From positions 1 to 37,532 of the forward strand of contig WGER01000041.1 in the NCBI GenBank assembly GCA_015492645.1: DNA of 37,532 nt. Direction: 5' to 3'. Both the position numbers and the translations under genes were made by a program. Numbering within the stretch: position 1 is the stretch's first letter; every line of letters begins with the position of its first letter. The stretch comes from Nitrospirota bacterium. Its GTDB lineage: Bacteria; Nitrospirota; Thermodesulfovibrionia; Thermodesulfovibrionales; JdFR-85. Of the stretch, positions 1 through 37,532 are shown piece by piece. The notes beneath the pieces were generated by a model. The model ran no database searches. It was not told the DNA's origin and saw only the letters and a list, made by a program, of their open reading frames with translations.

Positions 1-17
1 TGCGCTAACAGAGCCAC

Positions 18-45
18 ATTTCACGGACATCCATTTTTGAGCTAA
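18..45 (+). repeat. Dispersed repeat, copy B1
   Basis: ATTTCACGGACA followed by a variable 2-3 bases, then ATTTTTGA and CTAA. The same arrangement is found at 20666-20692 in the same orientation. The complement begins TGTCCGTGAAAT-like, which could be the end of an insertion sequence, but no transposase is present, so it may be a solo terminus or part of the local repeat family. Confidence 0.6.
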
Positions 46-55
46 TACGCTTTCC

Positions 56-75
56 GGGTTAGACCCTAAATTGCC
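56..75 (+). repeat. Short direct repeat, first copy
   Basis: GGGTTAGACCCTAAATTGCC. A second copy lies at 353-372 and differs at two of 20 positions. The CCTAAATTGCC half is also the inverted form of the AATTTAGG arm at 339-352, so this belongs to the same palindromic family. Confidence 0.6.
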
Positions 76-104
76 ATTAGAAATAGTTGTTTTTGCGGCA
101 GAAA

Positions 105-125
105 CTGCCTCAAAACAGGATTTAT
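105..125 (+). repeat. Dispersed repeat, copy A1
   Basis: A 21-base sequence (begins CTGCCTCAAAAC, ends GGATTTAT) whose exact reverse complement is at 20599-20619. In both places a B copy lies within about 90 bases, but A and B have opposite relative orientation in the two places. This suggests inversion or independent insertion of modules. Confidence 0.65.
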
Positions 126-222
126 GCGACAATTTTTAATCAAAAGATTTCAGCCCTTTTTCACCTAATAGGTGAGACGTCATTAAATTAGACACGGCAC
201 TGTCGGTGAAATCCTGATTTTT

Positions 223-312
223 CGGCAAGGGTTCCCAGGAAAATCGTGGATTTTCCTGGGCTGAGTTCCTCTGCCCCACAAGATCTTCTGATCTTGTGGG
301 GACCCCCTGCCG
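223..312. repeat. Double-hairpin palindromic element
   Basis: Two perfect 12-bp hairpins stand in tandem: 234-245/249-260 (CCCAGGAAAATC, loop GTG) and 274-285/290-301 (CCCCACAAGATC, loop TTCT). Both sit inside an outer stem, CGGCAAGGG at 223-231 against CCCTGCCG at 305-312, with one bulged base. The outer stem and the AAAATC arm resemble the hairpin at 11434-11481. It is followed by CTTCCAGAGTTTTGA (314-328), which resembles the complement of 19905-19920. No T-tract follows on either strand, so it is a poor intrinsic terminator. Confidence 0.75.
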
Positions 313-338
313 CCTTCCAGAGTTTTGATTGAAATTCT

Positions 339-375
339 ATCGGCAATTTAGGGGGTTAGATCCTAAATTACCGAT
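339..375. repeat. Imperfect inverted repeat
   Basis: The arms ATCGGCAATTTAGG (339-352) and CCTAAATTACCGAT (362-375) pair over 14 positions with one mismatch around a 9-base centre. The same CGGCAA-ATT core recurs at 407-415 and, inverted, at 65-75 and around 11397. Confidence 0.65.
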
Positions 376-382
376 AAATTGT

Positions 383-415
383 CTGTAGTTTTGACAGAAA
401 GCCTAACGGCAAATT
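383..415 (+). repeat. Repeat module, copy T1
   Basis: A 33-base module (CTGTAGTTTTGACAGAAAGC and onwards to GGCAAATT). It matches the reverse complement of 11397-11428 at about 30 of 33 positions, with one single-base gap. In both places it lies beside a long hairpin. Confidence 0.7.
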
Positions 416-431
416 CTGGGGTTACTTTTTG

Positions 432-460
432 TTGCATTAAGGCGATTTTTAAGGTATAAT
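432..460 (+). promoter_or_regulatory. Sigma-70-type promoter of the hydrogenase operon
   Basis: TTGCAT at 432-437 and a perfect TATAAT at 455-460, separated by 17 bases. The predicted transcription start is around 467, which falls on the first codons of the downstream gene. There is no Shine-Dalgarno sequence before the ATG. The transcript would therefore be leaderless, starting at or just before the ATG at 469. Confidence 0.65.
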
Positions 461-462
461 AT

Positions 463-2040
463 ATGGCGATGGAAGTAGGGTTGTTTTTATCAGAGGGTGG
501 GGGAATAATAAGTTCAGTTGTAGATCTCTCATGGATTGCCTCCAATTATAAGGACCTCTCTACCATAAAGATCCTGAGAGACTTCAATTCACCTGATGCA
601 ATAGACACAATCCTCAGAGAGGTAAAGGAAAGGGGGCTCTCTGGAGTTGTCCTCGGAGGCGAATCTCCCCTTTTTTACAGAAAGACAAGAAATGGCGATT
701 ATCTGCTCAGGAAGTTGAAGGCAGCAGGGATCAACCCTAACCTGATAGGGATTGCCAACCTGAAGGAACAGGTCGCACTGCCACACAGGTCTACTCCTGT
801 TGAGGCAACAAAGAAGGCAAAGGTATTTGTGGATGTGGCGCTACAGAAGGTCTATCTCTCAAAACCTGTGAGGGAGATCGAAGTAGCACCCAAGAAATCC
901 GTTGCAATCTTCGGGAGTACTACAAGTGGTCTCATGACAGGAGCAAACCTCTTGAAAAGGGGTTACAGGGTCATTTTTATTGACCAGGAAGATCTCTCCG
1001 AAGATGAGATTCCATCAGACCTCCGTCCCACACTTGGATACCTGAAGGACAATCCATTGGCCACCTTTCATACCTCAGACCTTCTTGAATTCTATGGATA
1101 TGCAGGTAACTTCAGAATAGACCTGACAGACGGGACACAGATAAGGACCGGATCGGTGGTTGTTGCCGTGGAGGACAATATTGAGTCTACAGCAAAACTC
1201 TATCCTCACCTCAGGATAGAAAGAGACGAGAATGGGCTATTCAAGGCACTCCAGTCAGAGACCTCAACAGTAGAGACCTCTGTGGAGGGGATATTTCTCC
1301 TTCCTGTCAGAGGAGAAGACCCCCTGAAGAAGAAATTACTCTATGCGGATTCTGCCACATCTCGGATAGATGAACTCCTCAACAATGAAGAGATCCATCA
1401 CGAACTCTTTGTCTCCGAGGTTGATGAGGAGGTTTGTGGTGGATGTGGAACCTGTATCAAGACCTGTATCTTTAAGGCATCAGAACTTGACCCTGTAAAG
1501 AGGCTCTCTTCAACAAACATCCACCGATGTGTGGGGTGTGGCAATTGCGTATCTGCATGTCCTACTGGAGCACGTGACCAGGTCTCTGCCTCCACGGCCT
1601 TTCTTATCTCTGCAATAAAACACCTCGCTACATATACCCCTCCTGATGGTGTAAAGGTCCTTTACATCCTATGCGACGGTTGTGGTTATCCCTCCTTAGA
1701 CGAGGCAGGCAGGATGGGGTTAAAGTACTCGTTGGGAATACTTCCATTAAGGGTAAGGTGCGGTGGGAGGGTTGATACCCAGTTGATTCTGGAGGCCTTT
1801 GCAGAGGGGTTCCAGGGTGTTGTAGTCTGTAAGTGTGCCAACGAACACTGCATAAATATAGTGGGCAGTCTGGACCTGGACAGGAGGGCAAATCTCTTCA
1901 GGGCCGTCCTGAAGAGCAGAGGTATAGAGCCTGAGAAATTGAGGATCTTTGGTCTCTCAAAGTGTGATGGTCATGCCTGCATAAACAACGCAGTGGAGTT
2001 TATGGAATATCTGAAGAGAGAAACAGGGGTGCTGAGATGA
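463..2040 (+). CDS. HdrA-like/MvhD fusion, electron-transfer subunit of [NiFe] hydrogenase
   Basis: A 525-residue cytoplasmic iron-sulfur protein expected to take electrons from the hydrogenase encoded next door. Residues 1-145 align by eye with the N-terminal domain of heterodisulfide reductase HdrA. Residues 145-310 look like a shortened Rossmann/flavin domain with a degenerate glycine loop (FGSTTSG). Residues 325-366 carry two Cx2Cx2Cx3C [4Fe-4S] motifs (C325-C335, C356-C366). From about 395 the protein is MvhD-like, with C404/C407, C433, C456/C458 and C463 for a [2Fe-2S] cluster. The N-terminal cysteines usual in HdrA are absent: the CxCG position reads SEGG. The ferredoxin insert in the flavin domain is also missing, so flavin-based bifurcation is doubtful. 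Start: ATG 463 or, better with the promoter position, ATG 469. The stop overlaps mvhG by ATGA. Confidence 0.85.
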   Translation: MAMEVGLFLSEGGGIISSVVDLSWIASNYKDLSTIKILRDFNSPDAIDTILREVKERGLSGVVLGGESPLFYRKTRNGDYLLRKLKAAGINPNLIGIANLKEQVALPHRSTPVEATKKAKVFVDVALQKVYLSKPVREIEVAPKKSVAIFGSTTSGLMTGANLLKRGYRVIFIDQEDLSEDEIPSDLRPTLGYLKDNPLATFHTSDLLEFYGYAGNFRIDLTDGTQIRTGSVVVAVEDNIESTAKLYPHLRIERDENGLFKALQSETSTVETSVEGIFLLPVRGEDPLKKKLLYADSATSRIDELLNNEEIHHELFVSEVDEEVCGGCGTCIKTCIFKASELDPVKRLSSTNIHRCVGCGNCVSACPTGARDQVSASTAFLISAIKHLATYTPPDGVKVLYILCDGCGYPSLDEAGRMGLKYSLGILPLRVRCGGRVDTQLILEAFAEGFQGVVVCKCANEHCINIVGSLDLDRRANLFRAVLKSRGIEPEKLRIFGLSKCDGHACINNAVEFMEYLKRETGVLR

Positions 2041-2942
2041 AGGTCTCTGTAGCCACAGGCCACCTGCAGGGCTGTTTTGGCTGTCATGTGGCATTGCTTG
2101 ATCTGCATGAGGAGATGCTTGATCTGATCAAGGTAATAGAGATAGTACGTTCTCCCCTGAATGATGTAAAGGATGTACCAGAGGTACAGATAGGAATATT
2201 AGATGGATGCATTGCCAACACTGACAATGAGGCCCTCGCCCTCACCTTCCGTAAAAGGGCAAAGACTGTGGTGGCACTGGGCACATGTGCCTGTATGGGT
2301 GGAATTCCCGGTATGAGGAACCTCTACAAGGTTGAAGAGGTCCTGAAGAGGGCCTACATCGAATCTGAAAGCACCATAAATGGAAAAATACCCAGAGGGG
2401 ACCTCCCCGATCTCCTTCCCAGGGTGCAGGCAGTTCACCAGGTGATAGATGTGGATTATAAGATACCTGGATGTCCTCCCCTGCCATCCCAGATCAAAGA
2501 GACACTCGTTACACTTGTGGAGGGAAGAGAGCCTGAAGGGCATAAAAAGAACCTCTGCCACGAGTGTAGAAGGGAGCATGAACAACTTGTGATTCCCAGG
2601 CGAGAATTTATCACAGAATCCGTTCATGCCTTTGTAGAACTGGAAAGGATAGATGAAAACAGATGTTTTCTGGAGCAGGGGGTCCTTTGTATGGGACCAG
2701 CCACTGTTGAGGGATGTGGTGCCCGGTGTGTAAAGGCAAATACACCATGCAGGGGGTGTATGGGGCCCACGCCTGATGCCCTGGAGCAGGGAGCCAAGAT
2801 AATAAATGCACTGGCAACGGTGCTGCCTGCCGGGGGGCTGATGTTCATGGAAGATGTTGTCGGGGTTGGGTACAGATATTCCCTTCCTGTATCTATAATT
2901 CCGGCTATAAAGGATGTCCTGAGGGAGAAAGGCGATGGGTAG
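2037..2942 (+). CDS. mvhG: F420-non-reducing-type hydrogenase small subunit (MvhG-like)
   Basis: Small subunit of a group 3c-like [NiFe] hydrogenase, relaying electrons from the NiFe site through iron-sulfur clusters to the HdrA/MvhD protein. The proximal-cluster cysteines are seen in GCFGCH (C13, C16), LGTCACMGG and PGCPP. A C-terminal cysteine-rich part (NLCHECRREHE, RCFLEQGVLC, GCGARC, PCRGCMGP) would hold two further clusters. There is no signal peptide or Tat motif, so it is cytoplasmic. At 301 residues it is typical for MvhG. It starts inside the stop of the preceding gene and its end overlaps the large-subunit start by 8 bases, as expected for coupled translation of equimolar subunits. 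Confidence 0.92.
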   Translation: MKVSVATGHLQGCFGCHVALLDLHEEMLDLIKVIEIVRSPLNDVKDVPEVQIGILDGCIANTDNEALALTFRKRAKTVVALGTCACMGGIPGMRNLYKVEEVLKRAYIESESTINGKIPRGDLPDLLPRVQAVHQVIDVDYKIPGCPPLPSQIKETLVTLVEGREPEGHKKNLCHECRREHEQLVIPRREFITESVHAFVELERIDENRCFLEQGVLCMGPATVEGCGARCVKANTPCRGCMGPTPDALEQGAKIINALATVLPAGGLMFMEDVVGVGYRYSLPVSIIPAIKDVLREKGDG

Positions 2943-4353
2943 ACTCATAAGGATCGAGCCTCTGACTAAACTGGAAGGCCACGGCAAGGTAACCATTATC
3001 CTTGGTGATACTGGTGAAGTAGAGTCATGCCACTTTCACGTAACCGAGTTTCGTGGGTTTGAGAAGTTCTGTGAGGGAAGGATGCTCTGGGATATGCCTG
3101 TTATCACCACAAGGGTCTGTGGTATATGCCCTGTCAGCCACCACCTCGCCTCTGTTAAGGCAATAGAAGACCTTCTGGGTATCAAACCACCTCCAGTGGC
3201 AGAAAAACTGAGAGAACTGATGCATATGGGGCAGATCATCCATTCACATTCATTACACCTGTTCTTTCTCGCGGCACCTGACTTCATAGTGGGGCCTGAT
3301 GCAGACCCACAAAAGAGGGATATCTTCGGAATAATTGAGAAGGAACCTGAACTGGTAAGGAAGGCGATCCAGTTGAGAAAGTTCGGGCAGGATGTGATAG
3401 ATGCTGTTGGTGGAAGAGCGATCCATCCGGTCACAGCAATACCAGGGGGGATGAGCAGACCCTTCTCCCATGAAGCCAGATACAACCTACTTAAGGAGGT
3501 CTCAAAGATTGAGGCCCTTGCACTATGGGCCGTTGACCTGGCCAGGAGACTCACAGAGACCTATATAAGAGATGGCAGTTCCCTTGGAGATCTTCCCACA
3601 ATGCATCTGGGCACGGTCCGAGGAGGTGCCCTGGAACTGTACAATGGAAGTTTGAGATTGTTGAATGGTGATGGACAGATGATAGAGGAATTCGACCCCT
3701 CTAAATACCTTGATTTCATTGGTGAACATGTTGAACCCCACTCCTATCTAAAGTTTCCCTATTACAAAACAAAGGGGTGGCCTGAGGGTATATACAGGGT
3801 CGGACCTTTAGCAAGGCTCAATGTATCTGAAAGGATAACCACTCCAAGGGCCTCTGAGTACTTAAGGGATTTTAAGGCGATAAACAATGGAAGACCTCTA
3901 AACGAGAATCTATACTACCACTACGCAAGGGCGATAGAGATACTCTATGCTGTTGAAAGGACAATGCAGTTGCTTGAAGACGATGAGATTGTTGACAGAG
4001 AGTGTCGTGTAAAGATAGACAGGAGAGGTGGCGAGGGGATAGGTGTCTTAGAGGCACCCAGAGGAACCCTCATCCACCACTACTGGGCAGATGATGATGG
4101 CAGGGTGCTAAAGGCTAATCTTATAGTCGCCACTGCCCATAACAATGGAGCCATAGATCGATCAGTTCAGACTGTGGCAAGGGGTCTTATCAGGGGAGGA
4201 AAAGTGGAAGAGGGCCTGCTGAACAGGATAGAGATGGCGATAAGGTGTTATGATCCCTGTCTGTCATGCTCTACCCATGCGGTTGGAGAGATGCCCCTGG
4301 AGGTGGTTATAGAGGACCGGGACGGGAAGATACTCCATCATCTGATGAGGTGA
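2935..4353 (+). CDS. mvhA: [NiFe] hydrogenase large subunit (MvhA-like)
   Basis: Catalytic subunit of the cytoplasmic hydrogenase. The two NiFe-binding motifs are intact: RVCGICPVSHH (C62, C65) near the N-terminus and DPCLSCSTH (C442, C445, H448) near the C-terminus. All four ligands are cysteine, not selenocysteine. The 24 residues after H448 are the expected pro-peptide removed by a maturation protease, which is encoded two genes downstream. The length (472) is normal for MvhA. No F420-reducing FrhB-like or NAD-binding subunit is nearby, so electrons should leave through MvhG and the HdrA/MvhD fusion. Hyp maturation genes are not in this window. Confidence 0.93.
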   Translation: MGRLIRIEPLTKLEGHGKVTIILGDTGEVESCHFHVTEFRGFEKFCEGRMLWDMPVITTRVCGICPVSHHLASVKAIEDLLGIKPPPVAEKLRELMHMGQIIHSHSLHLFFLAAPDFIVGPDADPQKRDIFGIIEKEPELVRKAIQLRKFGQDVIDAVGGRAIHPVTAIPGGMSRPFSHEARYNLLKEVSKIEALALWAVDLARRLTETYIRDGSSLGDLPTMHLGTVRGGALELYNGSLRLLNGDGQMIEEFDPSKYLDFIGEHVEPHSYLKFPYYKTKGWPEGIYRVGPLARLNVSERITTPRASEYLRDFKAINNGRPLNENLYYHYARAIEILYAVERTMQLLEDDEIVDRECRVKIDRRGGEGIGVLEAPRGTLIHHYWADDDGRVLKANLIVATAHNNGAIDRSVQTVARGLIRGGKVEEGLLNRIEMAIRCYDPCLSCSTHAVGEMPLEVVIEDRDGKILHHLMR

Positions 4354-4357
4354 GGAG

Positions 4358-4606
4358 ATGAGACCACAGGAGGCCCTCAATAATGTGGTAAAGAAGGAAC
4401 TGGAGGAAACCTTTGGTGCTGGATTGGCCGCAAGGATAATCTTTTCTGCCATCAGTGCAACCGGGGCACCTATTATAGATATCACAAAGGAAAAGTACTT
4501 AGAAGTTATTGAACATATCTGTAATGATGAGAGAGTGAGAGGGCTCTGGGGTGACTTTGGGGCTCAATCAAAATTCACCCTCTGGAAGGAACTTGTCTCC
4601 AATTAG
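4358..4606 (+). CDS. Small unknown protein in the hydrogenase operon
   Basis: An 82-residue acidic, soluble protein without a recognised domain. It begins 4 bases after the mvhA stop, preceded by GAGGTGAGGAG, a good ribosome binding site. It has no cysteines apart from one near residue 56, so it is unlikely to hold a cluster. The C-terminal part (NDERVRGLWGDFGAQSKF) looks like a folded motif, not low-complexity sequence. Its 3' end overlaps the GTG-started protease gene by 56 bases. The placement between the large subunit and its protease suggests an assembly or accessory role; that is inference only. Confidence 0.75.
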   Translation: MRPQEALNNVVKKELEETFGAGLAARIIFSAISATGAPIIDITKEKYLEVIEHICNDERVRGLWGDFGAQSKFTLWKELVSN

Positions 4607-5069
4607 ACCATACCTCGTGGTGGGCCTTGGGAACCCTCTATTCAGAGATGATGGCCTCGGCTGGTACCTGATCCAGGAATTAAAGAATAAAGTTACACCC
4701 CAGATTGAGGTGATATGGCTTCCTAACTTCTTTGATATCCTCCTATGGATTGAGGGTAGAAAAAAGGTTGTAATAGTGGATACTATTCTTGAGGGAGCAA
4801 GAGCGGGATCAGTCTACAGGATCGACCTTCTTCAGGATGTTAAAAGATCGACCTCTTTCACCTGTTCACATTCTTTCAGTATAGGTAATCTCCGGAATGT
4901 AGTTAATCTCCTCTATGACAGACCACCAGAGATTATACTCCTCGGTGTTACTGTCAGGGATACAGGGTACGGTGAGTCGCTCTCAACAGAGATAAAGAGT
5001 ACAATGCCTGTATTAATTGAGGCTGTTCTGAGGGAGTTCTCTCCTCTTCCATCTCCTGTGGATCCATAA
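4551..5069 (+). CDS. Hydrogenase maturation protease (M52/HycI-HyaD family)
   Basis: Endopeptidase that would trim the MvhA C-terminus after DPCLSCSTH once nickel is inserted. The family signature GLGNPLFRDDGLG near residue 26 supplies the first acidic nickel ligand. VDTILEGARAGS and CSHSFSIGN supply the later acidic and histidine positions. About 172 residues is usual. The GTG at 4551 overlaps the previous gene by 56 bases; a TTG at 4593 just before the conserved domain is an alternative with AAGGAAC close upstream. The last 57 bases overlap, tail to tail, the acyltransferase gene on the other strand. Confidence 0.88.
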   Translation: MTLGLNQNSPSGRNLSPIRPYLVVGLGNPLFRDDGLGWYLIQELKNKVTPQIEVIWLPNFFDILLWIEGRKKVVIVDTILEGARAGSVYRIDLLQDVKRSTSFTCSHSFSIGNLRNVVNLLYDRPPEIILLGVTVRDTGYGESLSTEIKSTMPVLIEAVLREFSPLPSPVDP

Positions 5070-5933
5070 CCACTCTGAGGGATGCTCCATCACATACCGC
5101 TCCACATAGGAATTCAGAAGTGCTACTGCAGAGGCCACATCCGACTCTATATGCTCCAGGGCCTCAACCTCGGGATGGATCTCAATCACATGCCCATCCC
5201 GATTTCTGTGAATAAATGCAGGCACAACAGGGGAACCCGTCTTTCTTGCAATCAACACAGGTGCCTTCATACTCCAGGCAGGAGAACCGAGAAAGTCAAC
5301 AACCACCCCTTCAGATGGAACCACACTCTGGTCTATTAGTAATCCCACAATGCCACCGCTCTTCAAGGTCTTGATTATCTGTTTTATTGCACCCTCTTTG
5401 TAAATCACCTCGTTTCCGTACCTCCGCCTTGCACTCTCAAGCACTCTATTCAGAAATGCACTGTTCTGTCTCCTTGCCACCACCCTCATATTGAGTCCCA
5501 TCTTTGACGCAAACAGCGCCATCAACTCCCAGTTGCCACAGTGGCCGGTTATCAGGAGGACACCCCTCTCTTTTCTGAGGGCCCTCTGGAGGTTTTCAAG
5601 CCCGTCCACCCTCACTCCCTTGATGAGTCTTCTGCCTCTTCCATGGTACAACTTGATCAATTCGATCAGGGATATCCCGAGATTCTGGAAACACCCCTTT
5701 ACCACCTCTTCAGGCCTGACATCCGGCAGAAAGCCCGCCTCCTTCACCCTTTTGACATTTTCTATCCCCACCCTTCTCCTCTCCGACCAGAGGTAATATG
5801 CTGACATCCCAAGGAATCTTCCGAATGCACTGCTGAGCCCCTGGGGCATCAGTGCTATGGGCAGTGTGATGAGATAGAAGACCACAAATTGAGAATCTTT
5901 TATCAGACCTGAGAGTCTTCTGAGGAATCTCAT
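5013..5933 (-). CDS. Lysophospholipid/lipid A acyltransferase (LpxL/HtrB family)
   Basis: A membrane-associated acyltransferase, probably adding a secondary acyl chain to lipid A at the inner face of the cytoplasmic membrane. The N-terminal hydrophobic segment (about 15-32) is the usual membrane anchor. GHCGNWE holds the H-x4-E catalytic motif (H131, E136). VGLLIDQSV and the ending WLWIHRRWK are characteristic. At 306 residues it is full length. It overlaps the Lon-like gene by ATGA, so the two are translationally coupled. Its presence implies an LPS-bearing outer membrane. The 3' end overlaps the hydrogenase protease gene on the opposite strand. Confidence 0.9.
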   Translation of the reverse strand: MRFLRRLSGLIKDSQFVVFYLITLPIALMPQGLSSAFGRFLGMSAYYLWSERRRVGIENVKRVKEAGFLPDVRPEEVVKGCFQNLGISLIELIKLYHGRGRRLIKGVRVDGLENLQRALRKERGVLLITGHCGNWELMALFASKMGLNMRVVARRQNSAFLNRVLESARRRYGNEVIYKEGAIKQIIKTLKSGGIVGLLIDQSVVPSEGVVVDFLGSPAWSMKAPVLIARKTGSPVVPAFIHRNRDGHVIEIHPEVEALEHIESDVASAVALLNSYVERYVMEHPSEWLWIHRRWKRRELPQNSLN

Positions 5934-8347
5934 TTCTTGTTTTCTTCTTCCTCCTCCTTTTTCTTCTCCTTCATCGCCTCTCTGAACTCTGTGAGCCTCT
6001 TTTCGACCATCCAGTTCAGGGTCCCCTCAGGGTAGGTGCCATCGGGCTGTAGTTCACCCGCCTGAACTCCCATAAGGATCTCAACCCCCTCTTCAATCCT
6101 GCTTATGGCATATATGTGAAACTTACCCTCTCTAACCGCTTCTACCACCTCGTCTCGCAGCATAAGGTTCTTCAGGTTCCTTTCTGGGATAATCACACCG
6201 TGAGTTCCATCCAGCCCCCTGATCTTACATAACTGGAAGAACCCCTCTATCTTCTCATTCACACCGCCTATGGGCTGTACGTTCCCGTTCTGGTCCATGG
6301 AACCTGTGATGGCTATATTCTGCTTTATGGGTATCCCCGCAATCGCGCTCAACAGGGCATAAAGTTCAGCACAGGTGGCACTGTCACCCTCTATAAGTCC
6401 ATACAACTGCTCAAAGGTTATCGAAGCGGAAAGTGTTATGGGCCTTCTCCTCGCATACATCTTACCGAGGTAGTTTGAAAGGATCAGGATAGCCTTTTCA
6501 TGTATCTTTCCAGACAACTTGGATTCCCTTTCTATGTTAACCACCCCTGCCTTGCCTGCATAAACAGTGGCGGTGATACGGGAGGGCTTGCCGAAACTGT
6601 AGTCCCCAAGGTCTATTACTGCAAGCCCGTTTATCTGCCCTACCCTCTGCCCCTCTGTTTCCACAATGAGGGTCCCCTCTGCCATCAACTCCTGTAGTTT
6701 CTCCTCTATCCTGTTATGCCTGTATATCTTTTCATCAAGGGCCTTCTTCACATGGACATCAGAGACCACCCTGGCACCATCCCTTGTGGCCCAGTAATGG
6801 GACTCCCTTATCAGGTCAGAGATATCACTGAAACGGGAGGAGAGTTTACCCTGATGCCCTGCAAGTCTTGAACCAAACTCGACCACTCTTGAGACTGCTG
6901 AGGCATCAAACGGCAACAATCCCTCTTCCTTGGACTTGGTGGCAACAAAGTTTGCATAATTCATCACGTTCTCCTCGTTCCTGTCCATCACGCTGTCAAA
7001 GTCGGCCTTCACCTTGAAGAGTTCTCTGTACTCCTCGTCCAGATTGTATAGTAAGTAGTAGAGAAGGGGATTTCCTATGAGTATCACCTTCACATCAAGT
7101 GGTATGGGCTCTGGCTTTAACATGGCTGTGGTAACGAGTCTGTACTGCTCCCATATATCCTCGATCTTCACCTCCCTGTTCCTGATGGCCCTCTTGAGGG
7201 CATCATAGGAAAAGAGGTTTCTTAAAAGGTCAAGGGCATTCACAACAAGATAGCCACCGTTTGCCCTGTGCAGGGATCCCGCCTTTATCATTGTAAAGTC
7301 CGTTACCGCCACCCCGTACTGAAACTTGTGTTCAATCCTTCCGAAGAGATTGTAATATGTGGGATTAGATTCAAAAACACATGGCGCCCCTTTGAGATCA
7401 CCATTGTTCACGATCACATTTACAGAGTATTTGGTGAATGTGGTCTCCTGTCTCGGCATCTTTATAAATGGTATGGGGGGAGTTGTTGCCTCCTCTGGCT
7501 GTGCCTTGAAATCATCGATATTGTTCAGTATATCCTCTTTCACATCTTCTAAATACCTCTGCAATTTCTCATTGCTCTGATATTTACTCTTGAGTTCCTC
7601 TATCAAACTCCCCAGCACAGAGAGGGCCACCTCCCGTTCCAGTTTCTTCATCAACTCCTTGACCAGTTTCTCACCCGCCTTCAATGCCCTTACAACATCG
7701 TCGAGTTTCTCCTGGAGGTGTCTGCCGATCTGTTCTATCTTCTTCTTCGTCTCCTCATCCAGTTTCTGGAACTCCTCTTCAGAAAGGGGCTCCCCCGTCT
7801 TCTTTATAGGCACAATAAAAAATCCTCCCATCCCCCTCCTGATGGTAAACCCCTTGGACTCGGCCTCTTCCTCTATAGCGGAAAACAGGTCCTTCTGCCT
7901 CTTGTGGAACTCCTCAAGTATCTTCTGTTTCTGCTTTTCGTATTCCTTGGATTCAAATACCTTCGGGATCTCAACTTTGAGTGAATGAATCAACTCCTCC
8001 ATGTCCTTTTTAAATTCCATCCCCCTGCCGGGCTCCAGCGAGATGGCAATGGGTGAGTCCGGGTCCTTGAAGTTATACACATACACCCAGTCAGGTGGTA
8101 CCGCTTCCTTCTCTGCCTTCTTCTGTATAAGTGTCTTTATTGTGGAGGTCTTGCCAGTGCCCGGTTCTCCCAGGACATAGAGGTTGAAACCCTTTGACTG
8201 GAGCGAGAGGCCAAAATCTATCGCACTGAGGGCCCTCTGCTGCCCGATTGTTCCTTCAAATGGTGGTAGTTCCTCTGTTGTCTTGAATGGGAAGACCCCT
8301 GGATCACAGGACCTGTAGAGTTCCTCTGGACTGACCCTTTTTGCCAT
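5930..8347 (-). CDS. Lon-like ATP-dependent protease (AAA_32 type)
   Basis: An 805-residue cytoplasmic protease of the Lon-related group without the classical Lon N-terminal domain. The Walker A loop is GEPGTGKTS (60-68). A long, charged, coiled-coil-like insert lies at about 120-285. The C-terminal S16 protease domain has catalytic S656 in GDSATCAEL and K699 in GGVNEKIEGF. The tail is very lysine/glutamate-rich. A strong GGAGGAAGAT ribosome site precedes the ATG at 8347. It follows xerD by 9 bases and overlaps the acyltransferase gene, so the three form one operon. Confidence 0.92.
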   Translation of the reverse strand: MAKRVSPEELYRSCDPGVFPFKTTEELPPFEGTIGQQRALSAIDFGLSLQSKGFNLYVLGEPGTGKTSTIKTLIQKKAEKEAVPPDWVYVYNFKDPDSPIAISLEPGRGMEFKKDMEELIHSLKVEIPKVFESKEYEKQKQKILEEFHKRQKDLFSAIEEEAESKGFTIRRGMGGFFIVPIKKTGEPLSEEEFQKLDEETKKKIEQIGRHLQEKLDDVVRALKAGEKLVKELMKKLEREVALSVLGSLIEELKSKYQSNEKLQRYLEDVKEDILNNIDDFKAQPEEATTPPIPFIKMPRQETTFTKYSVNVIVNNGDLKGAPCVFESNPTYYNLFGRIEHKFQYGVAVTDFTMIKAGSLHRANGGYLVVNALDLLRNLFSYDALKRAIRNREVKIEDIWEQYRLVTTAMLKPEPIPLDVKVILIGNPLLYYLLYNLDEEYRELFKVKADFDSVMDRNEENVMNYANFVATKSKEEGLLPFDASAVSRVVEFGSRLAGHQGKLSSRFSDISDLIRESHYWATRDGARVVSDVHVKKALDEKIYRHNRIEEKLQELMAEGTLIVETEGQRVGQINGLAVIDLGDYSFGKPSRITATVYAGKAGVVNIERESKLSGKIHEKAILILSNYLGKMYARRRPITLSASITFEQLYGLIEGDSATCAELYALLSAIAGIPIKQNIAITGSMDQNGNVQPIGGVNEKIEGFFQLCKIRGLDGTHGVIIPERNLKNLMLRDEVVEAVREGKFHIYAISRIEEGVEILMGVQAGELQPDGTYPEGTLNWMVEKRLTEFREAMKEKKKEEEEENKK

Positions 8348-8356
8348 ATCTTCCTC

Positions 8357-9238
8357 CTATGCCCTTGGATGGTATTTTTTGTAAACCCTTTTTAATCTCT
8401 CTGATGTAACCTTAGTATAGACCTGAGTTGTTGTGATGTCTACGTGGCCGAGCATCCGTTGAATAGACCTCAGGTCTGCCCCCCCCTCCAGCAGATGGGT
8501 TGCAAAGGAGTGCCGCAGGACATGGGGATGTAACTGTAGCCCTGCGAGGTTTCCGTAGTGCTTTATCGCCTGCCAGAGCCTCTGTCTTGTAAGGGGTCTG
8601 CCCCTGTTGGAGAGAAAGAGATAAGGCGATTCGTTGCCCTTTAAAAGTTTCGGCCTCATCTCCTGCAGATACCTCTTCAGTTTCAGAAGGGTCTGTTCAC
8701 TTACAGGCACAGCCCTCTCCCTGCCCCCTTTCCCCCTGACCCTCAGAAATCCACCCTCCAGACTGATGTCTTCCACTGTGAGGTTAACCAGTTCGGATAC
8801 CCTAAGCCCCGAGGCATACATCAATTCCAGCATCACCTGGTCTCTGAGTGCAAACTCCCCCTTAGAGATCACGGAAAGGAGTTTCATCACCTCATCAACA
8901 GAAAGGGCCTTCGGCAGTGTTTGCCACCGCTTGGGATTCTGTAGTCCCTCTGACGGATCGTCCCTTCTTATTCTCTCCAATAACATGTATCTACAGACTG
9001 CACGGATGGTGGAGAGATACCTGCATACAGTTGAGATGGAATATCCTCTGTTTTTTAGGTAAGTCAGAAAATCCATCAACTCTGTCCTTCTAAAGCACTT
9101 CAGGTCCCTCCCCTTTTTATTAAGAAATTCGGCAAATCTATTCAGGTCAATCTGGTATGACTGTACTGTGTTCTGGCTCCTCCGCCTCTCCACCAGCAGA
9201 TAATCCAGAAATCCCTTTATCACCTCCCTGTCGGTCAT
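8357..9238 (-). CDS. xerD: Site-specific tyrosine recombinase XerD/XerC
   Basis: A 293-residue recombinase that would resolve chromosome dimers at dif. The N-terminal SAM-like DNA-binding domain (about 1-90) is followed by the catalytic domain with R146 (ASGLRVSEL), K170, H239 and R242 (HPHVLRHSFATHLL), H265 (LGHVDI) and nucleophile Y274 (TTQVYTKV). The EGGADLRSIQRMLGH stretch is typical of XerD/XerC rather than of phage integrases, and there is no att site or phage gene nearby. No dif site was recognised in the window. It is first in its operon, divergent from the sigma factor gene. Confidence 0.9.
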   Translation of the reverse strand: MTDREVIKGFLDYLLVERRRSQNTVQSYQIDLNRFAEFLNKKGRDLKCFRRTELMDFLTYLKNRGYSISTVCRYLSTIRAVCRYMLLERIRRDDPSEGLQNPKRWQTLPKALSVDEVMKLLSVISKGEFALRDQVMLELMYASGLRVSELVNLTVEDISLEGGFLRVRGKGGRERAVPVSEQTLLKLKRYLQEMRPKLLKGNESPYLFLSNRGRPLTRQRLWQAIKHYGNLAGLQLHPHVLRHSFATHLLEGGADLRSIQRMLGHVDITTTQVYTKVTSERLKRVYKKYHPRA

Positions 9239-9281
9239 ATGGTATAAATTTTACACTTTTATGTTAGGTTATGCAAACTTT

Positions 9282-9306
9282 AAACATCCCGGACTTCTAA
9301 ATCGTC
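9282..9306 (+). promoter_or_regulatory. Possible ECF-type autoregulated promoter
   Basis: AAAC at 9282-9285 and CGTC at 9303-9306, 17 bases apart, resemble the AAC/CGTC pattern seen in front of many ECF sigma operons. It would start transcription around 9311, about 10 bases before the preferred ATG. This is weak evidence from short motifs only. A TATAAA at 9243-9248 could serve a housekeeping promoter instead. Confidence 0.25.
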
Positions 9307-9320
9307 TTTGGGGTAGAAAA

Positions 9321-9854
9321 ATGACCGATGAAGAACTGGTTGAAAGATGCAGAAGGGGAGATATAGAGGCATTTGATGCCTTGGTGATCAGGTATCAGAG
9401 GGAGGTCTTTTATATGGTTAGGGCAGTTGTGCTGGACACAGACGAGGCAATGGACATAACCCAGAGGGCCTTTATAAAGGCCTATAAGAAGATAAAGAGA
9501 CTGAAGGATAAAGGAAAGTTTAAACAGTGGCTTTTCAGGATAGCAATAAACACTGCCAGAGACTCTCAGAGAAAGAGGAGACAGGAGATGAAATTGACTG
9601 ATATGCCCTATCAGGATTGTCCTTCTCCAGAGGACAGCCTCATGGAGAGGGAAAGAAGAAGGCTACTGAAAGAGGCGATCAATGGGCTTTCACGAAGACA
9701 GCGTGAGGTGATCTTTCTGAGGCTCTATCATGGTATGACATTCAATGAAATAGCAGAGATACTGAACATCTCACCGGAGGCTGCGAGGTCAAACCTCCAC
9801 TTCGGTCTTAGGAATCTGACAAGGAGGTTAAAGGATGCCAGAAATGGGTTGTGA
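9321..9854 (+). CDS. ECF-family RNA polymerase sigma factor
   Basis: A 177-residue sigma-70 family factor with only regions 2 and 4. Region 2 reads DALVIRYQREVFYMVRAVV and continues through DEAMDITQRAFIKAYKKI. Region 4 carries the helix-turn-helix GMTFNEIAEILNISPEAARS. I prefer the ATG at 9321, with GGGG eight bases upstream and the family-typical start MTDEELVERC. A longer in-frame start at 9261 has no ribosome binding site and adds a non-family tail. It overlaps the anti-sigma gene by 20 bases. The operon presumably responds to an envelope signal. Confidence 0.9.
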   Translation: MTDEELVERCRRGDIEAFDALVIRYQREVFYMVRAVVLDTDEAMDITQRAFIKAYKKIKRLKDKGKFKQWLFRIAINTARDSQRKRRQEMKLTDMPYQDCPSPEDSLMERERRRLLKEAINGLSRRQREVIFLRLYHGMTFNEIAEILNISPEAARSNLHFGLRNLTRRLKDARNGL

Positions 9855-10284
9855 GGAGTTATGGAAACTGCTTACAGATGGTGAGAGACCCCTCATTGAG
9901 GAACTGAGGAGACACATCAGTCAGTGCCAGCACTGTGGTGAGGAGGAGGAACTGCTCTTACAGGGACTTCAGGACTATCACTCCTATGTGTATGAAGAGA
10001 TGCCTGAGGAGTTCTGGCAGCAAAACAGAGAGGCAATCTTGAATGTCCTCAGGAAACCATCCCTCAGGCCGTGGAGGTGGTTAATACCTGTGCCTGTAAC
10101 AGTAGTACTCCTTCTCATCCTGGTAATGCTGAACTGGAATCAGCCTGTAAGACTCACAGAGGAAGACATCGTGGCAATGTTTACCTATGGTGGTGTTTAC
10201 GATATCGATACCGAAGTGCAGTCTGCCCAAGAAGAAACCATTGATGACCTTTATCTCTATTATAACGGTCTCAATTACTTTTAA
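9835..10284 (+). CDS. Anti-sigma factor with zinc-binding motif and one membrane segment
   Basis: A 149-residue protein with the cytoplasmic H-x3-C-x2-C motif (RRHISQCQHC) of zinc-binding anti-sigma domains at about 25-35. One transmembrane helix follows at about 80-100 (LIPVPVTVVLLLILVMLNW), then an acidic, tyrosine-rich periplasmic tail of about 45 residues. It would hold the upstream ECF factor at the membrane. AAGGAGG seven bases before the ATG gives a good ribosome site inside the sigma gene. The short acidic periplasmic tail may be the signal-sensing part (inference). Confidence 0.85.
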   Translation: MPEMGCEELWKLLTDGERPLIEELRRHISQCQHCGEEEELLLQGLQDYHSYVYEEMPEEFWQQNREAILNVLRKPSLRPWRWLIPVPVTVVLLLILVMLNWNQPVRLTEEDIVAMFTYGGVYDIDTEVQSAQEETIDDLYLYYNGLNYF

Positions 10285-10297
10285 AAGGAGGTGTGGC

Positions 10298-10753
10298 ATG
10301 AAAAGGAGAGCAACAGTTCTGGCAGTCTGGACAGTATTAATGGCAGTCTCGGCAGGTTGGGGATTGCCTGCTTTCCGGGCAGAGGGAAGACCCTATGCCA
10401 GAGGTCTGAGGTATGAAGTATGGCATGACTCCAAGGGATGGCACCTCAGGTGGAGCGGGGGCAGAGGAACCCATCACTTCCGAGGCAGGATCTGGTCTCC
10501 TGGAGGTCATGTGGTCCTCTTACGGACGGTAGAGTTTGAAAGAGGAGACAATATAAGGACGACCCCCAAGGAGATAGGGTTTAAGGCGGTCTGTTCTGGA
10601 GGTATGGACGGAATTGACTTCAGATGGCGTGGAAGGAGGCTCTTCCTGGAACTGCTTATAGACGGGACATACAGACCTCAAAGGATCTTCATAGGCTCAG
10701 AGGGATACCATCCAGAGGCATCTCCCTTCGTGATAGTAAGGGAGAAGATTTAA
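10298..10753 (+). CDS. Exported protein of unknown function
   Basis: 151 residues. A strong AAAAGGAGGTG precedes the ATG at 10298, which is better than earlier in-frame starts inside the anti-sigma gene. The N-terminus (KRR then TVLAVWTVLMAVSAGWGLPAF) is a signal peptide. The mature part is rich in W, R, G and H (RYEVWHDSKGWHLRWSGG, HHFRGRIWSPGG), looks beta-rich, and has a single cysteine. No family is recognised. It lies between the anti-sigma factor and a Spy-like protein, so it is probably a periplasmic member of the ECF-controlled regulon. Confidence 0.75.
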   Translation: MKRRATVLAVWTVLMAVSAGWGLPAFRAEGRPYARGLRYEVWHDSKGWHLRWSGGRGTHHFRGRIWSPGGHVVLLRTVEFERGDNIRTTPKEIGFKAVCSGGMDGIDFRWRGRRLFLELLIDGTYRPQRIFIGSEGYHPEASPFVIVREKI

Positions 10754-10764
10754 GGGAGGTCACC

Positions 10765-11244
10765 ATGAAGACAAGGATTACATCAATGGTCCTGTTGGTC
10801 TTTCTCTTAATTCCAGTCTCTGTTTTCAGTAGCATGGACACTCCACCAGAGGAACTGAGAGAAAGGATTGTCACCCTGAGAAACTGGAGACTGATGGAGG
10901 TCCTCGACCTGAAGGGTGCAAGGGCTGAGAGGGTCTTCTCAATCCTGAAGAGGTTTGACAGGCGGAGAGAGGAACTCATCCGTGAGCGGAGAAGACTCAT
11001 ACATAAATTAAACCAGTTATTGAAGGAAGGAGACACCGAAGAGATAAACCGTACATTGAAAAGACTTCTGGATACCGAGATATCCATCGCAAAACTGAAG
11101 AAGGAGGAGTTGAATGCACTGAGTGAGGTCCTGAGTCCTGAGGAGAGGGCACGATATCTGCTTTTCATTGAGAGGTTCTCTCGTGAACTGAAGAGACTGA
11201 TAGGTATTGAGAGGAGAGGATTAAAAAGGGATCGACCTGAATAG
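10765..11244 (+). CDS. Spy/CpxP-like periplasmic helical protein
   Basis: 159 residues. Signal peptide at about 1-22 ([16 protein letters not shown]), then an almost wholly alpha-helical, charged domain with [19 protein letters not shown] and [16 protein letters not shown]. These resemble the LTxxQ-type repeats of Spy/CpxP periplasmic chaperones and heavy-metal sensors. The ATG at 10765 has GGGAGG six bases upstream; longer in-frame versions run back into the preceding gene and are rejected. It is last in the ECF operon, and the tRNA-Pro gene on the other strand ends 4 bases further on. A role in sensing envelope stress or metals and feeding back on the anti-sigma factor is inference. Confidence 0.75.
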
Positions 11245-11247
11245 GAC

Positions 11248-11324
<77 letters not shown>

Positions 11325-11333
11325 TTGTTAAAT

Positions 11334-11363
11334 ATAATAGCATATTTTACAGCGGATCATAAA
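11334..11363 (-). promoter_or_regulatory. Promoter of tRNA-Pro
   Basis: On the minus strand TATTAT (11339-11334) lies 10 bases before the tRNA start, with TTTATG (11363-11358) 18 bases further upstream as a weak -35. Confidence 0.45.
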
Positions 11364-11396
11364 ACACCCATATTAGATCAGATCCGTAGATTGCCT

Positions 11397-11481
11397 AATT
11401 TGCCCTTAGGCTTTCGGTCAAAATACAGTAAGCGGGCAAGGGTTTCCACAAAATCAGATTTTGTGGAAACCCTCCCTGCCC
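11397..11481 (-). repeat. Palindromic repeat element, copy T2 plus hairpin
   Basis: Read on the minus strand this is a long hairpin followed by the same module as at 383-415. The hairpin has perfect 16-bp arms (11439-11454 and 11458-11473, AGGGTTTCCACAAAAT, loop CAG) inside a GGGCA/TGCCC outer stem (11434-11438, 11477-11481). The module (11397-11428) matches 383-415 at about 30 of 33 positions. No T-run follows the hairpin on either strand, so it is not an evident terminator. Confidence 0.75.
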
Positions 11482-11509
11482 TAAAAATAATCATTTCTCT
11501 TGGTAAATA

Positions 11510-11539
11510 TTGATTTTTTATAAAATCAGGGTATATACT
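11510..11539 (+). promoter_or_regulatory. Sigma-70-type promoter of the coiled-coil protein gene
   Basis: TTGATT (11510-11515), an 18-base spacer and TATACT (11534-11539). Transcription would begin near 11546, giving a leader of about 30 bases that contains AAGGAGG. Confidence 0.5.
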
Positions 11540-11577
11540 CAGATAAGTTGACATCTCTATTTATGAAGGAGGCTTCC

Positions 11578-12594
11578 ATGACTAAGGACTTCAAGGTCTC
11601 GCCCCAGATGACAAAGAAGGAATTGATAGAAAAATACCAACAGTTGCTTGAAGAATACCACCAGAAGGCAAAGGAGGCAGAGGAGGCCAAAAGGTGGCGT
11701 AAGGAGAGAGAAAAGAAGGCAGACGAAGAGGCCCTCTCATTCGGGAGGGATGCCACTGTCCAGAGGGTCACAGAGGGGATCACCCAACTACAGATTGAGA
11801 TAAACAACACCCTCACCAGTCTTGCAGAGAAGATGACAAACCAGACCAGACAACTGGAAAACCTCAACAGGGCCGTGCAGATTCAGGAACAACGTCTGAA
11901 GGAACTATACGATATAGAGGCATCAACAGAGACCTTTAACAGGCTCATGGAACACTATATGGAAAAGATTAGAGAGGCGGAAAAGGAATACAACGAAAGG
12001 CTCCTCCAACTTCAGGAGAATTACAGGAGAGAGAAGGCAAAACTCGAAGAGGAACTTCAGAAGATGCGGCAGGAGATAGAAGAAGAGAAGATGAGATTGA
12101 AAATGGAATGGGAGAGAGAACAGGAGGAGTACACATACGAAAGGGACAGAAAGAGAAAGATAGAAGAAGATGAATACAGGGAGAAAAGGGCGGCCCTTGA
12201 GAGGGAACTGCAGGAGAGAATAAATGCGATAGAGGCAAAGGAGGAGGAGTTCAGGAGACTGAAAGAAGAGGTGGAGAGATTTCCAGAAATCCTCAAATCC
12301 GAAGTACAAAAGGCGAGGGATGAGACAGCGAAAGAATTAAACAGACAGATGAAGGAGAAAGAGAAACTGATAGAGACAGAGAGGGCCTGGGAGAAAAAGA
12401 TGTATGAACAGAAGGTGAGGTTTCTGGAGGAGACTGTAAAGACACAGGAGAAGAAGATTGAAGACCTGAGAAGGGAACTCTCTGATGCCCTCAAGCAGTT
12501 GAGAGAACTCGCAGAAAAGGTGGTAGAAGGTGTCTCAGGGACCAAGGCCTATTCTCAGTTAAAGGAACCCACCCAGGAGCAGACAAAGGAATAG
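11578..12594 (+). CDS. Long coiled-coil protein of unknown function
   Basis: 338 residues, extremely charged (E, K, R, Q) and predicted to be almost one continuous helix from residue 10 to about 320. Heptad-like stretches include KLEEELQKMRQEIEEEKMRL and EKKIEDLRRELSDALKQLRE. It has no signal peptide, membrane segment, cysteines or nucleotide-binding motif, so it is a soluble, probably filament- or scaffold-forming protein. The ATG at 11578 has AAGGAGG five bases upstream; a TTG at 11548 upstream in the same frame is less likely. It stands alone behind its own promoter, 41 bases before apgM. No specific family is recognised and a cytoskeletal role is only a guess. Confidence 0.8.
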   Translation: MTKDFKVSPQMTKKELIEKYQQLLEEYHQKAKEAEEAKRWRKEREKKADEEALSFGRDATVQRVTEGITQLQIEINNTLTSLAEKMTNQTRQLENLNRAVQIQEQRLKELYDIEASTETFNRLMEHYMEKIREAEKEYNERLLQLQENYRREKAKLEEELQKMRQEIEEEKMRLKMEWEREQEEYTYERDRKRKIEEDEYREKRAALERELQERINAIEAKEEEFRRLKEEVERFPEILKSEVQKARDETAKELNRQMKEKEKLIETERAWEKKMYEQKVRFLEETVKTQEKKIEDLRRELSDALKQLRELAEKVVEGVSGTKAYSQLKEPTQEQTKE

Positions 12595-12635
12595 CCGGTT
12601 TTGATAAAATTAGAGATAGGTCAATGGAGTGAGAG

Positions 12636-13844
12636 ATGGAAGAGGTCTTAAAATCACTGGTCCAGTCTAATAACACAAAAATAATCATGGTGGTCCTGGA
12701 TGGTATCGGTGGCCTCCCCGTGAATGGCAAGACCGAACTTGAGGCGGCAAACAAACCCAACCTTGATGCCCTTGCCAGGACCTCGGCTACGGGTCTTCAT
12801 GTACCTGTCAGATATGGGATAACACCTGGCAGTGGCCCGGGTCACCTCGGTATATTTGGTTATGACCCCTTTCAGTACGAGATAGGTAGAGGGGTACTTG
12901 AGGCCCTCGGTCTCGGCATTCCCCTTTCAGGTACTGATGTTGCAATAAGGGGTAACTATGCAACCGTAGAAAACGGTGTCATTACGGACCGTCGTGCGGG
13001 AAGGATCCCGACCGAGGAGGCGAGGGTCCTCACAGAGAGACTCCAGGAGGAGATAAGGGAGATTGAAGGGGTGGAGGTGATATTCCGCCAGGGTATGGAG
13101 TACAGATTTGCGGTGGTCCTGAGGTTTCCTGTACCACTGCCGGAGGGTTCTGCAGAGGTGAGCGATACAGACCCCCAGCAGACAGGCATGCCTCCGCTCA
13201 GGCCTCAACCGATGAATGACAGATCCATAAGGGTTGCCTCGGTGGCAGAAAGATTGATAAATAGGGCCGCTGAAATCCTGAAAGGACGAGACAGGGCAAA
13301 TTACATCCTACTGAGAGGTTTTTCACAGGTCCCGAGGATCCCTTCCTTTAAGGAACTCTTTGGGCTTAAGGCGCTTGCGATCGCCATATATCCGATGTAC
13401 AGGGGGCTTGCGAGTCTTGTGGGAATGGAGACCCCTCAAGTAGAGGGAGATATAGCAGAGGAACTATCACTCCTTAAGGAGCGATTCAGAGAATATGACT
13501 TCTTTTTTGTCCATATCAAGAAGACGGACTCCTTCGGTGAGGATGGAAACTTTGAGGGAAAGGTGAAAAAGATTGAAGAGTTTGACAGATACATACCTGA
13601 GATACTGGACCTGAATCCAGATGTCCTTGTAATAACAGGGGACCATTCCACACCTTCTCTGCTCAGGAGCCATAGTTGGCATCCTGTACCATTGATCCTG
13701 AGGTCTCCCTATGTCCTGGGTGGCACCTCTCAGGCATTCACTGAGAGGGAGTGTCTCAAGGGAGAACTGGGGATATTCCCTGCCAGATACATACTTCCCC
13801 TTGTCCTTGCCAACACAGGAAGACTCAAGAAATACGGAGCATGA
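12636..13844 (+). CDS. apgM: 2,3-bisphosphoglycerate-independent phosphoglycerate mutase, archaeal type
   Basis: Interconverts 3- and 2-phosphoglycerate in glycolysis and gluconeogenesis. It belongs to the alkaline-phosphatase superfamily. VVLDGIGG (D22) begins the metal site, GSGPGHLGIFGYDP around residue 66 holds the phospho-accepting serine, and VLVITGDHSTPS near the C-terminus gives the second set of metal ligands. At 402 residues it has the length of the archaeal/bacterial ApgM form, not the roughly 510-residue bacterial iPGM. The stop overlaps the TatD-radical SAM gene by ATGA. Confidence 0.92.
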   Translation: MEEVLKSLVQSNNTKIIMVVLDGIGGLPVNGKTELEAANKPNLDALARTSATGLHVPVRYGITPGSGPGHLGIFGYDPFQYEIGRGVLEALGLGIPLSGTDVAIRGNYATVENGVITDRRAGRIPTEEARVLTERLQEEIREIEGVEVIFRQGMEYRFAVVLRFPVPLPEGSAEVSDTDPQQTGMPPLRPQPMNDRSIRVASVAERLINRAAEILKGRDRANYILLRGFSQVPRIPSFKELFGLKALAIAIYPMYRGLASLVGMETPQVEGDIAEELSLLKERFREYDFFFVHIKKTDSFGEDGNFEGKVKKIEEFDRYIPEILDLNPDVLVITGDHSTPSLLRSHSWHPVPLILRSPYVLGGTSQAFTERECLKGELGIFPARYILPLVLANTGRLKKYGA

Positions 13845-15208
13845 CAGAACTTGTAGACACCCACTGCCACCTTGACATGCCTGAACTCAAGAGCAACCTC
13901 CCCGATGTCCTCAGTAGGGCAAAGGAGGCAGGCGTAAAGAAGATCATCACCATAGGCTGTGATGATGAATCCTCCAGGGAGGCGATACGGATTGCGAGGG
14001 AAAACGAAGGTGTGTACGCCACTGTTGGGCTTCATCCCCATGACGCAAAGGAATTCTCAAACGAACTATTTGAGACACTATTGAACCTTGCCAGAGAACC
14101 TGAAGTGGTAGCAATAGGAGAGATAGGCCTTGACTATCACTACGAACACTCCCCCCGTTCTGTTCAGCAGGAGGTCTTCGAGAGGCTACTTGGCCTTGCC
14201 AGGCAGGTGGACCTGCCAGTAGTGGTACATTCCAGAGAGGCAAGGGCTGACACTCTAAGGATACTGAGGTCGAGCGGAGTCAACAGGGGCGTTATGCACT
14301 GCTTTTCTGGAGACCTGCAGATGGCAGAGGAGGCTATGGCGATGGGTTTCTACATATCCATAGCAGGGCCTGTCACATTCAAGAACGCACGGAAACTCCA
14401 GACACTGGCCAGCATAATCCCTGACGAATACCTGCTTATAGAAACAGATGCTCCTTACCTGAGCCCTGTACCAATGAGGGGTAAGAGGAATGAGCCCTCC
14501 TACCTCATCTATACAGCAGAGACGATTGCGAAACTGAGAGGTGTGAGTATAGAGGATATAGCAAGGATCACCACCCTGAACGCAAACAGGCTCTTCGGTA
14601 TAGGCCAGGTACCCAGGGATGGCACGATTGCATATAAGATCAGGGACTCCCTTTACCTGAACATAACAAACCGGTGTACCAATGCCTGTAGTTTCTGTGT
14701 CAGGTTCCATACAGACTATGTAAAAGGTCACAACCTGAGGCTCAGCAGGGAACCTGATATTGAAGAACTGAAGGATGCGATAGGGGATCCAAAGGCATAT
14801 CGGGAGGTGGTCTTCTGTGGGTATGGAGAACCCCTCATAAGGCTGGATCTTGTTAAGACTCTGGCGGGCTGGATAAAGGAGAGAGGTGGAAGAGTGAGGG
14901 TAAATACAAATGGACACGCAAACCTCATACATGGCAGAAACATCCTGCCAGAACTGGCAGGGCTGGTTGACTCTCTGTCAATAAGCCTTGACGCCCCTGA
15001 TGAAGAGACCTACAACAGGCTCTGCAGACCCCTTATAAAAGGAGCATTTCAGGGGGTAATAGAATTCATAAAGGAGGCGAAGAGGTTTATTCCTGAGGTA
15101 ACGGTTACAGTGGTGGATGTGAATGGAGTTGATATAGACAGATGTAAGGAGATCGCCTCAGAGTTGGGAGTAAAGTTCAGACTCAGGAAGTTCAATGCGG
15201 TAGGTTAA
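13841..15208 (+). CDS. TatD-type metal hydrolase fused to a radical SAM domain
   Basis: 455 residues. Residues 1-257 are a complete TatD deoxyribonuclease domain: DTHCHLD, GLHPHD, GEIGLDYHY, VVVHSREA, MHCFSG and ETDAPYLSP provide the metal ligands. From about 265 a radical SAM domain follows with CTNACSFC (C279, C283, C286) for the [4Fe-4S] cluster and GYGEPL for SAM binding. It ends at ELGVKFRLRKFNAVG without a C-terminal auxiliary-cluster extension. TatD-associated radical SAM proteins are known, both as neighbours and as fusions; their substrate is not established. The ATG at 13841 sits in the apgM stop. The last 51 bases overlap the HD-GYP-like gene tail to tail. Confidence 0.9.
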   Translation: MTELVDTHCHLDMPELKSNLPDVLSRAKEAGVKKIITIGCDDESSREAIRIARENEGVYATVGLHPHDAKEFSNELFETLLNLAREPEVVAIGEIGLDYHYEHSPRSVQQEVFERLLGLARQVDLPVVVHSREARADTLRILRSSGVNRGVMHCFSGDLQMAEEAMAMGFYISIAGPVTFKNARKLQTLASIIPDEYLLIETDAPYLSPVPMRGKRNEPSYLIYTAETIAKLRGVSIEDIARITTLNANRLFGIGQVPRDGTIAYKIRDSLYLNITNRCTNACSFCVRFHTDYVKGHNLRLSREPDIEELKDAIGDPKAYREVVFCGYGEPLIRLDLVKTLAGWIKERGGRVRVNTNGHANLIHGRNILPELAGLVDSLSISLDAPDEETYNRLCRPLIKGAFQGVIEFIKEAKRFIPEVTVTVVDVNGVDIDRCKEIASELGVKFRLRKFNAVG

Positions 15209-16291
15209 CCTCACCCACCTGAGAAAGGCCCTCACCACCTGGGGATCAAATTGTGATCCACTATTTGCAACTATCTCCTTTACTGCACTGTCCAGGGGAA
15301 GACGTGACCTGTATGGCCTGTCAGAAGTCATCGCGTCAAAGGCATCGGCAACTGCCAGTATCCTTGCAAACAGGGGTATCTCCTCGCCCTTCAGGCCTAC
15401 TATGCCAGAACCATCGTAGTGTTCGTGGTGATAACGGATGCACTGGATGACATCCTGATAATGGGTCATCTCCGAGAGTATATCAGAACCAACTAAGGGA
15501 TGCCTCCTTATCTCTGCCCATTCGTTCTCTTCCAGTTTACCGGGCTTGTTCAGTATCTCATTCGGGGTTGCGATCTTACCTATATCATGCAGTAGGGCAC
15601 ATACCCTCAGTTTCTCTATCTCCTCTGAAGAAAGCCCCATCATCTTGCCTATCCCGATACAGTACTCTGTGACCCTCTCGGTATGACCTGCCGTCCATGC
15701 AGAGGTGGACTCCAGCGCCTTAACAAAGGCCTTGATCGCCCCTAAGAGGAATTCGTGCATCTGTTCACTCAAAAGGGCGTTCTCTATAAAGACACCTGCC
15801 AGTGATGCTATACTCTGCAGGAGTTTTATCTCGCCTGAGAAGAACTCATCGGAGCCCCTTTTGTTGGCTATCAGGAGTACACCCAACCTCTTCTTCTTAC
15901 CCTTAAAGGGGATCAAAAGCACCGATCGGAAGGGCATCTCTTTGAGCACAGGATTTTCATGCACCTTACAGACCACCGTTGGCCGCTGGCGGTGCATACT
16001 CTCACAGAGTATCTCTTTATAACTGGATGGTGAGAAGTCACAGGCCTGACCCGCATATTTTATGAGAAAAAAGGACTCTGTATCCTCATCCCAGAAGAGC
16101 ACGGCTGCTGTCTCCACATCAATAAGTGAGGTTATCTCTGAAAGCATTACATCACAGATCTCTTCAACCCCAAGACCTGTGAACTCCTCGGAGAGTTTGT
16201 AGAGAAGAGAGAGTTCCTCATAGGTACTGCTCAACTCCCTTACAGTGGCCAGGAGATCCTCTCTCAGCCTTTCAACTTCCGATTCTCTCAA
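15158..16291 (-). CDS. GAF/HD-GYP-like phosphodiesterase with a divergent GYP motif
   Basis: About 377 residues. A coiled coil (1-35), a GAF-like sensor domain (about 35-175), then an HD-GYP-type domain (about 180-360). The metal-binding set is present: HTERV, LLHDIGK, RRHPLVGS and HHEHYDGSG, as is EIPLFARILAVADAFDAMTSDRPYR. The segment after DGSG, normally GYPxGL, is GIVGL, so the signature Tyr and Pro are absent and one residue is missing. It may still hydrolyse c-di-GMP or may have changed specificity. GGAGG lies six bases before the TTG at 16291; a TTG two codons earlier is too close to that site. It is last in the kinase/regulator operon and its end overlaps the TatD fusion gene. Confidence 0.85.
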   Translation of the reverse strand: MRESEVERLREDLLATVRELSSTYEELSLLYKLSEEFTGLGVEEICDVMLSEITSLIDVETAAVLFWDEDTESFFLIKYAGQACDFSPSSYKEILCESMHRQRPTVVCKVHENPVLKEMPFRSVLLIPFKGKKKRLGVLLIANKRGSDEFFSGEIKLLQSIASLAGVFIENALLSEQMHEFLLGAIKAFVKALESTSAWTAGHTERVTEYCIGIGKMMGLSSEEIEKLRVCALLHDIGKIATPNEILNKPGKLEENEWAEIRRHPLVGSDILSEMTHYQDVIQCIRYHHEHYDGSGIVGLKGEEIPLFARILAVADAFDAMTSDRPYRSRLPLDSAVKEIVANSGSQFDPQVVRAFLRWVRLTYRIELPESELYSQL

Positions 16292-16640
16292 GTACAACCT
16301 CCAGCAGCGTCCTGGGACTGAAGGGCTTGGTTATATATCTGTCGGCCCCACAACTGAGTCCCAGTTTCTCATCGTCCTCCTGTCCCTTTGCTGTCAGCAT
16401 AAATATAGGGATAGATGAGACTTCAGGATCTGTCTTGATCTGTTTACACAGGTCAATCCCGCTCACCTCTGGCATCATCCAGTCAAGGATTATGAGATCT
16501 GGTTTCTCCCTCTTTATAACCTCCATCGCACCTTTACTCTCCCTTAAGGTCACCACATCAAGCCCAGCCCTCTTGAACTTGTCTTCAATCATCATCAGGA
16601 TGAAGGGTTCGTCATCAATTACCATCACCTTTTTCGGCAT
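16272..16640 (-). CDS. CheY-like single-domain response regulator
   Basis: 122 residues, a receiver domain alone: acidic pocket D10, phospho-accepting D53 in LIILDWMMPE, T83 in MLTAKG and K105 in YITKPF. The ATG at 16640 has AAGGAG seven bases upstream; a longer version starting at 16670 adds a non-family tail. The gene overlaps both neighbours (26 bases with the kinase, 20 with the HD-GYP-like gene). It is therefore probably phosphorylated by the adjacent kinase and may pass the signal on by protein contact. It has no DNA-binding domain. Confidence 0.92.
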   Translation of the reverse strand: MPKKVMVIDDEPFILMMIEDKFKRAGLDVVTLRESKGAMEVIKREKPDLIILDWMMPEVSGIDLCKQIKTDPEVSSIPIFMLTAKGQEDDEKLGLSCGADRYITKPFSPRTLLEVVLERIGS

Positions 16641-19600
16641 AACCTGCTCCTTGTAGGGGTAAGTATACACTTACACTGGTGCCTTCCCCGATCTTACTCT
16701 GAATCTCCATCTTTCCTTCCAGTCTCTTCAGTATCTCTCTACAGAGAGTCAACCCCAGTCCAGTACCTTTCGTCTTTTGACCATGTACACCCCTGAAGAA
16801 CCTCTTGCCCAGGTGGCTGAGGTCTTCAGATGGTATACCCCATCCTGTATCGACCACTTTTATTATAACATAATTATCTGAAACCTTCGTCTCTAACTCA
16901 ATAACTGCACCATCATCTGAGTATTTGGAGGAATTATCAATAAGGTTTGTCAGGATCTGCAGAAGCATCTCCCTGTCTGTAATAAATTCTTCTGTCCCCT
17001 CGCCAATACTGCAACGGAACTCTATCCTCTTCTGTCTGAATCTCTCGCTGAAACGGTTCTTCAGTGTCTCTACAACCTCATCCATTCTCACCTTCTCCAA
17101 GATGGGCTCGATAAGTCCACCCTCAAGCCTTGAGATATCAAGTAATTGAGATACCATCTCTGACAACCTCAGCCCCTCTTCATACATTATTCTGAGATAG
17201 TCCTTCGCCCTGTCACCTGTAACATCTCCGTCCAGTAACATCTCCGTCATCCCCACTATCGCAGAGAGAGGAGTTCTGAACTCATGGGATACGGACCTCA
17301 CGATCTCTGTCTTCAATCTGTCTATCTCTCTCTCCCTTGTTATATCCCTCAGGACCTGCACTGCGGCATATACAAGGCCATTTTTGTCTTTCAGTGGTAC
17401 CGAGGTTACCTGGATCACTCTCTCTCTACCATTGTCCTCTATTATCATCTCACCCGTGGAGACGTCGCCCTTCAGGGCCTCTTCCACAGGGCAACTATAG
17501 GCAAAGTTCTTCAAAATATCCCTGTAGTGTCTGCCTACGATGTAATCCGGTGGAAGGCCCAGTATCTGGGTGATCGCATTATTTACTGTGAGTACCTTAC
17601 CCTCTCTGTCCACTGTACACACCCCTTCTGTAATCGCATTCAAGATGGACTCTGCAAGTCCCCTGTCTGCAAGACTCCGCTTATAGTAGTGCGTCCTCTC
17701 ATAGGCAACTGCAAATATGCTCAAGAGAATTCTTACAAAGTGGATGTCCTCCTCAGGATATCTCCTCTTTGTAAACGACACAAAAGTGACCACCCCCAAT
17801 ACCTTTTCGCCCACCATCACCGGACAGCATAACATCGTCCTGACACCTCTGCTTCTGAGTTCCTCATCTATGTAGTAATCATGGGGCTCTCCCTCTATAT
17901 CCCCAAAAAGTATAACATTTCTGTCCCTGAGGACCACCATCTCGGGTGAATAGATATCGCTCTTCTGGTGTCTCTCTTTGAGGGTTATACCCTTACATAA
18001 CCTCATCACCAGGGCCCTGGAAGGTCTTAATTCCCAGAACACCGCACCGTCTGCCATTAGATACTCGATTGCGGTCTGGAGAGTGATCTCTATCACCTCA
18101 GGTTCATCAATCGCAGTGGAGAGGGCAGATGAGAGTTTAAGAAGAATTTCCTGCTCCTTTAGTCTCCTCTGCCGCTGGCCTTCAAAGAGTCCCTTCATCT
18201 GTTCGTAGAGCCTGATATTCTCCAGGGCAAGACCTGTCATCTCCCCTATGGACTCCAGTAGCCTCTCGTCGTCTGGACCGAATACATGTTCGGTGTATTT
18301 GAACAGGCAATAGACTCCTATTATCTTCTCCTTGCCCTTTATGGGAATACAACAGTAGCCCTTTATCCCGCTGTGCTTCAGGATACTCCTTGTAATTCTC
18401 TGATCAGCACTCACATCAGAGGTGGTTATAACCTCCCCGGTAAGTGCCACCCTGCCAGGTATGTCCTCACCCAGTTTTACCCTCCCTGCCACCCTTACAA
18501 ACTCCTCAGAAACCCCAATATGATAGGCACAATTCAGGAATCTGCTCTTTTCCTCAAAGAGAAACACCCCTCCACCGTCCATCTCAAATGTTTCTATAAG
18601 TTGTTGAAGTACCTTCTTTAGGACCTCCTCTGCCCGGAGAGAACTCGAAAGTAAAGAGGATAGTCTGTTCAGGAGTTCCAGTTCAGCATTTCTCTTCTTC
18701 AGTTCTCCCTCTCTCTGGACCCTCTCTGTGATGTCTCTCAGCATCTGAAGCACCGCAATGATCTGTCCTGTCTTGTCCCTTACTGGAGAGGAATGGGAAT
18801 CCTCAAAGACGATTTTCCCGTCAAAGGTGAGATGCCTGTGGACCGTTCTGTGAGAGGTAAACTCTGAAAATACTATGTGTACAGGACATTCCTCCCCTTT
18901 TAAAAAACAGGGGGCTGTTTCAAGGTGCAGGACTTCATAACACCTTCTACCCACAATCTCCTCTCCATATCTGTCCCGGGCAACCCTGTTGGCCTGGATA
19001 ATCCTGTAGTCCCTGTCAACCATTATGAGGGCGTCTTCAAGGCTCTCCATTATCGCCCTGAGGTGTGACCTTGAGGCCTCTATCTCTTGCATCAGGCTGT
19101 CTATTTCGCTTATGTCCTTGATCACCCCTATCTTTCCAACCACCTCACCACCTGAAAGGATGGGACTCCCGGTTATCATTACTGGGACCTTTCTGCCATC
19201 CTTTGCATATATGTAGGTCTTATAGGATGAGACAAGACCTTTTGATTTCTTCTGTGCAATCTCCTGTGCAACAATACTCTTCCCCTCTCTGTCAAAGAAG
19301 TCATAGACTGATGTCCCCAGCACCTCTTCTCTGGTGTAACCAAATATCCTCGTGAATGCAGGATTTACATCCACCACCCTGTCATGGCTGTCCACCACCC
19401 AGAGGGCATCCTGCATAGTGTTGATGTATAGTTCCTTTTTGCTCAACTCCTCTGTCTTGTCCCTGAGGCTGTCAATCATCTCATTAAACACTTCCATCAC
19501 CTCACCGATCTCGTCCTCTGAAACCCTCTGGAGTCTCAAACTGAAGTCACCTTCCTTCACCTTTATTGCTGCTTCTTTCAAGAGCCTTAAGGGTTGAAGA

Positions 19601-19815
19601 ATCCTTTTACCAAAGGCAAGGGATATCACAAGACCAATAAAAAAGGCATAAAAGAGGATACCAGGCATCTCCTGATAGAACCTCTCGAGTACCTTCTCCC
19701 CTACCGCACCTTCCTGACTCAGTATCCTGTAGGCAGTAAGCCAGAGGGGCAGTACAAGGGCAACCCCAAAGAGCGCAAGCATAGCAAGTAATTTAAATAC
19801 TATCCTTATTCTCAT
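16615..19815 (-). CDS. Multi-sensor membrane histidine kinase (HAMP-PAS-PAS-GAF-GAF-PAS)
   Basis: 1066 residues. Two membrane segments (about 8-28 and 50-68) enclose a short periplasmic loop of about 20 residues. Then come HAMP (69-122), PAS1 (about 130-240), PAS2 (about 252-365, with Cys303 and Cys310), GAF1 (about 390-540), GAF2 (about 560-710) and PAS3 (about 722-830). The HisKA domain has H844 in SVSHEFRTPL. The ATPase domain has NLIDNSSKYSD, VVDTGWGIP and GTGLGLTL. The small loop suggests that sensing is mostly cytoplasmic, through small ligands or redox. It overlaps the response regulator gene. Confidence 0.93.
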   Translation of the reverse strand: MRIRIVFKLLAMLALFGVALVLPLWLTAYRILSQEGAVGEKVLERFYQEMPGILFYAFFIGLVISLAFGKRILQPLRLLKEAAIKVKEGDFSLRLQRVSEDEIGEVMEVFNEMIDSLRDKTEELSKKELYINTMQDALWVVDSHDRVVDVNPAFTRIFGYTREEVLGTSVYDFFDREGKSIVAQEIAQKKSKGLVSSYKTYIYAKDGRKVPVMITGSPILSGGEVVGKIGVIKDISEIDSLMQEIEASRSHLRAIMESLEDALIMVDRDYRIIQANRVARDRYGEEIVGRRCYEVLHLETAPCFLKGEECPVHIVFSEFTSHRTVHRHLTFDGKIVFEDSHSSPVRDKTGQIIAVLQMLRDITERVQREGELKKRNAELELLNRLSSLLSSSLRAEEVLKKVLQQLIETFEMDGGGVFLFEEKSRFLNCAYHIGVSEEFVRVAGRVKLGEDIPGRVALTGEVITTSDVSADQRITRSILKHSGIKGYCCIPIKGKEKIIGVYCLFKYTEHVFGPDDERLLESIGEMTGLALENIRLYEQMKGLFEGQRQRRLKEQEILLKLSSALSTAIDEPEVIEITLQTAIEYLMADGAVFWELRPSRALVMRLCKGITLKERHQKSDIYSPEMVVLRDRNVILFGDIEGEPHDYYIDEELRSRGVRTMLCCPVMVGEKVLGVVTFVSFTKRRYPEEDIHFVRILLSIFAVAYERTHYYKRSLADRGLAESILNAITEGVCTVDREGKVLTVNNAITQILGLPPDYIVGRHYRDILKNFAYSCPVEEALKGDVSTGEMIIEDNGRERVIQVTSVPLKDKNGLVYAAVQVLRDITREREIDRLKTEIVRSVSHEFRTPLSAIVGMTEMLLDGDVTGDRAKDYLRIMYEEGLRLSEMVSQLLDISRLEGGLIEPILEKVRMDEVVETLKNRFSERFRQKRIEFRCSIGEGTEEFITDREMLLQILTNLIDNSSKYSDDGAVIELETKVSDNYVIIKVVDTGWGIPSEDLSHLGKRFFRGVHGQKTKGTGLGLTLCREILKRLEGKMEIQSKIGEGTSVSVYLPLQGAGYAEKGDGN

Positions 19816-19849
19816 CCTCTCAGCCCCTTCCAGAGGGGTATCTAAATTT

Positions 19850-19855
19850 ATTATA
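19850..19855 (-). promoter_or_regulatory. Likely -10 element of the histidine kinase operon
   Basis: A perfect TATAAT on the minus strand (19855-19850), 35 bases before the kinase start codon. A clear TTGACA-like -35 at the proper distance was not seen, so an activator may be needed, or this is a weak promoter. Confidence 0.35.
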
Positions 19856-19904
19856 AAGAAAAATCCTCAAAATTGGACATCCTCATCCGAATTTAGGTAG
19901 ACTT

Positions 19905-19945
19905 CTCAAAATTTTGGAAGGCAGAGGGGCTTCAGCCATCTGCCT
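19905..19945. repeat. Palindromic repeat element, copy 3
   Basis: The hairpin AGGCAGA (19919-19925) / TCTGCCT (19939-19945), with an inner GGCT/AGCC stem, is preceded by CTCAAAATTTTGGAAG (19905-19920). The complement of that segment resembles CTTCCAGAGTTTTGA at 314-328. This again joins a hairpin to a TTTTGA-containing flank, as at 223-328 and 11397-11481. Confidence 0.5.
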
Positions 19946-19981
19946 AAAAATTAGGAGTTGGATCAAGGAACAAGTCAGAAG

Positions 19982-20320
19982 TCAGCAGGGACAAGAACGG
20001 AGGCTAATTTGTGCGGCCTTTTGCCGTTCGCAGGAAAGGTTGTTATGGTTATTATTCATTTTAGCCTTTAGAGGAAATCTTTCAGGGTGTTCTATAATTT
20101 CAACACTCAGATCCACATCAAGTTCAGGCCAATAAAAATGCCCTGGTGTAACTTCTTCTACATTTAATATTTTCTTAACCGGAACATCTTTAAACCAGGG
20201 AAAATCATCATAAGATAAAAATAACTCTTTGTCTCTGGTTAATAACCATATACCATGACTTGATATATTAGTTACCTCAACTTTTAAACCACTCTTGCCA
20301 GGCTGACTTGATTTCATCAT
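19982..20320 (-). CDS. DUF2442 family protein
   Basis: 112 residues from the ATG at 20320, which is preceded by GGAGGAG. The core (EVTNISSHGIWLLTRDKELF, then PWFKDVPVKKILNVEEV and HFYWPELDVDLSVEII) is a clear DUF2442 domain. The last 30 or so residues (NNNHNN onward) are not part of the domain and may be an extension from a lost stop codon. DUF2442 proteins are usually encoded next to a DUF4160 protein, possibly as a toxin-antitoxin-like pair; here that partner gene immediately upstream is broken. A longer frame starting at a TTG at 20380 uses part of that broken gene and is not the true start. AT-richer than the neighbours, hinting at transfer. Confidence 0.75.
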   Translation of the reverse strand: MMKSSQPGKSGLKVEVTNISSHGIWLLTRDKELFLSYDDFPWFKDVPVKKILNVEEVTPGHFYWPELDVDLSVEIIEHPERFPLKAKMNNNHNNLSCERQKAAQISLRSCPC

Positions 20321-20513
20321 AATGCTCCTCCAAGATATTTTCAATAATTGTTTCCTTGAAAGATTAAAAATTTTTTGCAAGTTCTATCTTCTGGTTCTAA
20401 CCAGAATTTAGATTCACCATCAGCACAATATATATGAACATGCATCCTTGACTCTTCTCGTGAAAAGAAAAAGAACCTATACCCTCTTTCGCGAAAAATA
20501 TTGTTGGACTCAT
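20277..20513 (-). pseudogene. Frameshifted DUF4160 gene
   Basis: Reading from the ATG at 20513, the DUF4160 protein can be traced only by changing frame several times. MSPTIF is followed, after a frame change in a run of T, by RERGYRFFFFSREESRMHVH and on to ESKFWLEPE. Then KIELAKNF, NLSRKQLLKI and ILEEHYDEIKSAWQEWFKS lie in further frames and end at 20277-20279. At least three or four indels in about 240 bases show that the gene is decayed and not a sequencing slip at one spot. It overlaps the start of the intact DUF2442 gene, the usual operon arrangement of this pair. Confidence 0.8.
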
Positions 20514-20598
20514 CGTTTCAATTTTACCATAACAATTGTTATAACAGACACCTTTCTCTTCTGATCCCTTAACACCTGATCTCTAACACCTGACTCAA

Positions 20599-20619
20599 AT
20601 AAATCCTGTTTTGAGGCAG
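20599..20619 (-). repeat. Dispersed repeat, copy A2
   Basis: Exact reverse complement, over 21 bases, of 105-125. Confidence 0.65.
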
Positions 20620-20665
20620 ATTTTGTAGGGCGGAGGGGCTACCCCTTATCAGGTTGTTATAGAAT

Positions 20666-20692
20666 ATTTCACGGACACTATTTTTGATCTAA
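20666..20692 (+). repeat. Dispersed repeat, copy B2
   Basis: ATTTCACGGACA, then CT, then ATTTTTGATCTAA, matching 18-45 in the same orientation. The complement of 20674-20710 shows TAGTGTCC twice, about 22 bases apart, as can occur in transposase-binding insertion-sequence ends. No transposase gene is present. Confidence 0.55.
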
Positions 20693-20732
20693 GGTGGACA
20701 CTACTGACCTACAATGGAGAGTTCAGTTGGGC

Positions 20733-21476
20733 TCAGAGGAGTCTTTTTAGCCCGATCGGATTGGGAGAGGCCCTCCTGTAGCCCCTCTTCTGTACCACGA
20801 TATCCAGAGGAATGCTTATGAGATCAAGCAGGGCAGGGGTATATTCCTTTAGAAGGGAAATATCAAAACTCTTGAAGTATTTACTGCAACGCTTACAGAT
20901 ATCAGCCCTTATTCCCTCCTGGCCGTCAATGCCTATGATAAAGAGGTCCTCTGGAGTCTCTGTCAGACAGTGAGGACAGCCTATTCTCTTCCAGTAACCA
21001 TTGGTTTCACAATAAGAACACCAGAATCTCCTCTTCTCCTCCCTTCCTATGAGAGACACTGAAGGGTGGGCACCGCAGACCGGACATCTACCCTCCTGCC
21101 AGAATATACCGTTCAATGAGAGCCTCCTCCCTTCCTTCAGAAACATCGGTTTTGACAGCAGAAAAAGGACCGCTTCCATCTGTGCATCCCAGCCCTTTCC
21201 CTCTGCAGGGAGTTCACCAAAGGGCAACCTCCTGAGGTCTATGTCAGCAGTGATGAGCAGTTCCTCAATCTCATCAAGGGCCTCTTTTTCTATGGGAAGG
21301 GCCTCTGATAGGATATCAAGGACCTCTACGAGGTCATCCCTGGTATAAATCCATCTCGTATCAGGTCCATCAGGTACAGAAACATCCAACTGCATCAGTC
21401 TCTGAAGCCTCTGCCAGAGATTCAGTTGTTCAATCAGGTGAGGATGTTCTCTCTTTATCTCCTCTAAATCCTTCAT
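20733..21476 (-). CDS. fdhE: Formate dehydrogenase accessory protein FdhE
   Basis: 247 residues. It has the four CxxC pairs of the FdhE zinc/iron-binding fold: CPVC, CSYC, CPHC and CKRC, at about 132-200, with GFWC-type spacing (RRFWCSYCETNGYWKRIGCP). FdhE is a cytoplasmic chaperone needed for active selenium/molybdenum formate dehydrogenase. It overlaps the cytochrome c peroxidase gene by ATGA and is the last gene of the run that follows the formate dehydrogenase genes, which fits its role. Confidence 0.92.
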   Translation of the reverse strand: MKDLEEIKREHPHLIEQLNLWQRLQRLMQLDVSVPDGPDTRWIYTRDDLVEVLDILSEALPIEKEALDEIEELLITADIDLRRLPFGELPAEGKGWDAQMEAVLFLLSKPMFLKEGRRLSLNGIFWQEGRCPVCGAHPSVSLIGREEKRRFWCSYCETNGYWKRIGCPHCLTETPEDLFIIGIDGQEGIRADICKRCSKYFKSFDISLLKEYTPALLDLISIPLDIVVQKRGYRRASPNPIGLKRLL

Positions 21477-22543
21477 GGCAAATCCGGTGGACTCACAGGC
21501 ACAGTCTCTCCCTGCAGGGCGTCCAGAAGGAATGCCTTCAATGCCTCTTTCTCTTCCCGAGAGAGCCCGAGTGGTTTTAAAAGTTCGGTCTTGTATGGAG
21601 AATCCCCTCCTCCTCTGTCAAAAAAATCAATCACCTCCTCGATATCCTTAAATACGCCATTATGCATATAGGGGCCTGTGAGCGCAAGGTCCCTCAGGGT
21701 TGGTGTCCTGAACGCCTTCCAGTCCCTGGGGTCCTTTGTAACCAAGAAACGACCGGGGTCCTCTGTCAGGAGATTGTAGGCAGTGTAACCCGAGATCTTT
21801 GCAGTAAACTTCATGGTGGCCATAACCCTCGGATCGTTTTTTAGGACGGGATTGTCAGGTACACCCAGATTATAAAACCTGTTGTCTGTGAGATTTGGCC
21901 CATTATGACAGAGCACGCATCTACCCTTTCCAACAAAGATATCTAGCCCTTTCTTCTGAATAGGATTAAGGGCATCTCTGTCACCCATGAGATATCTGTC
22001 CAGGGGACTGTTGCGGGATACTATGGTCCTCTCAAATGCTGCTATAGCCATGGCGATCCTCTCACGGGTTATCTCTCCACCAAATACTACCCTGAAGGCC
22101 TCCACATACTCAGGTACCGCCTTCAACTCCTCCTCAAGGAAGTCGAGGTTCTGGTTCATCTCAAAGGCACTCATTATGGGGAAGAGGGCCTGTTCCTCAA
22201 GGCCCCTTGCCCGGCCATCCCAGAAGAGCGGCCTGCTGAAGGCGACATTAATCAGGGTCGGTGCATTACGCCAGTTCTTGGTGGTGGGATAACTGAGGGA
22301 TATGGCCATCCCATCGGTGTACCCCTTCTCAGGGTTGTGACAGGTGGCACAACTCATCGTTCCGTCCCCTGAAAGACGTCTGTCAAAGAAGAGTTTCTTA
22401 CCGAGTTCGACCTTCTCAGGTGTCACTGGATTGGCGGGATTGTCAGGAACAGTGGTGATAGGCACAAGTTCAGCCCCCCTCACATCGGAAAATCCCAGAA
22501 AGACAATTACAATAATAAAGAAAGCGGCCCTTACAATGGTCAC
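21473..22543 (-). CDS. Di-haem cytochrome c peroxidase (MauG/CcpA family)
   Basis: 356 residues with a signal peptide (about 1-23), hence periplasmic. Two haem c motifs, CATCH (C65, C68, H69) and CVLCH (C209, C212, H213), mark the high- and low-potential haems. NAPTLINVAFSRPLFWDGRA and FRTPTLRDLALTGPYMHNG are typical of bacterial di-haem peroxidases that reduce hydrogen peroxide with electrons from small c-type cytochromes. It starts inside the stop of the seleno-Dsb gene and overlaps fdhE. Its haem attachment would need a maturation system such as the ResB/CcsA pair at 30518-31950. Placement between a seleno-thiol protein and formate dehydrogenase genes suggests periplasmic redox defence. 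Confidence 0.9.
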   Translation of the reverse strand: MTIVRAAFFIIVIVFLGFSDVRGAELVPITTVPDNPANPVTPEKVELGKKLFFDRRLSGDGTMSCATCHNPEKGYTDGMAISLSYPTTKNWRNAPTLINVAFSRPLFWDGRARGLEEQALFPIMSAFEMNQNLDFLEEELKAVPEYVEAFRVVFGGEITRERIAMAIAAFERTIVSRNSPLDRYLMGDRDALNPIQKKGLDIFVGKGRCVLCHNGPNLTDNRFYNLGVPDNPVLKNDPRVMATMKFTAKISGYTAYNLLTEDPGRFLVTKDPRDWKAFRTPTLRDLALTGPYMHNGVFKDIEEVIDFFDRGGGDSPYKTELLKPLGLSREEKEALKAFLLDALQGETVPVSPPDLP

Positions 22544-23127
22544 TTACCCTCCAGTTCCCTGTCTATTATCCTCTTGTAGTATTCGTATGGTGCGTTCCCC
22601 ACCACCTTTATCCCATTTATAAATACAGTGGGGGTATTGTAGAGATCGAGTTTCTTCGCCAGGGCAAGATCCCTCTTTATGATATCCATATGCCTCATAC
22701 CATCTATGTCCCCTCTGAACTTATCCAGATCCAATCCTATCTCCTCTGCATACCTGATCAAACTCTCTCTGTCCAGTTTTGGATAATTCTCATGGAGCAT
22801 CCAGTGCATCTGCCAGAACCTGCCCTCATCACGGGCAGACAGGGCGGCCTCCGCCGCAATAAAGGCGAAGTCTCTGTACTTGTATGGCAAGAATTTTATT
22901 ACAAACCTTATTTTACCTTTATATTCTTCAAGTAATCTCTTAAGGGTCGGACCGACCGCATTACAGTGTGGTCACTGATAATCAAGGAACTCCACCATAA
23001 CCACAGGGGCATCCTCAGGCCCTAATGAAGGGGAGCCCTCAAGAGGAATATCAAACCTCTTCTCTGCTGCATGAACCTGACCAAGAAGGGACAGGAGGAT
23101 CAGAAGATACAATATCCTTCTACGCAT
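22540..23127 (-). CDS. Selenocysteine-containing Dsb/thioredoxin-fold oxidoreductase
   Basis: 195 residues read from the ATG at 23127 with the in-frame UGA at 22974-22972 taken as selenocysteine 52. A signal peptide (RRRILYLLILLSLLGQVHA) targets the periplasm. The thioredoxin fold follows: VVMVEFLDYQ, then U52-P-H-C55, then NAVGPTLKRLLEEYKG, a long helical insert and the cis-proline loop YNTPTVFING. The family normally has CPxC here (for example DYQCPxC), so UGA replaces exactly the attacking cysteine. The frame is open and family-like on both sides. A SECIS-like hairpin starts 18 bases after the UGA. The formate dehydrogenase in the same window also uses UGA. The stop overlaps the peroxidase gene by ATGA. 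Reading it as two fragments would cut the active site. Confidence 0.85.
22932..22964 (-). promoter_or_regulatory. SECIS-like hairpin of the seleno-Dsb gene
   Basis: On the minus strand an outer stem GTAAT/ATTAC (22964-22960, 22936-22932) surrounds an inner stem GGTC/GACC (22957-22954, 22948-22945) with apical loop GGTCC (22953-22949). The loop begins after 18 bases from the UGA, the same distance and a GGU loop as in the classical fdhF element. Confidence 0.65.
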
Positions 23128-23146
23128 CTCTTTGATACCCTTTTAA

Positions 23147-23177
23147 AGAGGGGCGGACCGAGGGGGTCCGCCCCTCT
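23147..23177 (-). terminator. Hairpin terminator or attenuator after the formate dehydrogenase genes
   Basis: 13-bp perfect arms (23165-23177 and 23147-23159) with a 5-base loop, GC-rich, then TTTAAAA on the minus strand. It lies between the cytochrome b stop and the seleno-Dsb start. The short T-run makes partial read-through likely, so downstream genes may be expressed at lower level from the same promoter. Confidence 0.7.
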
Positions 23178-23181
23178 GGAT

Positions 23182-23793
23182 TCATTCTATCCCTATCTCC
23201 TTTGCCCACTTCCTGTGGTGTCTCTTCACCCATGCCCTTGTAACCGTACCTCTGGTCATCGCCCTGAATGTCCCAGGGTTTGCTGCCGTACTGAGGTAGA
23301 TATGCAGCGGTACCGTTGTGACGAAGACGACAAAGGCAAGGTTATGCAGGAAATGGCCAAACCTGAGCCAGCCTGTGCTCTGGGCAAACCAGAGGATAAA
23401 ACCGGTTATGATAATCACCGCACCTGTGAGCACCACCACCAGGAGATAGTAGAGTTTCTGGCCCGCATTCAGTCTGCCCTGTGGTGGTTCTGTAGTTGTC
23501 TTTGAGAGATACCCGCCAAGGGAGGACAGCCACTGGTAGTCTTCCTTGGTAAACCTTATGCTATCTCCGAGGTAACTGCCGAGCGTAAAGAGGACGGAGA
23601 GAGTGAAGACAACCCCTGCCCACTTGTGTATCTCCTTTGCCAGTTGGTTACCACCAAAGATGGTGTTCAGCCAGTTGAGGGAGTTGTAAAGAAAACCAAA
23701 TCCTGTCAATACAAGGACGATGAAACTCAATGCAAGGAGCCAGTGGTTGAACCTCTCCCATCCGGTTGTCCTCTGAACGAGATCATGCCTCAT
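23182..23793 (-). CDS. fdnI: Formate dehydrogenase gamma subunit, cytochrome b
   Basis: 203 residues, a four-helix membrane cytochrome b of the FdnI type that takes electrons from the beta subunit and passes them to quinone. Candidate haem ligands are the histidines in RFNHWLLAL (helix 1), KEIHKWAGVV (helix 2), FGHFLHNLAF and PLHIYLS (helices 3 and 4). The start shares one base with the fdnH stop (TAATG), so translation is coupled. A strong hairpin follows the gene. Confidence 0.9.
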   Translation of the reverse strand: MRHDLVQRTTGWERFNHWLLALSFIVLVLTGFGFLYNSLNWLNTIFGGNQLAKEIHKWAGVVFTLSVLFTLGSYLGDSIRFTKEDYQWLSSLGGYLSKTTTEPPQGRLNAGQKLYYLLVVVLTGAVIIITGFILWFAQSTGWLRFGHFLHNLAFVVFVTTVPLHIYLSTAANPGTFRAMTRGTVTRAWVKRHHRKWAKEIGIE

Positions 23794-24599
23794 TACTCCT
23801 CACCTCCTTCCTCAGGCTCCTTTGGTCCCACGGTAATATAGTGAGCCGCTGCTGCTGCCACGGCGCCTCCGAGTCCGATCAAGGCGAGGGGCTTGAGGAT
23901 GCTCTTCCAGAAGGCCACTGATGCAGGAAGTCCCGGGCTGTCAGGCAGTCCGTAGAATGAGGGAAACTCCTTAAAGGCATACAGCACACCGAGACCACCA
24001 AGGTCCTTCTCTCCATAGACCGCCTCAAACCCTGACGCCTTTGCCATCTGAATCAGTTCATCCCTGTCGCCAAAGGTGAGAGCACCTGTAGGGCAGGTCT
24101 TTGTACAGGCAGGCTCAAGGCCAAAGGCAAGTCTGTCGGCACAGAGGTGACACTTTGAGATCTTCTCTTCGGCATCGTATCTGGGGATGTTGAATGGACA
24201 ACCCGCAAGACAGAACCTGCACCCTATGCACTTCTTCTTATTAAAGGCGACAGCACCCTCAGGGGTCCTGTAGAGTGCACCAGGGGCAGGGCAGACCTTC
24301 ATACAGCCCGCCTCTGTGCAGTGCATACACCTCTGACTTATAAAGAGCCACCTGAGGTGGCCACCCTCTTCCACCTCCACAAACCTTATCTTGTTGTAGA
24401 GGTTTGGGGTAAGGTCCGGGGGGTTCTCATAGGTGCCACGATTAACTGTCCTGTCACCTGGCAGTTTATTCCACTCCTTACAGGCCGTCTGGCATCCCCT
24501 GCAACCTATACAGAGGTCAGGCCTCACAAGGACTCCCTTCTTCCGGGTCTGTATATCAACACCACTGAGTCTCCTCTTTTCAGTCTCGCTCAGTGCCAT
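23793..24599 (-). CDS. fdnH: Formate dehydrogenase beta subunit, iron-sulfur
   Basis: 268 residues. Four [4Fe-4S] clusters are indicated by CIGCRGCQTAC, CMHCTEAGCMKVCP, CIGCRFCLAGCP and CHLCADRL with CTKTCP. A C-terminal membrane helix (about 235-258, KPLALIGLGGAVAAAAAHYI) anchors it, with the clusters on the periplasmic side. AGGAGG is six bases before the ATG at 24599; a GTG one codon earlier is less likely. The order alpha-beta-gamma matches FDH-N/FDH-O operons. Confidence 0.92.
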   Translation of the reverse strand: MALSETEKRRLSGVDIQTRKKGVLVRPDLCIGCRGCQTACKEWNKLPGDRTVNRGTYENPPDLTPNLYNKIRFVEVEEGGHLRWLFISQRCMHCTEAGCMKVCPAPGALYRTPEGAVAFNKKKCIGCRFCLAGCPFNIPRYDAEEKISKCHLCADRLAFGLEPACTKTCPTGALTFGDRDELIQMAKASGFEAVYGEKDLGGLGVLYAFKEFPSFYGLPDSPGLPASVAFWKSILKPLALIGLGGAVAAAAAHYITVGPKEPEEGGEE

Positions 24600-24609
24600 C
24601 ACACACCTC

Positions 24610-27600
24610 CTATGCCTTCTCGATGTTGACCATAAAGGCCTTTGTCTCGGGTATCATGGTGTTGGCATCTCCTATGGTGGGTGTGAGGAGGTTCGAGGAG
24701 TCTCCACTACTGCCGTCCTCTGGATACTGCCACCCAAAACACCAGGGGAGACCGACCTGATGCACAGTAGTATTCATTATCTTGAATGGTTTCAGCCTCT
24801 TGGTGACGATGGCAATCGCCCAGACCTTTCCACGGGCAGAGGAGACTATCACCTTGTCACCGCTCTTTATCCCCTTCTCCTTCGCCAGTTCCTCACTGAT
24901 CTCCACGAAGTTCTGGGGCATCATCTCCAATTGCCAGGGCAGATGCCTAGTGAGCACCCCTGTCTGCCAGTGTTCTGTCACCCTGTAGGTGGTCGCCACA
25001 TAGGGATAGCGGGTATCACAGGTGGCAAAGACATCCTCTGGCTTTGGTCCCTGCTCTGCAGGTGCATCAGGACCTTTTACAGGCCAGAAGAGTTTTACTG
25101 TGGGGTTAATGCGGTGCTTCTTTGATAGGGGATTCTCCTGTATCGGGCACTCCAAGGGTTCATAATGCTCCGGGAATGGTCCATCTGCCCTGCCAGGGCC
25201 GAAGATGTGGCCAACACCGGCAGGCTTCATAATAAAGGGTAGTCTTGTCTTTCCCCTGTTTACCATGGGAGGCCAGCCACCATCAGGTACATCTCCGACC
25301 CATCTGGAGCCATTCCACCATATAACGGGTCTCTTCGGATCTCTTGGTCTGCCCTCAAGATCAACTGAGGCCCGGTTGTAGAGTATCCTCCTGTTCAATG
25401 GCCAGCACCAGGCCCACTCAGGATAAAACCCCATTCCTGTGGGGTCTTTTTTGGAACGGCGGGCCATCATGTTACCCTCTTCTGTGTAGGAACCACTGTA
25501 TAGCCAGTTGCCGCAGGCGGTAGAGCCATCCTCCTGTAGATAAACAAAATTGGGTACCAGTTGGCCCTTCTTGAATTGTCTGCCCTTTACAACCCGGTCC
25601 TCTGTAAAATAGCCATTTATCTCTTTCGCTATAGCATGGGGATCCATCCTGATCACCTTCCCTTCAGGGTCCTTGGGGCCGTAATCCCAGGAGAGGTTCA
25701 CCACAGGCTCAGGAAAGGTCCCACCTTCCTTCTCATAGAGTCTCTTCACCCTCCAGTACAGTTCATTTATTATCCAGGAGTCCGGTTTCGCCTCGCCTGG
25801 TGGGTCCACCGCCTTGTATCTCCACTGGGCCCACCTACCCGAGTTAGTGATGCTGCCCTCCTTCTCACAGGATGCAGCAGCAGGCAGTTGAAAGACCTCG
25901 GTCTTTATCTCCTCTGGCTTCATGTCAGGCCCCCGCCAGAAAGAGCCTGTCTCGTTATCAAAGAGGTTCACATTTACCATCCATTCCAGTTTTGTAAGGG
26001 CCTTTCTCACCTTTCCCGCATTGGAACCTGAACAGGCGGGGTTCTGACCCCAGGCGAAGAACCCCTTGAATTTCCCCTGGTACATCTCATCAAAGAGCAT
26101 CAGCCACGAGGCGTTCTGTCCATCATCCAGTTTGGGAAGCCACTGATAGCCGAACTCATTCTCAGGAGTCGCCCTGTCTCCGAAGAAGGCCTTAAGAAGA
26201 CTCACAGAGTACTTGGGATAATTCCCCCACCAGTTGGCACTCATCGGTTCCTTTGTCTTGGGGGTATACTTATCGTTGTAGTCTTTCAGGGTCTGCTGGG
26301 ATGCCCTCGGGGTCTTCAGATACCCCGGCAGGATATGAAACAGCAGACAGTGATCAGTAGAGCCCTGCACATTGGACTCACCCCTCAGGGCGTTCACCCC
26401 TCCGCCGGCAACCCCGATGTTGCCGAGTAGTAACTGGATTATGGCCATCGCCCTTATTATCTGTGTACCAACGGTATGCTGGGTCCATCCCATGGCATAC
26501 ATTATGGTCGCCTTTCTGTCAGGTCTGCCTGTGGAGGCATAGGCCTTATACACCTCGAGGAGTTTGTCCTTTGGGGTGCCTGTGATCTTCTCCACCATCT
26601 CAAGGGTGTAACGGGAGACATGCTTCTTCAGGAGTTGAAAGACACAGTGTGGGTCCTGGAGGGTGAAGTCCTTCTTTATAACGCCGTTTTCATCTGTTTG
26701 AAAACGCCAGGTACTCTTGTCGTATCTCCTCTTCTCCGGGTCATAGCCAGAGAATACCCCATCCAGTTCCCCTGGCATCTTGAAGTCGGGATTCACCAGG
26801 AATGGTGCATTCGTATAGTACTTCACATAGAACTCGTCATAGAGTTTATTCTCTATTATGTAGTTGATCATCCCGTTCAGGAAGGCGATATCAGAGCCTG
26901 AACGGAGCGGTGCATATATATCCGCCTTTGCTGAGGTCCTTGTGAATCTGGGATCAACACTGATCAGGGTTGCACCCCTCTTCTTTGCCTCCATCACCCA
27001 CTTAAATGAAATAGGATGGTTTTCCGCAGCATTGGAACCCATGATGAGGATCACATCCGCATTGCGGATGTCGATCCAGTGGTTTGTCATCGCCCCTCTG
27101 CCGAACGACTCTGCCAGAGCCGCTACAGTGGCAGAGTGTCATATCCTGGCCTGGTGTTCAATATAGACAAGCCCTAAGGACCTGAGCCACTTCTGAAGTA
27201 TATAACACTCCTCATTGTCAAGGGCGGCACTACCCACATGGGCGATCCCGTCACAGCGGTTAACCACCTGCCCCTTCTCATTACGGATCACAAAGGTCTC
27301 ATCACGGGTCTTCTTGATCCTCTTTGCGATCTCGTCAAGGGCCCAGTCCCAGTCCACCTCCTTCCACTCCTTTGCACCTGGTGCACGATAACGGGGCCTG
27401 GTGAGCCTCTTCGGATTATTCACGATCTGGTAAAGGGCAGCACCCTTTGAGCAGAGGGTCCCCTCATTGATAGGATGATCAGGGTCTCCTTCGGTGTTGA
27501 TCACTTTACCATCCTGAGAATGGACTATAATGCCACAACCGACGGCACAGAAGGGACAGATTGTTGTTGTCTCTTTAGCATACTTAATGGGAAGGGTCTC

Positions 27601-27696
27601 TGCATAGGTACGGGCGGGCTTCAGGTCAAACCCTGCGACACCTGCAAGAAGTGTCGTTGCTGTTGCCTTTAAAAAGGTTCTTCTTGAGACCTCCAT
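24610..27696 (-). CDS. fdnG: Selenocysteine formate dehydrogenase alpha subunit, periplasmic
   Basis: 1028 residues when the in-frame UGA at 27141-27139 is read as selenocysteine 186. A Tat signal (SRRTFLK) exports the folded enzyme. C47, C50, C54 and C82 bind a [4Fe-4S] cluster (CPFCAVGC, LCSKG). U186 lies in YIEHQARI-U-HSATVAALAESFGRG, the exact place of selenocysteine in FdnG, where it ligates molybdenum or tungsten. GRGAMTNHWIDIRNADVIL and the C-terminal molybdopterin domain are typical. The length is close to the usual 1015 or so. Taking the downstream ATG in AMTNHW as a start would lose the active site. It oxidises formate and passes electrons to FdnH and FdnI. Confidence 0.96.
27108..27137 (-). 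promoter_or_regulatory. SECIS hairpin of the formate dehydrogenase gene
   Basis: A perfect 9-bp stem ACTCTGCCA/TGGCAGAGT (27137-27129, 27116-27108) begins one base after the UGA. It encloses a 12-base loop, CTGTAGCGGCTC, with GGCT located 18-21 bases from the UGA. Confidence 0.65.
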
Positions 27697-27796
27697 CTCT
27701 TCTCACCCCTTTCTTTTTAAGGCTTACATAATAATGCTCTCACACTTCTGGACTCTCCTTTGGTTTCCACCCCCTTATATAAAAAATCTAAATAAC

Positions 27797-27825
27797 TATA
27801 TCACATCCGTACTGACCCAAGTCAA
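27797..27825 (-). promoter_or_regulatory. Promoter of the formate dehydrogenase operon
   Basis: TTGACT (27825-27820), 17 bases, GATATA (27802-27797) on the minus strand. Transcription would start near 27790 and give a leader of about 94 bases before fdnG. The divergent P-type ATPase begins at 27865, so the 168-base gap is shared by both promoters. Confidence 0.55.
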
Positions 27826-27864
27826 GAAGATTTTTTCCCTTATAAATGGATAAAATAATCGGGT

Positions 27865-30483
27865 ATGGGCCAGTGGCATACAAAGGACCCTGAAGTGGTA
27901 ACCAGAGAACTTGGCACAACACCAGAGGGGCTCACCTCAGATGAGGCTAAAGTAAAACTTGAAGAATATGGCTACAATGAATTGATAGAACGCAAAAAAA
28001 GGTCACCTGTCTCCATGTTTTTCCATCAGTTTACCGACTTCATGATCCTGGTCCTTATAGGTGCGGCCATTGTCTCAGGCGTGATAGGTGAGGCCTCTGA
28101 TACCCTTGCTATTGTGGTTATTGTAATCCTGAACGCGGTTATAGGATTTGTGCAGGAATACAGGGCAGAAAGGGCGATGGCTGCATTGAAGGAGATGGCA
28201 GCACCAATGGCAGTGGTGATCCGGGACGGTAAACCCAGGGCAGTACCTGCTCGAGAACTGGTACCAGGAGATGTGGTCCTCCTTGAGGCAGGCAATGTAG
28301 TACCCGCAGATATGAGACTCCTTGAGGCAGTGCAGTTAAGGGTAGAGGAGGCAGCACTTACAGGTGAGTCCGTACCTGTGGAGAAACACACAAAGGCCCT
28401 TACAGATCCACACACACCTCTTGGAGACAGAAGAAATATGGTATTCAAGGGGACTGTTGTTACCTATGGGAGGGGAAAGGCGATAGTGGTTGCAACCGGT
28501 ATGAACACAGAACTCGGAAGGATCGCCTCAATGCTCCAGGAAGAGGAGGAAGTGAAGACGCCCCTGCAGAGAAGACTCCAGTCCTTCGGCAAGAAACTTG
28601 CACTTGTGGTACTTGCGATCTGTGCCATAGTCTTTGTTGCAGGTCTTATAAGGGGAGAAGAGCCCCTGAGGATGTTTCTCACTGCAGTATCTCTTGCAGT
28701 AGCAGCCATCCCTGAGGCCCTTCCAGCGGTGGTTACCATCTCTCTGGCGCTTGGGGCGCGAAAGATGGTAAGGCAGAACGCCCTTATCAGAAAACTGCCC
28801 GCCGTCGAGACACTCGGCTCTGTCACTTATATATGTTCAGACAAGACCGGCACCCTTACACTGAACAGGATGACAGTTGAGGCAATCTGGACAGGTTCAG
28901 GGTTCCATTCTATAAGAGACCTGAGGCACTCTGACTTTGAGTCCTCAGGTCTTCTGAGTGTCTTAATGATGTCCCTTGCCCTCTGTAATGATGCAAGAGT
29001 GGATGCGACAGGTAGATATCTTGGTGACCCCACAGAGGTGGCGCTAACAGAGGCAGCAGAGACTGTGGGGTTCCGGAAGGAACAACTGGAGGCCCTCTAT
29101 CAGAGGGTTGCAGAAATCCCCTTTGACTCTGACAGGAAATGTATGACAACAATCCATAAGAGGCCCGAAGGTACCCTCCTTTCCATTACAAAAGGGGCAG
29201 TAGAGATCCTGGTTGAGAGGGCCCGGAGTCTCCTGACCACTCATGGAGAAAGCCCTCTTAACAAGGACTCTGTGCTCGAGGTTGCTGAGACTATGGCATC
29301 AGAGGGGTTGAGGGTGATCGCCATTGGTGTGAAGGAACTGGAGGAGATCCCGGAGGAGATCGAGACAGTAGAAGAGGGGCTCACCCTGGTTGGACTTGTG
29401 GGGATGATGGATCCACCAAGGGAGGAGGCGAAGGAGGCGGTGGTGGAATGTAAATCTGCTGGCATAATACCGGTAATGATCACAGGAGACCATCCCCTCA
29501 CTGCAAGGGTGATAGCAAGGAAACTCGGGATACTGGAGGATGACCGTGAAACAATAATCACGGGTAAGCAATTGGATGCGCTCTCGATGGAGGAGTTTGA
29601 GGAGATGGTGGAGCAGGTAAGGGTTTACGCAAGGGTGGCACCAGAGCAGAAACTCAAGATAGTAAAGGCACTGCAGGACAGGGGACAATACGTGGCAATG
29701 ACGGGAGATGGAGTGAATGATGCACCTGCACTGAAGAGGGCAGATATAGGGATAGCCATGGGGATAACAGGTACAGATGTGGCCAAAGAGGCTGCCCACA
29801 TGATCCTCCTTGACGACAACTTTGCCACTATAGTAAAGGCAATCAAAGAAGGTAGAAGGATATATGACAACATCAGGAAATTCATAAAGTATCTGCTGAC
29901 AACCAACTCAGGAGAGATATGGACCTTATTTCTCGCACCCTTCATAGGTCTGCCCATACCCCTTCTGCCTATCCACATCCTCTGGATTAACCTCATAACA
30001 GATGGATTACCTGCCCTCGCCCTATCTATGGAACCTGAGGAAGGAGATGTGATGAAAAGGCCACCGAGACATCCGAAGGAGAGCATATTTGCCCATGGTC
30101 TTGGAGTCCATGCGATCTGGGTTGGGCTCTTTATGGCAGGAATGGTCCTTTCAATACAGGCATGGGCGATCAGGACAGGAGCCCATTGGCAGACGATGGT
30201 CTTCACAGTGTTGTGTCTGAGTCAGTTGGGCCATGTAATGGCTATAAGGTCTGAGAAGGAATCTCTCTTCAGAACAGGTATTTTTTCTAACCCCTATCTA
30301 CTCGGGGCGGTTGTGTTAAGCATCCTTGCACAACTTGCCACCATCTACATAGAGGCCCTTAACCGGGTCTTCAAGACAGAACCCCTCACCTTAGCGGAAC
30401 TCATCATCTGCCTCGTCCTCTCCTGCACTGTATTTGTGGTGGTGGAGATAGAGAAGTGGATACGGCGAAGAAGGTCTGGCTGA
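27865..30483 (+). CDS. P2A-type Ca2+-transporting ATPase
   Basis: 872 residues, an inner-membrane cation pump. TGES (166-169), the phosphorylation site DKTGTLT (D326) and TGDGVNDAP (613-621) are intact. The ion-binding residues known from SERCA are conserved: E284 in PEALP (helix 4), N681 and E684 in TTNSGE (helix 5), N709 and D713 in NLITDGLP (helix 6). That supports calcium, or Ca/Mn as in PMR1, rather than proton or sodium/potassium transport. About ten membrane helices in the usual order. The start has no strong Shine-Dalgarno; TAAAAT at 27851-27856 lies only 9 bases before the ATG, so the leader may be very short. Confidence 0.9.
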
Positions 30484-30517
30484 AAGGTATCCAGAGGGGA
30501 TGTTGACAAAGTAGATC

Positions 30518-31243
30518 TCAGACCTTTTGGGAGTATTTCACTCTGAGCAAAAGGAGCATAATGGTTCCAACTGTGAAAAAGACCGCTCCGGCCAATGCCC
30601 AATAGGCACCAGGTTCCTTTGACACCTCAAGGAGGACCCTCTCCTGAGGAAAGACCCTGAAGTCCTTCAGGTATATACCAACGCCCCCTATGAAGACGGG
30701 TCTGTTAGGGCTCAGGTACAGGTCTCTTCTTCTCTCACCCTCTATAAGGCGTATCAACGCCTTTGCCTCGGTGATAAATCCCTTTTTGGTGGAATATCTG
30801 AGATTGAGGAAGCGGACCTCATGGTCAGTGCCGAGCCTTATTGCCTGTCCCTCTGCAAGCAGATAAAAGAGGTGATAACTGCCTATACTGCTCATGAGAT
30901 GACCGAACATGATGAGGCAGAAGCCGAGGTGAATAATCTGCGAGGAGATCTTCAACAGGAGTCCCTGTCTCTTTGCGAGTCTCAATATGGATTCTGCTGT
31001 ACAGACAACCGTGTTCAGGACCACCAGCCCTACTATAAACATTGATACCCAGAGCCACCATGTTATACTCAGTGGGGTCTCAGTAAGCCATTCCAGAAGC
31101 GGACCTTGATTTATCCCTCTGTAGGCACTGTTATTGGAGATCGCAAACCCGCCATAAAGCATGACCAGAAAGAGAAGACCTGTCAAGACTGAAGCGGTCT
31201 TCACTGATCTTAGAACATTTATCAAAAGGAAAAGATACCTCAT
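30518..31243 (-). CDS. resB: ResB-like cytochrome c biogenesis protein (short form)
   Basis: 241 residues with about four membrane helices (about 12-35, 58-80, 98-118, 214-236) and a periplasmic domain before the last helix. It resembles a reduced ResB/Ccs1, the partner of CcsA in system II haem attachment. Full ResB proteins are often 400 residues or more. The ATG shares one base with the ccsA stop (TGATG). It lies tail to tail with the ATPase gene, with a 34-base gap and no clear terminator. Confidence 0.75.
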   Translation of the reverse strand: MRYLFLLINVLRSVKTASVLTGLLFLVMLYGGFAISNNSAYRGINQGPLLEWLTETPLSITWWLWVSMFIVGLVVLNTVVCTAESILRLAKRQGLLLKISSQIIHLGFCLIMFGHLMSSIGSYHLFYLLAEGQAIRLGTDHEVRFLNLRYSTKKGFITEAKALIRLIEGERRRDLYLSPNRPVFIGGVGIYLKDFRVFPQERVLLEVSKEPGAYWALAGAVFFTVGTIMLLLLRVKYSQKV

Positions 31244-31950
31244 CAGAAACTATGGGAACTCTTCATAAGAAGCCCTACACCAAGATAGGTGAAGATTACA
31301 ACCAGATATCCCAGCAGGGCCATAATTGAGGAGAGCCTCTCTCTTAATCGAACTATAAGCCTTAGATGTAAGTAAATGGTATAAAAGAGCCAGAGCAGGG
31401 TTGTCCATATCTCCTTTGGGGTGTACAGCCAGTAGGTGCCCCAGGCGAGATATGCCCATATCCCACCAAAGATCATTGAGACTGAGAAGAAGAGATATCC
31501 AAGAAGCAACACCCTGTACTGCACAGGTTCAGATCCCTGCAATTTACCCACCAACTGGAGACCTCCCAACAGACCCCCTATCCCGAACAGTGCATAGGAG
31601 AGGAATGACAGGACAACGTGGAGTTCAAACCAGAATGTCCTCAGTACTGGTGGAAGGGGTGTGTTAACAGGTCTCGATAGTGTACCAACAATGGTGAGGA
31701 GAAAACAGAGACCCGCCACTGTCTGAAGGAAAGTGGCCCTTTTATGTACAAATCCTGCCACCACTACTCCAAAGATGGCGGTCGAGAATGCCAGAAATAG
31801 AACGGTGTCGTGTACTCCCACAAGGGGCAACCTCTCAAGGGTTATGCCCCTCCAGAGAAGATATCCTGATTGAACTACCACCGCAGCAAATAAGAAGATC
31901 CGATAATGGATACCGAACAGATAGAGCCCTGCCGAAAGCGGAACTATCAT
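31243..31950 (-). CDS. ccsA: CcsA/ResC-like haem handling protein for cytochrome c assembly
   Basis: 235 residues, about seven to eight membrane helices, of the CcmC/CcsA haem-handling family. Conserved histidines are H111 (FWFELHVVLSF) and H195 (IYLHLRL). The haem-presenting WWD loop, usually WGxYWGWDPKE, reads WGTYWLYTPKEIW (170-182). The second Trp is Tyr and the Asp is Thr. With resB immediately downstream it would form a system II synthetase for the peroxidase and other c-type cytochromes. It may be a specialised or partly inactive version. It overlaps the GlcD gene by 4 bases. Confidence 0.85.
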   Translation of the reverse strand: MIVPLSAGLYLFGIHYRIFLFAAVVVQSGYLLWRGITLERLPLVGVHDTVLFLAFSTAIFGVVVAGFVHKRATFLQTVAGLCFLLTIVGTLSRPVNTPLPPVLRTFWFELHVVLSFLSYALFGIGGLLGGLQLVGKLQGSEPVQYRVLLLGYLFFSVSMIFGGIWAYLAWGTYWLYTPKEIWTTLLWLFYTIYLHLRLIVRLRERLSSIMALLGYLVVIFTYLGVGLLMKSSHSF

Positions 31951-33287
31951 GGAAAGACCTTCCCGGGGTTGAGGATTCCCTTCGGGTCAAAGAGCCTCTT
32001 GATCCCCCTCATTATATCCATCTCCCTGTTGCTTATCTCAAGCCCTATATACTGACGCTTTGTCAGCCCCACTCCGTGTTCTCCAGAGATGGTCCCCTCT
32101 AACCTCAGGACCTCTTCAATCAGTCTCTTGGCCACGGCCCTTGCGCTCTGCTCCAATTCCCTGTGGTAAAGGATATTGATATGAATATTGCCATCGCCTG
32201 CATGACCAAAGGCGACCACCTTCACATCCTGCTGGCCTGAGACCTTCCTCAAAAATTCAAACAGGGTCGGTATCTGCCTGCGGGGGACAACCACATCATG
32301 ATTTATCTTCTCTGAGCCAAGGCGATACAGGGCCGGGGCAATCGATCTCCTTGCCTTCCAGAGGGCCTCCTGAGAGAGGTGATCCTCTGCCACCTGGACC
32401 TCACCTCCGCACCTTCTGCATACCTCTGCAACCCTCTCCGCATCCTGTATGACTGTCCTGTTACTGCCGTCCAGTTCAATAAGAAGGGATGCCTCTGCAA
32501 CAGGTAGCCCTGTGGCCCTGTACTCCTCCACCACCTCTACCGCTCCTCTGTCCATCAATTCCATGCAACTCGGCAATATCCCGGCCTTCAGTACAGACAG
32601 GATGAAGTCACCGCATCTGGAGATAGAATCAAATGTGGTAAGGAGGGTTATCCTCCTTTCAGGCATCGGAAGGACCCTGAGCCTTATCTTTGTAATAATG
32701 GCAAGTGTCCCTTCTGAACCTATCAGCAGGTCCTTCAGGTCATAACCCACAGTCCTCTTCAGGGTCCTTGCACCTGCCCTTATCACTGTGCCCTCAGGTG
32801 TCACCGCCTCTAATTCAAGCACATAGTCCCTGGTAACCCCATATTTAAGCCCCCTTGGTCCCCCTGCATTGAGGGCCACATTGCCCCCGATGGTGCAGAA
32901 CTCGAGACTCGCCGGATCAGGGGGATAAAACAGGTCAAGGACCTCCAGTCCTCTCTGGAGTCTGCCATTTATCACACCGGGTTCTACCAGCACATCCATA
33001 TTCTCTTCATCTATTTCTATAATCCTCTGCATCTTCTCTAAACTGAGCACCACCCCACCCTCTACAGGTGTTGAGGCCCCTGTTGTTGCGGTTCCGGCAC
33101 CCCTCGGAACCACCGGGACCCCCTTTTCACTGGCAATCTTCATTACAGAGGCCACATCCTCAACGCCCTTCGCCCAGACAACAATCCCGGGGGTTGTTTT
33201 TAACCTTGAGGCATCAAAGCCGTAACAGAAGAGGTCTTCAGGGCTGTCGGAGAATTCAATGCCACTGAATTTAAGAGCCTCTCTCAC
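31947..33287 (-). CDS. glcD: FAD-linked 2-hydroxyacid dehydrogenase, GlcD type
   Basis: 446 residues. The N-terminal FAD-binding domain of the PCMH type has VVPRGAGTATTGAS and GGNVALNAGGPRGLKYG. The C-terminal FAD-oxidase domain has VVAFGHAGDGNIHINILY and GTISGEHGVGLTKRQYI. It oxidises glycolate, D-lactate or a similar 2-hydroxyacid. Its usual partner, the iron-sulfur GlcF/GlcE, is not in the window, so the electron acceptor is unknown. The start is GTG (33287), overlapping the PilZ gene by 17 bases. The stop overlaps ccsA. Confidence 0.9.
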   Translation of the reverse strand: MREALKFSGIEFSDSPEDLFCYGFDASRLKTTPGIVVWAKGVEDVASVMKIASEKGVPVVPRGAGTATTGASTPVEGGVVLSLEKMQRIIEIDEENMDVLVEPGVINGRLQRGLEVLDLFYPPDPASLEFCTIGGNVALNAGGPRGLKYGVTRDYVLELEAVTPEGTVIRAGARTLKRTVGYDLKDLLIGSEGTLAIITKIRLRVLPMPERRITLLTTFDSISRCGDFILSVLKAGILPSCMELMDRGAVEVVEEYRATGLPVAEASLLIELDGSNRTVIQDAERVAEVCRRCGGEVQVAEDHLSQEALWKARRSIAPALYRLGSEKINHDVVVPRRQIPTLFEFLRKVSGQQDVKVVAFGHAGDGNIHINILYHRELEQSARAVAKRLIEEVLRLEGTISGEHGVGLTKRQYIGLEISNREMDIMRGIKRLFDPKGILNPGKVFP

Positions 33288-33621
33288 CCTCTATCTCCTC
33301 CAGCATCTCCGAAAGGTCCTGCCTTGTCTGCTCACCGAGGTCTTCAAAGGCCATGGCAACATCAAAGACAGGAATAAAATCGTCTCCTTCCCTTCTGGTT
33401 CCTGACAGGAGTGCCCTTACCACCGTACCCTTCAGTGCGAGACTCCTATCCCTGAACCTGAGGGTGAGGGTACAGTTCATTCCAGGGGAGACAAATTTAC
33501 TGGTATAAAACCTGATACCGCTGAGACTGATATCCTTCACCTCTATATCCTCAGAGAGGTATACCCTTCCATTGATCATCCCTTCCACTCTGTATCGTTT
33601 ATATCTCCTTCTCTCCTCCAT
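33271..33621 (-). CDS. PilZ domain protein, c-di-GMP binding
   Basis: 116 residues, a single PilZ domain. The c-di-GMP-binding pair is intact: an RxxxR-type motif in RRRYKRYRV and DISLSGIRF (D30-G35). No other domain is present, so it would act as a stand-alone receptor binding a partner. It may respond to nucleotide levels set by the HD-GYP-like protein at 15158. It lies 8 bases after smc and overlaps the GlcD start. Confidence 0.88.
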   Translation of the reverse strand: MEERRRYKRYRVEGMINGRVYLSEDIEVKDISLSGIRFYTSKFVSPGMNCTLTLRFRDRSLALKGTVVRALLSGTRREGDDFIPVFDVAMAFEDLGEQTRQDLSEMLEEIEGERGS

Positions 33622-33629
33622 ATCCCATG

Positions 33630-36600
33630 CTAAGTGAGTTGGAGCGAAAGCACCCTTGAAACACCTGGCTCCTCCATTGTTATTCCGTAGAGGTGGTCAG
33701 CCACCTCCATCGTTCTCCTGTTATGGGTAATGATGATAAACTGGATCTCTCCTGAAAGTTCTCTCAGCATCGCCTTGAACTTCTCTGTGTTGTTCTCGTC
33801 AAGGGGAGAGTCGGCCTCATCAAGGATACAGAGAGGGGTTGGCTTCAGGAGGAACCCTGCAAACATGAGTGCAAGGGCTGTGAGGGCCTTTTCTCCTCCA
33901 GAAAGGAGATTGATATTCTGGAGTTTCTTGCCCGGTGGCTGGGCTATTATCTCTATCCCTGCAGTAAGGGGATTGTCCTCTGTTAACCTCAGTTCTGCCC
34001 TGCCTCCCCCGAAAAGGTCAACAAAGACCTCAGAAAACTTTCCGTTTAAGTTCTGGAAGGCCTCTATGAGCATCTCCTTTGTGGTGCTGTCTATCCGCCT
34101 GATGGCGGCCTGTAGTTCATCTATGGAGTTCTCAATATCCGTCTGCTGCTCTGTGAGAAACCGATACCTCTCATCCACCTCTTTGAACTCCTCTAAGGCT
34201 GCCATATTCACAGGCTCCATCTGGACTAACTCCGCCTTTTTCTTTTCAATAGCCTCTGAGAGGTCTTCCTCTGCCGGAGGGAGATCAAGGTCTCCTATGT
34301 CTACTTTGTATCTCTCAAGGACCTGGGTCTTCAGTGCCTCAACCCTTGTTCTGATCTCAGTCTCTTCAATCTCACTCTGGTGTCTTGACTCCATCAGCAC
34401 CTGAAGTTCCTTTGACAGGGCCTTCAACCTCTTCTCCCTCTCTGAGACCTCTGCCTTTACCGTCTCTATTTCCCTCTGCCTTGTGGTTGCCTCTCTCTTG
34501 AGTTCCTCTCTCTTCTGAAGGGTCTCCTTCAGGGTCTGTCTGAGTTCCCTCAAGAGGTCCTCTTTCTCTCTTATCTGATTCTTCTTGTTATCCAGATCCC
34601 TGAGGAGTGCCTCTCTCTTCAGTCTCAATCGCTTCAGTTCAGATTCAGTAGAGGCCTTCTCCTTCCTTAATGTGCCCAGTTTTTCAGACAGGACCTGGAG
34701 GCTGATCTTCTTTTCTGTAAGGGCATCCAGCCTCCTTTGAAGGACCTCTTCAGTCTTTCTCCTCTCCTCCTGTAGTGAAAGGATCTCTGAGTTTACCTCC
34801 TCCTTTTTGGCCTCTGCTTCAGTGAGTCTATCTGAATATTCCTCCTTCTGCTGTTCTGAAGAACTGATCTCCTCTTTCAGTTGTTCAATCTCTATGGTCA
34901 GCATCTCTGCCTTCCTGTTGAACCGCTCAAGGTCTTCTCTATAACGCCCCTCCTCTGCCCTCTGCAGTGAGATCTGTCTCTCCCTATGGGCCATCTCTGA
35001 CTCGATCTCCTTCAGGGTATCTTTCAGTTCTTGGATACGTTCACTGGTCCTCCTGATGGTTGTCTCCACCTCTGAAGACTCCTTCTGCAGCGCCTCCAGT
35101 TCCCTCTTCAATTGCCGTATCTTTCTTGCCACAGGGAGAACACCCTGTTGCCTGCCACAGGTCACCACCGCACCCGCCTCCACCACCTCACCCCTGTTTG
35201 TTACCACCTTGATCCCCCTGTTTAACCTGCTCTGCTTGATGGCACTCTGTAAGTCCTCAGCAAGGTAGTATCCATTCAGTAACATCCTCACAACACCCTG
35301 ATAGGGTCCCTGAACTACTACCACATCCTTCAGGGGTCTCAATGGTGGTCCATCCTGGCACTCTACTTCCTGGTTCAGGATAAAGGTGGTCTTCTCTGCA
35401 CCTGCAGTGTACACATACTCCACCGCCTCCCTCAACTCACCTTCTGTACCAACAATAAAGCCCTTCACCTTATCAGAAAGGGCTGCCTCAACTGCTGTCT
35501 CATACTCAGCAGGGACAGAGAGGATCTCAGATACTATTGCAAGCAACCTGACACCCTTCTCCTCCAGTTCCTGCCTCCTGAGGGGAGGGGTCGTCATACC
35601 TGTAAGAGTCTGGATTTCACTCTGCAGGGACCTGCTGTGGCCTATTAACTCAACCCTCCTGTCTGTCAACACCTGGAGGTTTGATCTCTCCTTCAGCAGT
35701 TCATCTGTAATGGCCTGCCTCTCTGTCCTCAATTCCTCAAGGGCGGTTTCATGTTCTCCTATCTTTGATCGGATCTCCTTGAGGGTACTGTTGAGTTCTT
35801 TAATCCTCCGCTGGGCCTCCTCCAGTTCCCTCTCAGCCTGAGACAGTCTCTTCTGCATTCCCTCTATCTGGATGCTTAGGGTATTCATGGAGTTCCTGTA
35901 AGAACCTATCCTGTCAGTAATATTAAACAGGACCCTCCTCTTCTCTTCTAACGCATCCTCTATACCCCGAAGTGTCTGTCTCAGTGCCCTCTCTCCTTCT
36001 GATGCATCTGTAAGGGCCTCTTGGAGTTCCTCTTTCTGCTTCAAAAGGAGATCCAGATCGGCATTCAATTGCTGGGCCAACCTCTCCTTTTCACTGATGG
36101 TGCCCTCTGTCCTCTCAATCGCATCCTCTGTGGCTTTAAGCGTCTCCTTCAGAAACTCTATTTCCTTTGTGGTAATCTCATACTGCCTTTCCCTCTGAGA
36201 GGCCTCATTCTCATATCTCTGAAGTTGGCCTACCATATCCTGGAGCGACCTCTCCATCTCTGTCAACCGGGTCTTTGTTACCTGCAGTGATGCCTCAAGG
36301 GAGGTGACCTCTTTGGCCTTCACTGCCTCCTGGTCTTTCAATGCCTTCAGTGTCTCTGTCAATTCCTCCATCGCCTTCTGCAGTCTCAGGAACTCCCTCC
36401 TCGCCTGTCTCAATTCAAGGTCCTTCAGTTCCTCAAGGAGCCTTCTGTAGCGTTCTGCCTTTTTTGCCTGCCTCTGGAGCGTTGCCCTCTGTTTCTTCAC
36501 CTCACCAAGGATGTCATTCACCCTCTGGAGGTTGTACTTAGAGTTCTGCAACTTTGCCTCTGCCTCTGCCCTTCTGACCTTGTATTTCATTATGCCTGCC

Positions 36601-37097
36601 ACCTCTTCTATAAGGAAACGCCTCTCTTCAGGCTTCGCATTGATTATCTCTCCGATTCTGCCCTGCTCAAGGATTGAGTAACTCCTCAATTCCAGCCCGG
36701 TATCAAGAAATATCTCTCTTATATCCTTCAGCCTGCATTGCCGGCCATTTATAAGATATTCACTGTCACCTGAACGATAGAGCCTCCTTGTAACCGTCAC
36801 ACAACCCTCAGCAAGGTCTCCATTGTCTTCTGCCTCTGGCATAATGAGATGCAGTGTAACTTCTGCCATTCCCATCGGTTTTTTGGTTTCTGAACCGCTA
36901 AAGATCACCTCATACATCCTGTCTCCCCTGAGCGTCTTCGCCGACTGTTCTCCCAGGACCCATCTGAAGGCATCAACGATGTTACTCTTGCCACAACCAT
37001 TGGGCCCAACTATACAGGTAATGCCTGGATGGAAGTCGAATACGGTCCTTTCTGCAAAGGACTTAAAACCGATCATTTCTATCCTCTTCACCTTCAT
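33630..37097 (-). CDS. smc: Chromosome segregation ATPase SMC
   Basis: 1155 residues, full length. Walker A GPNGCGKSN (31-39) is at the N-terminus. Two long coiled coils flank a hinge domain at about 500-650. The C-terminal head carries the ABC signature LSGGEKALTALAL and Walker B LCILDEAD. It organises and segregates the chromosome with ScpA/ScpB, which are not in this window. The start ATG at 37097 lies beside the divergent tRNA-Gly promoter. Confidence 0.97.
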   Translation of the reverse strand: MKVKRIEMIGFKSFAERTVFDFHPGITCIVGPNGCGKSNIVDAFRWVLGEQSAKTLRGDRMYEVIFSGSETKKPMGMAEVTLHLIMPEAEDNGDLAEGCVTVTRRLYRSGDSEYLINGRQCRLKDIREIFLDTGLELRSYSILEQGRIGEIINAKPEERRFLIEEVAGIMKYKVRRAEAEAKLQNSKYNLQRVNDILGEVKKQRATLQRQAKKAERYRRLLEELKDLELRQARREFLRLQKAMEELTETLKALKDQEAVKAKEVTSLEASLQVTKTRLTEMERSLQDMVGQLQRYENEASQRERQYEITTKEIEFLKETLKATEDAIERTEGTISEKERLAQQLNADLDLLLKQKEELQEALTDASEGERALRQTLRGIEDALEEKRRVLFNITDRIGSYRNSMNTLSIQIEGMQKRLSQAERELEEAQRRIKELNSTLKEIRSKIGEHETALEELRTERQAITDELLKERSNLQVLTDRRVELIGHSRSLQSEIQTLTGMTTPPLRRQELEEKGVRLLAIVSEILSVPAEYETAVEAALSDKVKGFIVGTEGELREAVEYVYTAGAEKTTFILNQEVECQDGPPLRPLKDVVVVQGPYQGVVRMLLNGYYLAEDLQSAIKQSRLNRGIKVVTNRGEVVEAGAVVTCGRQQGVLPVARKIRQLKRELEALQKESSEVETTIRRTSERIQELKDTLKEIESEMAHRERQISLQRAEEGRYREDLERFNRKAEMLTIEIEQLKEEISSSEQQKEEYSDRLTEAEAKKEEVNSEILSLQEERRKTEEVLQRRLDALTEKKISLQVLSEKLGTLRKEKASTESELKRLRLKREALLRDLDNKKNQIREKEDLLRELRQTLKETLQKREELKREATTRQREIETVKAEVSEREKRLKALSKELQVLMESRHQSEIEETEIRTRVEALKTQVLERYKVDIGDLDLPPAEEDLSEAIEKKKAELVQMEPVNMAALEEFKEVDERYRFLTEQQTDIENSIDELQAAIRRIDSTTKEMLIEAFQNLNGKFSEVFVDLFGGGRAELRLTEDNPLTAGIEIIAQPPGKKLQNINLLSGGEKALTALALMFAGFLLKPTPLCILDEADSPLDENNTEKFKAMLRELSGEIQFIIITHNRRTMEVADHLYGITMEEPGVSRVLSLQLT

Positions 37098-37098
37098 A

Positions 37099-37129
37099 TT
37101 GACATCACCACCCTCTCAGGAATTAAAAT
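37099..37129 (+). promoter_or_regulatory. Promoter of tRNA-Gly
   Basis: A perfect TTGACA (37099-37104) and a -10 in ATTAAAAT (37122-37129). The spacer is 17-19 bases depending on which hexamer is used. It ends 8 bases before the tRNA and begins 2 bases outside the divergent smc start codon. Confidence 0.6.
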
Positions 37130-37137
37130 ACATTAAA

Positions 37138-37212
37138 GCGGGCGTAACTCAGTGGTAGAGTGGGAGCTTCCCAAGCTCCAGGTCGCGGGTTCGAGTCCCG
37201 TCGCCCGCTCCA
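37138..37212 (+). tRNA. tRNA-Gly (anticodon CCC)
   Basis: A 75-nt cloverleaf. Acceptor stem GCGGGCG/CGCCCGC, discriminator T, encoded CCA (37210-37212). The D-loop contains AGTGGTAGA. The anticodon stem GGAGC/GCTCC encloses TTCCCAA, giving anticodon CCC, which reads GGG. T-arm GCGGG TTCGAGT CCCGT. Confidence 0.97.
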
Positions 37213-37532
37213 TCACCTCCTCCACCATTTCTTGCCATCGAGACATTTAGCGACCATAACGGCATTTCTTCCGAGTTGCTCAGCATAAAAGGCCGTATCC
37301 TGCTCTATCTTATCCCCCCTGTTGTAGGTATAGGCATAGGGTGGAAAGTGGAGCCCCATATCGGACAGGGCAAGGAATAACTGACTGATTGTGGTAGAGG
37401 CGCCTTCCTCTTCGTAAGAACATAGTATTCCGCCCACCTTTCCGTCGAGTAACTTTTCTTCATGCTCAAGGCATGTCATCCTGTCTATGAGATTTTTCAG
37501 GAGACCCGATGGCCCAAACCAGTATACAGGAG
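37213..37532 (-). CDS. NADPH-dependent FMN reductase/flavodoxin-fold protein, partial
   Basis: The C-terminal 105 or so residues of a flavodoxin-like reductase; the 5' end lies beyond the right edge. In frame from the edge, PVYWFGPSGLLKNLIDRM is the conserved FMN-contacting loop of this family. It is followed by KVGGILCSYEEEGA and the C-terminal helix. Starting it at the internal ATG near 37479 would drop this loop. The stop codon directly abuts the CCA end of the convergent tRNA-Gly gene. Substrate unknown. Confidence 0.85.
   Translation of the reverse strand, partial: PVYWFGPSGLLKNLIDRMTCLEHEEKLLDGKVGGILCSYEEEGASTTISQLFLALSDMGLHFPPYAYTYNRGDKIEQDTAFYAEQLGRNAVMVAKCLDGKKWWRR

Follow-up and report, generated by a model that had tools for sequence, protein, structure and literature searches.

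DsbA-like selenoproteins with a UxxC active site (PF01323) are known by prediction, and they appeared already in the Sargasso Sea paper of 2005, as DsbA-like (PMC1088965), and in the GOS paper, as DsbA 1 and DsbA 2 (PMC2398784). Reviews list a DsbA-like form 1 (PF01323, UxxC), a DsbA-like form 2 and a DsbG-like protein (NF041057). The DsbA-like selenoproteins are described as largely uncharacterised in function, and in nearly all selenoprotein families the Cys homologues are far more abundant (PMC13188914).

The gene described here, which we call seDsb, lies in a window of 37,532 nucleotides (the whole stretch of DNA analysed, contig WGER01000041.1 of a Nitrospirota bacterium), and its predicted product shares with the DsbA-like UxxC selenoproteins of PF01323 the DSBA fold, a Sec as the first residue of the active-site motif and a bacterial SECIS-type element. 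It is set apart from them (listed example NIP15863.1) by description, as it has Sec in all orthologues seen, is paired with a di-haem peroxidase and occurs in fdn operons. The likeness to NF041057 (Rcas_1661 family thioredoxin-like (seleno)lipoprotein) extends to the thioredoxin-like domain and the UxxC motif (E 5e-24), but only positions 79-246 of the 247 in the model are matched, and membership of this family was rejected because the score of 85.1 bits falls below the curated cut-off of 190. In the openly licensed literature we found no prior description of the seDsb subfamily, of Sec in every copy seen or of the operon cassette presented below, and no report linking such a Dsb selenoprotein to formate dehydrogenase or to a peroxidase. 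The first-pass annotation had called the gene a probable new selenoprotein, which is partly right: it may hold for the subfamily and its cassette, whereas DsbA- and DsbG-like UxxC proteins as such have been known since 2005.

The coordinates given for the gene in that annotation are correct and place it on the minus strand (Table 1), as seen when the frame was read again with TGA translated as U, which gives MRRRILYLLILLSLLGQVHA-AEKRF...VEFLDYQUPHCNAVG...NTPTVFING...ELEGK. The UGA occupies the first active-site Cys (U52-P-H-C55), and it shares one frame with a putative signal peptide and a cis-Pro loop (T165-P166), an arrangement already proposed and now borne out by reading. In Pfam the Thioredoxin_4 match spans both flanks of the internal UGA (E 3e-25, residues 31-189). 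The DSBA domain PF01323 was also recognised (E 1.6e-15, 57.8 bits against a cut-off of 25.6), with Sec at its first active-site Cys. Structure prediction, carried out for the window and for loci L051-L055, gave an AlphaFold model of seDsb with a pLDDT of 89, and the best solved structures found for it by Foldseek, in agreement with the sequence search, were 3gyk of Silicibacter pomeroyi and BdbD of Bacillus subtilis (3eu3/3eu4), with TM values of 0.81/0.84 and ∼25-29% identity to seDsb. Both BdbD and 3gyk are ordinary Cys proteins. According to this, the product is predicted to be exported and to adopt a DsbA/BdbD-like fold with a U-P-H-C active site, and the label 'Dsb-like oxidoreductase' suits the fold of this predicted redox protein. 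A plasmid search yielded nothing but distant thioredoxin-domain matches below 40% identity.

Table 1. Positions of seDsb, its sequence elements and the neighbouring genes in the window
Feature	Position	Strand	Basis or remark
fdhE-like formate dehydrogenase accessory gene	20733..21476	(-)	profile matches
Di-haem cytochrome c peroxidase / MauG-MbnH-like gene, two CXXCH	21473..22543	(-)	CCP_MauG match
seDsb, UGA-containing, 195 aa, predicted secreted DsbA/BdbD-fold protein	22540..23127	(-)	coding 23127-22543, stop TGA 22542-22540
Putative SECIS core, stem GGUC/GACC, loop GGUCC (or 5 bp, GUC triloop)	22945..22957	(-)	comparative
In-frame UGA, predicted Sec52 of seDsb	22972..22974	(-)	same column in 40 aligned orthologues; TGA in all ∼65 phylum-scan orthologues
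Putative signal peptide of seDsb, ∼residues 1-20 (RRR, hydrophobic core, VHA)	23068..23127	(-)	sequence reading
GC-rich hairpin between fdnI and seDsb	23145..23180	(-)	-32.1 kcal/mol for 63-nt segment, z -5.1
fdnI-like formate dehydrogenase cytochrome b subunit	23182..23793	(-)	TIGR01583 above cut-off
fdnH-like iron-sulfur subunit	23793..24602	(-)	profile matches
fdnG, formate dehydrogenase-N alpha subunit, in-frame UGA 27141-27139 (U186)	24610..27696	(-)	profile match and reading

Besides the copy in the window, full-length orthologues of seDsb were found in 34 of 100 relatives, with 49-64% identity and exactly one TGA each, and two further relatives carry the gene in pieces. A scan of the phylum (396 genomes) returned ∼65 matches of at least 264 bits, every one of them with the TGA; a few contain an extra stop codon, which we took to lie at or beyond the gene end. 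The orthologues whose source is named come mostly from Nitrospirota MAGs, one being labelled Deferribacteres. Matches of the next tier, scoring less than ∼190 bits, include both Cys proteins (CPYC, CPFC) and other Sec groups (UPYC, UPFC) at this position; the homologues compared across the UGA have either UGA or Cys there, with no deletion or other residue among them. A tree built from 62 domains placed all 40 aligned orthologues, in which the UGA column is invariant, in a single clade (100/99) composed entirely of Sec members; the UPYC protein of G245 was its sister, and the Cys members fell outside. The phylum also holds other UxxC DsbA-like groups (L112-L118, L122, L124, L125), among them a UPYC group whose proteins have ∼300 aa and an extended N-terminal region, and a UPFC group of ∼210-280 aa, while L107 and L111 encode a tandem pair of DsbA-like domains, the first without a CXXC motif. 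One relative (G083) has a seDsb orthologue with the UGA, yet no SelB was found in its assembly at E 1e-80, perhaps owing to an assembly gap.

The hairpin that follows the UGA is, on comparative grounds, a predicted SECIS element under constraint. The element with a GGU loop had been placed 18 bases downstream, which is right for the apical loop (22953-22951), starting exactly 18 nt past the UGA, but not for the stem, which starts at ∼14 nt. Across the 40 orthologues, codons +5 to +9 past the UGA show a synonymous (third-position) diversity of 0.05-0.09, compared to 0.69 ± 0.06 (minimum 0.53) in 67 other columns. Gly+7 is encoded by GGT in 38 of 39 orthologues and Pro+8 by CCG in 39 of 40, against 25% of the Gly codons and 40% gene-wide, respectively. 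Protein conservation does not explain this low diversity, since Gly and Pro residues that are invariant elsewhere in the protein show free codon choice. Furthermore, stem pairing is preserved among the orthologues through U-A/C-G and G-C/U-A changes, and in the 8-bp version of the hairpin two of five covariation measures were not above shuffles (both-side changes, 158/500; further pair types, 185/500). Bacterial SECIS elements are described as having a loop of 3-9 nt with G in the first two positions, a stem of 4-16 bp, a distance of 16-37 nt from the UGA and an MFE of at most -7.5 kcal/mol (PMC13188914). The seDsb hairpin lies within this geometry (loop GGUCC or GUC, 4-5 bp, 18-19 nt from the UGA), and its folding energy is borderline, at -6.0 kcal/mol for 26 nt and -7.5 for a 52-nt segment. 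As this energy is no better than that of shuffled sequences, the case for a SECIS relies on the comparison. A search of Rfam gave no SECIS match at seDsb, and at the fdnG UGA the SECIS_3 match was below threshold (21.8 bits vs 63).

The means to make selenocysteine are present in the same assembly, where all of selA, selB, selC and selD were found, the tRNA-Sec having the anticodon UCA. The gene for SelD (G000:C82:106424-107338, L017) has an in-frame TGA, so SelD is probably a selenoprotein itself, and the formate dehydrogenase upstream of seDsb does contain a UGA in frame, as had been noted. Two features by which bacterial selenoproteins are recognised occur together: a conserved UGA at a redox site where homologues have Cys, and SelA, SelB, SelD and tRNA-Sec in the same genome. 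From the sequences compared, seDsb is almost certainly a selenoprotein, and the original claim gains strong support from the invariant TGA, the Sec machinery and the SECIS constraint; the UGA at 22974-22972 would be decoded as Sec by SelB and tRNA-Sec by means of the hairpin just downstream. A genuine stop in a decayed or sequencing-damaged DsbA seems very improbable to us. It is true that seDsb itself terminates with UGA, which is therefore an ordinary stop codon here, and that decayed copies are present in relatives (G058, G033, G004), but the TGA is invariant in dozens of genomes, which also answers the possibility of a misread TGC or TGT, the protein is conserved on both flanks, a constrained hairpin sits at SECIS distance, and real decay has a different appearance. 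Sequencing error, a pseudogene and chance were each rejected in view of the TGA in the 40 aligned and ∼65 phylum orthologues. Decoding by a non-Sec tRNA (Trp, Cys or Gly read-through) is hardly credible in a genome with the full Sec machinery and with a SECIS-like constraint after the UGA, when relatives have Cys at this position and several sister groups are UxxC.

With regard to its surroundings, seDsb follows fdnGHI and has the gene overlaps of the proposed translational coupling to the peroxidase and to FdhE: the peroxidase gene begins with a GTG that overlaps the stop TGA of seDsb, and the peroxidase gene and fdhE overlap by 4 nt. Among PDB entries the peroxidase most resembles the bacterial cytochrome c peroxidases of the 3hq6 series, and it scores under the curated cut-offs of both MauG and MbnH. 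The strong GC-rich hairpin between fdnI and seDsb is a candidate terminator, attenuator or processing site, and because of its position co-transcription with fdnGHI is not guaranteed; it is absent from the terminator-pattern list, and an Rfam Xoo2 match that stays below threshold (36.3 bits vs 45) overlaps it. Genes of the ResB- and CcsB-like type for cytochrome c maturation lie upstream (window 30518-31950).

The peroxidase gene comes directly after seDsb in 25 of the 25 loci examined, in most of which fdnGHI or an NrfD-type variant (fdnGH-nrfD; the NrfD-type subunit was identified in one locus, L089) precedes seDsb and fdhE often follows. G036 has its fdn genes at another place in the genome, and the peroxidase, fdhE and a moeA-like gene are still beside seDsb. 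A peroxidase orthologue was found in 34 of 101 relatives, all 34 of which belong to the 37 seDsb genomes (Fisher p 9e-24, counting relatives as independent); this value, like the other Fisher p-value (6e-10), is too small because the genomes share ancestry. Three genomes have seDsb and no peroxidase orthologue, namely G098, G062 and G058, and in G058 there is a frameshifted copy. FdnG is encoded in 37 of 37 seDsb genomes, and 28 of 65 FdnG genomes have no seDsb, one of them in the same genus with an FdnG 90% identical. Twelve fdn loci were read, those of G058 and of 11 genomes without an intact pair. In 6 of these 11 (G001, G003, G008, G038, G074, and G089) fdhE follows fdn and no cassette was detected at E 0.01, the gap of G008 containing a likely C-terminal fragment of the peroxidase; in G033 fragments of seDsb and peroxidase are joined by a deletion, and G004 retains a seDsb fragment. 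These remnants and the pairless fdn loci indicate that the pair was lost together and that formate dehydrogenase manages without it, and the differing remnants lend further support to co-loss beyond the p-values. An apparent seDsb-peroxidase fusion in G087 (L050; 559-aa frame) was set aside as a likely frameshift artefact, since the two parts meet at seven consecutive A next to an ATG in another frame. Judged from gene order and distribution, seDsb and the peroxidase form a predicted accessory cassette in formate-dehydrogenase operons, and their shared gain and loss suggests a working pair; a functional pairing of seDsb with the adjacent di-haem peroxidase is likely.

As to the role of the pair, the probable task of seDsb is to service the peroxidase in the periplasm or to act as its partner there, and the substrate and the direction of electron flow that we infer are as follows. 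Sec52 and Cys55 would act as a selenenylsulfide / selenol-thiol couple recharged by a CcdA/DsbD membrane reductant, and the reduced protein would act on thiols or on oxidised Cys/Sec of the c-type di-haem peroxidase with its CXXCH motifs, and possibly also reduce the selenium-containing formate dehydrogenase; this activity would form part of periplasmic peroxide protection, which presumably links it to oxidative stress. In the genome of the window, the sole genome searched, no DsbB or VKOR was found at E 0.001 and CcdA/DsbD_TM was; a second Dsb selenoprotein candidate is also present there (G000:C1:26500-28500, L123:528-1337), a DsbC-like protein with DsbC_N and an in-frame TGA at UPFC. Taken together, the three favour a reductive or repair role. 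The CPHC sequence is the active site of the oxidising DsbA, and the DsbA-like dipeptide of UPHC in seDsb speaks against such a role; we would give the reductive direction itself slightly less than an even chance.

The same fold and dipeptide would fit a DsbA-type oxidase introducing disulfides into periplasmic proteins, which we regard as unlikely with DsbB and VKOR not found in the genome of the window and with a distribution locked to one peroxidase rather than general. Given the DsbA-like UPHC motif and a neighbour that uses peroxide, electrons could conceivably flow the other way, with seDsb being oxidised by the peroxidase: the di-haem enzyme would take the place of DsbB/VKOR and restore the Se-S bond with hydrogen peroxide, which would account for the strict co-occurrence, the co-loss and the lack of DsbB/VKOR in this genome. 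It is an improbable scheme and, if true, would amount to a peroxide-driven periplasmic oxidative-folding couple. A further possibility is that the client is formate dehydrogenase, seDsb serving FdnGHI maturation or repair with the peroxidase as a mere neighbour. The fdn genes upstream in most loci, the fdhE downstream in many, the presence of FdnG in every seDsb genome and the fdhE and moeA-like genes that still follow in G036 are in keeping with it; however, the FdnG genomes without seDsb, including the same-genus one, mean that seDsb is not needed for formate dehydrogenase, and the link of seDsb to the peroxidase is tighter than that to fdn, so that this is a rather doubtful explanation. The reading of seDsb as a Sec-fixed DsbA/BdbD-fold protein that has the peroxidase as its partner in reductive periplasmic peroxide protection is, as a whole, the one we consider likely.

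The gene is split at the UGA by the standard genetic code. Read through, it adds to the known selenoproteins a well-supported subfamily with an unusually clear SECIS constraint, and as no Cys version was seen inside the seDsb clade, unlike nearly all families, it is well suited to studying why Sec is retained. Moreover, the linked gain and loss with the di-haem peroxidase provides a testable partner for DsbA-like selenoproteins.
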